Shown in pieces: positions 1 through 64,000 of a DNA stretch of 64,000 nucleotides. How positions within the stretch are numbered: the first letter of the stretch is position 1; every line of letters starts with the position of its first letter. The stretch covers positions 1,612,001-1,676,000 of the forward strand of contig NZ_BDCO01000002.1 in assembly GCF_001613545.1 (NCBI RefSeq), given 5' to 3'. The notes under the pieces are model-generated. The model had not been told where the DNA came from and did not search any database. It worked only from the letters and a program-made list of their open reading frames with translations. The translations under genes were made by a program, and so were the position numbers. Source of the DNA: Terrimicrobium sacchariphilum. Lineage in GTDB: Bacteria; Verrucomicrobiota; Verrucomicrobiia; Chthoniobacterales; Terrimicrobiaceae.

Positions 1-98
1 CCCGAGATCTCCTCGCTGGCACGTTGAAAGGCCTCATGCTCATCGACTTCGACGGGCGGAGGTGTCGGTACGACCTGCTGGATTGAGTTCATCGACAT
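1..98 (-). CDS. unidentified protein, N-terminal fragment
   Basis: The first 32 codons of a minus-strand reading frame run off the left edge with no stop. The start is supported by an AGGAAG Shine-Dalgarno-like sequence about eight bases upstream of the ATG. The visible N-terminus (MSMNSIQQVVPTPPPVEVDE) is proline-rich and acidic, with no signal peptide or known motif. It lies 69 bp downstream of the efflux lipoprotein gene on the same strand, so it may share that transcript. The function cannot be told from this fragment. Confidence 0.5.
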   Translation of the reverse strand, partial: MSMNSIQQVVPTPPPVEVDEHEAFQRASEEIS

Positions 99-167
99 GG
101 TCAAACTTCCTGCATCCGGTTGCGTGAGGCGATTTGTAGCGCAATTCGCCGGTTTTCGCCAAGCGAT

Positions 168-1754
168 TTATCGGGCAGGCTGGGTCGCTGCTCCCGGGGT
201 GGGTGCAGATGCCGCATCAGGGGGAAGGTGCTGGTTGATTTCCAGCAGGTTACCCCAGTTTGTACGGCTGGCCATCTGGGCGCGTGTTGCCGGGGAGATC
301 ACCCCGGCCTCATTGCGCAGTTCCCAGCCTCCGCCCATGGCCCGGTACGCGGCGATAAGGCTGTTGGCGTATTGGCCTTTTGCCTGCGCCAGCGCATCTT
401 CTGCGGCAAGTCGCTGGCTCTGGGCGGTGAGCACGCGGGCATAATCGGCTGTGCCGAGTTCATATTGGAGGTTGGCAATCTCGACGGCGCTTGATGCCGC
501 TTTGACGGCGGCCTGCAACTGGGCCACGCGGCGGGAGCTGTTTACATAATCGGCCAGGGCATCCTGCACCTCGCGCTGGGCGTTGAGCACGGCGTGCTGG
601 TAGTTGAGTAACCCCTCTTGGAACGAAGCGTCGGCCACCCGGACCTGATTGACGAGCCGTCCGTAGTTGAAGATGGGAACGACGAGGGAACCTGCCGAGT
701 TTGCCGCGGCCTGCTGCCAGTTGAAGAAGTTGGAGAAAGAGACGTTCTCGCTTCCCCCGGTGTAGCCGAAGGTGCCGTTTAGCGAGAAAGAAGGCAGGAT
801 CTTTGCAAACTCGACGCCGATGCGGGCGGATCGGGAGGCGGCTTCCAGGCCAGCCTGACGAACGTCGGGGCGGCGGCGGAGGAGATCGGCGGGGACTCCT
901 GCGGCAAGGTTCGATGGTGGAGTGGGAATCGATCCGGAACTGCCGACTCTGCGCTCGGTTTCGACGGGCGTCTCACCGAGAAGGACAGCCAGGCTGTCGA
1001 TGGCCCGCTGCAAGGCGGTTTGAATGGACGGCCCTTCGGCTTCGGTCGTGGCGAGTTGAGCCTTGGCCTGTTCGACATCGAGATCGCCCACTCGGCCAGC
1101 GGTACGGCGGGCGACTGCGACCTCAACACTCTTTTTCTGCTGGGCGATATTGGCGCGATTGACTGCAAGACGGGCCTGGAGAGTGCGGATGTTGACGTAG
1201 GTCGACGCGACATCCGCGACAAGCGTCACGAGTATCGAGTCGTAGGCGGCGATGGTCGCCAGATAGCCTGCGCGATCACTCTGAATCTGGCGGCGATACT
1301 TGCCCCAGAAATCGATCTCCCACGAAACTGATACCAGCGCCTGGGTGGAGAGATAATTCTCGTTCAGTCCGGAGGGAGTCCAGATGCTATTGGGATCGGA
1401 GGCGACATTGCCGCGCCCTTGGAGGATCAGATCCTGCTTCTGTGGGAAGAGGTTGCCGACGCTCTGGTTGAGCTCAGCCCGGGCGCCGAGGATGCGTGTG
1501 CCTGCCGCTTGCAGGCTGGGGTTGTTGCGGTAGGCCGTGTCAATGAGGCTATCCAGGCGAGAATCGTGGAATTGCTTCCACCACGACCGGTCAATATCCA
1601 CCGGCGGCCTGTCGGAAATCCCGTCATATTTTTTCCACTTTCCTTGAATCCGCGCTTCGGGCGTAGAAAAATTGGGACCCACCATGCAGGAGGTCATCAT
1701 GAGACTGGTTGCAAGAGCGAGGCGGTATGGATGCAGGAAACGGAGTGCTTTCAC
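168..1754 (-). CDS. RND efflux outer-membrane lipoprotein (NodT/OprM family)
   Basis: This is probably a TolC-like outer-membrane channel of the NodT/OprM lipoprotein family, which exports small molecules with a periplasmic adaptor and an RND pump. The protein has a lipoprotein leader ending in TSC, then VGPNFSTPE, typical of the mature start of the family. Two outer membrane efflux repeats follow (AELNQS...FPQ; SWEIDFWGKYRR; RRRPDVRQAGLEAASRSARIGVEFAKILPS). The GTG at 1754 is chosen because it leaves a normal 23-residue lipoprotein leader. The frame is open to an ATG at 1868, so the start is uncertain. That extension would overlap the divergent beta-helix gene. No adaptor or pump gene is visible; they may lie left of the window. 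Confidence 0.85.
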   Translation of the reverse strand: MKALRFLHPYRLALATSLMMTSCMVGPNFSTPEARIQGKWKKYDGISDRPPVDIDRSWWKQFHDSRLDSLIDTAYRNNPSLQAAGTRILGARAELNQSVGNLFPQKQDLILQGRGNVASDPNSIWTPSGLNENYLSTQALVSVSWEIDFWGKYRRQIQSDRAGYLATIAAYDSILVTLVADVASTYVNIRTLQARLAVNRANIAQQKKSVEVAVARRTAGRVGDLDVEQAKAQLATTEAEGPSIQTALQRAIDSLAVLLGETPVETERRVGSSGSIPTPPSNLAAGVPADLLRRRPDVRQAGLEAASRSARIGVEFAKILPSFSLNGTFGYTGGSENVSFSNFFNWQQAAANSAGSLVVPIFNYGRLVNQVRVADASFQEGLLNYQHAVLNAQREVQDALADYVNSSRRVAQLQAAVKAASSAVEIANLQYELGTADYARVLTAQSQRLAAEDALAQAKGQYANSLIAAYRAMGGGWELRNEAGVISPATRAQMASRTNWGNLLEINQHLPPDAASAPTPGAATQPAR

Positions 1755-3324
1755 GGAGTGCAACGGTTCAGCGCCGCGCGAGACGGGATTTCGGCGATGT
1801 ATCCCCGGTCGGCTTGCTTGGCGAGTCATTTTTACTCGCGTGGCAAGTCTGGTGGCAGTTGTCGCCATGGCCGGGGGAGCTTGGGGGGACGAGGCCAGCC
1901 GGTATGTCTGGGCGGGAGTCGATGGGCGGCTGCAATATGCGGCGGACGACCGGGGTAATCACATCCCCGATTTTTCCATGTGCGGATACCGTCGAGGAGA
2001 GGTGGAGATTCCCTCGGTGGCGGTGGTCGCCACGCTGGAATCTGCCCCGGGTGATGCATCGGATCGTGTGCAGGCTGCGATCGATGCCATCGCGGCCCGA
2101 CCACCCGATGCCAGCGGCATCCGGGGGGTGCTGCTCCTGCGCAAGGGTGAGTATAGACTCAGCCGCTCGCTGCGCATTTCGGCAAGCGGCATCGTGCTGC
2201 GGGGCGAGGGAAATGGTGCGGATGGTACTGTGCTTCTTGCCACGACGCGGAGCCAGTATTCCCTCGTGGAGATTGGCACGGATAACCTGCCGACGACCTG
2301 GAAACCCGTATCTGGCACATGGCAGAAAATCGTCGATGCCTACGTGCCGGTTGGGGCGAGCACATTGTCGGTGAAAGACGCCTCTCGATACAAGGTGGGC
2401 GATCCTGTTGTGATTCAGCGTCCCAGTACGGCGGAGTGGATACATGCCCTCGGCATGGACTCGATTCCTCCTCGGTCCGATGGCGGCGAGGTGGTCCAAT
2501 GGGAGGCCGGGCGCAGAAATCTCCATTTTGATCGGGTGATTACAGCCATCACCGGCAACCGGATCACCGTTGATGCGCCCATATGCAATTCTCTTGATGC
2601 CGCGTTTGGCGGAGGGGTGATCTTTCGCCATGATCTGGAGCGACTTCAGGAGGTCGGCATCGAGAATCTGCGTGGCGACAGCCTCTATGATGGTCCGACA
2701 GACGAGCAGCATGGCTGGACGTTCATCACCTTCAACAATGTGGAAAATGGCTGGGTTCAGGACGTGACGGCCGTCCACTTTGGTTATGCCTGTGTGCAGC
2801 TCGGCAAATTTGCCCGGGCCATCACAGTGGAACGCGCCAAATCGCTGGAGCCGGTTTCCCTGGTTAAGGGTGGACGACGCTATGCCTTTGCCGTTAGCGG
2901 GCAGCTTTGTCTGGTGCGCGACTGCTACAGCGAGGATGGACGGCACGACTTTGTGTTTGGCGGACTCACCCCGGGACCGAATGTATTCCTCGATTGTACG
3001 GCCGAGCGGGCGCAGGCCGATAGCGGTCCTCATCTGCTTTGGTCCTGCGGAATGCTTTTCGATAATGTCACGGTGAAGGGCAATGAGTTGAACATCCGCA
3101 ATCGCGGAAACCTCGGAACCGGGCAGGGATGGACCGGCGCCAACAGTGTGCTTTGGAATTGCTCCGCAGACCGGTTGGTTTGCGAGAATCCGCCGACTGC
3201 ACAAAACTGGGCGATCGGGTGCGTGGGTGCCGTTTCCGGGAATGCCAACCGGGATCTCCCGGGAATGCGGGCATCGCCGCCGAGCCTCTACCGAGCTCAG
3301 CTGCGCGATCGTCTCGGGAAATGA
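1699..3324 (+). CDS. secreted right-handed beta-helix (pectate-lyase-like) protein
   Basis: This looks like a secreted protein of the pectate lyase superfamily, probably acting on polysaccharide. A hydrophobic export segment (RVASLVAVVAMAGGAWG) is followed by a mature part with repeated short beta-helix-like strands (GVLLLRKGEYRLSRSL, GIVLRGEGNG, VENGWVQDVTAVHFGYA, RDCYSEDGRHDFVFGG) and the ending SLYRAQLRDRLG. The start is uncertain. ATG 1699 has an AGGAGG six bases upstream, but the hydrophobic stretch then begins only near residue 48. That AGGAGG is also the antisense of the efflux lipobox codons, so it may be coincidence. GTG 1840 would give a short leader and no overlap. It sits just ahead of the lyase/esterase operon on the same strand. 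Substrate and catalytic residues are not identifiable. Confidence 0.75.
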   Translation: MRLVARARRYGCRKRSAFTECNGSAPRETGFRRCIPGRLAWRVIFTRVASLVAVVAMAGGAWGDEASRYVWAGVDGRLQYAADDRGNHIPDFSMCGYRRGEVEIPSVAVVATLESAPGDASDRVQAAIDAIAARPPDASGIRGVLLLRKGEYRLSRSLRISASGIVLRGEGNGADGTVLLATTRSQYSLVEIGTDNLPTTWKPVSGTWQKIVDAYVPVGASTLSVKDASRYKVGDPVVIQRPSTAEWIHALGMDSIPPRSDGGEVVQWEAGRRNLHFDRVITAITGNRITVDAPICNSLDAAFGGGVIFRHDLERLQEVGIENLRGDSLYDGPTDEQHGWTFITFNNVENGWVQDVTAVHFGYACVQLGKFARAITVERAKSLEPVSLVKGGRRYAFAVSGQLCLVRDCYSEDGRHDFVFGGLTPGPNVFLDCTAERAQADSGPHLLWSCGMLFDNVTVKGNELNIRNRGNLGTGQGWTGANSVLWNCSADRLVCENPPTAQNWAIGCVGAVSGNANRDLPGMRASPPSLYRAQLRDRLGK

Positions 3325-3423
3325 GGCTGCAAGCGGGAGAGTGGCAGTTGTACGCGAACATTCGATAATTAGAATGCTTATCCCTTTGCTCAGAGGAAAA
3401 GGGAGAGAGAGGGTGCTGGACAA

Positions 3424-5322
3424 ATGAGACGTCCCCCGACGCTGTTGATACTCCCCTTGGTTACCGCCTCCCTGCTTGCAACGGATCCTGCATTCAGCCA
3501 GCCTGCGCCTTCGCCTGTTCCCCAGGTTTCCTTGAGCGCCTCGCTTGCGCCGCGCATCGCAGAGATCGAGGCGATGTTGCCCGAGAAGCCGCAGACCTTC
3601 GCCCCGTCCTTTGATAATCGCGCCCCTTGGGAGAAACTGGCGGCCGACACCGAGTTCCGCGATTCAAGTTTCAAGCGGGCAGACTACTTGTTGCCCCAGC
3701 CGATTCCCGAGGTGACAGATGCCCAGTGGGATGAGGCGATTCGCACGAAGGATCGCAAGGTCGAGAAAGTGCTCGATATGCGGCGAAACCGGCTCGCGGT
3801 TTTCATGCTGTCTGAGGGCATGCAGAACCAGGGAAAATACATCCCTGCGATCCTCAAGGAGATCGAGGCGATTTGCGGAGAGCGCAGTTGGGTCTTTCCG
3901 GCCCATCAGTCCTTTACTGGAAGCAACGATCTCGGGTCTGCCATGACCTCGTGGAGTCTGGCCACTGCCATCGGGATGCTGGGAGACCGCATGCCCGAGG
4001 CCCTGCGGCAGACGGTTAAGGAGAATATCTATCGGCGGGTCATCAGCCCCTATCTCGAGCAGTCTCGCGATGCGTCGCTGAAAAAAGACTGGTGGCGTAC
4101 GAATGAGAACAACTGGAATGCCGTCGTGCATGCCGGCATCGTGGGTTCCGCGCTGACCACGGTGGACTCCCGCGCAGAACGCGCCGAGGTTCTTGCCCTA
4201 GCTATTTCCGAGACGCCATTCTACCTCGGAGGCTTTGCTGCGGATGGTTACTCCCATGAAGGAATGGGGTACTGGAAGTATGGCTTTGGCCATTTCATTC
4301 TCATGGCCGAGACTGTGTACTCTGCCACCAATGGCAAGATCGACCTGCTGAAGGACCCGGTGGCCCGCAAGCTCGCAGAGTTTCCGCTTCGCTTTGATGT
4401 GGCGGAAGGCATCTATCCGGCCTTTGGCGACTGTCAGCTCTATGAGCAGCAGCCCACCTGGATCTATAACATTCTTAGCTCTCGGTTTGGCATCGGGCTG
4501 CCCACGAAGAGGTCATTGATTCTTGATGGTACGTTTTACAACTTCCTTTACGCCTGGGGGGTGAATCTCGGATTGGCCGCGGAGAGCGCAGCTTCCCAGC
4601 CCGAACCTCGCCCGCTCCGGGATTGGTTTGAGAACAATCAGGTGCTGGTGGCTCGCACGGCACCGGGGGTCACGCCATCCCTCGGGGTGGCGATGAAGGG
4701 CGGCAACAATGGCATTGCTCACTCCCATAATGATCTCGGCCAGTTCGTCGTTGCCTTGAACGGCAAGCTGATATTGGCCGATCCCGGCATGATGGACGTG
4801 GGCGGGCAAATCTACGGCCCCAACCGCTACGATAGCGCGATCAATAACTCCTACGGGCATTCTGTTCCCGTCGTTGGCGGAAAACTACAGGGCAACGGAC
4901 CAGCCTTTGGGGCTCACGTGGTTGACAAGAGCTTTTCGGACAAGGTGGACAGCGTGACGCTCAGCTTGCGGGGAGGGTACAACCTGTTTGCCATCAACGA
5001 GCTCACCCGTCGTCTCGAGCTTGATCGCGAAGCCGGCAAGATCACGGTCACCGATCACATGACCGCCGACAAGCCGGTCGCGTTTGGCACCGGGTTGTCC
5101 ACGTACGGAGAAGCAAAAGAAGAGTCGCCCGGGGTGTGGCTTGTCACCCAGGACGGACAGACGCTGCGAATCACCATCAGCGCGGGTGGAACCCCATTCA
5201 CCGTCAAATTTGAACAGCTCAAGGACAAGTCCCGTTTCGGACAAGTCAAGCGGCTCGGGATCGAACTTACGGAACCCTCCGCCGATGCCACCATCACAAC
5301 AGTCATTACCCCAGCATCCTAA
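3424..5322 (+). CDS. heparinase II/III-type polysaccharide lyase
   Basis: This is a secreted polysaccharide lyase of the heparinase II/III type; related families cleave uronic-acid-containing chains such as alginate or heparin by beta-elimination. The N-terminal signal peptide is MRRPPTLLILPLVTASLLAT. An all-alpha toroid region covers roughly residues 60-380. A beta-sandwich part begins near residue 410 with HSHNDLGQF (His433, His435), then ADPGMMDVGGQIYGPNRYD and NSYGHSVPVVGG, matching the conserved His/Tyr/Asn patches of the family. It is the first gene of a tight same-strand cluster: the esterase gene follows after 6 bp. The exact substrate is not visible. Confidence 0.85.
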   Translation: MRRPPTLLILPLVTASLLATDPAFSQPAPSPVPQVSLSASLAPRIAEIEAMLPEKPQTFAPSFDNRAPWEKLAADTEFRDSSFKRADYLLPQPIPEVTDAQWDEAIRTKDRKVEKVLDMRRNRLAVFMLSEGMQNQGKYIPAILKEIEAICGERSWVFPAHQSFTGSNDLGSAMTSWSLATAIGMLGDRMPEALRQTVKENIYRRVISPYLEQSRDASLKKDWWRTNENNWNAVVHAGIVGSALTTVDSRAERAEVLALAISETPFYLGGFAADGYSHEGMGYWKYGFGHFILMAETVYSATNGKIDLLKDPVARKLAEFPLRFDVAEGIYPAFGDCQLYEQQPTWIYNILSSRFGIGLPTKRSLILDGTFYNFLYAWGVNLGLAAESAASQPEPRPLRDWFENNQVLVARTAPGVTPSLGVAMKGGNNGIAHSHNDLGQFVVALNGKLILADPGMMDVGGQIYGPNRYDSAINNSYGHSVPVVGGKLQGNGPAFGAHVVDKSFSDKVDSVTLSLRGGYNLFAINELTRRLELDREAGKITVTDHMTADKPVAFGTGLSTYGEAKEESPGVWLVTQDGQTLRITISAGGTPFTVKFEQLKDKSRFGQVKRLGIELTEPSADATITTVITPAS

Positions 5323-5328
5323 TCAACG

Positions 5329-6669
5329 ATGAATCGTTTTCTTCCCATTGCTACAGCCATGGCGCTACTTCCCCTCATATCCGGCCATGCGGCCAGTACG
5401 GCATCGAATCCCAAGATCGTTTCGGACTACACACTTTCTGTCTATCCGGATCGGGAGGACGCCATCTACAAGAAGGGTGACAAAGTCGAGTTTCAGGTCC
5501 TCCTGCTCGGAAAGAATCCGACGGACGACGCGGAAGTCTCCTGGAAGGTCAGCAAGGACGGCGTACCACCTGTTCAGCAAGGCAAGACCAAACTGAAGTA
5601 TGGCAAGGCGGTCATCCCGGCGTCACTCGATGAACCCGGATTTTTGCTCTGCGAGGTTTCCTTCAACGATGGAAAGCAAAACCTCCAGACGAGCGCGTCC
5701 GCGGCGATCGATCCCACGGAGATCAAGCCGAGCATGCCCACGCCCGATGACTTCGATGCCTTCTGGGATGGAAAGAAGGCGGAACTCGCCAAGATCCCTA
5801 TCAACGCCCGTCTGACTCCAGTGGAGACTCCTCCGGAACGTCCGGGTGTCGAAACCTTTGACGTGCAGCTCGATTGTCTGGGCAAGCCTGTCTCGGGCTT
5901 TTACTCGCGACCGATTGGAGCTAAGCCCGGTTCCTGCCCGGCTCTGCTTCTCGTCGATGGCGCGGGAGTCCGCAGTTCCGACAAGCTTTGGGCGATCCGT
6001 CCGGCGACGAAAGGGTTTCTCGGGATGGGCATCAACGCTCACGGCATTCCGAATGGGCAACCCGGCACCTACTATGCCGCCCTCGGTGATGGTGAGCTGA
6101 AAGGCTATCGCACGGACGGGCGCGAATCCCGGGATACCTATTACTTCCTGGGTATGTATCTCCGCGTGAAGCGAGCTCTCGACTTCCTCATGGCCCAGCC
6201 GGAATGGGATGGCAAGGTGCTCATCATCAATGGGGGAAGCCAGGGTGGAGGGCAGGCGTTGGCCGGTGCGGGGCTGGAACCTCGCGTCTCCGGCATCGTG
6301 GTTATGATTCCCGGCCTGTGTGATCTCACCGGCATGGCGGCTGGACGTATCGGCGGCTGGCCGAAGCCGGTGCCCAAAGATGCGGCGGGCAATCCCGATC
6401 CGGTAATCCTTAACAACATGCGGTATTTTGATTGCGTGAACTTCGCTCCTCGCATCAAGGCGGAGACAAAGTTCTGGCTGGGATTCAATGACATTGTTAC
6501 TCCGCCGACCGGCCAATATGCCGCCTACAACGCCATCACCGCTCCCAAGACTCTCATCACCGCGCCGGAGTATGGACATGGCGGAGAGGCCCCGAATTTC
6601 TGGCCACTGATCAATAACCTGATCTATGATATGGCGGCTCAGCAGCAGAAGAAAAACTCCACCCCCTGA
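5329..6669 (+). CDS. acetyl xylan esterase (AXE1)-like secreted esterase
   Basis: This is probably a secreted carbohydrate esterase removing acetyl groups from polysaccharide. A signal peptide (about 22 residues) is followed by an Ig-like N-terminal domain (about residues 30-125). The alpha/beta-hydrolase domain opens with PTPDDFDAFWDGKKAELAKIP, characteristic of the AXE1/cephalosporin-C deacetylase family. The nucleophile elbow is GGSQGG (Ser304). Asp388 in FNDIVTPP and His417 in EYGHGG complete a plausible triad. It sits 6 bp after the lyase gene and 6 bp before the next gene, consistent with one transcript. A deacetylase two genes on suggests an acetylated substrate. Confidence 0.87.
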   Translation: MNRFLPIATAMALLPLISGHAASTASNPKIVSDYTLSVYPDREDAIYKKGDKVEFQVLLLGKNPTDDAEVSWKVSKDGVPPVQQGKTKLKYGKAVIPASLDEPGFLLCEVSFNDGKQNLQTSASAAIDPTEIKPSMPTPDDFDAFWDGKKAELAKIPINARLTPVETPPERPGVETFDVQLDCLGKPVSGFYSRPIGAKPGSCPALLLVDGAGVRSSDKLWAIRPATKGFLGMGINAHGIPNGQPGTYYAALGDGELKGYRTDGRESRDTYYFLGMYLRVKRALDFLMAQPEWDGKVLIINGGSQGGGQALAGAGLEPRVSGIVVMIPGLCDLTGMAAGRIGGWPKPVPKDAAGNPDPVILNNMRYFDCVNFAPRIKAETKFWLGFNDIVTPPTGQYAAYNAITAPKTLITAPEYGHGGEAPNFWPLINNLIYDMAAQQQKKNSTP

Positions 6670-6675
6670 CCGCTC

Positions 6676-7419
6676 ATGAACGCTCAAGCTTCCTTCCTTT
6701 CACTTGGCCTGCTGGCTCTGCTGGCAGCGGGATCCTTTGCTCTCGCCGCCGAGGTCGTGGTGGAAGATCATTTCGAAGACGTCGGCGAGTTTGAGAACAC
6801 CAACCTGGTGGAGTCCAAGCTTGCATGGGAGTCGGCCATGAACCGGCAGGCCCTGGGTGTCATGGGAGATGCCGACGGACTCAAGACGGGAAACGCGCTT
6901 TTCATCGGCAACAACCTTGCGTTTGCACGTATCCCCGATATCGCGCTCGAGGTGGGCAGCACCCTGACTTTGACCCTCAGATTCCGGGCGACCGATCCGA
7001 GTCCCGAGTTTGGCGGTCCTTTTCGGCTCGGGCTGGCGCAGAGTCGGGATGATTATCCGGAAAAGGGCGACACGATCGGGTACTGGCTTTTACTTGGCAC
7101 CCAGGGAGGGTCGGTTTCCTTCGAGACCAACGCCGACTCGCTTATTGGTGGAGGCAATGATGGGGTGGGCATTGGGGAACCCTTCAAGAAAGACCTGGTC
7201 TGGAACCAGCCTCATACTGTGGTGATGAAATTTTCACGTCCGGCTGCGGAGAAGGTGGAGATTCGCGTGCAGATCGACGGAGGAGAGGAGTTCATCCGCA
7301 CGGATACTGCGGCGAGTGTCACCACTTTTAACATCATTGGTTTGCGGGTCGCGGATCGCCAGGGCACCAAGACGTTCGTGGACGATGTGAAGCTGGAGCT
7401 CACGAAGGGATCAAATTAG
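6676..7419 (+). CDS. secreted protein with a predicted beta-sandwich (concanavalin-like) domain, unknown function
   Basis: A 247-residue exported protein with a clear signal peptide (cleavage near ALA-AEVV). The mature part starts DHFEDVGEFEN, then alternating beta-strand patterns (STLTLTLRFRATDP, FRLGLAQSRDDYP, HTVVMKFSRP, EIRVQIDGGEEF) and ends IIGLRVADRQGTKTFVDDVKLEL. This resembles LamG/3-keto-disaccharide-hydrolase-like jelly rolls that bind glycans, but no catalytic signature is visible. It lies 6 bp after the esterase and 18 bp before the deacetylase, so it is probably part of the same glycan-degrading set. Confidence 0.6.
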   Translation: MNAQASFLSLGLLALLAAGSFALAAEVVVEDHFEDVGEFENTNLVESKLAWESAMNRQALGVMGDADGLKTGNALFIGNNLAFARIPDIALEVGSTLTLTLRFRATDPSPEFGGPFRLGLAQSRDDYPEKGDTIGYWLLLGTQGGSVSFETNADSLIGGGNDGVGIGEPFKKDLVWNQPHTVVMKFSRPAAEKVEIRVQIDGGEEFIRTDTAASVTTFNIIGLRVADRQGTKTFVDDVKLELTKGSN

Positions 7420-7437
7420 CGAGGACGCCGGAGCATT

Positions 7438-8742
7438 GTGAAACGCCTTGCTGTCGTTGGGGTCGGCGTACTTTTTGTGCTGGCCGGGGGCTTGATCGCG
7501 GGAAATATCGAGAATCCGGGTTTTGAAAGCGGTCTGGAAAAATGGGACGTCCAGGGTGCACCTGGCGCCGCATTTGAAACACTCAAGGAGGCTGCATCCA
7601 TCGGAGAACTTGGCCTGCGGGTAAAGGTGATCTCCACCCCGGCAGCCGGGATGATGACGAGTTCCCAACTACCGGTTGAACCGGGTAAGTCCTATCGCCT
7701 TGCCTATTGGTTTGGTGGTGGGGGGCCCACGCCGGCAGTAGCCTCCATTGAGATCGTATTTTTTGATGAAAAGGGTGCTGCATTACCTGCTCCCCAGTCT
7801 CCCGCGGGAAAGAAAGCCCGCACCGTGGCCACTGGCAGTTCTTCCTGGGCTGGATACGAACTCGCCGCAATCGCGCCCGTCGGCGCAAAGACCGCCGCCG
7901 TATGCATCAAGCCCATGAACGGGCAGGGTGGAGCGGTGGATTTTGACGACATCCGCCTGGAGGAGATGCCTGCCCAGTCGACCGGTTCGACACCGCCTCC
8001 TCTGGATTCGCCGCGTATCCAGGAGTTGAAAGACGAGATCCAGAAAAACCCGACCCGGGGCAAACAACCGCCGAAGGTCGTGATCAAGCTCGATGATCTC
8101 AAACCCGCGCAGGGAGGAGGAATCAGTCCGCAGTGGCAGCGTGTGGTCGACTACGCGAGGGCAAAGAATGCCAAGCTCAGCATCGGAATCATCGCGCAGT
8201 TCATGGAATCGGGAAATGCGGAATTCTTCAAGTGGGTGCAGGACCTGAATGCGGCGGGGAGCGTGGAGTTCTGGCATCATGGCTGGGACCATGCGGCGGA
8301 GGGAAACCTCAAGGAATTCTCCGGCCAGCCTTACGAGCGCCAGAAGGACCACATGACCCGGGCCAATGCCCTGGCGAAGGAGAAGCTGGGCTTTGTTTTC
8401 ACGAGCTTTGGCGCCCCATTCAACGCCACCGACGCGAGCACGGTAAAGGTACTCTCGGAGGATTCCGACATTACGGTCTGGATTTACGGTGATCCGAGGA
8501 ACCCGGCAGGGAAAACCGTGCTGCCACCGAGTCCGGTCATGATCGAAACGCGCGGGCGGCCTGATTTTGAGGCTTTCCTGGAGGCTTATGCCCATAACCG
8601 CGGAATCGGATCATTCGCTATGCAGGGCCATGCGGGTGGATGGAAGGACGACGCTTTTGACCAGTTTCGGGCCATGGTGGATTTTCTGCAAAGCCAGAAC
8701 GCTGAGTTTGTCTTTCCCCGGGATTTCGCGGGCAAGGACTAA
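7438..8742 (+). CDS. secreted polysaccharide deacetylase-like protein with N-terminal carbohydrate-binding module
   Basis: A GTG-start protein with signal peptide (VVGVGVLFVLAGGLIAG). An N-terminal module of about 150 residues opens ENPGFESGLEKWDV and ends VDFDDIRLEEM, the look of a galactose-binding-like carbohydrate module. A short Pro-rich linker leads to a C-terminal NodB-like barrel. Its motifs are VVIKLDDLKP (metal-binding Asp pair), VEFWHHGWDHA (His-rich metal motif), SFGAPFNATD and MQGHAGGWKDD. This layout fits carbohydrate esterase family 4-like/DUF2334 hydrolases that deacetylate polysaccharides. It is the last enzyme of the tight run from 3424; the LacI gene follows after 67 bp. 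Confidence 0.78.
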   Translation: MKRLAVVGVGVLFVLAGGLIAGNIENPGFESGLEKWDVQGAPGAAFETLKEAASIGELGLRVKVISTPAAGMMTSSQLPVEPGKSYRLAYWFGGGGPTPAVASIEIVFFDEKGAALPAPQSPAGKKARTVATGSSSWAGYELAAIAPVGAKTAAVCIKPMNGQGGAVDFDDIRLEEMPAQSTGSTPPPLDSPRIQELKDEIQKNPTRGKQPPKVVIKLDDLKPAQGGGISPQWQRVVDYARAKNAKLSIGIIAQFMESGNAEFFKWVQDLNAAGSVEFWHHGWDHAAEGNLKEFSGQPYERQKDHMTRANALAKEKLGFVFTSFGAPFNATDASTVKVLSEDSDITVWIYGDPRNPAGKTVLPPSPVMIETRGRPDFEAFLEAYAHNRGIGSFAMQGHAGGWKDDAFDQFRAMVDFLQSQNAEFVFPRDFAGKD

Positions 8743-8809
8743 CCGTGCTCTGGAGGGGCTGGCCAAGATAAATGGTGTCTTTCCCACCTTGAACGTGCAT
8801 AGCTAGGGC

Positions 8810-9877
8810 ATGGCGGTACGTCGAGTTTCCCAGAAGAACGTAGCCGATGCGGCAGGCGTCCATGTGACCACGGTTTCGCTCGCGCTGAAGAACAGTCCGC
8901 GCCTGCCGGTTGAGACCCGGGAAAAGATCCAGCGCATCGCACGGGAGTTGGGCTATCAGCCCGATCCAATGCTCTCTGCTCTCACCATTTATCGGCGTAA
9001 GGTTCACCAGCCGTATTTTCAGGGTACGCTGGCCTGGCTCGATAATCTCAAAGGAGGCTCTCAGCCGCCAGCCAAGGCGCGGTATCGCGATTATTGGGAT
9101 GGAGCGGTCGAGCGTTGCTCGGAGCTGGGATACCAGATCGAGGAGTTTTCTACAGACGAGATGTCGCTTTCCCGGATCTCGAAGGTCCTGAAAGCTCGCG
9201 GCATCTCCTGCATCCTGCTGCCTCCGCAGCCCAGGCATCTCTCGCATATCAAGTTTGACTGGGAGAACTTTTGCGCATTGTCCTTCGGCTTCAGCCTTGC
9301 CTTTCCCCGGCTTCACCTGGTGACCAACGCCCAGTACAGGTCGGCGCGTCAGGCGGTACGTACCATCCGTTCCTACGGGTATCGGCGTATCGGATTCACC
9401 ACTCTCCGGGTCATCGAACTGCGGACCGACCAGAATTTTTCCTCCGGGTATCTGGCGGAACACCGGCTGGGACGCCGCGAACCTCTGCCCATTTTTGAGT
9501 TTGATGATGCTCAGAAATCGGTGCGTCGGACGTTCGTCCGAGAGTTTACCAAATGGTTTCGCGCCAATAAACCGGATGCCATCATTTCGCTGGATCACGA
9601 GGTCGCAAATGCCCTGAAGACATTGGAGATCGAACCATCCAAATGCGGCTATGCCTCACTCCATCTGGATAGCGCCGAGTCAGGCGTGGCGGGGATCTGT
9701 CAGAATGACAAGCTCGTGGGCCGTGCTGCAGTTGACTACATCGTGGATATGTACAATCGCAATGAGCGGGGTGTCCCGGGCGTGCCTTATCGCGTACTGG
9801 TGGAGGGGACCTGGGTCGATGGGGCGACGCTACCGCGTCGGGTGAGTCCCACCGTGCCGATAGCGCCCGTGCTCTAG
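8810..9877 (+). CDS. LacI-family transcriptional regulator (copy 1)
   Basis: A DNA-binding regulator that probably senses a sugar from the adjacent glycan-degradation genes. The N-terminal helix-turn-helix is VSQKNVADAAGVHVTTVSLA (about residues 6-25), followed by the hinge region RIARELGYQPDPMLSAL. The effector-binding domain covers residues 60-340, ending LVEGTWVDGATLPRR. It is very similar along its whole length to the regulator at 14044, so the two are paralogues; a third, more distant relative is at 62121. The gene follows the deacetylase in the same direction and its 3' end overlaps the convergent glycosidase gene by 4 bp. A TGGTGTCTTT sequence 37 bp upstream of the ATG recurs before copy 2. 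Confidence 0.92.
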   Translation: MAVRRVSQKNVADAAGVHVTTVSLALKNSPRLPVETREKIQRIARELGYQPDPMLSALTIYRRKVHQPYFQGTLAWLDNLKGGSQPPAKARYRDYWDGAVERCSELGYQIEEFSTDEMSLSRISKVLKARGISCILLPPQPRHLSHIKFDWENFCALSFGFSLAFPRLHLVTNAQYRSARQAVRTIRSYGYRRIGFTTLRVIELRTDQNFSSGYLAEHRLGRREPLPIFEFDDAQKSVRRTFVREFTKWFRANKPDAIISLDHEVANALKTLEIEPSKCGYASLHLDSAESGVAGICQNDKLVGRAAVDYIVDMYNRNERGVPGVPYRVLVEGTWVDGATLPRRVSPTVPIAPVL

Positions 9878-11415
9878 ACGGATAAACTGGTGACGCCCGG
9901 CGGTAATGTCTGCTCGATCCGCTGGCCGTTTACCATCATCACCAGGGTAAATTCCGCAGTGGAGACGGCAGTGACGGCCAAGGGAGAGTGCACTGAGTCA
10001 CGAGCTTCCGCGATGACCGAGACGGTGGCGGTGCCCAGTTGCAGATTGTCGATTCCGTGGCGATCAGACCGCCGAATGGTCCACTCAAGGCGACGGTTTA
10101 CTCCATCGCAGTGCAGCCCCAGGATATTCTCGATAACGAGCGCGATCGGGCCGATGCCTGTCCAGCCGACGAAGTCCTTCATGGCTGGATCGCCGGGGCG
10201 GAAAGGAATCTCCGGCGCATAGTTTTCCCACACCGTGCCAGTGTCGCGAAAAACGGCTTCCATTCCGTCGAGATACCGCGTCGCAGTCTCGGCGGCAAAA
10301 TCCCCGTAGCCACAGCGCTCCAGCCCCTTGATGATGGCGTAGTTTGTCGGCGCCCACACCGCGCCCAGCCAGTAGCCGCCGTTTTCGGTGTAGTCGGGCT
10401 CGTCGGCTGCAAGGGTTGGAAATACGAATGGTCGCCAGAAGCGCGTCTCGTCTTTCAGGTGGGCGACGAGGCGCTCGGCCTGCTCGGATGAGGTAATGCC
10501 CGCCAGCAGAGGCCAGAATCCGCCGGATGTCTTGACTCGTACCTGGGAACCATCATTCCTGACGTCGTAGTAAAAGCCGTCCTCGGCATTCCAGCACCAG
10601 CGATTGATGCGCTCACTGATGGCGGTGGCTTCCTGGCGAAAGCCAGCGGCTTTCTCAGACATGCCGAGTTCTTCGCAGATGGTGGCGAGATCATTGTACT
10701 GAATGACCATCTGGCAGGACATATCGACCCAGCCATTGCCTCCGCGCGGGGCATTGTCCATGCCGCAGCCGAGCGGGGTGTTCCAGTAGAGTCGGTGGAC
10801 GGAGCCGGCGGATTGACGGCCTTTGTCGACCCAGTCTGGCTGGTCGTCATAGTGGTCGGGGTCGCTCTCCGTATTCAACCATGCGACATATTTTTCCAGC
10901 GGAGGCAGCACGGAGGCGAACCGGCTTTTGTCTCCGGTGGTGCGAAATGATTCCGCCTCAGCCCAGCTGAAGAGGGGCGGATTGACAGCATCTCTCGGGC
11001 CTCGGAAATAAAAGTCCGATCCATCGCGACGAATTTCCCGGCAGATAAACCCGCTCGCGTGCTGGCGGGCATAAAAGTTGTCCAGCGACTGCACGGCGGG
11101 AAACGCCCGGTGACCATAGCGGGCAAACATGATCATGAAGATCGTGTCCCATTGGAAAACGTTGCCGTTGAATGCCGCATCCAGATAGTCCGAAACGAGG
11201 CCGGATTCCGCTTCTGGCTGGCGGAGGTGCTGAAAGGCCAGTTCCCAGCACCGCCAGTACATCTCCAGCCATCCGCGGTTCCCGTCCAGAATGGGGCGGG
11301 GCAGCGCTTTTCTCGCATCGGCAAAGCCGGGCAGAGCGCTTGCAGGCTGATAATCTTTCTTTTGAAAATAGGCGCCCCGCGGCGAGTCGGTCGAGGAGGA
11401 GGATTCGGAGGACAT
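9874..11415 (-). CDS. (alpha/alpha)6-barrel glycoside hydrolase, MGH1/GH63/trehalase-like
   Basis: A cytoplasmic-looking 513-residue enzyme (no signal peptide). Motifs such as NGNVFQWDTIFMIMFARYGHRAFP, FSWAEAESFRTTGDKSR, NAPRGGNGWVDMSCQMV, WCWNAEDGFYYDV, YWLGAVWAPTNYAIIKGL and GTVWENYAPE are typical of glucosidase/trehalase-type alpha-toroid hydrolases (mannosylglycerate-hydrolase-like and GH63-like). The likely substrate is an oligosaccharide from the nearby secreted lyase/esterases, but specificity cannot be read. ATG 11415 is preferred over an upstream TTG at 11442 for lack of a ribosome site there. It ends convergently with LacI copy 1 (4-bp overlap) and lies 47 bp downstream of the PEP-CTERM protein gene on the same strand. 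Confidence 0.75.
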   Translation of the reverse strand: MSSESSSSTDSPRGAYFQKKDYQPASALPGFADARKALPRPILDGNRGWLEMYWRCWELAFQHLRQPEAESGLVSDYLDAAFNGNVFQWDTIFMIMFARYGHRAFPAVQSLDNFYARQHASGFICREIRRDGSDFYFRGPRDAVNPPLFSWAEAESFRTTGDKSRFASVLPPLEKYVAWLNTESDPDHYDDQPDWVDKGRQSAGSVHRLYWNTPLGCGMDNAPRGGNGWVDMSCQMVIQYNDLATICEELGMSEKAAGFRQEATAISERINRWCWNAEDGFYYDVRNDGSQVRVKTSGGFWPLLAGITSSEQAERLVAHLKDETRFWRPFVFPTLAADEPDYTENGGYWLGAVWAPTNYAIIKGLERCGYGDFAAETATRYLDGMEAVFRDTGTVWENYAPEIPFRPGDPAMKDFVGWTGIGPIALVIENILGLHCDGVNRRLEWTIRRSDRHGIDNLQLGTATVSVIAEARDSVHSPLAVTAVSTAEFTLVMMVNGQRIEQTLPPGVTSLSV

Positions 11416-11462
11416 TGAGGCAGTTACCCTGACAGGATTCAACCGGCAGAGCCATTCCCAAT

Positions 11463-13889
11463 CTAGGCTTTGCGGCGGCGCAGGACGACCAGGGTGGTCA
11501 GGCCGACGATCAGGCAGGCAAACGTCCCGGGTTCCGGCACTGCCACCGTGAGATTGAGATCGCCGGTCGTCTGGGAAAAGCTCCAGATCTCGTTGCCTTG
11601 GGTAAGAGTCCAGATGCCTCCGCTGTTGGTCAAAGTCCCACTGTAGCTGCCAGCGAGTACGACGGATGAGAAGCTCCCGCTGGTGGAGCCGAAGGAGAAC
11701 AAATCAAAGGTGTAGTCTCCTGTGCCAAAGGTCGTGCCAAGATTGAGCACCAAAGCGCCATCGTAGGTCAGCAGATTGCCGACCATGACGGCGTCAAATG
11801 TGGTCCCTCGCGAGGTGCCGTTGATTTCCATCGTCACCGTGGCCGATGATTGAAGCGTCAGGTTGTTGAGGAACGTGATCTCGCCTGGGCTGTTGCCGGG
11901 TTTGAGGTTGCCCTTGATCGTGGCAGCACCTCCGATGGTGCCGCTGCCACCGAGGGTCGCGCCCGCATCGACTGTCACCGTGCCGGAGCCATTGTTTCCA
12001 TTGATGAGGAGCGTGCCCTCATGAACCAGCGTGCTCGAGTAGTTGCCCGAGCCCGAGAGCGTCAGTGTGTTCGCTCCGATCTTGGAAAGGGCGCGCGTGG
12101 AGGTCTGGTTGGTGGCGTAGGTGAAGTTCCCCGCGGTGGTGTCGATCGCCACGCCGGTTGTCGCATTGAGCGTGAACCCGGACAGCGTGTTGGCGAAGAG
12201 TGAGTCCACATCGGCGGAGGAGTAGTCATTGCTCCCGCCGACGCCGAGGCCGATGAAAGTCCCTGCAGCGGCCGTGACAGTGCTGGCGGAGGACTTGGCG
12301 GACTTGTTCGCAAAGACCAGCGTGCCGCCGCTGACGGTTGTTGCACCCGTATAGGTATTGCTGCCGGAAAGCACCCAGGTGCCAGTTCCGCTCTTTGTCA
12401 CGCTGTTGGTGTATTGTCCGCCGGAGTTTACCCCGACGGATGGGTTGAAGACGTTTCTACCCGTATTGGTCCCGGTCAGAATCAGGGAGTGGACGGTGGT
12501 GCTATTGCTAAAGGAAACGGCGCCGGAGCTCGTAAAACTCAGGGTGTGAGCCGTATTGGCTGCGGAGGAGTCAATCGTTGCCGAAGTCCCCGACCCGAAG
12601 TTTGAAATCGTAAAGAGGCGATCGGTCGAGGCGGTATTGGCCGCTGTGTGCTGGATACCTCCTCCGGCAAAGACAATATCTGCTGCAGAGCCTGCGGCCG
12701 AGCCCTTTCCAAGGCCGCTGGCTTCGTTGATGTTTCCAAATTGTTCGACGTTGGCCATACCGCCCCAGAGCGTCGTTACACCGGTATAAGTATTGAGGCC
12801 CTTGAGATAGGTCGTTCCCGTCAGGCTGGCAGAACTATATACGCCATTTGCATCATAGCGATCTGCTCCGCCCATCAGGGTCACCCCCGTGGTGAAGCCA
12901 GAGGCATTCGCTATCACGGTATCGATGACCAGGGAATTGCCCGCAGTGGCGCCGAGGCGCAAAGTTGATGCTGCGTTGGTAAAGGTCATTGCTCCATTCA
13001 GCGTCAGAGTCGTGCCCGTGGATGAAGCCATGTTGGCAATCAGCGGGCTCCCTCCTGAAACCGTAATGGCGCGATTCGAGCTTTGGCTCGTTGAGCCGAT
13101 ATAGCCGAAGATCCCGCCGCCTGCCATGCCGACTACAGAGTTCGCACCGGTGGACGCGCCGAGACTGGAAACTTCCCCGACATTGCCGATGGATGTGAAG
13201 TAGACGCGGCTGCTTCCGGTGATTTTACTGTCAAACGTATTGCTATCATTGGACAGGACGAGGGCGGGGGTGGTGGACAGGCCGGGCCCGTAAGCGGAGA
13301 ATTGCGTCGCGATGCTGGAGCTGGCTCCGCCGCCGGTGACCAGAGACTTGAGAACAAGCACTCCCGGCTGGGTCACTGTGGCGGTTACGTTGGGATTGGC
13401 CGCGAACTGCACGAGGTGCGCCGCATTCGAGAGATTCAGCGTGACGTCGCTGCTGATGATCGCCTTGGACCCGTTTGGCGAGGGCACCACGACATTGCCC
13501 GCCAGCGAGAGCGTCGTCTGCCCGGCCGTGCCTGTGCCATTCAGCGTGATCGACTCGCTCGTGGTGATGGTGCTGGAGGTCGTTCCAAAGAGGAGATCCT
13601 TGACTGCATAGGTGCCTGCCGTGCCAGAGAAGGAATAGGTGCCAGCACTTCCGATCACACCGAAGTTGATGTCATTCGATGACGTAAAATTGGCCGTTCC
13701 GCCCGAGTAGTTTGCTCCGTCTGTCCACACCGTGCCAGCGGTGCCTCCTGCTACGCCACTTCCATTCCAGACATTGGTTTGTGCCGAAAGCGAACTGAGA
13801 CCAGCGAGAGCAGAGATCGCAAACGCGAGATTGGATGCGTATCGCCGCGCTTTCTTGGTTCGGTGGAGGGAGCGTGAAAGAGGTTTCAT
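11463..13889 (-). CDS. autotransporter-associated beta-strand repeat protein with PEP-CTERM sorting signal
   Basis: An 808-residue secreted surface protein. ATG 13889 gives a basic n-region (MKPLSRSLHRTKKARRY), a hydrophobic core and cleavage after SLSA-QTNVW. The mature part is Ser/Thr/Gly/Asn-rich with imperfect beta-helix repeats, for example GTGTWVLSGSNTYTGATTVS and LSKIGANTLTLSGSGNYSSTLV. Near the C-terminus is GTIGGAATIKGNLKPGNSPG, common in autotransporter-associated repeat proteins. The tail VPEPGTFACLIVGLTTLV then RRRKA is a PEP-CTERM signal: motif, membrane helix, basic end. In the family the signal is processed by an exosortase/archaeosortase-type enzyme; none is in this window. 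The role is probably surface or matrix binding. It is divergent from LacI copy 2. Confidence 0.88.
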   Translation of the reverse strand: MKPLSRSLHRTKKARRYASNLAFAISALAGLSSLSAQTNVWNGSGVAGGTAGTVWTDGANYSGGTANFTSSNDINFGVIGSAGTYSFSGTAGTYAVKDLLFGTTSSTITTSESITLNGTGTAGQTTLSLAGNVVVPSPNGSKAIISSDVTLNLSNAAHLVQFAANPNVTATVTQPGVLVLKSLVTGGGASSSIATQFSAYGPGLSTTPALVLSNDSNTFDSKITGSSRVYFTSIGNVGEVSSLGASTGANSVVGMAGGGIFGYIGSTSQSSNRAITVSGGSPLIANMASSTGTTLTLNGAMTFTNAASTLRLGATAGNSLVIDTVIANASGFTTGVTLMGGADRYDANGVYSSASLTGTTYLKGLNTYTGVTTLWGGMANVEQFGNINEASGLGKGSAAGSAADIVFAGGGIQHTAANTASTDRLFTISNFGSGTSATIDSSAANTAHTLSFTSSGAVSFSNSTTVHSLILTGTNTGRNVFNPSVGVNSGGQYTNSVTKSGTGTWVLSGSNTYTGATTVSGGTLVFANKSAKSSASTVTAAAGTFIGLGVGGSNDYSSADVDSLFANTLSGFTLNATTGVAIDTTAGNFTYATNQTSTRALSKIGANTLTLSGSGNYSSTLVHEGTLLINGNNGSGTVTVDAGATLGGSGTIGGAATIKGNLKPGNSPGEITFLNNLTLQSSATVTMEINGTSRGTTFDAVMVGNLLTYDGALVLNLGTTFGTGDYTFDLFSFGSTSGSFSSVVLAGSYSGTLTNSGGIWTLTQGNEIWSFSQTTGDLNLTVAVPEPGTFACLIVGLTTLVVLRRRKA

Positions 13890-14043
13890 GGAACGATCTG
13901 TTTCTCCGGTGAATGATCCCGCGGAAAAAGCATCGCAACGGCCCATCCATTCACACGATAGAAAGTGGACCGGTTCCAATGGATGGGGCGTTCCGGTTTA
14001 TTTGGTGTCTTTTCAGAGAGGGTTATGTCATAGCGGAGGTGCG

Positions 14044-15108
14044 ATGGCTGTTCGACGTGTCTCCCAGAAAAACATCGCCGAGGCCGCGGGTGTCCATGTG
14101 ACCACTGTGTCCCTGGCTCTTAGGAACAGTAAAAGCTTGCTGCCTGAAACTCGCGAAAAGATCCAACGGATCGCGCGTGAACTAGGCTATCAACCTGACC
14201 CTATGCTCTCGGCGTTGACGGTTTACCGGAAGAAGGTGCAGATGCCGTATTTCCAGGGGACGATCGCCTGGTTGGACAACCTGAAAAAATCGGGCGCCAA
14301 ACCCTCGAGCAAGGTGTTTCCCGAATATTGGGCGGGTGCGCGAGAGCGATGTGAGGAACTGGGGTATCATATTGAGGAGTTCTCCTCCTCCGACATGTCG
14401 CTGACGAGGATTTCCAATATTCTCAAGGCGCGAGGCATCTCCTGCATCTTGCTGCCACCGCAGCCGCGGCAGGTGGCTCATATGAGGATGGATTGGGAGA
14501 ATTACTGCGCTCTTTCCTTTGGGTTCAGCCTGACGCATCCCCGCCTGCACCTGGTCACGAACGCCCAATATCGAGCGGCGCGGCTCGCTGTGCGAACCGT
14601 GCGACGTTACGGTTATCGACGGATCGGACTTGTCACGCTGGACGAGATCGAGGTGCGTACGGATCACAATTTTTCCTCCGGCTACCTTGCCGAGCATCGC
14701 CTCGGCGACCGTAAGCCACTGCCCATTTTTGAGTACAGCTATGGGAAAGCAGCTTCCCGGCGCAGCTATGCCAAGGAATTTGCCAAGTGGTTTCGCAACA
14801 ACCAGCCCGACGCGATCATATACTTGGATAATGATGTGCCAAATGCCTTGAGGGCATTAGGGGTGGGGCCGGATATGTGTGGCCACGCCTCGCTGGCGGC
14901 TCCCGCTGAGGGAGGAGAGCTTGCCGGGGTCCATCAGAATGGCAAGTTGGTCGGGCGCACCGCCGTGGACTATCTCGTCGATATGTACAATCGCAACGAG
15001 CGGGGCGTGCCACAAACTCCCTTCCGTCTGCTCGTGGAAGGTTACTGGGTGGATGGCGAGTCGCTGCCTCGTCGCGTCGTGCCGAGTCGGACCGCGCCGG
15101 CGGATTGA
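14044..15108 (+). CDS. LacI-family transcriptional regulator (copy 2)
   Basis: A paralogue of the regulator at 8810, with the same start (MAVRRVSQKN), helix-turn-helix (IAEAAGVHVTTVSLAL), YRKKVQMPYFQGTIAWLDN linker and C-terminal YLVDMYNRNERGVPQTP. The frame is open further upstream, but ATG 14044 aligns with copy 1 and has a GGAGG nine bases before it, so it is taken as the start. It is divergent from the PEP-CTERM gene with about 154 bp between starts, so it could control that gene as well as itself. TGGTGTCTTT at 14003-14012 matches the sequence before copy 1. The 3' end overlaps the convergent oxidoreductase gene by 67 bp. Confidence 0.92.
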   Translation: MAVRRVSQKNIAEAAGVHVTTVSLALRNSKSLLPETREKIQRIARELGYQPDPMLSALTVYRKKVQMPYFQGTIAWLDNLKKSGAKPSSKVFPEYWAGARERCEELGYHIEEFSSSDMSLTRISNILKARGISCILLPPQPRQVAHMRMDWENYCALSFGFSLTHPRLHLVTNAQYRAARLAVRTVRRYGYRRIGLVTLDEIEVRTDHNFSSGYLAEHRLGDRKPLPIFEYSYGKAASRRSYAKEFAKWFRNNQPDAIIYLDNDVPNALRALGVGPDMCGHASLAAPAEGGELAGVHQNGKLVGRTAVDYLVDMYNRNERGVPQTPFRLLVEGYWVDGESLPRRVVPSRTAPAD

Positions 15109-16100
15109 AGCTCGCGGGCCAGTTGAACGCCCGCTGTGGCTCCGGACAGCCAGGCGGATTCCACGTTGCCACGTCCGAATGCATCGCCCGCCATGTAGAG
15201 CGGGGCAGAGTTAAGGAATCTCCAGTAGGGGATATCGGAGAGAGGTTGGGAGACCTTGGCGTAACGCCACCGATGGACCTGTACCAGGTCGGCCTCTCTC
15301 AGGGTCGGACAGATTCTCCCAGCATGTTCCAGCATGAGTCGGCCGGCGGCAGAGAGATCGCCCTCCAGATGTTCCTGGCTAAAAGCCGAGGAGCCGTGAA
15401 GGACGACAAATCGCCGGAGGGGAGCAGGTGTCCGTTTACTGAAATCCGCACCGAGCCAGGTGAGGACATCATCTTGGGACGTCTGGATGCCTTTCCATTC
15501 CGGAGAGGCTCCCTTCAGCTCCACGATGGCTGCCAGGCAAGGATCAACGCGTATGAACTCCAGAGCGAAGCGATTGGGCTCGTCGAAGAAGCTCCCAAGG
15601 AGCTTCTGCCCCTGAGGAAAAGGCAGGGTGGAAAGGATGGCCTTTGATCGGATGATCTGGCCGTTTTCGCATTCGGTGAGGAAGTCGTTGGCATCCATCC
15701 TGATCGAGGTGACGAGATGGTCGTGCAGCACATTCACCGAGCGAAAACAGTCCTTTGCCAGCGACGTCATGCCTCGCGGGCAGGCGTAGCGCGAGTGGAT
15801 TTCGTCGTCCCGGGGAGAAGAGACGGCACCGTCTTCGAAACGGTGAAAACCGGAGCACCACTCGAAACATGTGCCTTCTGAAATCCATCGGCGAACGGTT
15901 TCTGCAAAATCTGCCGAACGCACTGTAAAGAACTGTGCGCCATGATCGACCGGGATGCCGGCGATCCTTCGTGTGGCGGTGCGCCCTCCGACGCCACGGC
16001 TCTTGTCCAGCACAGCGAGGGTAAGGCCAGCCGCACGCAATGGCTCTATCGCTGCTCCTGCCGCCAGGCCCGCCCCGAGGATGGCCACATCGACATCCAT
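15042..16100 (-). CDS. renalase-like FAD-dependent amine/NAD(P)H oxidoreductase
   Basis: An FAD-binding enzyme with an N-terminal Rossmann motif (AILGAGLAAGAAIEPL), then LDKSRGVGGRTATRRI and DHGAQFFTVRS, a signature of renalase-like and flavin amine oxidase-like proteins. The C-terminal FAD-contact region reads PLYMAGDAFGRGNVESAWLSG. It is probably cytoplasmic. ATG 16100 begins two bases after the stop of the upstream SRPBCC gene, consistent with translational coupling; ATG 16136 is an in-frame alternative overlapping that gene. The last 67 bp overlap the 3' end of LacI copy 2 on the other strand. The physiological substrate is unknown. Confidence 0.8.
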   Translation of the reverse strand: MDVDVAILGAGLAAGAAIEPLRAAGLTLAVLDKSRGVGGRTATRRIAGIPVDHGAQFFTVRSADFAETVRRWISEGTCFEWCSGFHRFEDGAVSSPRDDEIHSRYACPRGMTSLAKDCFRSVNVLHDHLVTSIRMDANDFLTECENGQIIRSKAILSTLPFPQGQKLLGSFFDEPNRFALEFIRVDPCLAAIVELKGASPEWKGIQTSQDDVLTWLGADFSKRTPAPLRRFVVLHGSSAFSQEHLEGDLSAAGRLMLEHAGRICPTLREADLVQVHRWRYAKVSQPLSDIPYWRFLNSAPLYMAGDAFGRGNVESAWLSGATAGVQLARELQSAGAVRLGTTRRGSDSPSTQ

Positions 16101-16102
16101 GA

Positions 16103-16576
16103 CTATTGGGAGGGTGTTGGCTGGCTGAAGAGGCATCGGATCGCGAGCTCGCGATAGTCAAAGATATCCCGGAGTTGCCGTTTCACAAAGGGAAGAGCGA
16201 GATTTCCCAAGACGCCAAAAGGGAGGCTATAGCGGACAACGTCGCACATGATCGTGTGTTCTCCCTCAGCGTGGAACTCATGCCGATGGACCCACTCGGC
16301 ATACGGTCCCGTGACTTGCACATCTGTAAAACTGTGGGGAGGGTCCCATTCTGCGATCTGGCTACGCCAGCGGAGCGGGATGCCAGCAATGCGTAACTGA
16401 TAGTCAATCATGAGGTTGCGTTTCATGTCGAGTGGGTGCGCGCTGGCGATGCGAAAGCCCATGCCGGGGGGGGTGATCCGCTCCAGATTGCGAGCGTTGG
16501 CAAAGAAGGGGAAAACCTCCGCCAGCGGTCGAGGCACATGCGTCGTGCGTTCCAGGATGTGTGTGCGAGTTGCCAC
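16103..16576 (-). CDS. SRPBCC-family (START-like) ligand-binding protein
   Basis: A 157-residue protein with the features of small SRPBCC cyclase/dehydrase-type proteins: TTHVPRPLAEVFPFFANARNLERITPP at the start, HPLDMKRNLMIDYQLRIAGIPLRWRSQI in the middle, and FTDVQVTGPYAEWVHRHEF with LALPFVKRQLRDIFDYRE at the end. The family binds hydrophobic ligands in a deep cavity. Relatives are sometimes labelled cell-division inhibitors or found next to nucleotide-sugar epimerases, so the name is unreliable. It is first of a two-gene unit with the renalase-like oxidoreductase (2-bp gap) and divergent from the SWIB gene. Confidence 0.78.
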   Translation of the reverse strand: MATRTHILERTTHVPRPLAEVFPFFANARNLERITPPGMGFRIASAHPLDMKRNLMIDYQLRIAGIPLRWRSQIAEWDPPHSFTDVQVTGPYAEWVHRHEFHAEGEHTIMCDVVRYSLPFGVLGNLALPFVKRQLRDIFDYRELAIRCLFSQPTPSQ

Positions 16577-16689
16577 GTCGAGAATTGCTTACGCTGCAAG
16601 CCCCTGCCGGGACGCGATTTTGCCTCAAAAAACGACCTGTAATTCTGATTTGCCTGTCGAGGGAAACACTGAGAGAATCCGCCGGACGT

Positions 16690-16962
16690 ATGGCAACCAC
16701 CAAGAAACCCACGAAAGCAAATTCCGCCCTTGCAAAACCCGTTCAGCCGGATGAAGTCCTCGCGAAGGTCGTCGGCTCGACGCCCCTTCCCCGTACGGAA
16801 CTCACCAAGAAGATCTGGGACTACATCAAGAAGAACGGTCTGCAGGACGAGAAGAAGAAGACCCTCATCAACGCTGACGACGCCCTGAAGGCGGTGTTTG
16901 GCGGCAAGAAGCAGGTGACGATGTTTGAGATGACCAAGCTGGTCAACGCTCACGTCAGCTAA
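16690..16962 (+). CDS. SWIB/MDM2-domain protein
   Basis: A 90-residue protein consisting of a Lys/Ala-rich N-terminal tail (ATTKKPTKANSALAKP) and one SWIB/MDM2 domain: PLPRTELTKKIWDYIKKNGLQ, then KKKTLINADDALKAVFGGKKQVTMFEMTKLVNAHV. SWIB domains are best known from eukaryotic chromatin remodellers. Stand-alone bacterial versions occur in Chlamydiae and Verrucomicrobiota, where a DNA- or nucleoid-related role is supposed but not established. ATG 16690 starts directly before the basic tail. The gene is monocistronic, with a strong terminator right after it, and is divergent from the SRPBCC gene. Confidence 0.9.
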   Translation: MATTKKPTKANSALAKPVQPDEVLAKVVGSTPLPRTELTKKIWDYIKKNGLQDEKKKTLINADDALKAVFGGKKQVTMFEMTKLVNAHVS

Positions 16963-16984
16963 AAATCCCCCCTTATCATCTTTT

Positions 16985-17022
16985 AAAAAGCGGACGCAGG
17001 CTCTCTGCGTCCGCTTTTTTTT
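16985..17022 (+). terminator. rho-independent terminator after the SWIB gene
   Basis: An 11-bp perfect inverted repeat (AGCGGACGCAG / CTGCGTCCGCT, arms at 16989-16999 and 17005-17015) encloses a 5-base loop and is followed by a run of T. It lies 22 bp after the SWIB stop codon. Confidence 0.92.
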
Positions 17023-17077
17023 GTGGTTTGCAGTAAAAAATCTTCATAGTCGGCGCGCAAACGGTTAAAGCGGCGGC

Positions 17078-18967
17078 GTGCCAGCCGATTCCGCCCAAAG
17101 AAAGCTGCCATTGGCGCTAGCCGCCCTCGGTGTCGTCTTCGGAGACATCGGGACGAGTCCTCTTTATACCTTTGAGACCGCCCTTGGCGCGGTCTCTCCG
17201 ATCAGCAAGGTCGAGGTCCTTGGGGTGGCGTCTCTCATCGTCTGGAGCCTGCTGCTCATCGTCACGCTCAAGTACGTATTCCTCGTCATGCGGGCGGATT
17301 ACCACAAGGAGGGAGGGGTGTTTGCCCTGCTTGCCTTACTGCGGTCCAAGGACAGCCGTAGCGACACATTGAGACTGCCCTTCTATATCCTGCTCCTGCT
17401 TTTTGGCGCCGCCCTGCTATTTGGTGATGGCACGATCACTCCCGCAATCTCAGTGCTGAGTGCGCTGGAGGGATTGGAGGCGGTGAACCCGGATTTCAAG
17501 AGACTGGTCGTGCCGGCCACGGTGGCCATCCTGCTCCTGCTTTTCTCCGTGCAGCGGCTTGGCACGGGACGGCTCGGGTTTGTCTTTGGCTGGGTCATGC
17601 TGGCCTGGTTTGTGACGATCGGCTCGATCGGCCTTTACTGGATCATTCGCAATCCCGAGGTGTTGGTGGCGCTGAATCCGCTGTATGCCCTCGGTGTGGT
17701 CCGCGAGGCGGGGTGGCAGACGCTCACGCTCATGGGGGCTGTCGTCCTGGCTGTGACCGGGGTGGAGGCCTTGTACGCGGACATGGGGCATTTCAGCCGC
17801 AAGGCGATCTCGCTTGCATGGCACGGCGTGGCCTTGCCGGGGCTGCTGCTCAATTATCTCGGTCAGGCATCGCTCGCTCTGGAGCGACCGGAGTATTTCC
17901 AGACGAATAATCCCTTCTTCCTCATGGTGGCTCAAGGCTGGCCGACGGCGTTGCTCGTGGCATTGGCGACCGTGGCAACCGTAGTCGCATCGCAGGCTCT
18001 CATCTCCGGGGTATTCTCGCTCACCGCGCAGGCGCAGGAGCTGAATTTCATTCCCAAGTTTCTCATCATGCACACCAGCCGTCAGGAGCGAGGACAGGTT
18101 TATGTGCCCTCGACAAACTGGCTGCTCGGGTTGACCTGCATCCTGCTCGTTCTCACCTTTCGCTCCAGTGATAACCTTGCTGCCGCCTATGGACTTGCGG
18201 TGGTGGGCACGATGGTCATCACCACTCTCTCCCTCTTTCTGGTGATGAGGCGGTGCTGGCGGTGGCCTCTGGTTCGCGCGCTGGTCATCACGGTGGTGTT
18301 GCTGGTGATCGAGGTGCCCTTCCTGCTTTCGTGCCTGACGAAATTTCCCAATGGCGGATATTTTCCCGTCGTCGTGGCCTGCCTGCTGCTGGCTGTGATG
18401 CTCACCTGGCATCGTGGCCGGGCGATCATCCTCAATCACATGCGCTCCAGCCGGGGTTCCGTCCTGGAACTGGCCAGCGTGATCGAAGCAGAGCCGGGCA
18501 GCCATGGGCAGATGGTCTTTATCACTTCCAATCGCCAGCCGCGCTATGCGGCGGCGCGTGCTTTTGAGATGCTGCGGCGAGGTGGCACGCTGCGTGGGCA
18601 GGTCGTGCTCCTGAGCCTCGTCAACGCGATGGAGAGCGATGTCGACATGCCGCGATGCGTCGAGGTCCATCGCATCAGCGACAAGCTCTGGCATGTCGTC
18701 GCCATGCATGGATATATGCAGGAGCCTCATGCTCTCGAGATCATGGCACGGGCTCACGAGTTGAGTAATGGCGAAATCGCCAAGGTGGGGAATGAAACCT
18801 TTTATGTCCTCGGGCGGGAACTGATCGTCGAGTATTTCGGCAATCGCCTGGCGCGCTGGCGGAGGGCGCTGTTTGGCTTCCTGAGCCGCAACGTGAGCTA
18901 CGCACCAGACTACTTTTACATCCCGCACGAGCAGATCGTGGAGTTCACCTGGATGATGCGAGCCTGA
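17078..18967 (+). CDS. kup: Kup-type potassium uptake protein
   Basis: An inner-membrane K+ transporter (KUP/HAK/KT family, proton-coupled in characterised members). The 629-residue length matches E. coli Kup. The N-terminus has the family signature LGVVFGDIGTSPLYTFETA. DGTITPAISVLSALEGL, GVEALYADMGHF and LNYLGQASLAL are further diagnostic stretches. About 12 membrane helices span residues 15-440, and a cytoplasmic tail ends EQIVEFTWMMRA. A GTG at 17078 is the start that includes the whole first signature. The PPK2 gene follows 55 bp downstream in the same direction; co-transcription is possible. Confidence 0.95.
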   Translation: MPADSAQRKLPLALAALGVVFGDIGTSPLYTFETALGAVSPISKVEVLGVASLIVWSLLLIVTLKYVFLVMRADYHKEGGVFALLALLRSKDSRSDTLRLPFYILLLLFGAALLFGDGTITPAISVLSALEGLEAVNPDFKRLVVPATVAILLLLFSVQRLGTGRLGFVFGWVMLAWFVTIGSIGLYWIIRNPEVLVALNPLYALGVVREAGWQTLTLMGAVVLAVTGVEALYADMGHFSRKAISLAWHGVALPGLLLNYLGQASLALERPEYFQTNNPFFLMVAQGWPTALLVALATVATVVASQALISGVFSLTAQAQELNFIPKFLIMHTSRQERGQVYVPSTNWLLGLTCILLVLTFRSSDNLAAAYGLAVVGTMVITTLSLFLVMRRCWRWPLVRALVITVVLLVIEVPFLLSCLTKFPNGGYFPVVVACLLLAVMLTWHRGRAIILNHMRSSRGSVLELASVIEAEPGSHGQMVFITSNRQPRYAAARAFEMLRRGGTLRGQVVLLSLVNAMESDVDMPRCVEVHRISDKLWHVVAMHGYMQEPHALEIMARAHELSNGEIAKVGNETFYVLGRELIVEYFGNRLARWRRALFGFLSRNVSYAPDYFYIPHEQIVEFTWMMRA

Positions 18968-19022
18968 AGAGGGGGCTTTCCTTTTTTACTCCCAACCGAT
19001 AATTCCCCGGATCACCACAGCC

Positions 19023-19751
19023 ATGGCGAAAGAGCGCATAAAACTCGACGATCTCGACCAGTCCAGTTCACTCGAACAGGACGACTACAAAAAGCAGCTC
19101 AAGAAGTACCAGCTCGAGCTGCTCAATATGCAATTGCTCCTGCGCGAGCAGAAGAAGAACGTCGTCATCGTGATGGAAGGGCCGGATGCGGCAGGCAAGG
19201 GGGGCGCGATCAAGCGCGTCGTCGAGCGTCTTGATCCGCGTCTTTGTCGCGTTTACTCGATCGTCAAGCCGACGCCCGAGGAGTACCAGCATCACTACAT
19301 GTGGCGCTTTTGGAACAAGCTCCCTCCCTACGGACAGATCGCCATCTTTGATCGTTCCTGGTATGGACGCGTCCTGGTCGAGCGTGTGGAAAAATTCTGC
19401 TCCGATGCGGAGTGGAAGCGGGCCTACGGCGAGATCAATGAACTCGAGCGCCAGCTCACGGACGACGGCTCCATCGTCATCAAGTTTTACCTGCATATCA
19501 CCAAGGATGAGCAGCTCGATCGCTTCAAACGTCGCGAGGCCGATCCCTACAAGCACTGGAAGATCAGTGACGAGGATTGGCGCAATCGCCGTCACTGGAG
19601 CGATCACAATGCTGCGGCGGAGGATATGTTTGAGAAAACTTCGACACCCAACGCCCCCTGGATCGTGATCCCGGCAAACTACAAGTGGTATGCCAGGGTG
19701 AAGGTCGTCAAAAGCGTGGCCGAGACCCTCAAGGCATCGCTCAAGCTGTAG
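19023..19751 (+). CDS. polyphosphate kinase 2 (PPK2)-family phosphotransferase
   Basis: A cytoplasmic kinase that moves phosphate between polyphosphate and nucleotides. The 242-residue single-domain form has a Walker A motif EGPDAAGKGG (residues 52-61), GQIAIFDRSWYGRVLVERVE (Walker B/DRSWYGR signature) and the lid arginines FKRREADPYKHWKISDEDW. The ending WIVIPANYKWYARVKVV is also typical. Whether it prefers ADP, GDP or AMP cannot be read from this sequence. It lies 55 bp after kup. A CHAD protein, a domain known to bind polyphosphate, is encoded at 43670. Confidence 0.93.
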   Translation: MAKERIKLDDLDQSSSLEQDDYKKQLKKYQLELLNMQLLLREQKKNVVIVMEGPDAAGKGGAIKRVVERLDPRLCRVYSIVKPTPEEYQHHYMWRFWNKLPPYGQIAIFDRSWYGRVLVERVEKFCSDAEWKRAYGEINELERQLTDDGSIVIKFYLHITKDEQLDRFKRREADPYKHWKISDEDWRNRRHWSDHNAAAEDMFEKTSTPNAPWIVIPANYKWYARVKVVKSVAETLKASLKL

Positions 19752-19761
19752 TCGGCACGCC

Positions 19762-20361
19762 TTACGCGTCGATCCGCGAAAGATCGACCTGGACGTAGCG
19801 GATGCCACCCGTGTCGAGAGCCGTGTCGATGATTGTCGCCACGGTCGAGGCGCTCATGCTGGGGCTCAACCGCAGGTATGCACCGGAATCGCGCACCGTC
19901 GCGCCGGAGCAGACAGACTCTGGAAGGTTCGGAATGGCCTTCAGCTTGGACCGCAGACGATTCAGGACGATGGCCTCTTCAAAGAGTGAGGCGCTCGGCT
20001 CCTTTTTGCCTTTTCCCAGCTTGGCAAACACCATGACACCGCGGTTCGACTCAGCCAGTTCTCCGTTGCGGACGAGTGAAATGATCTGGTCCTGCCGGGA
20101 GTCCCGGGGAGTCGATACGTAAGCAGGTCCCTTCGGATTGGCCGGGGGCACGACAGCCATTTGGTCGCTGGTTCCGTAACTACGTGCTCCTTCATCCGTC
20201 GTCGTGGCGCTGGCCAGAGACGCGGGGCGCATGTGAATCACGGCGGCTGTGCCCGGTGGGGATGGAGGCGGGGGAGTCTTGGTGGAACATCCCGTAAATA
20301 CGGCGGAAACCGCGCACAATAGAACCGATATTTTCCAACCGGCCTCAAACCCGACTCTCAT
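19762..20361 (-). CDS. putative lipoprotein, unknown function
   Basis: A 199-residue protein with a lipoprotein-type leader (ISVLLCAVSAVFTGCSTK) and a Pro-rich stretch directly after the Cys. The rest contains a charged middle (TPRDSRQDQIISLVRNGELAESN) and a C-terminal part (LRSKLKAIPNLPESVCSGATVRDSGAYLRL) that does not match a family I recognise. ATG 20361 is preferred to 20379 because it gives the tighter leader. It converges on PPK2 (10 bp apart) and is divergent from nuoB. Confidence 0.6.
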   Translation of the reverse strand: MRVGFEAGWKISVLLCAVSAVFTGCSTKTPPPPSPPGTAAVIHMRPASLASATTTDEGARSYGTSDQMAVVPPANPKGPAYVSTPRDSRQDQIISLVRNGELAESNRGVMVFAKLGKGKKEPSASLFEEAIVLNRLRSKLKAIPNLPESVCSGATVRDSGAYLRLSPSMSASTVATIIDTALDTGGIRYVQVDLSRIDA

Positions 20362-20462
20362 TTCCTGCATGGGTGCCATGAAACCGCAGAAAAAACAAGC
20401 GAGGGCAGGGACAATCGCAACTTTGCGCTTGCCGCTCGCGCTGTTAAAAATAGCTTCACTGC

Positions 20463-20984
20463 ATGAGCCAGAATAACCCCGTCGCCTACGACTCGAAGAT
20501 CGAGGGCAACGTGATTTTCACGAAATTGGACGCCGCCATCAATTGGATGCGTGGTAACTCGCTCTGGCCGATGCCCATGGGACTCGCCTGCTGCGCCATC
20601 GAACTGATGGCCGCCTCGTCCTCACGCTTTGATATTTCCCGGTTCGGAGCAGAAGTGATGCGTTTTTCGCCCCGTCAGAGCGACGTGATGATCGTTGCCG
20701 GCACGGTGACCTACAAAATGGCACTCGCAGTCCAGCGCATCTGGGAGCAGATGCCGGAGCCAAAGTGGTGTATCGCCATGGGAGCCTGTGCTTCCAGCGG
20801 CGGCATGTACCGTAGCTACGCGGTTCTCCAGGGCATTGACCACCTCATCCCGGTTGACGTCTACATTTCCGGATGTCCGCCCCGCCCTGAGGCTCTGCTC
20901 GACGGCCTGATGAAGCTTCAGAAGAAGATTATGACAGAAACGGCTATCAAGGATCAGAAACGCGCTCTATTGGAGACCGTATGA
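20463..20984 (+). CDS. nuoB: NADH-quinone oxidoreductase subunit B
   Basis: The complex I subunit that holds the terminal iron-sulfur cluster N2. The cluster ligands are all visible: Cys43 and Cys44 in GLACCAIEL, Cys109 in GACASSGG and Cys138 in [11 protein letters not shown], each offset by 20 from the E. coli ligands. The protein is 173 residues with a short N-terminus. The stop overlaps the start of nuoC (ATGA). No nuoA precedes it; upstream lies a divergent lipoprotein gene, so the complex I genes are split here. Confidence 0.96.
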
Positions 20985-21592
20985 GTTCGCAGGATCCCGC
21001 CACCTCCTTCCGCGACAAATTTGCCGACTCGATCATCTCGGAAACCGATTTCCGGGGTGAGAAGACCTTTCTGGTCAAGATTGAGGCCCTTCACGACGCG
21101 GCCAGATATTTAAAAGACGAGCAGGGGTTTGACTACCTCATCGACATTTCCAGCATCGACAATTTCGGGGATTCGCCCCGGTTTGAGATCGTTTACGAGC
21201 TTTGCAATCTCGGCAAGGGTGCCCACATCCGTCTGAAGGCGCCTCTCGCAAGCGATGAGGAACCAGTCGCTCCTACAGTGGTAGATCTTTGGCCGACGGC
21301 CGACTGGCACGAGCGCGAGGCTTATGACATGATGGGGATCAAGTTTGACGGGCATCCCAACCTGACTCGCATTCTTATGTGGGAGGGATATCCGTACCAT
21401 CCCCTTCGCAAGGACTTCCCCCTTCAAGGTAAACCCAGTGAAACTGAAGAGGTGGCGTTCACCGATGTGGCGCCGCTGGCTGGTGGACCTTTCGTGACTG
21501 TTCCCACTTCGGGAAACACGCAGGTTCGCGAGCCCCGTGCCCGCCGCGCTGGCGACGAGCCGGTTCACGAGAAATTTATCGCCGAACCTTGA
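20981..21592 (+). CDS. nuoC: NADH-quinone oxidoreductase subunit C
   Basis: The 30-kDa peripheral subunit of complex I. It is recognised by [19 protein letters not shown], then [32 protein letters not shown] and [15 protein letters not shown], the family signature. It is not fused to NuoD as in some enterics. It overlaps nuoB by 4 bp. Its C-terminal tail ([18 protein letters not shown]) is an extension of unclear role. No nuoD follows; the next gene, overlapping its stop, is ribonuclease D. Confidence 0.95.
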
Positions 21593-22659
21593 TCTCAGAT
21601 CCATCGGGACTCCAGGCGCTGATCGATCGCCTTGCGCCCCTCCCGCAGATCGCCGTCGATACCGAGGCGGATAGTCTGCACAGCTACTTTGAAAAGCTGT
21701 GCCTCATCCAGATCAGTGCGGACGGCGAGGATTTCCTCGTCGATCCCCTGGCGGGATTTTCCCTCCAGCCGCTATATGACGCACTGGCACCGAAGCGGTT
21801 GGTATTCCATGGGGCCGACTACGACATGCGGCTCCTGCATCGCTACGGGCAGTTTGGCGCGACGGATGTCTTTGACACGATGATCGCGTCGCGGCTTTGC
21901 GGCTATCGCGAACTGGGCCTTGCTGCCCTGGTCGCCAAGCACTTTGACGTCAAGCTTTCCAAGGCCTCGCAAAAGGCCAACTGGGCGATCCGGCCGCTTT
22001 CCAGGCAGATGCTGGAATACGCTGTCAACGACACAAAGTATCTCCTGACCCTTGCTCAGATCCTCGAGGCGGAACTCCGCCGACTGGAGAGGTGGGATTG
22101 GTTTGTTGAATCCCGCGATCGCATGATGGCCGCCGCCCGCGAGCCTCGCGAGCGCGACGAGAACTCTGCCTGGCGCATCTCCGGCAGCGCAACGCTGAGT
22201 CCGCAGGCGCAGTCCGTGCTGCGCGTGCTCTGGTATTGGCGCGATGGTGAGGCGAAGTCGTGGGACCGACCGCCATTTCATGTGATGAGTAATGACGACC
22301 TCGTCCGCATCGCCGAGAAGGCGGTGAAGGGGGAGCCGTTCTCGACACCACGCATGAGCAGTCGTCGCAGGAAAAGCTTTGAGGTCGTCCTCGCGCTTGC
22401 TCTCCATATCCCGGAGGACGAGTGGCCTGTGCCTCCCAAGACCCGCCGTCGGCGCCCGACTCGCGAGCAGACGGACAGATTTGAAAGCCTTCGCCGCACT
22501 CGGGACAAGGTGGCGGCAGAGATCGGTCTGGAGCCTTCCATCGTCGCTCCGCGCGGCGCCTTGGAGGCTGCCTCGCTCGATTTGAATACGGCGGCATTGA
22601 TGAACTGGCAGCGTCGTCTGCTCGGTCTCGAACCGCACCAGACTCCTGTTAATGTTTGA
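21589..22659 (+). CDS. rnd: ribonuclease D
   Basis: A 3'-5' exoribonuclease of the DEDD family involved in tRNA and small-RNA 3' processing. Exonuclease motifs are AVDTEADSLHSY (Asp24, Glu26), FHGADYDMRLL and YAVNDTKYLL. An HRDC domain begins near residue 205 (LSPQAQSVLRVLWYWRD). The start is TTG overlapping the nuoC stop (TTGA), so it is translationally coupled. Its end overlaps nadC by 8 bp. The order nuoC-rnd-nadC is tight and probably one transcript. Confidence 0.93.
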   Translation: MISDPSGLQALIDRLAPLPQIAVDTEADSLHSYFEKLCLIQISADGEDFLVDPLAGFSLQPLYDALAPKRLVFHGADYDMRLLHRYGQFGATDVFDTMIASRLCGYRELGLAALVAKHFDVKLSKASQKANWAIRPLSRQMLEYAVNDTKYLLTLAQILEAELRRLERWDWFVESRDRMMAAAREPRERDENSAWRISGSATLSPQAQSVLRVLWYWRDGEAKSWDRPPFHVMSNDDLVRIAEKAVKGEPFSTPRMSSRRRKSFEVVLALALHIPEDEWPVPPKTRRRRPTREQTDRFESLRRTRDKVAAEIGLEPSIVAPRGALEAASLDLNTAALMNWQRRLLGLEPHQTPVNV

Positions 22660-23488
22660 CCTCATCGACGCAGCGCTTCGCGAGGATATCGGCACCGGGG
22701 ACCTGACAACCCGGTATTTCACTGATCCGGCCCGCCTGGCCACTGCCCGAGTAGTCGCCCGGGAGCAGTGTGTCCTCGCTGGCGGGGAGGTGGCCCGCGA
22801 GGTCTTTCACCGCGTGGACCCGGAGCTGGAGCTTATCCATCTTTTTCCCGACGGCATGGTCTTGGAGAAAGGAGTTGCGGCTCTCGAGATCCGGGGCAGG
22901 GCGGCTTCGCTTTTGACCGCGGAGCGTACAGTGTTAAACTTTCTCCAGCGCCTTTCCGGCGTTGCGACGATCACCTACCGTTACGTGCAGGCTGTGCAAG
23001 GAACGGAAACGTGCATCCTGGACACCCGCAAAACCACCCCGGGGTGGAGGCTGTTGGAAAAAGCGGCTGTCGCGGCCGGTGGCGGGACGAATCACCGCAT
23101 CGGTCTCTATGACATGGTGATGGTGAAGGACAATCACCTCGCCGCCTGCGCCTCTCTGGACGACCTTGCCATCTCGATCCGCCGATTCAAGGAGGCTCAT
23201 CCCGACATCCGGGTGGAGCTGGAGGCGGATACGCTGGACCAGGTGCGAGCCTTTGTCGCCATGGACGGTGTCGATGTTATCCTGCTCGATAACATGACGA
23301 CCGACCAAATGCGCGAGGCGGTTTCCCTGCGGCGGGAAGGTCTGGAATTTGAGGCCAGCGGTGGCATCACGATCGAGCGATTGCCCGAGATTGCCAGCAC
23401 CGGGGTGGACTACATCTCCGTGGGTGCGTTGACGCACTCCGCCAGGGCGGTAGACTTGTCGATGGAGATCATCGATGACCCTGCTTGA
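22652..23488 (+). CDS. nadC: nicotinate-nucleotide pyrophosphorylase (carboxylating)
   Basis: Quinolinate phosphoribosyltransferase, which makes nicotinate mononucleotide from quinolinate and PRPP in NAD synthesis. Diagnostic sequences are EDIGTGDLTTRYF at the N-terminus, ERTVLNFLQRLSGVAT, LDTRKTTPGWRLLEKAAV with GGGTNHRIGLYDMVMVKDNHL, and the C-terminal EASGGITIERLPEIASTGVD. The 278-residue length is normal. It overlaps both neighbours (rnd by 8 bp, birA by 14 bp). Confidence 0.96.
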   Translation: MFDLIDAALREDIGTGDLTTRYFTDPARLATARVVAREQCVLAGGEVAREVFHRVDPELELIHLFPDGMVLEKGVAALEIRGRAASLLTAERTVLNFLQRLSGVATITYRYVQAVQGTETCILDTRKTTPGWRLLEKAAVAAGGGTNHRIGLYDMVMVKDNHLAACASLDDLAISIRRFKEAHPDIRVELEADTLDQVRAFVAMDGVDVILLDNMTTDQMREAVSLRREGLEFEASGGITIERLPEIASTGVDYISVGALTHSARAVDLSMEIIDDPA

Positions 23489-24152
23489 TCCTGATCTGAT
23501 CCAGGCGGCGACCGGGGCAGGGAGTGTGGGCAAGCGGGTGCTTGTTTTTCGCGAGACTGCGTCGACAAATGACTTGCTGCTTCGGATGGGGGAGAGCGGG
23601 GAGCCTGAGGGGACCGTTGTTTTTGCGGAATCCCAGACTGCGGGCAGGGGACGGTTCAAGCGTCCCTGGTACTCGGCGGAGGGATTGGGCCTTTGGTTTT
23701 CCTTTCTTGTTCGGGAGGGGTTGAGCCCTGCGGTGACGGATTTGACACCAATGATCGCGGTGGCCGTGAGTGACGGATTGCGCGAGGTGACGGGGGACAC
23801 GCGCTGGCGAATCAAACCACCCAATGACATTTACGGAGATGGGGGCAAAGTCGCCGGCATCCTGATCGAGGCTCGCTCCGGGCCTAGACCATTTGCTGTT
23901 GTCGGCATCGGGTTGAACGTGAACCACTCGCTCGAGGACTTTCCTTCGGAACTGCATGGCTGCGCGACCTCTTTGCGGGTGGAACTGGGCCACGTCCTCG
24001 ATCGCGAAAAGGTGGCGGGAGCCGTGCTGGCGGCGGTAAATCGCTATCTGCCGGAGTTGGGCAATCCGCAGGCGGGATTTTTGAAGGTCTACGACCAACG
24101 AACCCGGGAGTGGCTGGCCTCGCGGCCGCCTTTGCAAAGTCCGGAAGTGTGA
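23475..24152 (+). CDS. birA: biotin--[acetyl-CoA-carboxylase] ligase
   Basis: Biotin protein ligase, which activates biotin to biotinyl-AMP and transfers it to the carboxyl carrier protein. Seen are FRETASTNDLL, AESQTAGRGRFKRPWYS (the GRGRxxR biotin-AMP loop), WRIKPPNDIYGDGGKVAGILIE and VVGIGLNVNHSLEDF. The 225-residue protein lacks the N-terminal helix-turn-helix of E. coli BirA, so it is a class I ligase without repressor function. It overlaps nadC by 14 bp. Confidence 0.94.
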   Translation: MTLLDPDLIQAATGAGSVGKRVLVFRETASTNDLLLRMGESGEPEGTVVFAESQTAGRGRFKRPWYSAEGLGLWFSFLVREGLSPAVTDLTPMIAVAVSDGLREVTGDTRWRIKPPNDIYGDGGKVAGILIEARSGPRPFAVVGIGLNVNHSLEDFPSELHGCATSLRVELGHVLDREKVAGAVLAAVNRYLPELGNPQAGFLKVYDQRTREWLASRPPLQSPEV

Positions 24153-24165
24153 TACCTTGACCCTC

Positions 24166-25440
24166 ATGCATCGTTTGCTTTGCGCCGTGTCTTTCGTGGC
24201 TTTCACGGGATCGGCCTTTGCCCAGAAGGCGAACCCCACTCCAGCCCCCGATGAGGATTCCCCCTACGAAAGCGTACAGGTGCTGGCGCGAGCCATGCAG
24301 CTCATTCGCCAGGATTACGTGAATGACAGCAAGATCTCCTACAAGGACCTCACCTACGGGGCGCTCAAGGGGATGCTGTCTCGGCTCGATCCGCACAGCG
24401 AGTTCATGGACCCCGAGGACTTCAAGGGGATGCAGGAGGATACGAAGAGCGAGTTTGGCGGGCTCGGGGTCGTGGTCACACTCGACGACGGCTCGCTGAC
24501 CATTGTCAATCCGATGGAGGATTCGCCTGCTTTCAGCGCCGGCCTCTTGCCGGGTGACCGCATCCTGCGAATCAATGGTGAGGCCACGGACAAGCTCACG
24601 ATCTCCCAGGCCATCGACAAGCTCAAGGGCGACATCGGGGAGAAAATCACTCTTACGATCCAGCGCCCGACCACCAAGGAGATCAAGGATTACGAACTCA
24701 CTCGCGTGTCGATCAAGATGCGCAGCGTGAAGAACGCGCAGATCCTGCCCGTTGAGCAGACCGGGGGGCACAAGATCGGGTATGTGCGCATTACCAAATT
24801 TGCCGAACCCACCGCCACCGAGCTCGCCAAGGCTCTGGATGAACTGGAAAAGCAGGGCATGGAGGCGCTGGTGCTCGACCTGCGGTATAATCCGGGAGGA
24901 CTCCTCAACAGTGCCGTGGATGTCTGTGGATTGTTTGTCCCTCCCGATACGAAGGTCGTCTATACGGAGGGGCGTTCGCCCGGGCGGGAGTACCGCACAT
25001 CCTCGGCTCTCGGACCGCAGCGAAAATATCCGCTCGCCATCCTGACAAACTACGCTAGCGCGAGCGGTTCCGAGATCGTGGCCGGCGCCTTGCGTGACCT
25101 GAATCGTGCCGTCGTCATCGGAGAGACGACCTTCGGCAAAGGCTCCGTGCAGAGTGTGGTTTCACTGCCGGATGGCTCGGCACTCCGGCTGACGACCGCC
25201 CGGTATTTCACGCCGAGCGGCACGGTGATTCACGAGGTCGGGGTGGTGCCGACGATCAAGGCGACACTGACTCCCGAGCAGGAATATGACCTTTGGAAAA
25301 TGCGCCGCGAAAGCATCACGGGGGAGCCGACCCTGTCGCTGACCAAGGACGCGCAGCTGTCTCGCGCTGTCGACATGCTGCAAGGCTCCGTGATCTACGC
25401 GGAGCGGAAGAAATCCACCAAGCCCGACAAAGGATTGTGA
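24166..25440 (+). CDS. S41-family C-terminal processing peptidase
   Basis: A periplasmic Ser/Lys protease of the CtpA/Prc family. It has a signal peptide (RLLCAVSFVAFTGSAFA), an N-terminal helical region (RQDYVNDSKISYKDLTYGAL) and a PDZ domain (about residues 85-165; FGGLGVVVTLDDGSLTIV, GLLPGDRILRINGE). The S41 core follows: GYVRITKFAEPTATEL, VLDLRYNPGGLL, NYASASGSEIVAGAL (catalytic Ser) and IGETTFGKGSVQ (catalytic Lys). An in-frame TTG at 24157 is the alternative start. Its stop overlaps tsaD (GTGA). Confidence 0.93.
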   Translation: MHRLLCAVSFVAFTGSAFAQKANPTPAPDEDSPYESVQVLARAMQLIRQDYVNDSKISYKDLTYGALKGMLSRLDPHSEFMDPEDFKGMQEDTKSEFGGLGVVVTLDDGSLTIVNPMEDSPAFSAGLLPGDRILRINGEATDKLTISQAIDKLKGDIGEKITLTIQRPTTKEIKDYELTRVSIKMRSVKNAQILPVEQTGGHKIGYVRITKFAEPTATELAKALDELEKQGMEALVLDLRYNPGGLLNSAVDVCGLFVPPDTKVVYTEGRSPGREYRTSSALGPQRKYPLAILTNYASASGSEIVAGALRDLNRAVVIGETTFGKGSVQSVVSLPDGSALRLTTARYFTPSGTVIHEVGVVPTIKATLTPEQEYDLWKMRRESITGEPTLSLTKDAQLSRAVDMLQGSVIYAERKKSTKPDKGL

Positions 25441-26438
25441 TCGTTCTCGCCATTGAAACCTCCTGCGACGAAACCGCGGTCGCGATCCTGCGCGACCATG
25501 GGGATGTCCTGAGCCATGAAATCGCCAGCCAGGCGGATATCCATGCGGCCTATGGCGGCGTGGTGCCCGAGGTCGCTTCACGCAATCATCTTTCCCTGCT
25601 TCCCTCTCTGGTGGAGAAAGCCCGGGCTGAAGCGGGACTGCGCCTCGATCAGATCGACGCTTTTGCCGCCACGAATGGCCCTGGCCTTGCCGCTGCTTTG
25701 CTGGTGGGAGTTTCGGCGGCAAAAGGCCTGGCGTTGGGCGTCAATAAGCCCTTTCTTGCCGTCAATCATATCGAGGGCCACATGTTGTCGCCATTTTTCG
25801 GGCTGTCGGAGATCCCTCCACATGTCGGGCTGGTCGTGAGTGGCGGGCATACCATGTTGCTCGATGTGGCCGGCTACGGCGATTACCGGCTGCTGGGGCG
25901 CACGCTTGACGATGCTGCCGGGGAGGCTTTTGACAAGGTGGCCAAGCTTCTTGGCCTTCCGTATCCGGGAGGAGTCCAGATCGATCTGCTGGCACGAAAG
26001 GGAAATCCCGATCGCTTCGAGTTCCCGCGAAGCATGCTCGGGTCGGGGGATTTTGCCTTCAGTTTCAGTGGGTTGAAAACCTCTGTGCGGTACTTTCTCG
26101 ACCGGGGATTTGAGCCGGCCGATCTGCCGGACATCTGCGCTTCGTTTCAAGAGGCGGTGATAGACGTGCTGGTACACAAGGCGCTGGCAGCCGTGCGTCG
26201 CCAGGGGCGTTCCCTCCTGGCTGTGAGTGGGGGTGTGAGCAGCAACTCGCGGCTCCAGGCCAAGCTTGATCTCGCCTGCAGTTCGGCGGGCATCGCATGG
26301 CGCATGGCTCCTCCGGCCTTGCGCACTGACAATGCGCTGATGATCGCCTACGCCGCGTCGCATCGTCAGGGAGGCAACTCCGACCTCGCCGCCGATATCC
26401 TGCCCAATTTTGACTACGCCCGGCTGGCCGCCGCTTAA
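25437..26438 (+). CDS. tsaD: tRNA N6-adenosine threonylcarbamoyltransferase
   Basis: TsaD transfers the threonylcarbamoyl group to A37 of ANN-decoding tRNAs, working with TsaB and TsaE. The start is GTG 25437, overlapping the protease stop, because it places IVLAIETSCDETAVAIL at the N-terminus as in the family. The metal-binding motif is NHIEGHMLSP. Also seen are VVSGGHTMLL, GRTLDDAAGEAFDKVAKLLGLPYPGG and VSGGVSSNSRL. The protein has 333 residues, a normal length. The sequence is open further upstream but that part is out-of-family. Confidence 0.96.
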   Translation: MIVLAIETSCDETAVAILRDHGDVLSHEIASQADIHAAYGGVVPEVASRNHLSLLPSLVEKARAEAGLRLDQIDAFAATNGPGLAAALLVGVSAAKGLALGVNKPFLAVNHIEGHMLSPFFGLSEIPPHVGLVVSGGHTMLLDVAGYGDYRLLGRTLDDAAGEAFDKVAKLLGLPYPGGVQIDLLARKGNPDRFEFPRSMLGSGDFAFSFSGLKTSVRYFLDRGFEPADLPDICASFQEAVIDVLVHKALAAVRRQGRSLLAVSGGVSSNSRLQAKLDLACSSAGIAWRMAPPALRTDNALMIAYAASHRQGGNSDLAADILPNFDYARLAAA

Positions 26439-26511
26439 ATATCTCCAAGCGGGCAGTGAGGGCTTGCGTGAGCGCTCCAGGTGCGAAACACTTGCCGAAA
26501 CAGACGTACGC

Positions 26512-28230
26512 GTGGATTCCTCCTCTTCCCAGCAAGCCTGTAAAGTTCTCGTCGTCGAAGATGATCGTCCCACGCGGATGCTGCTGGAGCGAATCATACA
26601 CTCGCGAGGACACGAGGTGGTCGGTTGCGAATCCGCCGAGGTCGCGCTCGAGCGGCTCGAGAAGGAGGACTTTCCCCTTATCACGCTCGATATCCAGCTT
26701 CCTGGCATGAGCGGGCTGGAGCTGTGCCGCAAGCTGCGGTCGCAGTCGCAGGGAGCTTACATTTACATCCTCGTGGGAACAGGCAATAGCCGGCCGGAGG
26801 ATTTGCGGGAGATCCTCGACGCCGGTGCGGATGACTACATCGGCAAGCCCTACAATCCCGGCCTGCTCGACGTGCGTCTGACGGTGGCCGAGGCGGCGGT
26901 GAAGGAGATCGCCCGCAGGAAGCAGCTTGAGGATCAGCTCAAATTCCTCGCGCAGCATGATCCTCTCACGCGGTTGAGCAACCGCAGCCAGCTCGACCCG
27001 GCCCTGGCGCTGGCCATCGATAAGGCCAACGCGGGAGAACCCGGAGCCGTGCTCTATCTCGATCTCGACAACTTCAAGATCATCAATGACACGCTCGGAC
27101 ATGATGCTGGCGACAAGCTCCTGCTTCAGGTTGCCCAGGTATTGAAAAGCCTCACCCGACGATCGGATGTTCTTGTGCGTTTTGGTGGTGACGAGTTTGT
27201 CCTCATCCTCCCAGCCTGCGACCTGCCCAAGGCCTGCGAGATCGCTGAGTCGATCGTCGATCGGGTCGAGGAGATCGTCTATACCTCGGGAGACCGTTCG
27301 TTCCGCGTGGGGGCGTCGGTCGGCGTGGCGGTGATCGACGGCCTGCTTGCTCCGCCGGAGGTGATGGCCAATGCCGATGCGGCCTGCTACGCGGCCAAGG
27401 CGCGCGGCCGCAATCGCGTCGAGGTGCACCGTCCCGAGACCAACGAGATCAGCCAGCTCATAGCTGATACCGACTGGTCGTCTCGGATCAAGACCGCCAT
27501 GCGCGATGGCTCCCTTCAGCTCTGGTTTCAACCCGTGTATTCCGTAGAGGGCAAAAGGATCCTTTTTCACGAGGTGCTGCTCCGCTATGTGGACCCGCGG
27601 CATGAGGAGCCGGTCAATCCCGCCGTTTTTTTGTCCGCCGTCCGGCGATCGGGACAGACGACCAAACTCGACCGCTTTGTCATTACCAAAGCCTTTGAGG
27701 CCCTGGCGACGACTCCTGGCCTGTCAGTTTCCATCAATATCTCCGGATCGCTCTTCGGAGATGAAACCTACTGCGAGTTTGTCGAGAGCATGCTGGCCAA
27801 CTCGGGCATCTCGCCTGACCGGGTGCTCTTTGAGATCACGGAGAATGAGTTGATTCCCAATCTCCAGCACGCCTCGGGGGCCATCACCCGGCTGCAAAAG
27901 CTCGGATGCCAGTTTGGACTGGATGATTTTGGTTCCGGCTTCTCCTCGCTTACCTACCTCAAGACCCTGCCCATCGACTTTATGAAGATCGACGGCGCAT
28001 TCGTCCGCGACCTTCCCAGGCAGCCATTCAACCAGGCGGTGCTGCAGGCGCTCCAGATCATCGCGAGGAATCTCGACATCTCGACGGTGGCCGAGTTTGT
28101 GGAGACCGAGGAGGAAATGAATCTGCTCCGGGCGATCGGTATTTCATGTGCGCAAGGGCACTTCATCGGTCGGCCACGGTGGAAGCCCTATCGCGAGGAC
28201 GAGCTATTTCAGGATTTTGGCAATGCCTGA
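26512..28230 (+). CDS. response regulator with GGDEF and EAL domains (c-di-GMP signalling)
   Basis: A three-domain signalling protein of about 572 residues. The receiver domain (about 10-125) has EDD near the start, phospho-acceptor Asp60 in TLDIQLPG and Lys in GKPYNPG. The GGDEF domain (about 145-310) has RFGGDEFVLIL with intact GGDEF at 225-229, so it may make c-di-GMP. The EAL domain begins near 335; its signature is EVL (354-356) rather than EAL, but FEITENEL, LDDFGSGFSSLTYL and DFMKIDGAFVRD keep the other catalytic motifs, so hydrolysis is plausible. The start is uncertain: GTG 26512 is chosen because the upstream part from ATG 26410 looks non-coding. No histidine kinase is adjacent. Confidence 0.9.
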   Translation: MDSSSSQQACKVLVVEDDRPTRMLLERIIHSRGHEVVGCESAEVALERLEKEDFPLITLDIQLPGMSGLELCRKLRSQSQGAYIYILVGTGNSRPEDLREILDAGADDYIGKPYNPGLLDVRLTVAEAAVKEIARRKQLEDQLKFLAQHDPLTRLSNRSQLDPALALAIDKANAGEPGAVLYLDLDNFKIINDTLGHDAGDKLLLQVAQVLKSLTRRSDVLVRFGGDEFVLILPACDLPKACEIAESIVDRVEEIVYTSGDRSFRVGASVGVAVIDGLLAPPEVMANADAACYAAKARGRNRVEVHRPETNEISQLIADTDWSSRIKTAMRDGSLQLWFQPVYSVEGKRILFHEVLLRYVDPRHEEPVNPAVFLSAVRRSGQTTKLDRFVITKAFEALATTPGLSVSINISGSLFGDETYCEFVESMLANSGISPDRVLFEITENELIPNLQHASGAITRLQKLGCQFGLDDFGSGFSSLTYLKTLPIDFMKIDGAFVRDLPRQPFNQAVLQALQIIARNLDISTVAEFVETEEEMNLLRAIGISCAQGHFIGRPRWKPYREDELFQDFGNA

Positions 28231-28233
28231 TGC

Positions 28234-29052
28234 TCAGGAGAGCCTCAGCAGGTCGCGCAGGAACTGAAACCAGAGAAAGAACATCCCTTTCGGGGTGTAG
28301 CGCACGCGATTGTCCTCCACACGCTGCAGGAGGCCTGCATCCACATTGTGGGTGATCTGGCCCAGCATGTCACTCTGGAGAGTCGCGATGAGCGTCTCAT
28401 GGGGAACGAGAACGAGTTCCTCCCTCCGGTACCCCTCCCGGTCGAGAAACTGTTCCTGCGAGGCCAGGAGGCTTCGAAACGGCCCGGGGGCCAGAAATCG
28501 CTGGATCTTGGTCTTGGGCTCCAGTTTCAGGCCATAGGAGAACGGGTAGTTCCAGGTGGAAATTGTCCGCCCGTCGGAAGTTCGCGCGGTAACGGTGATG
28601 TAAAAGAAAGCGAGGTCTTCCTGCTCGGAGAGGCAGATTGCGGCCTGGAGGCGCTTTCCGGGATGCTCAAAGACGCGGTAGTAGTTCTTTGTTGCATCGT
28701 GATCCCAGCCCAGGTCGTCGATGTACTCAAATCCGCTCTCCTCGATTTCCTGGGAGACCTCGGAGAGATTGGGAAATTCGGTGCGCGTCGGAGGGCGTCG
28801 GGACTCGATCACGCGATCCACCGGCAGTCTCATGCGACGGATGCGGGTGAGGATCTCCAGCCACGGCAGAAACAGCCAGCTCAACGCGAGAGCGATGCCC
28901 ATGGCGATGCTGCCGCCGAGCAGCCACCCGGCAAGGAAAGAGGTGACAAAGATGCCCAGGGTGCCCAGCCGGGTAAAAATGGGGTGCTGGAACGAGCGCA
29001 GAGCTACGCTCGCGACTCCCACACCAGCCACCAGCAGGAGATTGGAAATCAT
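28234..29052 (-). CDS. membrane protein of unknown function
   Basis: A 272-residue protein with three hydrophobic segments at the N-terminus (NLLLVAGVGVASVAL, LGIFVTSFLAGWLLGGSIAMGIALALSWLFLPWL) and a soluble domain from about residue 75. That domain includes SGFEYIDDLGWDHDATKNYYRVFEHPG, a DLAFFYITVTARTSDGRTISTWNYPF strand region and LVPHETLIATLQSDMLGQITHNVDAGLL. I do not recognise the family. Its ATG overlaps the stop of the glutaredoxin-like gene (TAATG), so the two are translated together, while its 3' end is 3 bp from the convergent REC-GGDEF-EAL gene. Confidence 0.7.
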   Translation of the reverse strand: MISNLLLVAGVGVASVALRSFQHPIFTRLGTLGIFVTSFLAGWLLGGSIAMGIALALSWLFLPWLEILTRIRRMRLPVDRVIESRRPPTRTEFPNLSEVSQEIEESGFEYIDDLGWDHDATKNYYRVFEHPGKRLQAAICLSEQEDLAFFYITVTARTSDGRTISTWNYPFSYGLKLEPKTKIQRFLAPGPFRSLLASQEQFLDREGYRREELVLVPHETLIATLQSDMLGQITHNVDAGLLQRVEDNRVRYTPKGMFFLWFQFLRDLLRLS

Positions 29053-29294
29053 TACGGATGAATATTGTTCGCCTGGAGGAACTTCTCAAGCTGCCTCACA
29101 TCAAAATCGGGCAATACCTTGCCATCGGGCATCTCCAGGGTGGGAGTGAGCGACTGGCCGGAGATTTTACGCATGTGAGTGTAGGCGGCCTCGCTGGAAA
29201 GCACGTCGATCGACTCAAACGAGTACCCGCGCGCCTTCAGCCAGGAGACGGCTTCCACACACCACGGGCACCACGGTTTGATATACAATTTCAT
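29052..29294 (-). CDS. glutaredoxin-family protein
   Basis: An 80-residue thioredoxin-fold protein. The N-terminus is MKLYIKPWCPWCVEAVSWL, giving a CPWC redox site, then SFESIDVLSS, QSLTPTLEMPDG (cis-Pro region) and VLPDFDVRQLEKFL. The length and fold order are those of glutaredoxins or NrdH-like proteins. ATG 29294 is chosen over 29324 because it begins at the first beta strand. It is the first gene of a two-gene unit with the membrane protein and is divergent from tRNA-Glu. Confidence 0.85.
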   Translation of the reverse strand: MKLYIKPWCPWCVEAVSWLKARGYSFESIDVLSSEAAYTHMRKISGQSLTPTLEMPDGKVLPDFDVRQLEKFLQANNIHP

Positions 29295-29324
29295 CGGCAG
29301 GAAAAGATCGCTGTGCATTCGCAC

Positions 29325-29353
29325 TTGTCAGCACAAAAATTCTCCGATACTTT
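29325..29353 (+). promoter_or_regulatory. sigma70-type promoter of tRNA-Glu
   Basis: TTGTCA at 29325-29330, a 17-base spacer and TACTTT at 29348-29353 lie 14 bases before the first tRNA nucleotide. Spacing and position fit a housekeeping promoter. It overlaps the 5' untranslated region of the divergent glutaredoxin-like gene. Confidence 0.6.
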
Positions 29354-29367
29354 GCCCGACTCTCGAA

Positions 29368-29443
29368 GGCGCATTCGTCTAGAGGCCTAGGACACGGCCC
29401 TCTCAAGGCCGGTACACGGGTTCGAATCCCGTATGCGCTGCCA
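29368..29443 (+). tRNA. tRNA-Glu (anticodon CUC)
   Basis: A 76-base cloverleaf with encoded CCA. The acceptor stem is GGCGCAT pairing with ATGCGCT (first pair G-U), followed by discriminator G and CCA. The D arm contains TAGAGGCCTAGGAC. The anticodon stem-loop is CGGCC-CTCTCAA-GGCCG, giving CUC. The T arm is ACGGG-TTCGAAT-CCCGT. The 3' part of the gene, from the T loop on, is repeated 1,263 bp downstream, marking it as the integration site of a small element. Confidence 0.96.
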
Positions 29444-29473
29444 AAAACCGTTCGGTTTTTGGGAAATGGCCTC
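29421..29473 (+). repeat. attL-like 53-bp direct repeat (tRNA-Glu 3' end plus terminator)
   Basis: This 53-bp stretch runs from the T loop of tRNA-Glu through the CCA and the hairpin to AAATGGCCTC. It is repeated without mismatch at 30684-30736. Directly upstream, ACACGG is also shared before one mismatch. Repeats made of a tRNA 3' end are the usual footprint of site-specific integration at a tRNA gene. Confidence 0.93.
29441..29463 (+). terminator. hairpin terminator immediately after tRNA-Glu
   Basis: CCAAAAACCG and CGGTTTTTGG form a perfect 10-bp inverted repeat around TT, starting with the CCA of the tRNA. The right arm provides the U-rich part. An identical hairpin is in the second repeat copy (30704-30725), so each end of the inserted element keeps a terminator. 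Confidence 0.65.
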
Positions 29474-29481
29474 CCTCCGGG

Positions 29482-29787
29482 ATGAGAACGCTGTTCGACT
29501 GCCAGTCCCGCTTGTGCGGGACAAATTCCTCTTGGCGAAGCGAAATTCGCAGAGCTGGGGCGAAGCGGAAGCAAAAGGAGGTTCCCAAGGAGTACCTGGG
29601 CGTAGGCCGATTCTGGGGCAAGATCGGCAAACTCAAACTCTACATGGAAGGTGTCGCGACCGTGGACGCCGCCGAGGTATTCAGGGCCTACGGGTGCGAC
29701 GCGCTCTCATCAAGGGGCAGGGTCAAAAAGTACCTGTACGACGCTGCCGGAAAATTCAGCTTCGATGAATACGCAGGCCTGTATTGA
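29482..29787 (+). CDS. small basic protein of the tRNA-Glu element, unknown function
   Basis: A frame of up to 101 residues. The part that looks protein-like is KEYLGVGRFWGKIGKLKLYMEG, then DAAEVFRAYGCDALSSRGRVKKYLYDAAGKFSFDEY. This is basic and mixed alpha/beta in appearance, with no family I recognise. The first 33 codons overlap hairpin-forming DNA, so the true start may be later. AAGGAGG at 29575-29581 is a good ribosome site but no ATG, GTG or TTG follows closely in frame; ATG 29644 is the next. It is the first of three genes in the element. Confidence 0.45.
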   Translation: MRTLFDCQSRLCGTNSSWRSEIRRAGAKRKQKEVPKEYLGVGRFWGKIGKLKLYMEGVATVDAAEVFRAYGCDALSSRGRVKKYLYDAAGKFSFDEYAGLY

Positions 29788-29818
29788 GCTTCACCCGGAG
29801 TTCGGATTCGCAGCAGCC

Positions 29819-30055
29819 ATGCCGCGAAAAACCGAACCGAAAACAACCCGCAACCTACTTGCGGAGCGTATAGCCGAACTCAAGGCGGCAGGTGTCAGGC
29901 ATCGAGAGATTGCCGAGCGGATTTCCCCGCAGCTTTCTTACCGCACCGTAGAGCGCTGGGCACAAGGCGCGTACTTTCCTCAAGAGTGGACCTGCGAGCT
30001 TGTCTTGGAGAAGCTGCGGGATTGTAAGATTTCTTTGCATCACTTGTCGAATTGA
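29819..30055 (+). CDS. small helix-turn-helix-like protein of the tRNA-Glu element
   Basis: A 78-residue basic protein starting MPRKTEPKTTRNLLAERIAE. The middle, AAGVRHREIAERISPQLSYRTVERWAQG, has the spacing of a helix-turn-helix in which TVERW would be the recognition helix. The end is WTCELVLEKLRDCKISLHHL. It may regulate the element or bind its ends. The frame is open upstream to 29651, but that part overlaps the previous gene in another frame. It lies 31 bp after the first gene and 37 bp before the third. Confidence 0.55.
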   Translation: MPRKTEPKTTRNLLAERIAELKAAGVRHREIAERISPQLSYRTVERWAQGAYFPQEWTCELVLEKLRDCKISLHHLSN

Positions 30056-30092
30056 CATGAATTTGTCGTTGGTATAAGGGGCTGGCTTAGTT

Positions 30093-30617
30093 ATGGGACT
30101 TCAGTTTCCTAATTTAGATGAAGACACGCGTTCGTGTATGTTGACCGAGATTGAGCATGACGAGTCATCTGGAAAACTTTACATAAGCAATCGTCTAAAT
30201 TACTCGGGCCGGGAAAGATGGGCGGAAATTCTTAAGAGCGCAGCCCAGCATCACAATGATGACTGGTTGGCGCAACAGTTGCGCTCCTTGCATTTGCTTG
30301 AGACATCCGAGCCACGGAGACTGAAGTCTGGTGCCTACACCACAGCTAGCGTTCCAACGACTGCAGCCCAGACGCTTGCGGAAGGCGAATTTAATCGGTT
30401 TTACATCAGAGCTATCTGCTTACGCGCAATTTCGACCGGTCAGACTGTTGTCGTTTACAGGGCCAAGATGGTGGATAACCCGCGTGCTGAATCCGAGAGC
30501 AAAATCGGACTGCAGATGGACCCCGCTGTTCTTGTCGAGGATCTACGTTCCAGTTCGGGATTCAAAACGAGCAGCGGTTTTCCTGGGCCCAATTCCGGCT
30601 TGAGCGTACATCTTTAG
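30093..30617 (+). CDS. 174-residue protein of the tRNA-Glu element, unknown function
   Basis: The largest gene of the element. The N-terminal half has SCMLTEIEHDESSGKLYISNRLN, then RERWAEILKSAAQHHNDDWLAQQLR and GAYTTASVPTTAAQTLAEGEFNRFYIRAICLRA. The second half has VVVYRAKMVDNPRAESESKIG and a C-terminal Ser/Gly-rich tail. The protein looks soluble and folded, with a charged NRFYIR patch. I cannot assign a family or activity. Codon use is more AT-rich than in the neighbours, consistent with transfer. Confidence 0.65.
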   Translation: MGLQFPNLDEDTRSCMLTEIEHDESSGKLYISNRLNYSGRERWAEILKSAAQHHNDDWLAQQLRSLHLLETSEPRRLKSGAYTTASVPTTAAQTLAEGEFNRFYIRAICLRAISTGQTVVVYRAKMVDNPRAESESKIGLQMDPAVLVEDLRSSSGFKTSSGFPGPNSGLSVHL

Positions 30618-30683
30618 TCGTTTTTGCCCTAAAAAGGGGCGCTATTGGGCACTCCCTGACTTTCTTAGAGGGAAAGACACGGC

Positions 30684-30736
30684 TTCGAATCCCGTATGCG
30701 CTGCCAAAAACCGTTCGGTTTTTGGGAAATGGCCTC
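30684..30736 (+). repeat. attR-like 53-bp direct repeat
   Basis: An exact copy of 29421-29473, holding the 3' end of tRNA-Glu from the T loop, its CCA and the terminator hairpin. The sequence before it (TTAGAGGGAAAGACACGGC) does not restore the tRNA T stem, so this copy is a non-functional 3' fragment. Confidence 0.93.
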
Positions 30737-30813
30737 AGAAGATTTTCAAAGCTGCGTCTCCGAATCTTGCGTTTTTCTCATCCAGAGGCCCTGCGAAATG
30801 CGATGGAGCTTTA

Positions 30814-31608
30814 ATGAAGCTCGATGCGGGGTGTGAAATGGTACTGGAAACAAAGGCGGAAGTGGCGGCGGTCGTGATGTTGATGCCGCAGAGCGGGGAG
30901 GCGCAAACCGTTCTGCAGAGCGAAATTGAAGTCACTCCCGCCATCTCCCATCACGACTATCGGGATGCATTTGGAAACATTTGCCGCCGACTGGTCTTCC
31001 CCGCGGGACGCAGCACGCTGCGGGCAACCTGCACGGCGGAAGTGTCGGACGAAATCGATGTCAATCCCCAAGCCGGGTTTACCCTCGCCCAGGATTTGCC
31101 TGATGATGTCCTCCAGTATCTGCTGCCGAGTCGCTTTGTGGAATCGGACCTGCTTGTGAAGAAGGCTCACAAGGTGGTGAAGCCGGGATTTTTCAACAAG
31201 ATCGAGCCGGGTTATCAACAAGCGGAGGCAATTCGGGACTGGATCTTCCGGAAGCTGAAATACAAATACGGCGCGAGCGGTCCAACCACATCCGCCGTGG
31301 ATACCGCGAAAAAGCGCGAAGGCGTCTGCCGCGACTTTACGCATCTGGGCATCTCTCTCTGTCGGGCGCTGCGCATACCGGCCCGCATGGTGGTGGGATA
31401 TCTTCACACGCTCGATCCCATGGACCTGCATGCCTGGTTTGAGGCGTTCGTCGGCGGTCGGTGGTACACATTTGACGCCACCCAGAAGGTCGCCAAGGGA
31501 AATCGCATCGTGATCGCCTATGGGCGCGATGCCGCTGACGTGGCGCAGATCACCGAGTTTGGACCCATGCAGACGGTGTCCATGAAGGTCTGGGTGACGC
31601 CGCGATAA
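30814..31608 (+). CDS. transglutaminase-like (cysteine protease fold) protein
   Basis: A 264-residue protein with an N-terminal beta region (residues 1-100) and a transglutaminase-like core. The triad is Cys172 in EGVCRDFTHLG, His206 in MDLHAWFEAFVGG and Asp221 in WYTFDATQKV. The surrounding RIPARMVVGYLHTLDP is also typical of the family. No signal peptide is seen, so it is probably cytoplasmic. Bacterial members may act as proteases or peptide amidases; the substrate is unknown. It stands alone, 77 bp after the tRNA-Glu element. Confidence 0.87.
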   Translation: MKLDAGCEMVLETKAEVAAVVMLMPQSGEAQTVLQSEIEVTPAISHHDYRDAFGNICRRLVFPAGRSTLRATCTAEVSDEIDVNPQAGFTLAQDLPDDVLQYLLPSRFVESDLLVKKAHKVVKPGFFNKIEPGYQQAEAIRDWIFRKLKYKYGASGPTTSAVDTAKKREGVCRDFTHLGISLCRALRIPARMVVGYLHTLDPMDLHAWFEAFVGGRWYTFDATQKVAKGNRIVIAYGRDAADVAQITEFGPMQTVSMKVWVTPR

Positions 31609-31767
31609 ATTCGCAACGTTGACGCTCTCGCCAGATATGGCCTCCGTCGTACCGGCGAGGGGCGGTTTTCCGCCACGTCTTTTCTCAAATCTCTTTCTCG
31701 AGGGCTGGGCGAGCCACATTTTTTAGCTCCGGGTCCCTCACATCGAGAAAAATTTTACGCCCGGGTC

Positions 31768-31773
31768 TATAAT
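31768..31773 (+). promoter_or_regulatory. possible -10 element upstream of the surface protein gene
   Basis: TATAAT followed by TAGAA lies 78 bp before the ATG of the repeat protein. No convincing -35 hexamer stands 16-18 bp upstream. ATAATTAGAA also occurs at 3365-3374 before the lyase gene. The rest of the 242-bp gap between 31609 and 31850 shows nothing else. Confidence 0.35.
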
Positions 31774-31850
31774 TAGAACCAGCGACGGGTTGCGGCGCCG
31801 GGCGGGGAGGATTACGGGCTTATTGAAATCCCCCCAGTTCCGTACCCATT

Positions 31851-34800
31851 ATGAAAACCTTTCCCCCGTCAGCCAAGTCGGCTCCCTTGTCTTCCCTCGC
31901 CAAGTCAGGATTGTTGAAGCGCAGCCTCGCTCTTTCGGTCGCGGCGGGACTTTTCTCGGCCGCCGGTGGGTTGGCCGCGACGAATACCTGGATCGGCAAC
32001 AACAGCGTGAACTGGTCGGATCCGCTGAACTGGTCGCTGGGAGTAATCCCGACAACGGGTTCGACAGTGGTATTCGGCCCATCGGGCTCGGCTGGAATGA
32101 CCATCACGGGGCCGTCCTCGGCTATCACCCTCGGCGGGCTTAATGCTGACGGGTTGGTGTTTGCCGCCACGGCAAATCCGCCCCCACCGGGAACCACGTA
32201 TGCGTATACATTGAATAATAACGCCGCGGGTCCGATCACGCTCAACAGCACGGGTACGGGAATCGCCATCAAGGACCTTTCTCTCAACGCCCAGCAGGTT
32301 AACTCGAACCTTACCATGACGGGGGGAGACCAGATTATTCAAGTGGGTGAGGCTACGGGAGCGCAGTTGTCCGTTCTGGCTACCGGCGGAGCAATCGATG
32401 CAGGAAGCAATCGGCTGATAAAAGAAGGTGTGGGAACGTGGTATCTTCGTGGTGCCGGGAACAAGTCGGGTGGTTTCACCATTAACAATGGTGCGCTTCA
32501 GTTCCAGACGGAGAATCGCTTCGCTTCAATCGCCACCACGAACGCTTCATTCTTTACCCTGAACGGTGGTGTTTTGCGTTGGGCGACCAACGGAGTGGAC
32601 ACTCTGGATGCAAAACGCGGAATCACCCTTGGAGCGAAGGGGGGAACATTCTCGGTTGTAAATACTGGCGCAAGCGCAAGCTATACCAATGCTCCCATCT
32701 ACAATGGTGTCATCGCGGGATCGACGGCCTTCACCAAATCTGGCAATGCATGGTTGAGCCTCGGTGGGCAAAATACCTACACTGGCGCTACTCAGATCAA
32801 TCAAGGCGCGCTGATTCTGAACTTCGGCGCAGCCACGGCACCTGCTTCGAATATTATCAACAGTAGCAGCAATCTTGTGATGGGGAGCATGGTTGGGACG
32901 ATCGACTTTGGATACGGATCGACTCTGGGAGGAACGAGCATCGCTGCAAACCCCACGCTGTTCATTCAGGCTGGAACCTCTGGGGGAACTCAGACCTTTA
33001 ATGGCTTTTCCGTTGAGGCGGGTGGAAATAACGTAGTCGGTCGCGGAAATGGAGCCTCCAGCGCAACTCTGGATGTTGGAGAGATAGTCCGCAAAAAAGG
33101 TGGCACTGTGGCGTTCTCCTCCCTGACCGATGGTGCTGGCGGACTAGGAAGCGGGTTGTTCAAGACCTCCAGCGCCAATGTGAACGGAATCCTTGGTGGA
33201 TGGGCTACGATCGGCTCGGCTACCACGGGAACCGCCGCTGTGACGAGCACGGATTGGGCTTCAGTTGACGGCAGTGGAAACATTGTTGCGTACACGGGTT
33301 ACTCGGACATCACCTATAACGCCGCAATCTCCAGTTCTGCGGTGAGTAATGTCAGGATTACCGGGTCGACGGCGGGTTCGGCAACTCTCGGCGGAGCCAC
33401 AATCACCGACGTGAATACGATTCAGTCGAAGAATACTTTAGCGCAGACTATTGCGTTTGGAAGCTCACAGACGCTTCGCCTCGGGGCTAGCGGTGCTATC
33501 TGGAATCAAAGCACCGCCGCGATGACCCTGGGCAGTGGTGTCTCAGGCGGGTTCCTTACAGCAGGCGGAGCCGATAATACTGCAGGCGATCTCACGCTCA
33601 TCTCCACAGGCGGTGCGTTATCCATATATTCCCGCATCACGAACAATGGTACGGGCGTGGTAAGTGTCACGAAATCTGGTACAGGGGGGCTGAACCTTTA
33701 TGGAGCGAACACCTATTCCGGTGGAACCTATATTAGTGGAGGCACGGTCACGGTTGGTAATGCTTCCGCTTTTGGAACTGGTGACGTCTACTTGCTTCCC
33801 GAGTCCAAGCTCGCCGTGAACTATGTCGGGAGCACTGGGATTTCGAATAATTTCTACATTGGATCAAGTGCTGCCCAGGATCTCGGAGGCAAGGCGTTTA
33901 GCGGAACCTTCACTCTGGCGGCGTCAAACATATCCATTACAGGTGCAAGCGGCAGTGTGCTTGCTGGAAAGATTACAGGGGACTTTGGGCTGGGTATCAG
34001 CAGCGGCAGCAGCATTAGCTCTATTCGTCTATCCAATACGACTAATGATTTTTCGGGAGGACTGAGTGTTTCTGTAGCAGGTTCCAATGCAACGACACTG
34101 CAGCTTGGTGCGAGTGAGGTTATTTCAAATGGTGTCGCCAAGGGAAACGTGCTCATCAACGGAGGTGGCTCGGCTGGCGTGGCTACTCTCGATCTCAATG
34201 GATTCAATGAGACGATCAATGGTCTGATTTCCGGAGCAAATTACACTCGGGCGGTTGTGACGAACTCTTCCGGCACGCAGTCCACGTTGACGCTAGGAGA
34301 TTATGATCAGTCGGCAACGTTTGCCGGTGCAATAACGAGCAATCTCGCCATCACCAAGATCGGGGCGGGCGTTCAGATATTCTCCGGTGCCAACACCTAC
34401 TCCGGTGCCACGACGATCAATAACGGCATCCTGCAGGCAGGTGTGGCTACGGTGGATGGCGTGAGCGGAGCCTTCGGCCTTGGCTCGGCGGTTTCGCTGG
34501 CCGATACGGCAGGCGCAGCGCTTGCATTGAACGGATTCAATACCCGCATCGGTTCGCTGGCTGGCGGCGGTTCTACGGGAGGTAATGTAACGCTTGGCTC
34601 AGCCACGCTGACCACCGGGAATTCGTCGAATACCCAGTATGCGGGTGTGATCTCCGGCACAGGCGGGTTTGTGAAGGTCGGTTCCGGCACCCAGATCCTG
34701 AGCGGAGTCAATACATATACTGGCGCGACGACGGTCAGCGCGGGTTCGCTCATCATCGGTGTGGGCGGTTCGGGCAGCCTCGCCAGCGGCAACGTGACGG

Positions 34801-35360
34801 TCCAAAGCGGGGCGACCCTCGGCGGCAGCGGTACGATCAACGGGGCGACGACGATCCAGGCGGGCGGCACGCTTTCCCCGGGCAACAGCCCTGGCGTTCT
34901 CACCCAGTCGGCGGGACTTACGCTTAATACGGGATCGAGCTTCACCTTTGAACTTGCAGCCAATACGACGGCGGGCCGAGGCACCAACTTTGACGGTGTG
35001 AACGTCACGGGCGGCACGCTGACGATCGAGAGTGGTGTGGCCTTCAACGTGGTCTTCAACAGCCTGGGCTACACGGTCGATTTTTCGAGCGGATTCTGGG
35101 ACGGCAGCCAGAGCTGGCTCGTGTTCAGCAATGCCAACCTTCCCTCGACGGTGGCTGGTATCTTCGACCTCGGCACGGTCTCAAACGACTCGCTCGGCCA
35201 GAGCTTCTCGACGACTGGCGGATCGCTCGCCTTTAGTCAGGTGGGCAACGATATCTACCTGAACTACACGGCGGTTCCAGAGCCCGGGACGTGGGCGCTG
35301 CTCGGGCTGGCCGGAGTGGCGTGGCTGATCATTCATCGCCGCCGCCGCATGGCTGCATAA
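31851..35360 (+). CDS. large autotransporter-associated beta-strand repeat protein with PEP-CTERM signal
   Basis: A 1,169-residue secreted protein. The N-terminus is long and basic before a hydrophobic core (LALSVAAGLFSAAGGLAA), then NTWIGNNSVNWSDPLNW, the usual beginning of the mature part. At least four clear beta-helix repeats are seen: NTYTGATQINQGALIL, NTYSGGTYISGGTVTVG, NTYSGATTINNGILQAG and NTYTGATTVSAGSLIIG. GATLGGSGTINGATTIQAGG and LSPGNSPGVLTQ lead to the C-terminal domain. The tail is VPEPGTWALLGLAGVAWLII then RRRRMAA, a PEP-CTERM signal. It is probably exported and processed by an exosortase-type system not present here. It is the second such protein of the window and is monocistronic. 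Confidence 0.9.
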   Translation: MKTFPPSAKSAPLSSLAKSGLLKRSLALSVAAGLFSAAGGLAATNTWIGNNSVNWSDPLNWSLGVIPTTGSTVVFGPSGSAGMTITGPSSAITLGGLNADGLVFAATANPPPPGTTYAYTLNNNAAGPITLNSTGTGIAIKDLSLNAQQVNSNLTMTGGDQIIQVGEATGAQLSVLATGGAIDAGSNRLIKEGVGTWYLRGAGNKSGGFTINNGALQFQTENRFASIATTNASFFTLNGGVLRWATNGVDTLDAKRGITLGAKGGTFSVVNTGASASYTNAPIYNGVIAGSTAFTKSGNAWLSLGGQNTYTGATQINQGALILNFGAATAPASNIINSSSNLVMGSMVGTIDFGYGSTLGGTSIAANPTLFIQAGTSGGTQTFNGFSVEAGGNNVVGRGNGASSATLDVGEIVRKKGGTVAFSSLTDGAGGLGSGLFKTSSANVNGILGGWATIGSATTGTAAVTSTDWASVDGSGNIVAYTGYSDITYNAAISSSAVSNVRITGSTAGSATLGGATITDVNTIQSKNTLAQTIAFGSSQTLRLGASGAIWNQSTAAMTLGSGVSGGFLTAGGADNTAGDLTLISTGGALSIYSRITNNGTGVVSVTKSGTGGLNLYGANTYSGGTYISGGTVTVGNASAFGTGDVYLLPESKLAVNYVGSTGISNNFYIGSSAAQDLGGKAFSGTFTLAASNISITGASGSVLAGKITGDFGLGISSGSSISSIRLSNTTNDFSGGLSVSVAGSNATTLQLGASEVISNGVAKGNVLINGGGSAGVATLDLNGFNETINGLISGANYTRAVVTNSSGTQSTLTLGDYDQSATFAGAITSNLAITKIGAGVQIFSGANTYSGATTINNGILQAGVATVDGVSGAFGLGSAVSLADTAGAALALNGFNTRIGSLAGGGSTGGNVTLGSATLTTGNSSNTQYAGVISGTGGFVKVGSGTQILSGVNTYTGATTVSAGSLIIGVGGSGSLASGNVTVQSGATLGGSGTINGATTIQAGGTLSPGNSPGVLTQSAGLTLNTGSSFTFELAANTTAGRGTNFDGVNVTGGTLTIESGVAFNVVFNSLGYTVDFSSGFWDGSQSWLVFSNANLPSTVAGIFDLGTVSNDSLGQSFSTTGGSLAFSQVGNDIYLNYTAVPEPGTWALLGLAGVAWLIIHRRRRMAA

Positions 35361-35383
35361 AGCAACTCGCAGAGGTTTAGTTC

Positions 35384-35420
35384 AAAAAGGCGCCGGGGTT
35401 GGGGGATTCTGGCGCCTTTT
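35384..35420 (+). terminator. rho-independent terminator after the surface protein gene
   Basis: AAAAGGCGCC and GGCGCCTTTT form a 10-bp inverted repeat with a 16-base loop, 24 bp after the stop codon; the right arm ends in T. Confidence 0.8.
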
Positions 35421-35473
35421 CGCTTTTGGGAAACGATTGGTGGGAAATTTGACTCGTTCGGCGTATCTTGCCG

Positions 35474-36409
35474 ATGCGAATGGAGTCTTTTCTGCGAGAA
35501 TTTCAGGCGGAGGCCGGCCGGGCCTTGATCGATCGGGAAAGGGAGTTGGAACTGGCCCTCTGCTGTTTTGTCTCCGGGGGCAATCTGCTCATCGAGGACA
35601 CCCCGGGAGTGGGCAAGACCACACTGGTGAAGGTGATGGCTCGGCTGCTCGGGCTGGATTTCAAGCGTGTGCAGTTTACCAACGACCTCCTCCCCGCCGA
35701 CATCCTTGGCAGCCAGGTCTTCGACGCCAGTCGCCAGAGCTTCTCATTTCATCGCGGGCCGATTTTTGCCCAGCTCGTCCTGGGTGACGAACTGAATCGA
35801 GCTTCACCTCGCACCCAAAGCGCCGTGCTGCAAGCCATGGATGAGCACGAGGTGACAATCGAGGGGCAGACGTATGAACTGCCCGAGCCGTTCTTTTTTG
35901 TCGGAACGCAGAATCCGCACGAGCAGATCGGCACGGCCTTGCTCCCCGAGTCTCAGGTGGATCGATTTCTCATGCGCATCGCCCTCGGCACGCCGGAACG
36001 GAGCACGCAGCGTAAACTCCTTGAACGTCATCGCAAGATGGCTGGCGGGGCGACATTTGACTTTCACAGCCTGCGAGTTCTCGTGACACCTGAGCAGTTG
36101 GCGGGATGGCAGCGTAGTGCGGCTGCAGTGCATGTGTCGGAGGCGGTTTCGGAATACATCCTCGACCTTTTCGATGGCGCGCACGGTCGCGGGTGGGTGC
36201 TTTCTCCTCGAGCGAGCCTCGGTTTGCAGCGGGCGGGTCAGGCGAGGGCGTTTCTGAATGGCCGCGAGTACGTGCTGCCGGATGATATTCAGGAGGTTTT
36301 TCTGCCTGTGACCACGCACCGGCTGGCCCAGTTTTCCCGTGTGCCAGGTGATCCTCGAGAGGCTGCCTCCATGGCGCGGACGCTGCTGGAGCAGACACGT
36401 TCGCGGTAG
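35474..36409 (+). CDS. MoxR-family AAA+ ATPase
   Basis: A cytoplasmic chaperone-like ATPase. Walker A is EDTPGVGKTTL, and the Walker B region is LVLGDELNRASPRTQSAVLQAMDE. FVGTQNPHEQIGTALLPESQVDRFLM carries sensor 1 and the arginine region. A C-terminal lid ends VTTHRLAQFS. MoxR proteins commonly activate partner proteins with VWA or DUF58 domains, as here with DUF58 and a transglutaminase downstream. ATG 35474 or 35480 are equally possible starts; TTG 35468 is less likely. The DUF58 gene starts 11 bp later. Confidence 0.93.
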   Translation: MRMESFLREFQAEAGRALIDRERELELALCCFVSGGNLLIEDTPGVGKTTLVKVMARLLGLDFKRVQFTNDLLPADILGSQVFDASRQSFSFHRGPIFAQLVLGDELNRASPRTQSAVLQAMDEHEVTIEGQTYELPEPFFFVGTQNPHEQIGTALLPESQVDRFLMRIALGTPERSTQRKLLERHRKMAGGATFDFHSLRVLVTPEQLAGWQRSAAAVHVSEAVSEYILDLFDGAHGRGWVLSPRASLGLQRAGQARAFLNGREYVLPDDIQEVFLPVTTHRLAQFSRVPGDPREAASMARTLLEQTRSR

Positions 36410-36420
36410 AGAGGACGGTG

Positions 36421-37344
36421 ATGGCAAAGCGCATCCGCGAACGCATTTACATCGTTCCGCGTTGGCCAGGGATCGGCTTTGCCTTGGTGGTCTTGCTGAT
36501 CTTTGCCTTGGGTTTTGCCTTCATCGGCAGCCGCGAGTTGACCCATATCCTCGGCATCTCACTCGTCGTGGCGGGATTGGTCGTGCTCATCCAGAGCAAT
36601 GACAATGTCCGCGGACTGGAGATCATCGGATGCCGGTCGGTGCCGAGTCCGGCAGGAGAGCCTCCGGTGCTGGAGGTATCGGTGCGAAACGCGGCGGCTC
36701 GTGAGCGCATCGGACTCCATGTGCGCAAGGCAATCCCGTGGCACAAGGCGTGGCGGCTGCAGCCGACGGGCGCCTGGCTGCCGATCATCGAGCCAGGACA
36801 GAGTCTGGTCGTGAGGCTGCCACTGGACCCGGTCGCTCGCGGCCGGCATCCTGTGCCTCGTCTCTGGGTGGCCAGCGTAATGCCATTTGGGTTGTGTTTC
36901 GCGTGGAAGGAATTTGCGCCCGGAGGCGAGTACTTCGTTTATCCGAAGCCTCAAGGGATAACTCTGGAAGAGCGAAACCTGGCTGGAGAGGGGGATCTGC
37001 AAGGTAATGGCGCGGGCGGCGATGATGTGAGCGGGCACCGGCCCTATGAGGCGGGAGATTTGCTATCGCGGATGGACTGGCGTGTATTTGCCCGTACCGG
37101 CAAGATGGTCGTGCGCACCTTGGATGAGGGGGGGAGCGGGGAGGTCGTGCTCCGCTGGCGGGACACGGCATTTCTTGACGACCCGGAGGCGCGGCTGGAG
37201 CAACTAAGCTGCTGGATGGCTCAATGCATGCGCGAGGCGCGCCCCTTTCATCTCGATCTTTCTCCCGTACGAGGGGAAATCAATGGACGCAATCTCTCAA
37301 CCTGCCAGGAGGCGCTGGCGACCTTCCCGGGAGGTGCGGCATGA
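36421..37344 (+). CDS. DUF58-domain protein
   Basis: A 307-residue membrane-anchored protein. Two hydrophobic helices near the N-terminus (GIGFALVVLLIFALGFAFIGS and ILGISLVVAGLVVLIQS) precede a soluble part with a DUF58 core: RPYEAGDLLSRMDWRVFARTGKMVVRTLDEGG. This is the family's conserved YxxGD...DW...ART pattern. It is the middle gene of the MoxR-DUF58-transglutaminase trio, and its stop overlaps the next start (ATGA). The trio is widely conserved, but its substrate is not known. Confidence 0.9.
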   Translation: MAKRIRERIYIVPRWPGIGFALVVLLIFALGFAFIGSRELTHILGISLVVAGLVVLIQSNDNVRGLEIIGCRSVPSPAGEPPVLEVSVRNAAARERIGLHVRKAIPWHKAWRLQPTGAWLPIIEPGQSLVVRLPLDPVARGRHPVPRLWVASVMPFGLCFAWKEFAPGGEYFVYPKPQGITLEERNLAGEGDLQGNGAGGDDVSGHRPYEAGDLLSRMDWRVFARTGKMVVRTLDEGGSGEVVLRWRDTAFLDDPEARLEQLSCWMAQCMREARPFHLDLSPVRGEINGRNLSTCQEALATFPGGAA

Positions 37345-39299
37345 ACGAAGTTCAGGAGCGCCGCGAGCGCCATCTCGGCTGGGTGCTGGCGGGTGCGCTG
37401 ACGATTCACCTGATCATTCTCGTGCCGCGGGGTCCAGTGATGCTTGCGGCTTTGGCGGCTTTACTCACTGGTGCGATCCTGCGGCAGAGGCAAACTCATC
37501 TGCCGGCATGGCTGGTACGGGTGGCTCTGGTATTGGGCGCGATCGGTGTGTTTATCGATCAGGATTACTTTCGCCTGGCCAGTACTCTGGGAGATTTTGG
37601 GGCAATCGTCGGCGCGCTGCTTCTCCTGCGCCCGGTAACACCCCAGCGTGGAATGAGGGTGTTGCTCTGCATGCTGGTACTGCTGGCCAGCGCGATCCTC
37701 AGGCCGTATCCGACGGTCGGTGCGACATTCGTTGTCATCGATGTCATCGTGTTTTTGCTGCTGGCCGAGCAAATTCACCGACCAGCTGAGGCGACGGTGA
37801 GCTTGTGGGTGGCGGTCAGCCGGTCATTGCGGGTAGTGGTACCGGTGGGCATCATCGTCACAGCGATTTTCTGGGCTTTTCCCAATCTTTCAGATTACTC
37901 GCCCAAGGTGTGGTCGGGATTCTCCGGTAGCGGGGTGCTGAATCCCGGGAGCATCGCCGAGGTGGCGCAGTCGCGGCGCGTCGCCCTGGTGGCCCGGTTT
38001 GCTCCGAATCAGGAAATACCCAAGCCCTCCGAGCTTTACTGGCGCGGGCAGGTGCTCGAGGTCAGTGGCGGGATGACGTGGGCGAGATTCTCTCGGGAGA
38101 TCGAGCGGGACCGCCTGTTACTACCCTCCATGCCACCCTCGGAGGCGGGGCATTTTCATTACCGGCAGGAACTCGCGGCAAATCGCTCCGGCATCGTGGC
38201 GGTGCTCGATCACGCTCTCTATGTCTCCGCCCGTCGTGACGATCAGGATGTCGTGGTAATGGATCTCGGCGGATCGGTGCTGCAGGCTGTCGGTGGGGGG
38301 CAACTGGCCATGGACGTCGTCTCGACCTCCAGCCCCATGCCGGATGCTCCTCTGGCTGCGCTGGCGGAGGGTTCGCTGACCGTTCCCAAGAATGTCCGGA
38401 ACGATCCCAAGGTGAAGGCGGTTCTGGACGAGATTTTCCGTCCCTCCATGGACACTCCGGCCCGCATGCAGGCCGTGGCAAAGTTCTTCCGAAAAGGGGG
38501 CTTCCGCTATACGCAGCGACCCGGACGCACTGATGACCTGGGCAATTTCCTGACCGCACAAAAACGCGGCTTCTGCGAGCATTACGCTGCGGCTGGGGCG
38601 ACCTTGCTGCGCCTCGGAGGCGTGCCCGCACGCATCGTTACAGGGTATCGCGGAGGGACGTGGAATCCCTGGATGCGCACGATCACTGTGCGCGACAGTG
38701 ACGCCCATGCCTGGGTGGAGGCCTGGGACTCCTCGCGCGCGCTCTGGGTGCGCTTTGATCCCACGGATTTCGTTGCTCCGCAGCTCGCCGGAGGGATTGC
38801 ACGGGAGATGGACTCCTCCATGTGGCCGTGGTACCGCACGGGAGCGAGCTACCTGGCAGCAACTGTCGCGACATCAATGGAGAATGTCGAGGAAGCCTGG
38901 TCCCGGCTGACCTCTTCCCAGGCGTGGGAGCACGTGGATGTGATGATCTTTATCGCTCTGGTGGGTATCGCCTTTATCTGGCTATTGCGTAATCTCCGGG
39001 CTCGCCGAAGCGCCCGCTCGGAGAACCGCGTCGAGCGGCTTTTGGTGGAACTCGAGGACATTGCGGCCCGGGCAGCACGTAATCGACAGATCTCGGAAAC
39101 TCCGCTGGCCTGGCTGAAGCGGCTGGAGGCTACCGCGAGCGAGGAGGTGGAGAAAGATGCGATCCGCCAGTTCTCGGATGCGTACGAGGAAGGCGCGTAT
39201 CGCGAAAGCCATGCGGTTGACGCGCTTGTCGGCCGGCTAAAGGCTTTGAAGCAGGAACTTCGGCGTCTCTGGCGACGTCCAGCAGCTGTCTCCCGGTAG
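37341..39299 (+). CDS. TgpA-type membrane transglutaminase (DUF3488 + transglutaminase core)
   Basis: A 652-residue inner-membrane protein. About six hydrophobic helices (residues 12-190) form the DUF3488-like region, and the periplasmic transglutaminase core follows. The triad region is KRGFCEHYAAAGATLLRLGG (Cys), RDSDAHAWVEAWD (His) and WVRFDPTDF (Asp). A last membrane helix (HVDVMIFIALVGIAFIWLL) and a cytoplasmic coiled tail end the protein. ATG 37341 overlaps the DUF58 stop; upstream extension would be inside that gene. The layout matches TgpA-like proteins. Confidence 0.92.
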   Translation: MNEVQERRERHLGWVLAGALTIHLIILVPRGPVMLAALAALLTGAILRQRQTHLPAWLVRVALVLGAIGVFIDQDYFRLASTLGDFGAIVGALLLLRPVTPQRGMRVLLCMLVLLASAILRPYPTVGATFVVIDVIVFLLLAEQIHRPAEATVSLWVAVSRSLRVVVPVGIIVTAIFWAFPNLSDYSPKVWSGFSGSGVLNPGSIAEVAQSRRVALVARFAPNQEIPKPSELYWRGQVLEVSGGMTWARFSREIERDRLLLPSMPPSEAGHFHYRQELAANRSGIVAVLDHALYVSARRDDQDVVVMDLGGSVLQAVGGGQLAMDVVSTSSPMPDAPLAALAEGSLTVPKNVRNDPKVKAVLDEIFRPSMDTPARMQAVAKFFRKGGFRYTQRPGRTDDLGNFLTAQKRGFCEHYAAAGATLLRLGGVPARIVTGYRGGTWNPWMRTITVRDSDAHAWVEAWDSSRALWVRFDPTDFVAPQLAGGIAREMDSSMWPWYRTGASYLAATVATSMENVEEAWSRLTSSQAWEHVDVMIFIALVGIAFIWLLRNLRARRSARSENRVERLLVELEDIAARAARNRQISETPLAWLKRLEATASEEVEKDAIRQFSDAYEEGAYRESHAVDALVGRLKALKQELRRLWRRPAAVSR

Positions 39300-39405
39300 G
39301 AAAGGGTGGGAAATCTGGGGTTTTCCGGCCGCTCGTTTGAAAAAAGCGGGTGATTTCCGAGGCTTGCCACCCAGCCGGAAAGGAGACACAAGCAAAGGGG
39401 TACCC

Positions 39406-40593
39406 ATGATTATCACTCCCAAGATTCGCGGTTTTATCTGTACGACGGCTCATCCGGACGGCTGTGCGGCTCATGTCCAGGAGCAAATCGCGTACGTAAA
39501 GAGCAAACCCTCTCTACCCAACGCCCCCAAGCGCGTGCTCGTGGTCGGTTCCTCGACCGGGTACGGCCTGGCCTCGCGCATCGTTGCCGCCTTCGGAGGC
39601 GGAGCCTCGACCGTCGGCGTGTTTTTTGAAAAGGAACCCGTGGAGAAAAAGACCGCCTCGGCTGGATGGTACAACTCCGCTGCGTTCGAAGAAGCCGCGC
39701 TCAAGGAAGGGCTCTACGCCAAGAGCTTCAATGGCGATGCCTTCTCCAACGAGATGAAGCAAAAGGTGATCGAGACGATCAAGACCGACCTCGGCCAGAT
39801 CGACATGATCGTCTACAGCCTCGCCTCCCCGCGTCGCACCGATCCGGTTACCGGCGAGGTCTTCAAGTCCGTGCTCAAGCCGACGGGCGAGACTTTCACC
39901 AACAAGAATCTCAATACCGACAAGAAGGAGATCGAGACCGTCTCCATCGACCCCGCCTCTCCGGAGGAGATCGCCCACACGGTGAAGGTGATGGGGGGCG
40001 AGGACTGGCAGCTCTGGATCGATGCCCTGGAAAACGCCGGAGCGCTCGCAGAGGGGTTTAAGACGGTTGCATACTCGTACATCGGGCCTGAACTGACCTG
40101 GGCCATCTACACCGACGGCACCATCGGTCGAGCCAAGCTCGACCTGGAAAAGACCGCCCGCGACATTAACGGCAAGTTCGGGGCGGGCACCGCGCTCGTT
40201 TCCGTGAACAAGGCGCTCGTCACGCAGGCGAGCTCCGCGATTCCGGTCGTGCCGCTCTACATCTCGATCCTCTACAAGGTGATGAAAGCCAAGGGACTTC
40301 ACGAGGGCTGCATCGAGCAGATCGAGCGTCTCTTTGCCGATCACTATTGCGCTCCGGAAGGGCCCAAGCTCGACGACGCGGGACGCATCCGCATCGACGA
40401 CTGGGAAATGCGCGAAGACGTGCAGGCTGAGGTTCGCGACGCGTGGAAAGACGTCTCGACCGAGACGATTGATGCCGCGACGGATTTCGCCGGATACCAG
40501 AAGGAGTTTTACCGCCTCTTCGGCTTCGGCCTCTCTGGCGTGGATTACGCGGCGGACGTCGATCCGATCCGCAAGATCCCGAGCCTCGGGTAA
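39406..40593 (+). CDS. fabV: trans-2-enoyl-CoA/ACP reductase FabV
   Basis: An NADH-dependent enoyl reductase for the last step of the fatty-acid elongation cycle. The 395-residue length and MIITPKIRGFICTTAHPDGC start are those of FabV. The cofactor site is VLVVGSSTGYGLASRIVAAFGGG. The catalytic Y-x8-K motif is Tyr235 to Lys244 (YTDGTIGRAK), the same numbering as in Yersinia FabV. Also seen are YSLASPRRTDP and EEFYRLFGF-like YQKEFYRLFGFG near the end. An upstream in-frame ATG (39337) is not in family. FabV is known for lower triclosan sensitivity than FabI. A terminator follows. Confidence 0.95.
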   Translation: MIITPKIRGFICTTAHPDGCAAHVQEQIAYVKSKPSLPNAPKRVLVVGSSTGYGLASRIVAAFGGGASTVGVFFEKEPVEKKTASAGWYNSAAFEEAALKEGLYAKSFNGDAFSNEMKQKVIETIKTDLGQIDMIVYSLASPRRTDPVTGEVFKSVLKPTGETFTNKNLNTDKKEIETVSIDPASPEEIAHTVKVMGGEDWQLWIDALENAGALAEGFKTVAYSYIGPELTWAIYTDGTIGRAKLDLEKTARDINGKFGAGTALVSVNKALVTQASSAIPVVPLYISILYKVMKAKGLHEGCIEQIERLFADHYCAPEGPKLDDAGRIRIDDWEMREDVQAEVRDAWKDVSTETIDAATDFAGYQKEFYRLFGFGLSGVDYAADVDPIRKIPSLG

Positions 40594-40612
40594 ATTCTCG
40601 TTTCTTGACAAA

Positions 40613-40644
40613 GAGGGCCGGCCTGAGACGCCGGCCCTTTTTTT
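40613..40644. terminator. terminator between fabV and the convergent ABC operon
   Basis: GGGCCGGC and GCCGGCCC form a perfect 8-bp stem with a 7-base loop followed by seven T on the plus strand. It lies 20 bp after fabV and abuts the stop codon of the convergent transporter gene, so it may serve mainly fabV. Confidence 0.85.
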
Positions 40645-40645
40645 G

Positions 40646-42223
40646 TTAGCGGGAGGCTTTGCCGATCTTGATGAAGCCGGGAACGATGCCTGGCTTCTGG
40701 CCCGGTCGACGCTGGTCAACGGCGAGGGTCTGCTCGGTGTACCGGGCGAGCCGCACGAAGGGCAGGCCGATCAAGAGATAGATGATCGCCACAAGGATGC
40801 CGGGGCCAAAGAAGTCGAAGGTCTGGGTGGCGATTCGTTGATACGCGCCAGTCAGCTCCACCAGCGTTACCATCGACACAAGCGATGAATCTTTCAGGAG
40901 CGAGATGAAGTCATTCGTAACCGGCGGGAGTACCAGCCGGAAGGACTGCGGAATCACGACGAAGCGCAAACCCTGAAAGTGCGTCATGCCGAGCGCGCGA
41001 GCAGCCTCCATCTGTCCCTTCGGGATGGCGAGCAATCCAGCGCGGTAGTTTTCGGCCTCATAGGCGGCATAGTTCAGGCCGAGACCGAGCACGCCCGCGA
41101 TGAAGGGGGAGAGTTTGATGTTGAGTTCGGGATGCCCGAGGACAGTGCCGAGCTGGGACAGGCCGTAAAAGATAAAGAGAAGCTGGATGAGGAGCGGAGT
41201 GCCGCGCACGATCTCGATGTAGAGCGTGGCCAGCCAGCGCAGCGGCCAGGGGCCGAAGACGCGCATGAGGGCCAGGGTGAAACCGACCGCGATCGCGAGT
41301 GCCATGCCGACGAGCGAGATTTCAATCGTGAGGATGGCGGCATTGAGGAGGAGCGGCCAGTAGTTCCAGTACTGCTGGAGCTTGGTCGAGAGGCTGGCGT
41401 GTTCGCTGTGGGACGCGACGAAAGCCTTGTAGGATGTATCGGGCAGTGAGGGCTCCTCGGGCTGGCCGAAGGCTCCCGCGACGGTCGGAGTCCAAAGACC
41501 CCAGCGGGATAGGATGTCGCGCATCTCGCCACTCTCGATGACCTGCTGGAGGGCGGCGTTGAGCTCCTGCTGGAGCTGGGTGTTGCCCTTCTTGATCGCG
41601 ATGCCGTAGACGATCTGACCGAAGGGCGGACCGCTGAACTGAAGGTTGGGATTTGGAGCGGCGTAGTATTTGGCGATGGGGTAGTCCAGGAGCACGCCAA
41701 AGAGCCGCCCGTTGGCGGTGTCCTGATAGGCATTGATTTCCTCGTCGTAGGTCTTGGCCTCGACTCCCGGGGTTTTCTCCAGCATGGCCAGGGCCGCAGT
41801 CTGGTCGAGTGTGCCGATTTGCTTGCCGGAGAGCTGGTCGAGCGAAGTAATGGGAGGTGTGCCCTTGCGGTCGACCAACTGCTCAAAGGTGACGTAGTAC
41901 GGATTACTGAAAAGCACCTCACCCGCCTTGTCCGGGGTGATCTCGATACCGCAGATCACGACGTCGTACATGCCGCGTCCGAGGCCCGGGATGAGGCCAT
42001 CCCAGTCGTTCTGGATAAACTCGGCCTTGCGACCCATGCGCTGGGCGATGGCGTTGATGATCTCGTACTCGAAGCCGGTGAGCTTGTTGCTCGAGTCGTA
42101 AAAGGTATACGGCGCGTTGCTGTCGGGATCGGCGGCCCAGCGCAGGACGGGCTGCGGGGCGGATTCCTGGGCGGTGGCGAGTGCCGCGGTGCAGAGCAGG
42201 ATGGAGGCGAGGAGGCGAAGCAT
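40646..42223 (-). CDS. polar amino-acid ABC transporter: fused substrate-binding protein and permease
   Basis: A 525-residue fusion. After a signal peptide (LLASILLCTAALATA), residues about 25-255 form a family 3 solute-binding domain (YTFYDSSNKLTGFEYEIINAIAQRMG, DVVICGIEITPDKAGEVLFSNPYYV). From about residue 285 a His/Glu/Gln-type permease follows with about five helices and the EAA loop EAARALGMTHFQGLRFVVIPQ. It ends with the permease pattern NDFISLLKDSSLVSMVTLVEL. The start overlaps the stop of the ATPase gene (TGATG), so the pair is translationally coupled. Its ligand is probably an amino acid; which one is unknown. Confidence 0.92.
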   Translation of the reverse strand: MLRLLASILLCTAALATAQESAPQPVLRWAADPDSNAPYTFYDSSNKLTGFEYEIINAIAQRMGRKAEFIQNDWDGLIPGLGRGMYDVVICGIEITPDKAGEVLFSNPYYVTFEQLVDRKGTPPITSLDQLSGKQIGTLDQTAALAMLEKTPGVEAKTYDEEINAYQDTANGRLFGVLLDYPIAKYYAAPNPNLQFSGPPFGQIVYGIAIKKGNTQLQQELNAALQQVIESGEMRDILSRWGLWTPTVAGAFGQPEEPSLPDTSYKAFVASHSEHASLSTKLQQYWNYWPLLLNAAILTIEISLVGMALAIAVGFTLALMRVFGPWPLRWLATLYIEIVRGTPLLIQLLFIFYGLSQLGTVLGHPELNIKLSPFIAGVLGLGLNYAAYEAENYRAGLLAIPKGQMEAARALGMTHFQGLRFVVIPQSFRLVLPPVTNDFISLLKDSSLVSMVTLVELTGAYQRIATQTFDFFGPGILVAIIYLLIGLPFVRLARYTEQTLAVDQRRPGQKPGIVPGFIKIGKASR

Positions 42224-42996
42224 CAGATGAACCTCTTGAGGAATTGACGAGTCCGTTCGTCCTTCGGGTTTTGGAAGATTTCGTCTTCGTCGGAGATTTC
42301 GACGATATGGCCTTTTTCCATGAAGACGATGTAGTCGCTCGCATCACGGGCGAAGCGCATTTCATGCGTTACGACGATCTGGGTCATGCCCTCGTTGTCG
42401 AGGTCCTTCATGACCTTGAGCACCTCGTCGACCAGCTCCGGGTCGAGGGCGCTGGTTGGCTCGTCATAAAGCATGACTTGCGGGTTCATGGCCAGGGCTC
42501 TGGCGATTCCTGCCCGCTGCTGCTGGCCTCCGGACATCTGGGCGGGATAGCGGTCGGCGAGAGCGCCGAGTCCGACCTTTTCGAGAAGGCGCAGACCGTT
42601 CTTTTCGGCATCCTCACGTGGGACGCCCCGAACGACCATCGGTGCGAGCATTGTATTTTCGAGGATGGTTTTATGCGGGAAGAGATTGAACTGCTGAAAA
42701 ACCATGCCGACATGCTGGCGGAGCTTGTGGGCTTTTTCCTTGAGATCGCGGGGAGGGGCATCCTCCAGCCCCTGGCAGTCGATCTCCACCCCGGCGATGG
42801 AGATTTTTCCCGCATCGGGAACCTCCAGGAAGTTCATGCATCGCAAAAACGTGCTCTTTCCGCAGCCGGACGGTCCGATAATGGAAACCAGGTCGCCTTT
42901 CTCAACATCGAGGCTGACGCCCTTGAGAATGGGATTGTCATCGAAACTCTTATGCAAACCGTGAACCGATAGAAGCGGTCCGCTGGGGTTCTCCAT
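42223..42996 (-). CDS. amino-acid ABC transporter ATP-binding protein
   Basis: A GlnQ/HisP-like ATPase of 257 residues. Walker A is IIGPSGCGKSTFLRC, the signature is MSGGQQQRAGIARALAM and Walker B is VMLYDEPTSALDPEL, with the switch His in VVTHEMRFARD. It energises the fused binding-protein/permease encoded just downstream. ATG 42996 is taken as the start rather than 43026 because MENPSGPLLSVHGLHKSF begins the domain. The divergent ArsC-like gene shares the upstream region. Confidence 0.94.
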   Translation of the reverse strand: MENPSGPLLSVHGLHKSFDDNPILKGVSLDVEKGDLVSIIGPSGCGKSTFLRCMNFLEVPDAGKISIAGVEIDCQGLEDAPPRDLKEKAHKLRQHVGMVFQQFNLFPHKTILENTMLAPMVVRGVPREDAEKNGLRLLEKVGLGALADRYPAQMSGGQQQRAGIARALAMNPQVMLYDEPTSALDPELVDEVLKVMKDLDNEGMTQIVVTHEMRFARDASDYIVFMEKGHIVEISDEDEIFQNPKDERTRQFLKRFI

Positions 42997-43052
42997 GCGC
43001 GTAGTGGGATACATCTTTTGAAACATCTCGCAATACCGGGGCGAGATTGGAC

Positions 43053-43070
43053 TGTGACAAATTCGTCACA
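43053..43070. promoter_or_regulatory. operator-like palindrome between the ABC operon and the ArsC-like gene
   Basis: TGTGAC and GTCACA form a perfect 6-bp inverted repeat separated by six bases, 57 bp from the ABC ATPase start and 69 bp from the ArsC-like start. It resembles CRP/FNR-type sites, though the 8-base gap inside TGTGA...TCACA is longer than the usual six. The regulator is unknown. Confidence 0.45.
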
Positions 43071-43138
43071 TTTCGTAACTTTCCGGTTGGTCCCGCATTC
43101 GGAAAGTCCTCACACGACGACCGAACCCAAATAAGCAT

Positions 43139-43636
43139 ATGGCCACCGAAGTTCCCCAGCGAAAATTCAAGACGCTTTTTCTCTGCACCGCGAATGCCGA
43201 ACGCAGCATCTTCGCAGAATATCTGCTAAGGAAGGAGGGTGGGGATCGCTTTGAGGTTTACAGTGGCGGTACCTCTCCGTCTGGAATCGTTCATCCTCTG
43301 GTTCTTGAGATTCTGAAGAACGACTATCAGATCGATGCGTCCGATGCCCGGAGCAAGTCCTGGGAGGAATTTCAAGGCGTGGAATTTGATTTTGTCATCA
43401 CTCTTTGCGACGCGGCCAGGGAGCAGACTCCCGACTGGCCGGGTCAGCCGATCATTGCCCACTGGAGCTCGCGCAATCCCGTCGAGATGACTGGGGATGC
43501 GGCAGACGTGCGGCATGCTTTTTTTGAAGTGGCCGAGGAGATTCACCGCCGCGTCCAGCTCTTTGTCGCGCTGCCCTTCGAAAAGCTGGACCTTCTTCGT
43601 TTGGAGGCAGCCACACACGACATCGGAGCCGGATAA
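43139..43636 (+). CDS. low-molecular-weight phosphatase / arsenate-reductase (ArsC)-like protein
   Basis: A 165-residue protein of the low-molecular-weight tyrosine-phosphatase fold. The phosphate loop is LFLCTANAERS, giving C16-x5-R22. FDFVITLCDAAREQTPDWPG holds Cys90, equivalent to the second cysteine of thioredoxin-coupled arsenate reductases. The third, resolving Cys, expected before the Pro, is Thr97 here. Without it the redox relay is incomplete, so a phosphatase or different reductase chemistry is as likely. No other ars gene is near. It is divergent from the amino-acid ABC operon. Confidence 0.78.
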   Translation: MATEVPQRKFKTLFLCTANAERSIFAEYLLRKEGGDRFEVYSGGTSPSGIVHPLVLEILKNDYQIDASDARSKSWEEFQGVEFDFVITLCDAAREQTPDWPGQPIIAHWSSRNPVEMTGDAADVRHAFFEVAEEIHRRVQLFVALPFEKLDLLRLEAATHDIGAG

Positions 43637-43669
43637 TACTCCGATCCCCCCTCTTTTCGCCTCACGCCT

Positions 43670-44557
43670 ATGTCCTTTGAGCTTCGCATTGATGAATCCC
43701 TGGGAGCAGCGCTGCGGCGGTGCCTGGTGGAGCAGACGGAACGGCTGGCGGCTGATGTCGAGGGCGATGAGCGTGGGGAGGCGATTCATAAGGCGCGCAA
43801 ACGCTGCAAGCGGCTGCGGGCGGTTTTTAGACTATTGCGGCCAATACACCCGGATCTCGCGCGCGGGGGCAATGCGCTTTTCCGGGAGATCGGGCGCGGA
43901 TTATCCGCCTTCCGCGATGTGGATGCGACGCGGGCGGCATTTCGCCGTCTGGTAGCTGACGCTGGAGAGCATGGCGGTGTCCTGGGACAACTGGAGGGCA
44001 TTTTACACAAGGAAGACCCTGCCTTGACGCCGGAATTGCTCACGGAACGAATCGCATCCTCGGCCCGGCAGGCCCGTGAAGCAGCCCAACAGTATCAGAA
44101 GCTCGACCTGGGCAAGAATAGCTTTTCCCTGTTCGGAGATGGATTGCTGATCACCTATAAAAAGGCGAGGGCAGCCATGCGCTCCGCCTACGACGATCCC
44201 CACCCAGAGACGTTTCATGAATGGAGGAAACGCGTGAAAGACCTGACGAACCAGATACAGTTCCTCGCTCCGCTCTGGCCCGAGATCTTTGGTGGGCTCC
44301 GCAAGGAACTGGATGCCTTGGGGGACATCCTGGGCGACGACCATGACCTTAGCGTCGTCAGGTCTATCGTCCTGACGGATGGCGAGGCCTATGGCTCCGA
44401 GGTGATCGAGCTTTTTACGGATGAGGTCGATCGTCAGTTGGGCGGATTTCGCCGTCAGGCGCGTGCGCTAGGAGCCCGGCTTTTTGCCGAGAGATCGGAG
44501 AACTTCATTCGACGGGTTCACGCTTATTGGGAAGCCTTGGAGGAGGGGCGCAAGTGA
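43670..44557 (+). CDS. CHAD-domain protein
   Basis: A 295-residue helical protein filled by one CHAD domain. Basic repeated helices typical of the family are EAIHKARKRCKRLRAVFRLL, DVDATRAAFRRL, FHEWRKRVKDLTNQIQFL and LGDILGDDHDLSVVRSIV. CHAD domains bind inorganic polyphosphate in characterised cases. It is coupled by a GTGA overlap to the kinase-like gene that follows. It lies 33 bp after the ArsC-like gene. A PPK2 is encoded at 19023. Confidence 0.9.
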   Translation: MSFELRIDESLGAALRRCLVEQTERLAADVEGDERGEAIHKARKRCKRLRAVFRLLRPIHPDLARGGNALFREIGRGLSAFRDVDATRAAFRRLVADAGEHGGVLGQLEGILHKEDPALTPELLTERIASSARQAREAAQQYQKLDLGKNSFSLFGDGLLITYKKARAAMRSAYDDPHPETFHEWRKRVKDLTNQIQFLAPLWPEIFGGLRKELDALGDILGDDHDLSVVRSIVLTDGEAYGSEVIELFTDEVDRQLGGFRRQARALGARLFAERSENFIRRVHAYWEALEEGRK

Positions 44558-45309
44558 AAGCGCGTGGACGGCTTATTATTCTGAGCGGTCCTTCCTGCGT
44601 GGGCAAGAGCCCGCTCTTCAAGGCTCTCAGGCAGTTCCAGCCCGAGCTCATGGCCAGAGTCCGTCCCTTGGTTTTGTACAATTCCCGTTCCCCCCGTCCC
44701 GGGGAATCCGACGGGAAGGACTATCACTTCCGGTCTCGGGCAGAGATCGAGAGACTGAGGGGAAACGACCGGTTTGTTGTGATCGATGTGCGGGGGGACC
44801 TTCAGGCTCTCGATGTCGAGGAACTCGACCGTAATCTGGCCAAGTCGGATATGCTCTTCGAGGGTAATCCGTTCATCGGGGAAACCTTGCTTGTTCACGA
44901 ACAGCTCCGGGAGGTTGCCAGGCTGAGCGTGTTTATCGCGCCGTTGAGTCTGGACGAGGTGAAGTTTCTCAAGTCCCAGCCCGGAGTGGCGTTTGACGCT
45001 CTGATTGTTGATGTGATGCGGCGAAAGCTTCTGCGCCGCACCCGCAAGCAAAAGGGCGAGCTTTCCCTGAAAGACCTGGAGGAAATCGAGCGGCGCGCGG
45101 GTAGTGCTCCTCGGGAGCTCGCGATGGCTCCTCTATTTCAATACGTGGTGCCCAACCACGATGGTGAGGATAGTGAAAACTGGAACGCCTTTTATCATCC
45201 TATCGGTGATGCTCGTCGGACATTCCTCGCGGTTGCGGGGTTGCTGGGCGGAAAGAAGCTGCCCCACGTCGAAAAATGGCCTAAAAACCTGTTTCCCCGA
45301 AAGGAATAG
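44554..45309 (+). CDS. guanylate-kinase-like P-loop protein
   Basis: A 251-residue protein with LIILSGPSCVGKSPLFKAL at the N-terminus, a P-loop as in guanylate kinases but with Cys and Pro in place of the usual GAGKST residues. VLYNSRSPRPGESDGKDYHFRS matches the GMP-binding region of guanylate kinases (TRxPRxGExxGxxYxF, here NSRSPRPGE). The C-terminal half is longer than a normal Gmk and diverges. The start is GTG 44554, with AGGAGGGG eight bases before and overlap with the CHAD stop. Function is likely nucleotide phosphorylation, but not certain to be housekeeping Gmk. Confidence 0.8.
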   Translation: MKARGRLIILSGPSCVGKSPLFKALRQFQPELMARVRPLVLYNSRSPRPGESDGKDYHFRSRAEIERLRGNDRFVVIDVRGDLQALDVEELDRNLAKSDMLFEGNPFIGETLLVHEQLREVARLSVFIAPLSLDEVKFLKSQPGVAFDALIVDVMRRKLLRRTRKQKGELSLKDLEEIERRAGSAPRELAMAPLFQYVVPNHDGEDSENWNAFYHPIGDARRTFLAVAGLLGGKKLPHVEKWPKNLFPRKE

Positions 45310-45753
45310 CAATCCCTCCCGGGACTTGTGAGATGTTCCTCTAAATTATTTATTACCAGTTGGTTGACGTAATGGCGACTGGTTGAGTCATTTTTTCGAT
45401 CATTTTTCTCGCACGATGGGCGCTGTGTGCCATGGTAGGAAAGGCGCTTTCGTCGGCATTCATATTGGAAACCCGTCTGCATTTCGCGAGAACTGTAGAG
45501 GTGAGAAACCTGGGTTTCTGTGTCTGTCCGAGGTGCCTAAATCGCTGTAAAAGATCGACTTCGTGAAGAGAACACCTACCGCATGGCAAATCCATTTGTC
45601 ACATCGGCATGACCGACGATCGCCTGCCGGGCATCGTGGTTTTTCGATGATGGCGGCCTTGTGTTCCCGCCGAGCGGGGTTCGATCCTCAAGATGCTTTT
45701 GCAGGCGTCTCACTCATCTCGATCCACTCCTGAACGGAGTTTCTGCCTCGCCC
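45310..45753. other. 444-bp gap without a supported gene
   Basis: AT-richer than the neighbours. Two TGGTTGA copies at 45361 and 45380 sit in a CCAGT...ACTGG inverted arrangement. AGAAACC and GGTTTCT at 45504-45519 form a 7-bp inverted repeat with a 2-base gap. These may be regulatory sites for the sulfite reductase genes, but no known riboswitch or promoter was recognised. An 80-codon minus-strand frame (45353-45595) lacks protein-like features. Confidence 0.5.
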
Positions 45754-47460
45754 ATGCTGGACAATAATCCAAGAGTCACTTCCTTCATCAATCTGCTCAA
45801 GACTTCCTCGCAGGAGGAGCTTGTCTGGATGCACGGCTACCTGAGCGCCAAGCTTGGCGTCTCCTGGGGCGGTGCTGCTTCCCAAAGCGTCGAAACAGCG
45901 GTTCCCAAGGTGACGCGCTTCACGCTGGCCTATGGTACGGAAACGGGAAACTCCAAGCGCCTCGCGACCGATCTGGCGAAGGCGGCGAAGGAGCTTGGTT
46001 TTCAAGTCAAGCTGGTGGCGCTGGACCAATATCGGCTCAAGGACCTGGCCAAGGAGACATATTTCTTTTTGATCGTCAGCACGCAGGGCGATGGCGAACC
46101 GCCTGCGTCGGCGAATGCCTTCTTTGATTACATCCAACAGGGCGAACTGAAGCTGGATGCCATGAATTTTGCCGTCCTCGGACTGGGCGATAGCGCATAT
46201 CCGCAGTTTTGCCAGGCTGGCATTGACGCAGACAAGCACCTCGCCGATCGGGGCGGCAAGCGTCTCCTGCCTCTCGTGAAATGCGATGTGGCATTTGATG
46301 AGGAGGGGAAGCAATGGTTGACCGATATCGCGGCGGCTCTCTCTGGGGCATCCGTGCAGACTGCGCTACCCTCTGCGGTTGCCACTCCGGTCCGTCCCGG
46401 CAAGGCCCTTTACCAGGGCGAGATCCTCACCAACATCAATCTCAATGACGAACCCTCCGCGAAGGAGACGCATCACATCGAAATCCGTTGCGAGGGGGAT
46501 ATTGACTACGCCCCGGGCGATGCGGCGGGATTCCAACCCCTAAATCCGTCCGACCTGGTGGACCGTGTCCTCGCGGCGCTGGAAAAGAGTGGGGACGAGC
46601 GTGTTACTTTCCGCGGCGAAACGGCTGCCCTGCAGGAGGTTCTTTCCCGGAAGGTGAATCTCACCTATCTGCCCAAGCGGGTGATCGACAAGTATGCTGC
46701 ATTACTGGCCAGACCGATCGAATGCGGAAGGGTGAATTTCGACGAGCTTCTCATTGCCCACCCTCCAGGGGCGGTGGAGCTCGGCGCATTGCTGGAGATC
46801 ATGGAGCCCATCGCTCCGCGTTTGTACTCGATCTCGTCATCACCTGCGGCGCATCCGGGTGAGCTCCACCTCACCGTGGCCCGGGCGACTTTTACCTCGG
46901 AGACCGGCGCCAAGGGCGAGGGGCTTTGCTCCGGATATCTGTGTCGGTTGCCGGAGGAGACGGAAATCGAGTTCTATATCCACAAGAACAGTGCGTTCAA
47001 ACTCCCGGCCCCGGAAAACGATGTCATCATGATCGGGCCTGGCACTGGTATTGCACCGTTCCGTTCCTTCCTTTTTGAGCGTGACGCGGCAGGTGCTTCC
47101 GGTCGCAACTGGCTGTTCTTTGGTGATCAGCACTTCGTCACGGATTTTCTTTACCAGACCGAGTTGCAGGACTTCTTGAAAACGGGGGTGCTCGATCGTC
47201 TCGATGTTGCGTTTTCGCGGGATCAGGCGGAGAAGGTTTATGTGCAGCATCGTCTCTTGGAGAACGGTGTGGCAGTGTACGAATGGATCGAGGGTGGCGC
47301 CTCCGTCTATGTATGCGGAACCAAGGACCCGATGAGCGTCGATGTAGAAAAAGCGCTCCTGCAAATCATTCAAACTCATGGAGGCCTCGAGACAGAGGCC
47401 GCTCAAAGCTACCTCGCTCGACTCGTCGAGCAGGGGCGATATCTCAAAGACGTCTACTAA
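45754..47460 (+). CDS. cysJ: sulfite reductase flavoprotein alpha subunit (CysJ-like)
   Basis: An NADPH-dependent diflavin reductase of 568 residues that passes electrons to the hemoprotein encoded next. The flavodoxin domain (about 55-205) has FTLAYGTETGNSKRLA, VSTQGDGEPPASA and VLGLGDSAYPQFC. The FAD domain has PRLYSISSSPAAHPGELHLTV, and the NADP domain has GPGTGIAPFRSFLFER, RNWLFFGDQHFVTDFLYQ and VYVCGTKDP. The end QGRYLKDVY is the conserved C-terminus. ATG 45754 is preferred over upstream codons, which look non-coding. The cysI-like gene follows after 9 bp. Confidence 0.93.
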   Translation: MLDNNPRVTSFINLLKTSSQEELVWMHGYLSAKLGVSWGGAASQSVETAVPKVTRFTLAYGTETGNSKRLATDLAKAAKELGFQVKLVALDQYRLKDLAKETYFFLIVSTQGDGEPPASANAFFDYIQQGELKLDAMNFAVLGLGDSAYPQFCQAGIDADKHLADRGGKRLLPLVKCDVAFDEEGKQWLTDIAAALSGASVQTALPSAVATPVRPGKALYQGEILTNINLNDEPSAKETHHIEIRCEGDIDYAPGDAAGFQPLNPSDLVDRVLAALEKSGDERVTFRGETAALQEVLSRKVNLTYLPKRVIDKYAALLARPIECGRVNFDELLIAHPPGAVELGALLEIMEPIAPRLYSISSSPAAHPGELHLTVARATFTSETGAKGEGLCSGYLCRLPEETEIEFYIHKNSAFKLPAPENDVIMIGPGTGIAPFRSFLFERDAAGASGRNWLFFGDQHFVTDFLYQTELQDFLKTGVLDRLDVAFSRDQAEKVYVQHRLLENGVAVYEWIEGGASVYVCGTKDPMSVDVEKALLQIIQTHGGLETEAAQSYLARLVEQGRYLKDVY

Positions 47461-47469
47461 TTCGCGAAT

Positions 47470-49155
47470 ATGTCCAACAACCAGCCATCTCCGATCGAGA
47501 AGATCAAAAAGGAAAGCCATGGTCTGCGCGGCACGATCAAGGAGAGTTTGAGCGACGCCTACACAGGCGCCGTGCGGGACCCTGATCAGGCTTTGGTCAA
47601 GTTCCATGGCATGTATCTCCAGGACGACCGCGACCGTCGCGACATCCGTGCGGCCAAGAAGCTGGATCGCCTCTATTCCTTTATGGTTCGCCTCCGCATT
47701 CCCGGAGGTTTCCTGACACCCGAGCAGTGGGTCGCCGTGCATCACGTGGCAGGGTTGTATTCCACGGGAGTGATCAAAATCACGACGCGCCAGACGATTC
47801 AGTTGCACGGCATCCTGAAAAAGGATGTGAAGCCGACGCTGAAGGATTTCAGCCTGGTGGGCCTGGACTCCATCGCCGCCTGCGGCGATGTGAATCGCAA
47901 CGTGATCGTCTCCGGCAACCCTGCGGAGACTCCTTTGCATGAGCGCCTCTACGGATACGCCAAGCTTATCAGCGAGCACCTCCTGCCCAAGACTCGTGCC
48001 TATCACGAGATCTGGCTGGACGAGGAGCACCTGAACCCGCAGGACGAGGAAGATCCGCTTTATCAGGACCGGTATCTACCCAGGAAATTCAAGATCGGCA
48101 TCGGTGTCCCGCCCAACAATGACCCCGACGTTTTCGCCAACGATGCGGGATTGATCGCGATCCTCGAGAATGAGGAACTGGTGGGTTTCAACATTGTCGT
48201 GGGCGGCGGGCTTTCCGCGACGCATGGTAATCCCGAGACCTACCCGAGGGCGGCGACGGTCATCGGATATGTCGACATCCGCGATGGCGACGCAAACCTC
48301 TTGTCTGCTCTCTACGAGATCGTAACGATCCAGCGTGATTTCGGAAACCGCAGCGATCGCAAGCTCGCGCGACTGAAGTACACCCTTGACCGCATGGGAG
48401 TGGAAGAGTTCAAAGCCGAGCTCACTCGCCGCTGCGGGTTTGCTCTCGAACCGGCTCGTCCGTTCGCCTTCACGTCTCGTGAGGATCGATACGGCTGGCT
48501 CCAGGACCATCGCGGACTGTGGAATTTCACCGCCTTTGCAGAAAATGGCCGCATCCTCGACGACTCCCAACAAACGCTGAAGGCGGCGCTTTTGGAACTG
48601 ACGGAGGCGAAACTGTGCAACATCCAGTTTACGGCCAATCAGGGGGTGATCGTGGCCTCCGTGACAACAAAGAACAAGAAGCGGGTTCACGAGATTCTCG
48701 AGAAGCATGGCGTTGTCGCATTCCTGGAGCGCAGCTCGGTACTTCGCAGAAACAGCATTGCCTGCGTGGCGTTGCCGACATGTCCTCTTGCCCTGGCGGA
48801 GGCCCAGCGGTACATGCCATCGCTCATCGACAAGATCGACATCCTGATGGAGCGCCACGGATTGCAAAATGAGAATATCATTACGCGCATGACAGGGTGC
48901 CCGAACGGGTGCGGACGTTCCCGCTTGTCCGAGATCGGGTTCGTCGGTACAGGACCGGGTCACTACAATCTCTGCATTGGCGGAGACCATGTGGGGACGC
49001 GTCTCAATCAGGTCTATCGCGAGAATCTGGACGAATCTGGCATTGTTTCGACTCTGGACGAACTCTTTGAGGGCTTCGCCAAGAATCGCAATCCAGGAGA
49101 ACATTTCGGAGATTTCGCCGTTCGAAGCGGCTGGGTGACACCGGCAGCCGCTTGA
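47470..49155 (+). CDS. cysI: sulfite reductase hemoprotein beta subunit (CysI-like)
   Basis: A siroheme/4Fe-4S enzyme reducing sulfite to sulfide for cysteine synthesis. Of its 561 residues, the siroheme-binding arginine region KITTRQTIQLHGILK and the cluster ligands (CVALPTCPLALAEA and MTGCPNGCGRS) are typical of NADPH sulfite reductases. DCGDVNRNV is here ACGDVNRNVI. The pairing with a diflavin reductase 9 bp upstream supports sulfite rather than ferredoxin-nitrite reductase. A terminator lies about 50 bp downstream. Confidence 0.94.
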   Translation: MSNNQPSPIEKIKKESHGLRGTIKESLSDAYTGAVRDPDQALVKFHGMYLQDDRDRRDIRAAKKLDRLYSFMVRLRIPGGFLTPEQWVAVHHVAGLYSTGVIKITTRQTIQLHGILKKDVKPTLKDFSLVGLDSIAACGDVNRNVIVSGNPAETPLHERLYGYAKLISEHLLPKTRAYHEIWLDEEHLNPQDEEDPLYQDRYLPRKFKIGIGVPPNNDPDVFANDAGLIAILENEELVGFNIVVGGGLSATHGNPETYPRAATVIGYVDIRDGDANLLSALYEIVTIQRDFGNRSDRKLARLKYTLDRMGVEEFKAELTRRCGFALEPARPFAFTSREDRYGWLQDHRGLWNFTAFAENGRILDDSQQTLKAALLELTEAKLCNIQFTANQGVIVASVTTKNKKRVHEILEKHGVVAFLERSSVLRRNSIACVALPTCPLALAEAQRYMPSLIDKIDILMERHGLQNENIITRMTGCPNGCGRSRLSEIGFVGTGPGHYNLCIGGDHVGTRLNQVYRENLDESGIVSTLDELFEGFAKNRNPGEHFGDFAVRSGWVTPAAA

Positions 49156-49202
49156 TCGAAACTCGGAAGGCGTCAGGCCTCTCTGCCCCCTCGTAAGTAC
49201 GG

Positions 49203-49235
49203 AACGCCGCCTGCACGAATGTGCGGCGGCGTTTT
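49203..49235 (+). terminator. rho-independent terminator after cysI
   Basis: AACGCCGC (49203-49210) pairs with GCGGCGTT (49226-49233), with a further TGCAC/GTGC pairing inside the loop, followed by TTTTG. It stands 47 bp after the cysI stop. Confidence 0.85.
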
Positions 49236-49300
49236 GTTTCGGGAATACGGGATGCAGCTCTCTTTTGCTTTCAAGTATCTGTACAGAGTTATTTGACACT

Positions 49301-49316
49301 ATTGTATCGATATAAT
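49301..49316. promoter_or_regulatory. near-palindromic operator overlapping a TATAAT box, before the sulfatase
   Basis: A 16-base near-palindrome centred on TCGA (14 of 16 positions symmetric) includes TATAAT at 49311-49316, 10 bp before the sulfatase ATG. TTGACA lies at 49293-49298, but the 12-base spacing is too short for a normal promoter pair. It could be an operator of a LacI-type regulator, whose sites are also palindromes with a central CG. Confidence 0.4.
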
Positions 49317-49325
49317 ACAGGTGAA

Positions 49326-50990
49326 ATGAGTATGGGTTTACTTCTGAGATCGATGCTCGGATTCCATCAACCCGGAACTGCTCGCCCTCTTCATCACATG
49401 CCTCAGACGTTTCATTGCGCCTCCCCGAAGCTTTGCCTGCCGGGCAGCATTCGCACCAGGATCAAGTCATTGAGCCGCCTCGGGCAACTCTCATGCCTTG
49501 CGCTGGTATTGCTGACCTTGCTTGCGCTTTCTTCCTGGAAGGCGAACGCCGCCGAGCCGCTTCCCAATATCGTCCTTATCAATGCGGATGATTTGGGCCT
49601 GGGTGACGTCAGTTGCTATGGAGCAAAGGCGTTGTCGACGCCGAATCTGGATCGACTCGCTGCGGGAGGATTGCGTTTTACGGATGGCCACGCGTCCGCT
49701 GCGACTTGTACGCCGTCGCGATACTCGATGCTGACGGGCGAATATGCGTGGAGGCAGCGAGGAAGAGAAATCCTGACAGGCGATGCAAATCTCATAATCA
49801 AGCCTGGCTCCACCACACTGGCTTCCATCCTTTCGCATGCGGGATACCGCACCGGGATCGTAGGAAAATGGCATCTCGGCCTCGGAAAAGGCAAGATCGA
49901 CTGGAACACTAATATCAGCCCCGGTCCCCTGGATGTGGGATTTGACAGTCAGTTCATCATTCCCGCGACGCTGGACCGGGTGCCTTGTGTGTTTCTGGAA
50001 GGCAGCAAAGTGCGAAACCTGAGCGTGGATGATCCTATCGAGGTCAGCTACTCCCATCGCGTGGGCGATCTGCCAACTGGGAAATCCCATCCAGAGATGC
50101 TGCTGATGACCGCCGACGACCAGCATAGTGGAACGATCGTGAATGGCGTAAGCCGGATCGGCTTCATGAAGGGAGGAAAATCCGCGCTATGGTCCGATGT
50201 CGACATGCCAGACCTGATCGTTCAGAAGTCCGTGGATTTCCTGGAGGAAAGCAAGGGCAAGCCGTTCTTTCTCTACCTTGCTCTGGTCGAGCCTCATGTG
50301 CCGCGAATCCCAAGTGCACGTTTTGCCGGCAAGACTCCCTTGGGTCCCCGCGGAGACGTCATCCTGCAGCTCGATTGGATTGTCGGTCAGGTGCTCGATG
50401 CCTTGGACAACCGGGGTCTCGCCAGCAACACGATCGTCATTTTTACCAGTGATAACGGTCCGGTACTGAATGACGGATATGGCGACCAGGCTGTCGCGAA
50501 GAACGGAACGCATACTCCAGCGGGACCGTACAAGGGTCGGAAGTATGTCGCCTATGAAGGAGGCACTCGTGTGCCCTTCATTGTCCGATGGCCGGAAAAG
50601 ATCAAACCGGGCGTCTCCGATGCCTTGGTTTGCCAGATCGACTTTCCGCGCACCTTCGCCCAACTGACAGGACAAAGCATCGAGAGTGGCGCTGCGCCCG
50701 ACAGCCAGAATATGCTGGCACCGCTTTTAGGGGAAACACAGCAGGGGCGGAAAACACTGGTAGAGGAGGGCGTGTCGGAAATGGGATTCCGCGACGGTAG
50801 TTGGAAACTCATCGTCCCGAAGAATCCGAAGAAAGATGCGGGCGCCCCCACAGTCAGCGTGAATAATTCCCAGTTGTTCAATCTGGCTGAGGATGAGGGT
50901 GAAAAGATAAATCTCGCTCAAAAAGATCCTCAGCGTCTGGAAGCCATGTTGGCACAACTCCAACGTATCCTGAATGGAGGTACGGAATAG
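49326..50990 (+). CDS. secreted Cys-type sulfatase
   Basis: A sulfatase of the alkaline-phosphatase superfamily that removes sulfate esters, probably from glycans. The protein has 554 residues. A long N-terminal stretch precedes the export core (LSCLALVLLTLLALSSWKANA). Metal residues are in NIVLINADDLGLGD; the formylglycine site is Cys128 in ATCTPSRYSMLTGEYAW, matching C-x-P-S-R. GIVGKWHLGLG and FTSDNGPVLNDGYG complete the fold. ATG 49326 is the likely start; ATG codons further in are possible. It faces a formylglycine-generating enzyme gene 140 bp away, which could mature this cysteine. Confidence 0.92.
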   Translation: MSMGLLLRSMLGFHQPGTARPLHHMPQTFHCASPKLCLPGSIRTRIKSLSRLGQLSCLALVLLTLLALSSWKANAAEPLPNIVLINADDLGLGDVSCYGAKALSTPNLDRLAAGGLRFTDGHASAATCTPSRYSMLTGEYAWRQRGREILTGDANLIIKPGSTTLASILSHAGYRTGIVGKWHLGLGKGKIDWNTNISPGPLDVGFDSQFIIPATLDRVPCVFLEGSKVRNLSVDDPIEVSYSHRVGDLPTGKSHPEMLLMTADDQHSGTIVNGVSRIGFMKGGKSALWSDVDMPDLIVQKSVDFLEESKGKPFFLYLALVEPHVPRIPSARFAGKTPLGPRGDVILQLDWIVGQVLDALDNRGLASNTIVIFTSDNGPVLNDGYGDQAVAKNGTHTPAGPYKGRKYVAYEGGTRVPFIVRWPEKIKPGVSDALVCQIDFPRTFAQLTGQSIESGAAPDSQNMLAPLLGETQQGRKTLVEEGVSEMGFRDGSWKLIVPKNPKKDAGAPTVSVNNSQLFNLAEDEGEKINLAQKDPQRLEAMLAQLQRILNGGTE

Positions 50991-51130
50991 CCTTTGGCAA
51001 TTCCTACAGGGCTCTCAGAATCATGACAACGGCTGCACCAGAGGAACTCATTTGTTTTTCCTGACTGGGGAGTGCCGCGTGATTGAGAGATGTTTTCGAT
51101 CCAGTTTTTGACTGGTGATTCTGCGACAGC

Positions 51131-52246
51131 CTAAGGATTGGACGGAAGAGATTTGACGCAGCGGAAGCCAATATGGCTCGTGCCGGTATCGGGGGTCGAA
51201 CCGCGACGGGCGGCAGGGCGATAGCTTTCGCAATAACTGGGAGAACAGAGAAAACTGCCGCCTTTGATGACCCGGCGCACGGTGCCGGGGACATCGGCTG
51301 GCGAGGGATCACCGGGCAGAATACGCTCCGGCTCTCCCGAGGCAGGGCCGCGGGGATCGCAGCACACCATGGTCTTGTTCTCGCCGCGTTCGGCGAATGC
51401 CGCCCCATGATAGATATCGGCGCACCAGTTCCAGACATTGCCGCCCATGTCATAGAGCCCGAATCCATTGGCAGGGAAGCTGCCGACGGGTGAGGTGCCA
51501 ATAAACCCATCGGCTGCCGTATTGTGATACGGAAAGTCCCCGGTCCAGCGGTTGGCATGGTATTTGCCATCGACGATCTCTTCGTCGCCCCAGGCATACC
51601 GCTGACCATCCAGTCCGCCCCGGGCGGCGTATTCCCACTCGGCTTCTGTGGGTAGACGCTTGCCCGCCCACTTGGCATAAGCCTCGGCGTCTTCCCATGC
51701 GATTTGGACCACAGGATGATTCTCGCGGCCCTTGATCGTGCTGCCGGGGCCTTCGGGATGCTGCCAGTTTGCTCCCGGTGTCCATACCCACCAGTTAGCC
51801 ATATTGTTAAGCGGCACGGGTCCGGCGGTGGGTTGAAAGACGAGAGAACCCGGTTGGAGCATTTCGTCCGGTGGCTTGGGCGTGCCGGGGGGAACCTGCT
51901 TCTTGATTTCCTCCCAGTCGACCGGCCGCTCCGCCACGGTCTTGTATCCCGTCGCTGCGACAAATTTTGCGTAATCGGCGTTTGTGACGGGGTAGATATC
52001 GATCAAAAAGGGTGAGACCTTCACGCGATGGGCGGGCTTTTCATTAGCTTGTGCATACGGTGCATCGGACCCCATCGTAAATTCCCCTCCAGGCAGGGCC
52101 GCCATGCCCGGTTCAGCTGCGGCTAAGCGCGGAACTACAGAGGACAGCGCAACGCTCAGCGCGACGAGCGCGATGAGGAGGCGGTTTCGATCCGTCGGAG
52201 TATTGCAGTTCAGAGACGAAAGCATTTCGGTTTGCTGGATTCCCAT
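51131..52246 (-). CDS. secreted formylglycine-generating enzyme (FGE/SUMF1-like)
   Basis: An enzyme oxidising the CxPSR cysteine of sulfatases to formylglycine. A signal peptide (LLIALVALSVALSSVVPRLAAA) precedes GEFTMGSDAPYAQANEKPAHRVKV. Also typical are IDIYPVTNADYAKFV, LPTEAEWEYAARGGL and GNVWNWCADIYHG. The copper-binding pair is Cys334 and Cys339 in GSFLCSPSYCESYRPAARRG, spaced as in characterised bacterial FGE, and it ends TSHIGFRCVK. It converges on the sulfatase. Because many FGE-fold proteins lack these cysteines, their presence makes true FGE activity likely. Export would place it in the periplasm. Confidence 0.9.
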   Translation of the reverse strand: MGIQQTEMLSSLNCNTPTDRNRLLIALVALSVALSSVVPRLAAAEPGMAALPGGEFTMGSDAPYAQANEKPAHRVKVSPFLIDIYPVTNADYAKFVAATGYKTVAERPVDWEEIKKQVPPGTPKPPDEMLQPGSLVFQPTAGPVPLNNMANWWVWTPGANWQHPEGPGSTIKGRENHPVVQIAWEDAEAYAKWAGKRLPTEAEWEYAARGGLDGQRYAWGDEEIVDGKYHANRWTGDFPYHNTAADGFIGTSPVGSFPANGFGLYDMGGNVWNWCADIYHGAAFAERGENKTMVCCDPRGPASGEPERILPGDPSPADVPGTVRRVIKGGSFLCSPSYCESYRPAARRGSTPDTGTSHIGFRCVKSLPSNP

Positions 52247-52365
52247 GGTCGATCTGTCGATGCCCCGTGCATAGCGCTCATCGCAGGAGTTTACTATGCC
52301 CTCGATTAATGGATAGGGAAGCCTTTACGTCCGCATCAATCGTGAGCGAGTTGGGTGGTCTGGAG

Positions 52366-53406
52366 CTATTTGCCGACTTCGACGTACTCTCCATCGTATT
52401 TTTCGGCGAGACGCTTGAGCACCTCGGGATGGCATTCCGACTCCGGGCGGGCGATCCAGATACAGTTTACCTTGGGCTTCTGAAAGTTCTTGCTTATGGC
52501 GTTATCGATCGCGCTGAGGGTCTTTCCGATATTATCCTTCGGGATCTGTCCATCGGTCATGAAGAAGATCAGATCGGGCGCTGGTGAGGCCAGCATGGCG
52601 TAGCGAAAGGGCTGCTTCCAGTCCGTACCGCCAGGTGCCGCCGATTGCTGGCGGAGATTGGACATAACGGAATCCACGTTCTCGGAACTGATGGAAATCC
52701 AAGGCGGGGAGTCGAGCTTTTCGTCCCCGACGAGGGAAAAGTCATCGTAGCCGGAGCCTTTTTTCCACTTGGAGTTAACTTCGCTGATTCGCTGGGTGGG
52801 CAGCCAGGCAGGGCCAGCCCAGAGGATGAGCATCACCTGCGTGCCAGGGGCGAGGGAGCGAAGGCTGCGCTCGAGTTCCTTCTCCATTTTGGTCCGAAAT
52901 GGACCGCTCATGCTCCCGCTATAGTCGAGGAGGAATGCGATCCGCTTTTTTGCCTGCATGTTGACACCGAAGAAGGGAATGGATCGTCCTCCCGGAGAGC
53001 CTCCTCCTCCGGCGAGTCCGCCGAGCGAACCTAGCGACGGGGAACTCGCTCCTGCCATCGATGAAGGCAGCATGGAATTCATTTGAGGCATGTCGGGCAT
53101 ATCCGGGAGGGCGATTTTCGAGGCCGCGTTGGCGGTGATCTTGCTTGTCATCGCCGGCATCATGGCCGAGGCGGGGGATTGGGGTGCGGCGACCTTGTAC
53201 TCCAGAACCCGACTGCTTGCCTGGGTGGATTTTCCTGCTCCCTGGAAGGTCACCTTGCGCTTGGTAACGATGCTCTGGACGACAAACGCAGTGGCGACGA
53301 CGAGGATCAGGACATGAACGGCGACACTGACCCAGAAGAACCAACCTTTCTTGAGTGAGCTGAATCGGTTTTGCAGCCAATGGGTGATGGCGACTTTGGC
53401 ATCCAT
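52366..53406 (-). CDS. VWA-domain protein with TonB-like N-terminal membrane anchor
   Basis: A 346-residue inner-membrane protein. A single N-terminal helix (WFFWVSVAVHVLILVVATAFVV) carries Ser27 and His31, spaced S-x3-H as in the TonB helix that couples to ExbB/ExbD. A linker rich in Ala, Pro, Met and Gly (residues about 60-150) follows, then a VWA domain with an intact MIDAS motif (LDYSGSMSG) and FMTDGQIP. ATG 53406 is the start before the helix; upstream codons look non-coding. It is last of a six-gene operon after ExbB and two ExbD genes (14-bp gap). Its role is inferred: force-transmitting or signalling partner of the ExbB/ExbD motor. Confidence 0.82.
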   Translation of the reverse strand: MDAKVAITHWLQNRFSSLKKGWFFWVSVAVHVLILVVATAFVVQSIVTKRKVTFQGAGKSTQASSRVLEYKVAAPQSPASAMMPAMTSKITANAASKIALPDMPDMPQMNSMLPSSMAGASSPSLGSLGGLAGGGGSPGGRSIPFFGVNMQAKKRIAFLLDYSGSMSGPFRTKMEKELERSLRSLAPGTQVMLILWAGPAWLPTQRISEVNSKWKKGSGYDDFSLVGDEKLDSPPWISISSENVDSVMSNLRQQSAAPGGTDWKQPFRYAMLASPAPDLIFFMTDGQIPKDNIGKTLSAIDNAISKNFQKPKVNCIWIARPESECHPEVLKRLAEKYDGEYVEVGK

Positions 53407-53420
53407 GGCGGGAGGGTGAT

Positions 53421-53879
53421 TTATTGGCTGACCGAATCGTCGGTGGTTGAGAATGTGACGCCCTTTACTTCGCATAGGGCGAGGGCATCGAGTACCTGGA
53501 TCGCACGGGAGTATGGAGTGTCGCCTTCGCTGACCAGTGTGACCAGCAGCTCGGTCCTGGCCGCGTCGGCGTTCTGCTTCAAGCGCTGCATCGCGGCGGA
53601 GAGTTGCGGCAGGCTTTTGTTGCTGGCCGCTGTCTCGATTGGTTCTTCGTTGAGCAACACGTCTCCGTTAGCCGAGATCGAGACGATCTGTTCGTCCGGG
53701 AAGTCGACCGACTCGGATGTTGGGGCATTGCCAGGGAGTTTTGTGTTGAGCTCGCGCTCGATTTTCACCGAGCCAGCCATCACCATAAAGAAGAGCATGA
53801 GGACAAACATCACGTCCAGCATGGGGGCGATCTGAAATCCCAGGTATCCCTCCTGATCATCAAGGTCAACGTGTCGCAT
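53421..53879 (-). CDS. ExbD/TolR-family protein (second copy)
   Basis: A 152-residue protein with one N-terminal membrane helix. The helix GFQIAPMLDVMFVLMLFFMVMAG carries the Asp that conducts protons in ExbD/TolR. The periplasmic part has INTKLPG-like NTKLPGNAP and FPDEQIVSISANGDVLLNEEPI, the family's fold. It differs clearly from the upstream ExbD, so the pair may form a mixed dimer. It is 6 bp after that gene and 14 bp before the VWA gene. Confidence 0.92.
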   Translation of the reverse strand: MRHVDLDDQEGYLGFQIAPMLDVMFVLMLFFMVMAGSVKIERELNTKLPGNAPTSESVDFPDEQIVSISANGDVLLNEEPIETAASNKSLPQLSAAMQRLKQNADAARTELLVTLVSEGDTPYSRAIQVLDALALCEVKGVTFSTTDDSVSQ

Positions 53880-53885
53880 GGTGAA

Positions 53886-54347
53886 CTAGTCCCTGTTGGT
53901 GGCGGAAAAGCTGATATCCGAAATCCCTGCCTGGGCGCAGGCCCCCATGGCCGCGGCGACATAGCGCACGGGGACATCGCGGTCGGCGCGGATGACCGCA
54001 CGATATTCCTCGGGCGAGGTGGCGGTGTCCCGGGTTTGATCCGAGCGGGCTTTGGCGCTCCGGAGCGGTTCCAGCATGCGGGAGGCATCCTCGTAGCTTT
54101 GATCGTCGAAGGTGAACCCCGCGCTATGCTTTTCGGCATTCCATTGCACGTTGACGATGGCCTCCCGGCGCATGTTTTCCTTCTTGGTCGCGTTTTGGGC
54201 GATGGGCAGTTTGATGTTTCGGTCCACTTTAAGAACCTGCGCGGAAGTGATCGTCATGAAGAAGATCAGGATGACCAGCAGGACATCGACCATCGGAGCA
54301 ATCTGAAACTCCGGTTCGCCGCTCTCGAGATTTCCACCGCCAGCCAT
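53886..54347 (-). CDS. ExbD/TolR-family protein (first copy)
   Basis: A 153-residue protein with FQIAPMVDVLLVILIFFMTIT, the proton-channel Asp inside the only membrane helix, then DRNIKLPIAQNA. The periplasmic domain is longer than in the second copy and includes EEYRAVIRADRDVPVRYVAAAMGACAQAGISDISF, matching the C-terminal ExbD pattern. It lies 12 bp after the ExbB gene. Confidence 0.92.
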   Translation of the reverse strand: MAGGGNLESGEPEFQIAPMVDVLLVILIFFMTITSAQVLKVDRNIKLPIAQNATKKENMRREAIVNVQWNAEKHSAGFTFDDQSYEDASRMLEPLRSAKARSDQTRDTATSPEEYRAVIRADRDVPVRYVAAAMGACAQAGISDISFSATNRD

Positions 54348-54359
54348 GGATTAAAGAGG

Positions 54360-55196
54360 CTAGGCGTTGACTGGAGAGGCTGCCTCGACTTCCTCAGCTT
54401 GCTGGGGAAGCGTCCAGTTGGGCTGTGCGGCATAAAGCTCCTCGCTGCCGAGATGAACGTCCTTGAGCAGGTCATAAGGCATGCGGCGGAACAGTCGGGC
54501 GATTTCATCCTGGAGGTCGTGCATTGCCCGGGAGAGGCGATTGCGCAGGAAGTAGAAGCAGCCGAAGGCCGGGATCGCGATGAAGAGGCCCGATGCGGTG
54601 GCGACCAGGACCTCGCCGATGGCAGCCGAGAGACTCGAGGGGTCGCCGATGCCGGAGGAGCCCAGGGTGGCAAACGCGCGAATCATCCCGGTGACTGTCC
54701 CGAGAAGTCCGATCATGGGCGTACAAACGCCGATGACGGAAAGGTAGCTGATGTAGGTGTTGACGCTGGAGTTGACCCGTACGACCTCGCCGTGGATGGC
54801 TTCTTCGGTCGCTGTTTTCCCTTCTCCGAGTCCCGATAGTCCGGCGCAGGCGACCCTCGCCAGCGGGGAGGGGTTCTTCTGGCAATACTCATAGGCATTG
54901 ACGTAATCGCCCTGCCGGAAAAAGGTTCGCAGGTTCTCCATGGTTGCCTCAGGCATCATGCGCTTGCGGCTGGTGCGCAGGACGCCTTCCCCGACGAGAT
55001 ACAGGGTGAGCAGAGAACATATGCTGATGGGGATCATGACCCATCCGCCTTCCTTGAGGGTTTCAAAGAGTGTTTTCTCGTGGACGCTGCCTGCTTCGCC
55101 TGCCGGACCTTCCTCCGCGAGACACAGCGGAGCAAAGCCGAGAAGCGCTATCAAAAGCAGAGCGTTCTTGATTCGATGGATTCTGTCTTTTTTCAT
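54360..55196 (-). CDS. MotA/TolQ/ExbB-family proton channel protein
   Basis: A 278-residue inner-membrane protein. It has a cleavable-looking signal segment (NALLLIALLGFAPLCLA), a first helix VMIPISICSLLTLYLVGEGVL, and two further helices in the conserved TolQ/ExbB block (SVIGVCTPMIGLLGTVTGMIRAFATLG and EVLVATASGLFIAIPAFGCFYFLRN). Threonines of the channel are conserved. It forms a proton-driven motor with the ExbD proteins encoded next. It overlaps the upstream TPR gene by 4 bp. Confidence 0.94.
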   Translation of the reverse strand: MKKDRIHRIKNALLLIALLGFAPLCLAEEGPAGEAGSVHEKTLFETLKEGGWVMIPISICSLLTLYLVGEGVLRTSRKRMMPEATMENLRTFFRQGDYVNAYEYCQKNPSPLARVACAGLSGLGEGKTATEEAIHGEVVRVNSSVNTYISYLSVIGVCTPMIGLLGTVTGMIRAFATLGSSGIGDPSSLSAAIGEVLVATASGLFIAIPAFGCFYFLRNRLSRAMHDLQDEIARLFRRMPYDLLKDVHLGSEELYAAQPNWTLPQQAEEVEAASPVNA

Positions 55197-56062
55197 TTGG
55201 TCTGGATGCTGGATGTGTCGGCGGGCCTGTTCTGTCGCCGCTCAAGACGCGCAAAATCGTCTTTCGCCGCCGCGAGTTCGGGTGACGCCGGGTAGAGACT
55301 CTTGAGATCCTGAAGGTAAAATGCCGTCCACTTCAGGTCATCCATCTGGAAGAACGCGCGGGCAGCCTCCAGCGTCGCGGCGGCCTGCAATTCCTTCACG
55401 CCTGGATAAAACACGCGAATACCCAGAAAGCCTTCCGCAGCCTCGCGAAATCGATCTTGCTGAGAGAGCGCCCGGGCGGTGAGGAATTTCAGCTCGGCCT
55501 TGGTGTGCGGGTCCGGGTCCTTCAGTGCCTCAGCGACCCTAGTGACGCTTTCACTGAGTTTGACACCGTGGAGTTGATCGGAGAGAGCGAGTTTTCGGAG
55601 GGCGGCGAGCGCGCCGGGTTGAGTATCCACCGGGAAATGGGTGGTGATCTCATCGTAGACCTGCGCGGCACCGGAACGATCGCCGGAGATTCGCAGTGCA
55701 TCGGCCTGCACCAGTGCCGCCTCCGCCCACCATTGGCCGGGGAGATCTTTGACGGGGCCGTAGAGTTGCAGTACGGGCCGCAGCATTGCGCGGGCTTCAG
55801 CGGGCTTGTTCTCACCCAGGAGCGACTTTGCGGAGCGAATCTCCGCAGGCTCCTCGGCATCAATGGTGGCAATACTGGAAAGCGGATAACCGACCTCCAT
55901 CTTTCCTCCTTCCGCCAGATCGGTCGGAACCCTAAGCGTTGCGCCGGATACGGAAAATGTCGCAAAAGGAATCCGGCGGCCATCTTTCAGAACGAGCTCC
56001 TGGGAATGCAGAGAAGCGGTCGCGATCAGCGCAAAAATGGCGGTGGGGAGTATGGCTTTCAT
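55193..56062 (-). CDS. secreted tetratricopeptide-repeat protein (smaller)
   Basis: A 289-residue exported protein. The signal peptide is MKAILPTAIFALIATASLHS. The mature part starts with a short beta unit (ELVLKDGRRIPFATFSVSGATLRV) and continues as helical TPR-like repeats (EIRSAKSLLGENKPAEARAML, QYDEITTHFP-like VYDEITTHFPV, ELKFLTARALSQQDRFREAAEGFLG). ATG 56062 overlaps the stop of the large TPR gene (TGATG), so translation is coupled. It probably lies in the periplasm as a partner of the motor. Confidence 0.82.
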   Translation of the reverse strand: MKAILPTAIFALIATASLHSQELVLKDGRRIPFATFSVSGATLRVPTDLAEGGKMEVGYPLSSIATIDAEEPAEIRSAKSLLGENKPAEARAMLRPVLQLYGPVKDLPGQWWAEAALVQADALRISGDRSGAAQVYDEITTHFPVDTQPGALAALRKLALSDQLHGVKLSESVTRVAEALKDPDPHTKAELKFLTARALSQQDRFREAAEGFLGIRVFYPGVKELQAAATLEAARAFFQMDDLKWTAFYLQDLKSLYPASPELAAAKDDFARLERRQNRPADTSSIQTK

Positions 56063-58932
56063 CACTGGGCGGACTGATGGGTGGCGAGTTCTTTCCGGGC
56101 TGTGGCGAACTCCGGAAGCTTCGATAAAGCATCCTGCCTTAGCATTTCCTGCCACGTCCGGATGGCCTCCTGGGGCTTGTTCATGCGGAGAAAGCAGTCC
56201 GCGCTGGCGAGATAGGAGCGTGCGACCCAATGGGGAAACTTGAGCCAGGAGACATAGACACGCTGAAAGTATGCGTTGGCCTCGGCGTATTTCTGCTGCT
56301 TGCGCTCAATTTCGCCAAGCCAGTAAAGGCTTTCCGCCGTGGGTTCGCCCCGCCACTGTCTGGTCGACGCCACCTGCTGGAAGGTCTTGGTCGCTTCACG
56401 GTATTGACTCATCGCCATCTGGGTTCGTCCCAGACCCACGAGGGCCTGGGGCATCCATGAGCCGGGGCGGGCGATCGCCGCCTGGAAGTGCTTTTGAGCA
56501 CCATCGGTGTCTCCGCCGAGCAGCGCGAGGCGGCCCAGTCCAACCTCAGCAGCATCGATATTGGCGCTCTTGGGGAAATCGCTTTTGAGGACCTCGTAAA
56601 ACGATTTCGCGCGCTCTGTGTCTCCCGCAGTCAGCAGCCGGTCGCCGGCCATGGCCAGCAGTGGAGCGCTCAGGTCTTCCGGTTTGAAGTCACGGGCGAT
56701 TTGATCCAGCAGGGCATTGGCGCGTTCGGGATTGCGCTTCAGGCGTGCGGCCTCAGCCTGCGCATAAAGAATGCGGGCCTTTACGAGAGGCAATTCGGTC
56801 TCTGGATCGGCGAGCGAGGAGGCGATCTCCTCGTCGATCCCCTGGGTCGTCCCGGCCTTATGATCGGCAGTGAGATTGTCTGCTCTTTTCCTGGATGCCA
56901 GTTGGGCGTAGAGGAGGAGAAGCTGTTCCACGCCGTCGCGCCGCCGGTCGGCAATGTAACGCTTTACGTTTTCCGCTGTGATGCGGCGGGCTTCCGTGGG
57001 CTGGCCGAGGCGCTCCCGGGCACGCCCGACCCAGTAGATCGCCATGACGTTCAGCGGGCTGTCGGGATGTGTATCGACAAATTCCTGGAACAGTTTTCCG
57101 ATGCTTTCCCAGTCTCCGGTCTTCTGGTACGACTTCTGTGCTTCCTGCAGGGCATACTGAAGCACCTCGTCAGTCCTCGCCAGACGTACTGCGGACGCAT
57201 AGGCGGCAGCTGCCTCGGGAAAGCGTTCGAGGGCTGCGTAGGTGTCGCCAAGCAGGGCGGCGTTTTCCGCCTGCAAGGGGTCCTCGGGAAATTCCTTTGC
57301 CCAGGACTGGCAGGAGGCGATCACCTTGTCGTAATCTTTTGCCGCGTAGTCCGCCACCTCCAGGCGGTATTTAGCCTCAGCGCGGAAGTTTCCCTTGGGA
57401 TACTTCTCCAGATATTGGTTGAACCCCTGAACTGCCCGATTGAGATCTCCCTCAAAGAAATAGCTTAGCCCGAGGCGACAGATGATTTCCTCGGCATATT
57501 CGCCGGAGGGGAATTCCCGGAGATAGCCTTCGTATTGCTTGCGCGCCTCGGGAAGCCGGCCTTGCATGAAATTCACGTTGCCCAAAAGATAGACCATTTC
57601 GCCGCGCCGGGGATTCTTTGGCTGATCTTTGAGAGCCACCCCAAAGAACGTGGCTGCGCTGGCGAGATCCTGATGTTGCAGGGCGAGCGCGCCGTTGAGG
57701 TAGGAGATTTCCTCCGCGCGTTCGCCTTTCGGAAACTCCTTCAGGTACTGAGCGCATGCTGCCTGGGTTTCCTTGTAGGGCACGATGTCGGCCATGGAGT
57801 AAATCCAGAGCGACATCATGCTTTCGCGCAGAGGACTCTTGGGAAATTCCTCCAGCATATGCCTGAGTACGAGGTAGGACTCCCATGGCCTGCCCGCGGT
57901 GGAATAGGCGCGGGCAATACGGAACCAGACCGACTCGTCAAATCCGGACAGTTGACGAAACCCGCCCAGCGCTTCCTCCGCGGCGGCAACTGCATTCTCC
58001 AGGTCCGCAAGACGCGCGGTGCCTGCCGCGTCCTGCGTGGCGGGTTTCTTCTTCTCGTTCTCTATGGCCTGCTTCAGCTCGGCGATCTTCTTTTCCTGGA
58101 GTGCAATCAAGTCTGCCTGCAATCGGGCCATTGCGTAATATGCCAGGGCATCGGCCAGCTCGCCTTTGTCGGAATAATGATCTCCCAGACTCAATGTCAG
58201 GATGTTTAGCTGGAGCGGATTGTCGATCCTGGCCGGATGATCCTGCAGAACGCGGATGACTCTGGATGCCTCATCCCAGCGCTCGGTCGAGAGCAGCGCC
58301 TCCGCCAGCATCTGGCTGGCCGCGGCCTTTTGCCTGCTGTCCGGCAGCGGCGGCTTTCCGGTCAGGGCCTCCAGCAAAGGAATCGCTTCAGCGGGCTTCT
58401 TTTCCTGCATGGAAAGCGAGGCCTGATAGAGCAGAATTTGATTCCGGTAAGCAGGAAGTTGCTGAAGGAGGGCAAACTGGGCTTTCGCTTTTGATGGAAC
58501 TCCGCTTTTTAGCGCTGCGATAGCCAGATTCATTCGCGCTTCATTCACCTTGGGCGAAGCGGGAAATTTCGAGAGAAATTTTTCCCAAGAGGATATGGCT
58601 GCGGAGTAGTTGGCGGTGTTAAAATTTGCCGCAGCCAGCGTAAGATAGGCTGCCTCGATCGCGGATTGCCATTCGGGCGGAGCGGAGGCGGGAAGCAGCG
58701 AGAAGAACTGGTTCAGATTTGTGATCGCACCAGCGAAGTCATTGGCGGAGAAGGCGGACATGCCATCGCCATGGGCCTTCATCACCTTCTCCGTCGTTGC
58801 CAGAGCGTCGGGAGCAGCCGGGGCTGCTCCGACGGCGCGGACTCCCGAGCACGCGATTCCGACCACCAATGAAGCAAGAACCACGCTGGTAGCGAGCGTG
58901 GTTCGTCTGGAGGAGGGACAAGCGAACGACAT
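56062..58932 (-). CDS. large secreted tetratricopeptide-repeat protein
   Basis: A 956-residue exported protein. After a signal peptide (LATSVVLASLVVGIACSGVRAVGA) it is nearly all TPR-like helix pairs, for example LTLAAANFNTANYSAAISSWEKFLSKFP, YLREFPSGEYAEEIICRLGLSYFFEGDLNRAVQGF and IERKQQKYAEANAYFQRVYV. Tol-Pal-associated YbgF and outer-membrane assembly proteins show similar repeats. It is the first gene of the operon. ATG 58932 is placed at the signal peptide; the upstream frame to 59250 overlaps the promoter and the RhaT gene. Suggested role: periplasmic scaffold. Confidence 0.82.
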   Translation of the reverse strand: MSFACPSSRRTTLATSVVLASLVVGIACSGVRAVGAAPAAPDALATTEKVMKAHGDGMSAFSANDFAGAITNLNQFFSLLPASAPPEWQSAIEAAYLTLAAANFNTANYSAAISSWEKFLSKFPASPKVNEARMNLAIAALKSGVPSKAKAQFALLQQLPAYRNQILLYQASLSMQEKKPAEAIPLLEALTGKPPLPDSRQKAAASQMLAEALLSTERWDEASRVIRVLQDHPARIDNPLQLNILTLSLGDHYSDKGELADALAYYAMARLQADLIALQEKKIAELKQAIENEKKKPATQDAAGTARLADLENAVAAAEEALGGFRQLSGFDESVWFRIARAYSTAGRPWESYLVLRHMLEEFPKSPLRESMMSLWIYSMADIVPYKETQAACAQYLKEFPKGERAEEISYLNGALALQHQDLASAATFFGVALKDQPKNPRRGEMVYLLGNVNFMQGRLPEARKQYEGYLREFPSGEYAEEIICRLGLSYFFEGDLNRAVQGFNQYLEKYPKGNFRAEAKYRLEVADYAAKDYDKVIASCQSWAKEFPEDPLQAENAALLGDTYAALERFPEAAAAYASAVRLARTDEVLQYALQEAQKSYQKTGDWESIGKLFQEFVDTHPDSPLNVMAIYWVGRARERLGQPTEARRITAENVKRYIADRRRDGVEQLLLLYAQLASRKRADNLTADHKAGTTQGIDEEIASSLADPETELPLVKARILYAQAEAARLKRNPERANALLDQIARDFKPEDLSAPLLAMAGDRLLTAGDTERAKSFYEVLKSDFPKSANIDAAEVGLGRLALLGGDTDGAQKHFQAAIARPGSWMPQALVGLGRTQMAMSQYREATKTFQQVASTRQWRGEPTAESLYWLGEIERKQQKYAEANAYFQRVYVSWLKFPHWVARSYLASADCFLRMNKPQEAIRTWQEMLRQDALSKLPEFATARKELATHQSAQ

Positions 58933-59019
58933 TTTTCCGAGATGTGATGGGGGTACTCTATGGGGAAATACAGTAGACTGACGTGTCTGGCGTATCCTTA
59001 AAGAAGCGATACGAAAAGA

Positions 59020-59048
59020 AAAATATATCGATTGAAAAGAAATGTCAA
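59020..59048 (-). promoter_or_regulatory. sigma70-type promoter of the TPR-ExbB-ExbD-VWA operon
   Basis: On the minus strand, TTGACA (59048-59043) is followed after 17 bases by TATTTT (59025-59020), about 88 bp before the ATG of the large TPR gene. The surrounding 235-bp gap to the RhaT gene is AT-rich and has no gene. An ATCGAT stretch in the spacer resembles the core of the palindrome at 49301. Confidence 0.65.
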
Positions 59049-59167
59049 CGAGGCGACCAGATGCATGCGGTCTGGTTGGAGAATGAGGGGAACCCCGGTT
59101 CAAGGGGCGCTCTTCTGATGAGCCGCGGGGATGACTATCGCGGCGATTTGCGCGGTTTTGGGAGGCG

Positions 59168-60340
59168 CTAGTGGGAGGGTTCCGTCCCCAGGAAGTTTCC
59201 GTATCCGACAATGACGGTCGATCCGATGAGCAGAAGGAGGCCGAGGGCAATCAAGGCATGCGTGCGGCGACTGGTGCCTCGCCACTCGTGGAGAACGATC
59301 CCCCACAATGTGCTGAAAATGATGATGCTGGCCATGTGGAGGGTCCAACTGGAAAACTCGTACTGGCCCATTTTTGTCTGCCCCATGCTATAAAAGAAAA
59401 ACTGCAGATACCACGTAATGCCCGCTGCCGCGGAGAGCAGGTAATTTCGCAAGAGCGGCGCAGGTCCCGCGATGGTTTGGAGAGGTTTCTCCGAGGAGAC
59501 GGATTTCTCCTCTGCGGCAGTAGAGAGCATCAGACCCTCGGCGGCACTGACTTCGGCAACCGCCGCAGGACGGAGGTTGAGGTATTCGTGTCCTGATCGG
59601 TTTTTGAAGTTCAGGATGAGGCACCAGATGAAGTTGGTGGTGAACCCGCCGAGGAGCACGATGACGAGGACGGGGAGATTCTGCCAGAGGTCGCTTCCAC
59701 CATGCTCGAGGAGCGAGGCTTTGGCGAGGTCGCCTAGAGGCTTTCCGGCGGCCAGGCCGAAGGCAAAGCACGAGCTCATGATGCCGGAGAACGTCGCGAC
59801 GAGCATGCCCTTGGTGAAGTGAAACTCCTTCACGGTGGCAGCCTTTTGCTCGGGAGAAAGCTCTCGTTCCTTGGACATTCCTGCCATGCCGCTAATACCG
59901 ATGCCGACCAGGCATGCGAGCACACCGAGAATAACCATCTGCCCTGATACGGTGCCGACGATACTCCCGATCTTTCCCTCAAATAACGGAGGGATCAGCG
60001 TGCCAAAGGCTGCGCAGAAGCCCAGTGCAACCGCCATGCCCAGAGCGATGCCGAGATAGCGCATGGTGAGACCAAAGGTGAGCCCTCCCACGCCCCAGAG
60101 GACGCCAAAAGTATAAGCCAGTAGCAGCGCCTGCGGGGGCGCCGAGGAGATAACATGCCATAGCCGGGGTATCAGCAGCCCTGCGAAGATCCAGGGAGCA
60201 ATGATCCAGCTGAAGACGCCTCCTACGAGCCAGTAGGTCTCCCACGACCAGCGCCGCACCCCGCGATAGGGGATGTAGAAACTCGCGGAGGCAAGGCCTC
60301 CCAGCCAGTGATAGAAGACGCCGAGGATCGGATTGCTCAT
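59168..60340 (-). CDS. rhaT: L-rhamnose/proton symporter (RhaT family)
   Basis: A 390-residue inner-membrane carrier with about ten helices. The N-terminus NPILGVFYHWLGGLASASFYIPYRGVRRWSWETYWL is characteristic of RhaT. Also family-like are LWGVGGLTFGLTMRYLGIALGMAVALGFCAAFGTLIPP and the C-terminal WYLQFFFYSMGQTKMG. It would import L-rhamnose, in agreement with the probable rhamnosidase at 63381. It lies 40 bp downstream of the carbohydrate-binding protein gene on the same strand. Confidence 0.93.
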   Translation of the reverse strand: MSNPILGVFYHWLGGLASASFYIPYRGVRRWSWETYWLVGGVFSWIIAPWIFAGLLIPRLWHVISSAPPQALLLAYTFGVLWGVGGLTFGLTMRYLGIALGMAVALGFCAAFGTLIPPLFEGKIGSIVGTVSGQMVILGVLACLVGIGISGMAGMSKERELSPEQKAATVKEFHFTKGMLVATFSGIMSSCFAFGLAAGKPLGDLAKASLLEHGGSDLWQNLPVLVIVLLGGFTTNFIWCLILNFKNRSGHEYLNLRPAAVAEVSAAEGLMLSTAAEEKSVSSEKPLQTIAGPAPLLRNYLLSAAAGITWYLQFFFYSMGQTKMGQYEFSSWTLHMASIIIFSTLWGIVLHEWRGTSRRTHALIALGLLLLIGSTVIVGYGNFLGTEPSH

Positions 60341-60380
60341 CGGAGCAGATCAAAAGCGTGGTTAATGTAAAAATGATAGC

Positions 60381-60884
60381 TTATTCGATCTTAAGGCTGA
60401 AGTCATCCAGGTCTGCTTCGCCTTTTGACCCCGTCCAGGACCGAATCCAGATGCCAAATGAGGTGGCATCCTCTGGAGCAGAAAATTCCACTTTGTATGG
60501 ACTCCACTCTGCGGATTTCTTTGCAACGATGATCACCGGGGGATTTCCTTTTTCGTTCAAGATAGGGCGCTTGTTTCCGCCATAGGGGACGAGCATGACG
60601 ACGGCCAGGCCATTGGACGTGGCACGAGCCCAGAATTCCAGAGTCACCTTCTGCCCAGGCACGACCTCCATTCGCTCGGATTCGATGCGTGCACCAGGAC
60701 CCGAGAGGTGCAGCCCAAAGGTGCCGGTGTGAGCGGCTTCCTGAGTTACGGAAGACACGGGCTGCTTTTCCTGCACCTTCCATTCATTGAACTCGGACTC
60801 AAACCCGGGATTGGTCAGTTGATTGGCGGAGAGCGGGGTCGATGCCAGCAGGACCATCGTCGCGAGGGAAAATAAAGTTCTCAT
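60381..60884 (-). CDS. small secreted carbohydrate-binding-module-like protein
   Basis: A 167-residue protein with a signal peptide (LFSLATMVLLASTPLSA) and one domain opening QLTNPGFESEFNEWKVQ and ending GEADLDDFSLKIE. This pattern is that of galactose-binding-like carbohydrate-binding modules (CBM4/9-like). The N-terminal module of the deacetylase at 7438 begins and ends the same way. It has no catalytic domain. It is upstream of rhaT in the same direction and divergent from the hydroxyacid dehydrogenase. Confidence 0.72.
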   Translation of the reverse strand: MRTLFSLATMVLLASTPLSANQLTNPGFESEFNEWKVQEKQPVSSVTQEAAHTGTFGLHLSGPGARIESERMEVVPGQKVTLEFWARATSNGLAVVMLVPYGGNKRPILNEKGNPPVIIVAKKSAEWSPYKVEFSAPEDATSFGIWIRSWTGSKGEADLDDFSLKIE

Positions 60885-61102
60885 CGTGGGAGGAGCGGTA
60901 TGCAGACAGGCTAGCCCATTCGGCAAACTCCGGGCAATGACAGTGAAATTCGTTTTGTAGAATCTGGGGCGATTTTCCCTGTTCAGGGAATGGATGCAGA
61001 GGTCCCGGGAGCAACGTGTTGAGATTCGACAGTAAGAACAAATGCGTCGAGGCGATTCGTTTACGCCCAATGAAGCATGACCTACGATTGGTGAGTTCCT
61101 GC

Positions 61103-62152
61103 ATGAATACGCTTGAGCTTTCGGAAACGCTGCGGGCTGCGAGATCCTCCAACGATCACGTGGTCGCTGTTTTGACGCCCTATGAAAGAGACCTCTTCCT
61201 GCCAGGTTGGAGGCCTGATAGCGGGAGCTCTGCGAGGGTCAGCCAGGTGGACGTGTCGCGGATGTCTCGGGAGGAGTGGCTGGATATGCTCAGGGAAATG
61301 CAGCCGACGGTCCTGTTGACGGCCTGGAGTTGTCCCACCCTGCCCATGGAATGGTGGGCAGAGAGCTCGTTGCGTTATCTATGCAGCATCACGGGATCAG
61401 TCAAACCGCGGGTTCCGCGCATCTTTATCGAGCAGGGGTTGCTGGTGAGTAACTGGGGCAGCCTGATCAGCCACACCGTCGCCGAGCATGCGCTATTGTT
61501 GGTCCTTGCTGCCTTGCGAGGGATCTCAGGGTGGCCCGCCATGATGAGGGAGCCGCGGGACATGCTTCAGATGATGCAACGCCTCAAGACGAAGAGGCTC
61601 CGGGGTGCACGGGTGGGGGTTCATGGGTTTGGAGCGGTCGCCCGGGAGCTTATCCTGATGCTAAAGCCGCATCACGTTGAAGTCTCCGTTTATTCGGAAG
61701 GGGTGCCGCAGGCCCACTATGATGAATACTCCGTCAGGAGATGCGATTCGCTGGACGACCTGTTTGCTGGTACCGAGGTTTTGATTGAATGCGAGGGATT
61801 GAATGACCGCACCAAGGGCGTCGTGACTCGAGAGCTCCTGTCGCTTCTGGCCGACGATGCCGTGTTTGTGAATGTCGGACGGGGACGGGTGGTGGATGAA
61901 AATGCTTTGATTGATCTCGCCCGGGAAGGACGGCTGCGGGTGGCGCTGGATGTCTATCACAGGGAGCCGCTTCCAGGGGATTCACCTCTCCTTGATACGC
62001 GGGGAATCCTGCTCTCGCCTCATGTGGCCGGGCCGACCTCCGATACCTATCCGTTGTGTGGGTGGCAGGCATTGGAGAATGTTGCCAGATTCCTGAGGGG
62101 CGAGACACCCGCTCATCTTGTCACTTTGGAGGCTTACGACCGGGCGACTTGA
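61103..62152 (+). CDS. D-isomer-specific 2-hydroxyacid dehydrogenase-like protein
   Basis: A 349-residue NAD(P)-dependent oxidoreductase. The Rossmann motif is ARVGVHGFGAVARELILML; LIECEGLNDRTKGVVTRELLSLL and VFVNVGRGRVVDENALIDLAREGRLRVALDVYHREPLP are typical of the family. The catalytic His is in LLSPHVAGPTSDTYPL; the Glu is in YHREPLP. The N-terminal catalytic half is less conserved. ATG 61103 is taken as the start; GTG 61016 and ATG 61070 are possible. Its 3' end overlaps the convergent LacI gene by 32 bp. The substrate, perhaps a sugar-derived acid, is unknown. Confidence 0.85.
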   Translation: MNTLELSETLRAARSSNDHVVAVLTPYERDLFLPGWRPDSGSSARVSQVDVSRMSREEWLDMLREMQPTVLLTAWSCPTLPMEWWAESSLRYLCSITGSVKPRVPRIFIEQGLLVSNWGSLISHTVAEHALLLVLAALRGISGWPAMMREPRDMLQMMQRLKTKRLRGARVGVHGFGAVARELILMLKPHHVEVSVYSEGVPQAHYDEYSVRRCDSLDDLFAGTEVLIECEGLNDRTKGVVTRELLSLLADDAVFVNVGRGRVVDENALIDLAREGRLRVALDVYHREPLPGDSPLLDTRGILLSPHVAGPTSDTYPLCGWQALENVARFLRGETPAHLVTLEAYDRAT

Positions 62153-63242
62153 CCGCCTTTTGTTTTTTCTGCCGGGTCGTATTCTGACGTTCGGGATGCA
62201 CGGGCGACGGTTCCTGGCGCTGCAAGGTTTTGCCGGGTTGCCAGGTTCCCTCGACGAGTACGCGGACGGGAGTTTCCGGGATACCGGTTTCCCTGCGGTG
62301 AATCATGTCGACGACCATGTCGACGGCCTTGCGTCCGATGAGCCGGCCATTCTGGTGAACTCCAGATAGGTAGTAATCGTTATTATCCAGAAACGGACAG
62401 GCGAAGCCGATATCCTGAGGAACCCGGTAGCCGATCGAGCGCAGGCGATGAGCTGTCGTATGAAACGAGATGACCACATCTGGGCGGTGTTCCTTTGTCC
62501 ACGCCTCCAGCTCTTTGGTTTCTTCGTTGTCCCAGATATCCCAAAGAATCGGGAGCCGAGCCAGATCCGGTCGCTGGGCGTGCAGAAGCAGCAGTCCGCT
62601 TTGCCAGGCGTGCTCCACCTTGGCGTCCCAATCACTTGGGATCACCAGGCCGATCCTGCGATAGCCCAACTCGAGCACCTTTTGCAGCAGGAGCTTCATG
62701 GTGTGCACGTGATGGTTGGACACCAGATCGAGGACGGCCGGCTGCATGGTGTAGCCAAAGGCGATGGCGGAGAGCTCGTCGTATCGGAGGTCGAGATAGA
62801 TGTTTGCCAGTGGCTGGGGAGCCAGCAGTGCTCCCTGAATATTGCGTGCTCTCAGGATACGGTGGAGCTTTTCCACAGTCATGCCTGACTCTCGGAGCCA
62901 GAATTCCTCAACCATGTATCCACGCTCCTGCGCTCGCTCGCTGGCCCCGGCGTAGTATTGGCTAAACTCCCCATGACGGTAGAGCTGCTCTGGGCTCGGC
63001 CAGTTGTGAATCCACGCTATGGTGGCTTGATAATGCGCGGGGCGGCAGGACTTCCGATAGGCGTTGAGCGCAGCCAGCATCGGGTCTGGGCGATAGCCCA
63101 TGGACTCCGCGATCTGAAGGACTTTTTCTCTCGTGGAGGCTTTCAGTCGAGGGCTTTGACGCAGTGCCAGGCTGACTGTGGTGAAGTGCACCCCGGCCTT
63201 TTCAGCAATATCGCGAACCGTAACCCGGGGTAAGGAAGGCAT
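62121..63242 (-). CDS. LacI-family transcriptional regulator (copy 3)
   Basis: A 373-residue repressor of the same subfamily as the two near 8810 and 14044 but more divergent. The helix-turn-helix is VTVRDIAEKAGVHFTTVSLA, followed by GYRPDPMLAALNAYRKS. The effector domain ends GIPETPVRVLVEGTWQPGKTL. Unlike the others it has a basic C-terminal tail of about 30 residues (TRQKKQKAVKSPGRKPPK). It lies between rhaT/dehydrogenase and the rhamnosidase gene and probably controls rhamnose use. Confidence 0.9.
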   Translation of the reverse strand: MPSLPRVTVRDIAEKAGVHFTTVSLALRQSPRLKASTREKVLQIAESMGYRPDPMLAALNAYRKSCRPAHYQATIAWIHNWPSPEQLYRHGEFSQYYAGASERAQERGYMVEEFWLRESGMTVEKLHRILRARNIQGALLAPQPLANIYLDLRYDELSAIAFGYTMQPAVLDLVSNHHVHTMKLLLQKVLELGYRRIGLVIPSDWDAKVEHAWQSGLLLLHAQRPDLARLPILWDIWDNEETKELEAWTKEHRPDVVISFHTTAHRLRSIGYRVPQDIGFACPFLDNNDYYLSGVHQNGRLIGRKAVDMVVDMIHRRETGIPETPVRVLVEGTWQPGKTLQRQEPSPVHPERQNTTRQKKQKAVKSPGRKPPK

Positions 63243-63380
63243 AAGATACGAAGTTCAACAGTGAGCAAGATAATGCAAGGAAATCCGGTGCGGAGAGGCA
63301 GGACGCATTCTACAACGATGAATAATTCCGGGGAACAGACTCAGTGCAGCCTTGTCAGTGGATTTCATGTGGAAAGGCAT

Positions 63381-64000
63381 TCAGCGAGTGGCCGGCAACT
63401 CGATCTCCGGGTAGGCCACGAGTTTCACGGGGCCGAGCAAGCCGCTCTGTTCAGGCTCGGCATTCTCCGCGAGCCAGTCCTTGATCCGGGGCCACGACGT
63501 CCACGTGGTTCTCTCCCGCGCGGGCAGTGACTGGTCGGCCATGAGGCGGTTATACCAGGTGTTGACCACCTCTATGCTAATGGAATTTTCGCCGGGGTTG
63601 ACAAGTCGATCGACTGAAATCTGCCATGGCTGGCGCCAGAGCGTCCCTGCATTGCGGCCGTTGATGGAAACACGGCACGCCCGCCCGACGTGGCCGATAT
63701 CGAGGATTACATTTCCTGCATCCCTGAGAAAATCCGGAGGGACATTGAGCGAGGTTTCATAAACGACGAGACCGGAGTAGTTCCGGAATCTGTCGTCGGA
63801 TAGACTGGTCCAGGATACGGGTTCGGTCATGGTGATTTCGGGCTGTCCTGCCAGTTGTCTAAATTGAAGCCGCCATGGTGTGTTCACGGGCAATGTGCGA
63901 GGCGAAGGAAAGTTGAGCGTAATGACTGCGCCTTCGGGGCATGTGAGGGAGACCTCTTTGCTCTGGGTTGAGGTTGCAGTCCAGCGGGTGGGCGAGCGTT
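63381..64000 (-). CDS. C-terminal part of a GH106-type glycoside hydrolase (probable alpha-L-rhamnosidase)
   Basis: Only the last 206 codons are in the window; the frame stays open to the right edge. The sequence shows a C-terminal galactose-binding-like beta-sandwich of large rhamnosidases: TPWRLQFRQLAGQPE, WTSLSDDRFRNYSGLVVYETSL, VILDIGHVGRACRVSINGRNAGTLWRQPWQISVDRLVNPGENSISIEVVNTWYNRLMAD. The ending GLLGPVKLVAYPEIEL is likewise typical. The catalytic part is missing, so the activity is inferred from this domain and from neighbouring rhaT and LacI. Confidence 0.75.
   Translation of the reverse strand, partial: RSPTRWTATSTQSKEVSLTCPEGAVITLNFPSPRTLPVNTPWRLQFRQLAGQPEITMTEPVSWTSLSDDRFRNYSGLVVYETSLNVPPDFLRDAGNVILDIGHVGRACRVSINGRNAGTLWRQPWQISVDRLVNPGENSISIEVVNTWYNRLMADQSLPARERTTWTSWPRIKDWLAENAEPEQSGLLGPVKLVAYPEIELPATR

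Follow-up and report, generated by a model that had tools for sequence, protein, structure and literature searches.

The window, a 64,000-nucleotide stretch of Terrimicrobium sacchariphilum DNA, carries on its minus strand one operon comprising the genes for TPR1, TPR2, ExbB, ExbDa, ExbDb and a VWA protein, in this order (Table 1). The best overall explanation of this operon is that it probably encodes a proton-driven trans-envelope machine, whose role may be the capture or import of glycans. ExbB and the ExbDa/ExbDb pair would form the inner-membrane motor of this machine. In the manner of TonB and TolA, the VWA protein would bind ExbB from outside, with its H31 in contact with S61 in helix 1 of ExbB. 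The linker of the VWA protein would then extend into the periplasm and present an exchangeable binding head, here a VWA domain, which the motor would pull or rotate and which would engage the exported TPR proteins or their cargo.

Table 1 Features of the operon in the window. Positions are counted from the first nucleotide of the window; fractions give the number of aligned transducers in which a residue is kept.
Feature	Position	Strand	Support
VWA transducer (TM helix, linker, VWA head)	52366..53406	-	Pfam VWA_3 1e-8
VWA head, MIDAS DYSGS at 161-165	52384..52944	-	Pfam VWA_3/VWA_2
FFG motif 145-147, linker-head junction	52966..52974	-	F145 72/83, F146 69/83, G147 70/83
P101 codon, LPxMP linker motif	53104..53106	-	79/83
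S27-V-A-V-H31 codons within the helix	53314..53328	-	H31 78/83, S27 65/83
ExbDb, distinct second ExbD	53421..53879	-	Pfam ExbD 1e-18
ExbDa	53886..54347	-	Pfam ExbD 4e-19
ExbB motor subunit, signal-like N-terminal extension	54360..55196	-	Pfam MotA_ExbB 2e-23
ExbB S61 codon, aligned with TolQ S28 / E. coli ExbB S34	55014..55016	-	
TPR2, exported TPR protein, smaller than TPR1, distantly related to Mul1B	55193..56062	-	NCBIfam NF052542 9e-6
TPR1, large TPR protein, exported, Mul1A counterpart	56062..58932	-	Pfam TPR/YfiO matches

The ExbB, the two different ExbDs and the VWA protein named in the original prediction were all found where it had placed them. The motor looks competent, as the pore aspartate is present in both ExbDs (Asp21 of ExbDa, kept in 82/82 across loci, and Asp22 of ExbDb, kept in 86/86) and the conserved Thr167, Thr200 and Pro209 are present in ExbB. 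Both TPR proteins exhibit a signal-peptide-like sequence at their start, read by eye, and for TPR1 the ATG ahead of this sequence was chosen as the start. The match of TPR2 to the "Mul1B family" NF052542 is under the family cut-off. The TPR2 model is a predicted TPR solenoid, and the fold search performed with it returned generic TPR solenoids. The operon is flanked, at 49221-52246 and 59168-60340 of the window, by genes for a sulfatase, a formylglycine-generating-enzyme-like protein and a RhaT-type rhamnose symporter. A sulfatase, a sulfatase-activating enzyme and a rhamnose symporter as neighbours provide weak context for a glycan role.

The anatomy predicted for the VWA protein is confirmed in each of its parts. 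With residue 1 placed at the start codon (53406), S27 and H31 are located in the sole membrane helix with the S-x3-H spacing, the helix is followed by a disordered, proline/glycine-rich linker of about 90 residues, and the C-terminal part is a MIDAS-type VWA domain with DxSxS at positions 161-165. The single-sequence AF2 model, which has a low overall confidence and is usable for the helix and the unstructured linker only, shows a helix at residues 2-55 and an unstructured linker at residues 55-145. The FFG motif at the junction between linker and head is retained with VWA heads and with some PA14-like heads. Pfam and NCBIfam gave no match to a TonB_C or TolA C-terminal domain in the VWA protein, its helix contains no pore Asp, and the search for solved structures related to it by sequence gave a chance match only.

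The window operon shares with the ExbB-ExbD-TonB and TolQ-TolR-TolA systems the motor residues, the S-x3-H helix, the Ser partner in ExbB helix 1 and the disordered linker. In contrast to these systems, it has two different ExbDs and no TonB/TolA C-terminal domain, the equivalent of Trp38 is not conserved, and the Leu-Ser half of the TonB SHLS motif is missing, with A38 and V42 instead. This Leu and Ser are weakly conserved in Ton as well (PMC12215075).

A profile of the operon ExbB was run against 288 Verrucomicrobiota genomes, and 100 regions were then examined. The order TPR1-(TPR2)-ExbB-ExbDa-ExbDb-transducer recurs at about 60 loci, distributed over many Verrucomicrobiota families, and an orthologue of TPR1 comes first in the operon at about 60 loci. 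When the conservation of S-x3-H is checked across homologues, the histidine is near-invariant (H in 65/69 motor-linked transducer matches), so that the coupling idea survives the refuting condition set for it, and the serine is less conserved (S 51, T 5, A 8 and G 3 among the same 69). The four motor-linked matches that lack the histidine are two fragments of one broken gene (L114), plus L132 and L135. In the alignment of 83 transducers, H31 and P101 are the only columns conserved at 90% or more, and H31 is the sole invariant column in a diverse 29-row alignment of the helix and linker. The recurrence at about 60 loci, together with the conserved His column, indicates that the arrangement is more than chance. 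With Akkermansia left out, the operon-type ExbB and the transducer are both found in 78 genomes, singly in 11 and 6, and are both absent from 171 (Fisher 2e-47, uncorrected for relatedness). Five unlinked paralogues exhibit no His, three of them having Asn. Unlinked VWA paralogues with S-x3-N are located at L051:6811-8034, L054 and L064, in genomes of one family; in at least one genome with such a paralogue (G186), the operon-type ExbB still has the Ser.

In E. coli, Ser16 and His20 of TonB contact Ser34 and Trp38 of ExbB, and His22 of TolA contacts Ser28 of TolQ (PMC12215075). S61 of the window ExbB was placed at the contact Ser by alignment with TolQ. The residue at this position is Ser wherever the transducer of the operon has the His (59/59 ExbBs). 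It is Ala, Phe and Ala, respectively, at L132, L135 and L114, the three His-less operons, and the seven MUL1-type motors have E, L, L, L, V, V and I there. Of the 25 ExbB columns with at least 90% conservation, only S61 is lost in all the His-less operons and MUL1 motors. The ExbB tree gives four inferred losses of His and four of Ser, which coincide, with no discordant locus; two of these four events are on well-supported branches, the sign test is not significant, and L114, with its broken gene, is on a long branch. As Ser is frequent in ExbB helix 1 generally, including in motors with no adjoining transducer, it is only its loss that is informative. The position of E. coli Trp38 is occupied by V/I/L/F in the operon ExbBs, and the contact network is therefore not identical to that of E. 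coli. The joint loss of His and Ser points to these residues as those of the docking contact, and TonB-like docking of the transducer helix on ExbB is predicted from the sequences with high probability.

With regard to the heads, Pfam models recognised VWA in many of the 83 transducers, PA14 in four, and squalene-hopene-cyclase/prenyltransferase toroids in ten, and the MIDAS is intact in 42/83. L108 (PA14, 1.9e-8) and L098 (toroid-like, 7e-8) are clear non-VWA heads. The window VWA protein aligns with L061, from a sister operon, over residues 16-120 only (39%), the heads being unaligned, and the head of L061 matches that of L108. The alignment between L061 and L175 of Akkermansia is, for its part, restricted to the PA14 head (35%), and the toroid-like heads of L098 and L174 align at 47%. 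As these alignments, limited either to the helix and linker or to the head, show, heads and helices recombine. Some operons exhibit two transducers behind one motor, such as L101, with one toroid-like and one PA14 head. It is very likely that the motor offers one slot, which accepts exchangeable C-terminal heads of the VWA, PA14 or alpha/alpha-toroid-like type. The idea that a proton motive force motor drives a VWA protein by way of a TonB-like helix is thus partly supported, as the histidine of this helix is near-invariant and lost together with the ExbB Ser. The VWA domain is inessential to the idea, since in sister operons this helix and linker are followed by PA14 or toroid-like heads.

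The transport and processing of mucin by Akkermansia are mediated by the loci MUL1 and MUL2 (PMC13174399; PMC12418764), and CAZymes associated with Mul1A have been noted (PMC11790493). The Akkermansia-family MUL1 loci, for which the genus was confirmed through a named contig, exhibit the order ExbB-ExbDa-ExbDb-Mul1A-Mul1B. Like the window operon, they comprise ExbB, both ExbDs, and a large and a small TPR protein, the relation between the TPR proteins being distant. For each of the two ExbDs, the best match is to its own profile, the TPR1 profile matches the protein at the Mul1A position at about 1e-19 to 1e-27, and further weak NF052542 matches outside Akkermansia are located in the same operon type. 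As TPR proteins cross-match easily, the relation to Mul1A and Mul1B rests partly on position. A common origin of the window operon and MUL1 is strongly favoured by these data.

The MUL1 loci differ from the window operon in their gene order, in the loss of the ExbB Ser and in the absence of an adjoining transducer, as no S-x3-H protein was found next to them. Nevertheless, the helix-linker profile detected two to four unlinked homologues per MUL1-type genome, which have VWA (L171), PA14 (L175 and L180) or toroid-like (L174 and L176) heads, as in the operon family. In contrast to the window transducer, those of MUL1-type genomes have lost the His, which is present in 0/25 readable sequences (two rows, one of them partial and the other due to chance, were left unjudged). 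Given that these unlinked transducers are His-less, that their heads are close to the operon heads, and that the MUL1 ExbB is Ser-less, motor and heads appear to have changed their contact together. The unlinked transducers may serve the MUL1 motor. Their neighbours are mixed, and glycan enzymes were not seen as constant neighbours. In addition, the MUL1 ExbBs L070, L100, L103 and L113 have lost the helix-3 Pro (the equivalent of P209 is Ile) and exhibit Phe at A201, which indicates that the relay known from Ton/Tol is altered throughout in these ExbBs.

As MUL1 has the same core parts, energising the capture or import of large glycans is the most likely job of this machine, at slightly under an even chance. 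No TonB-dependent receptor plug domain was detected in the genome of the window, and its motor is therefore unlikely to serve such receptors there. The motor may exert force on the two exported TPR proteins encoded upstream, as the conserved gene order suggests. The occurrence of the operon in genomes lacking tolA/tonB was not borne out: TonB_C proteins were matched in 10/10 genomes tested, which rules out a replacement of TonB or TolA. More broadly, Verrucomicrobiota may use one ancestral motor, driven by the proton motive force, to carry interchangeable periplasmic heads (VWA, PA14 or toroid-like), of which some genomes have several for each motor, and may thereby energise glycan capture or import via TPR scaffolds. 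MUL1 of Akkermansia would then be a specialised form, in which the docking contact co-changed from His-Ser to hydrophobic. This broader scheme is tentative.

A housekeeping role similar to that of Tol, in which the head would bind peptidoglycan or outer-membrane proteins while the motor stabilises the envelope or aids division, the use of glycans in Akkermansia being derived, could account for the resemblance of TPR1 to the CpoB/YbgF and BamD repeats, for TolR and TolQ being the best-scoring relatives of the motor, and for a gene order conserved over many families. However, several differently headed transducers per motor, as observed in some genomes, would be odd for a tether, and the genomes also keep TonB_C proteins. 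Moreover, only 84/288 genomes were positive for the transducer, and as many members of the phylum lack it, the phylum has no general need of it. Such a role is therefore unlikely. VWA domains act in adhesion, and a gliding-related role has been proposed by Williams-Jones et al. (PMC12204202), in which case the motor would move VWA adhesin-like heads; this is improbable, since a single inner-membrane helix followed by a linker of about 90 residues leaves the head in the periplasm, since the heads vary, and since no further gliding genes were noticed. Equally improbable is a VWA protein that is simply an anchored binding protein, with the co-transcribed ExbBD serving another partner such as one of the TonB_C proteins also encoded in this genome, given the near-invariant His, its joint loss with ExbB S61 and the lack of a detected receptor plug.

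The preferred reading, a proton-driven machine with a docked transducer, is closely related to a published one. "vWA force transducers" with TolQ/TolR-like motors have been described in PVC bacteria, with docking through the His predicted by AF3 and with no phenotype reported (Williams-Jones 2025, PMC12204202). As in the window, these transducers have a TPR gene, a tolQ-like gene and a tolR-like gene pair upstream, and comprise one helix with S-x3-H, a disordered linker and a C-terminal vWA domain. The window operon belongs to this kind, and the idea of coupling a VWA protein to a proton motive force motor is already published there as a prediction. The SHLS motif is present in "many" vWA force transducers according to PMC12204202, whereas the window protein lacks the Leu and the second Ser; as only "many" members are said to have the motif, the full SHLS is not a strict family requirement. 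A second vWA family in the same paper, with a TolR-like trans-pore helix (Fig. 4c,d), also combines one helix and a vWA domain beside a TolQ-like motor, but exhibits a pore Asp in the helix and no ExbD/TolR gene, in contrast to the two ExbDs and the helix His of the window.

The exchangeable heads, the His/Ser co-loss and the relation to MUL1 are added here to what PMC12204202 reports, the text of which contains no mention of PA14, squalene, Akkermansia or mucin. Bringing the vWA transducers and the Akkermansia mucin locus into one family suggests a mechanism shared by both, namely a proton-driven motor with exchangeable heads instead of the SusCD/TonB route. The force transducers missing from the picture of mucin uptake may accordingly be the unlinked head proteins of Akkermansia, which are candidates for this role, and the link to MUL1 gives the predicted vWA machine a testable job, which is glycan uptake.

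Several variants of the motor were also observed. The genome of the window contains a second related motor (L131, C3:37000-52000), comprising ExbB and three ExbD matches, with no recognised transducer adjoining it. No viral relatives were found. At nine loci (L110, L111, L116, L117, L120, L125, L130, L136 and L140), a TPR1-like gene is followed by an operon-type ExbB and no ExbD was matched in the fetched region, which makes an ExbD-less variant possible; at L110 and L116, unrelated genes come after ExbB. The ExbB matches L003 (G000:C2:3004180) and L004 (C3:2469), located on two different contigs, share the same score and the same frame length, and reflect either a duplicated region or an assembly artefact. 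Finally, L192 and L194 exhibit the same kind of operon with three ExbD genes after one ExbB.
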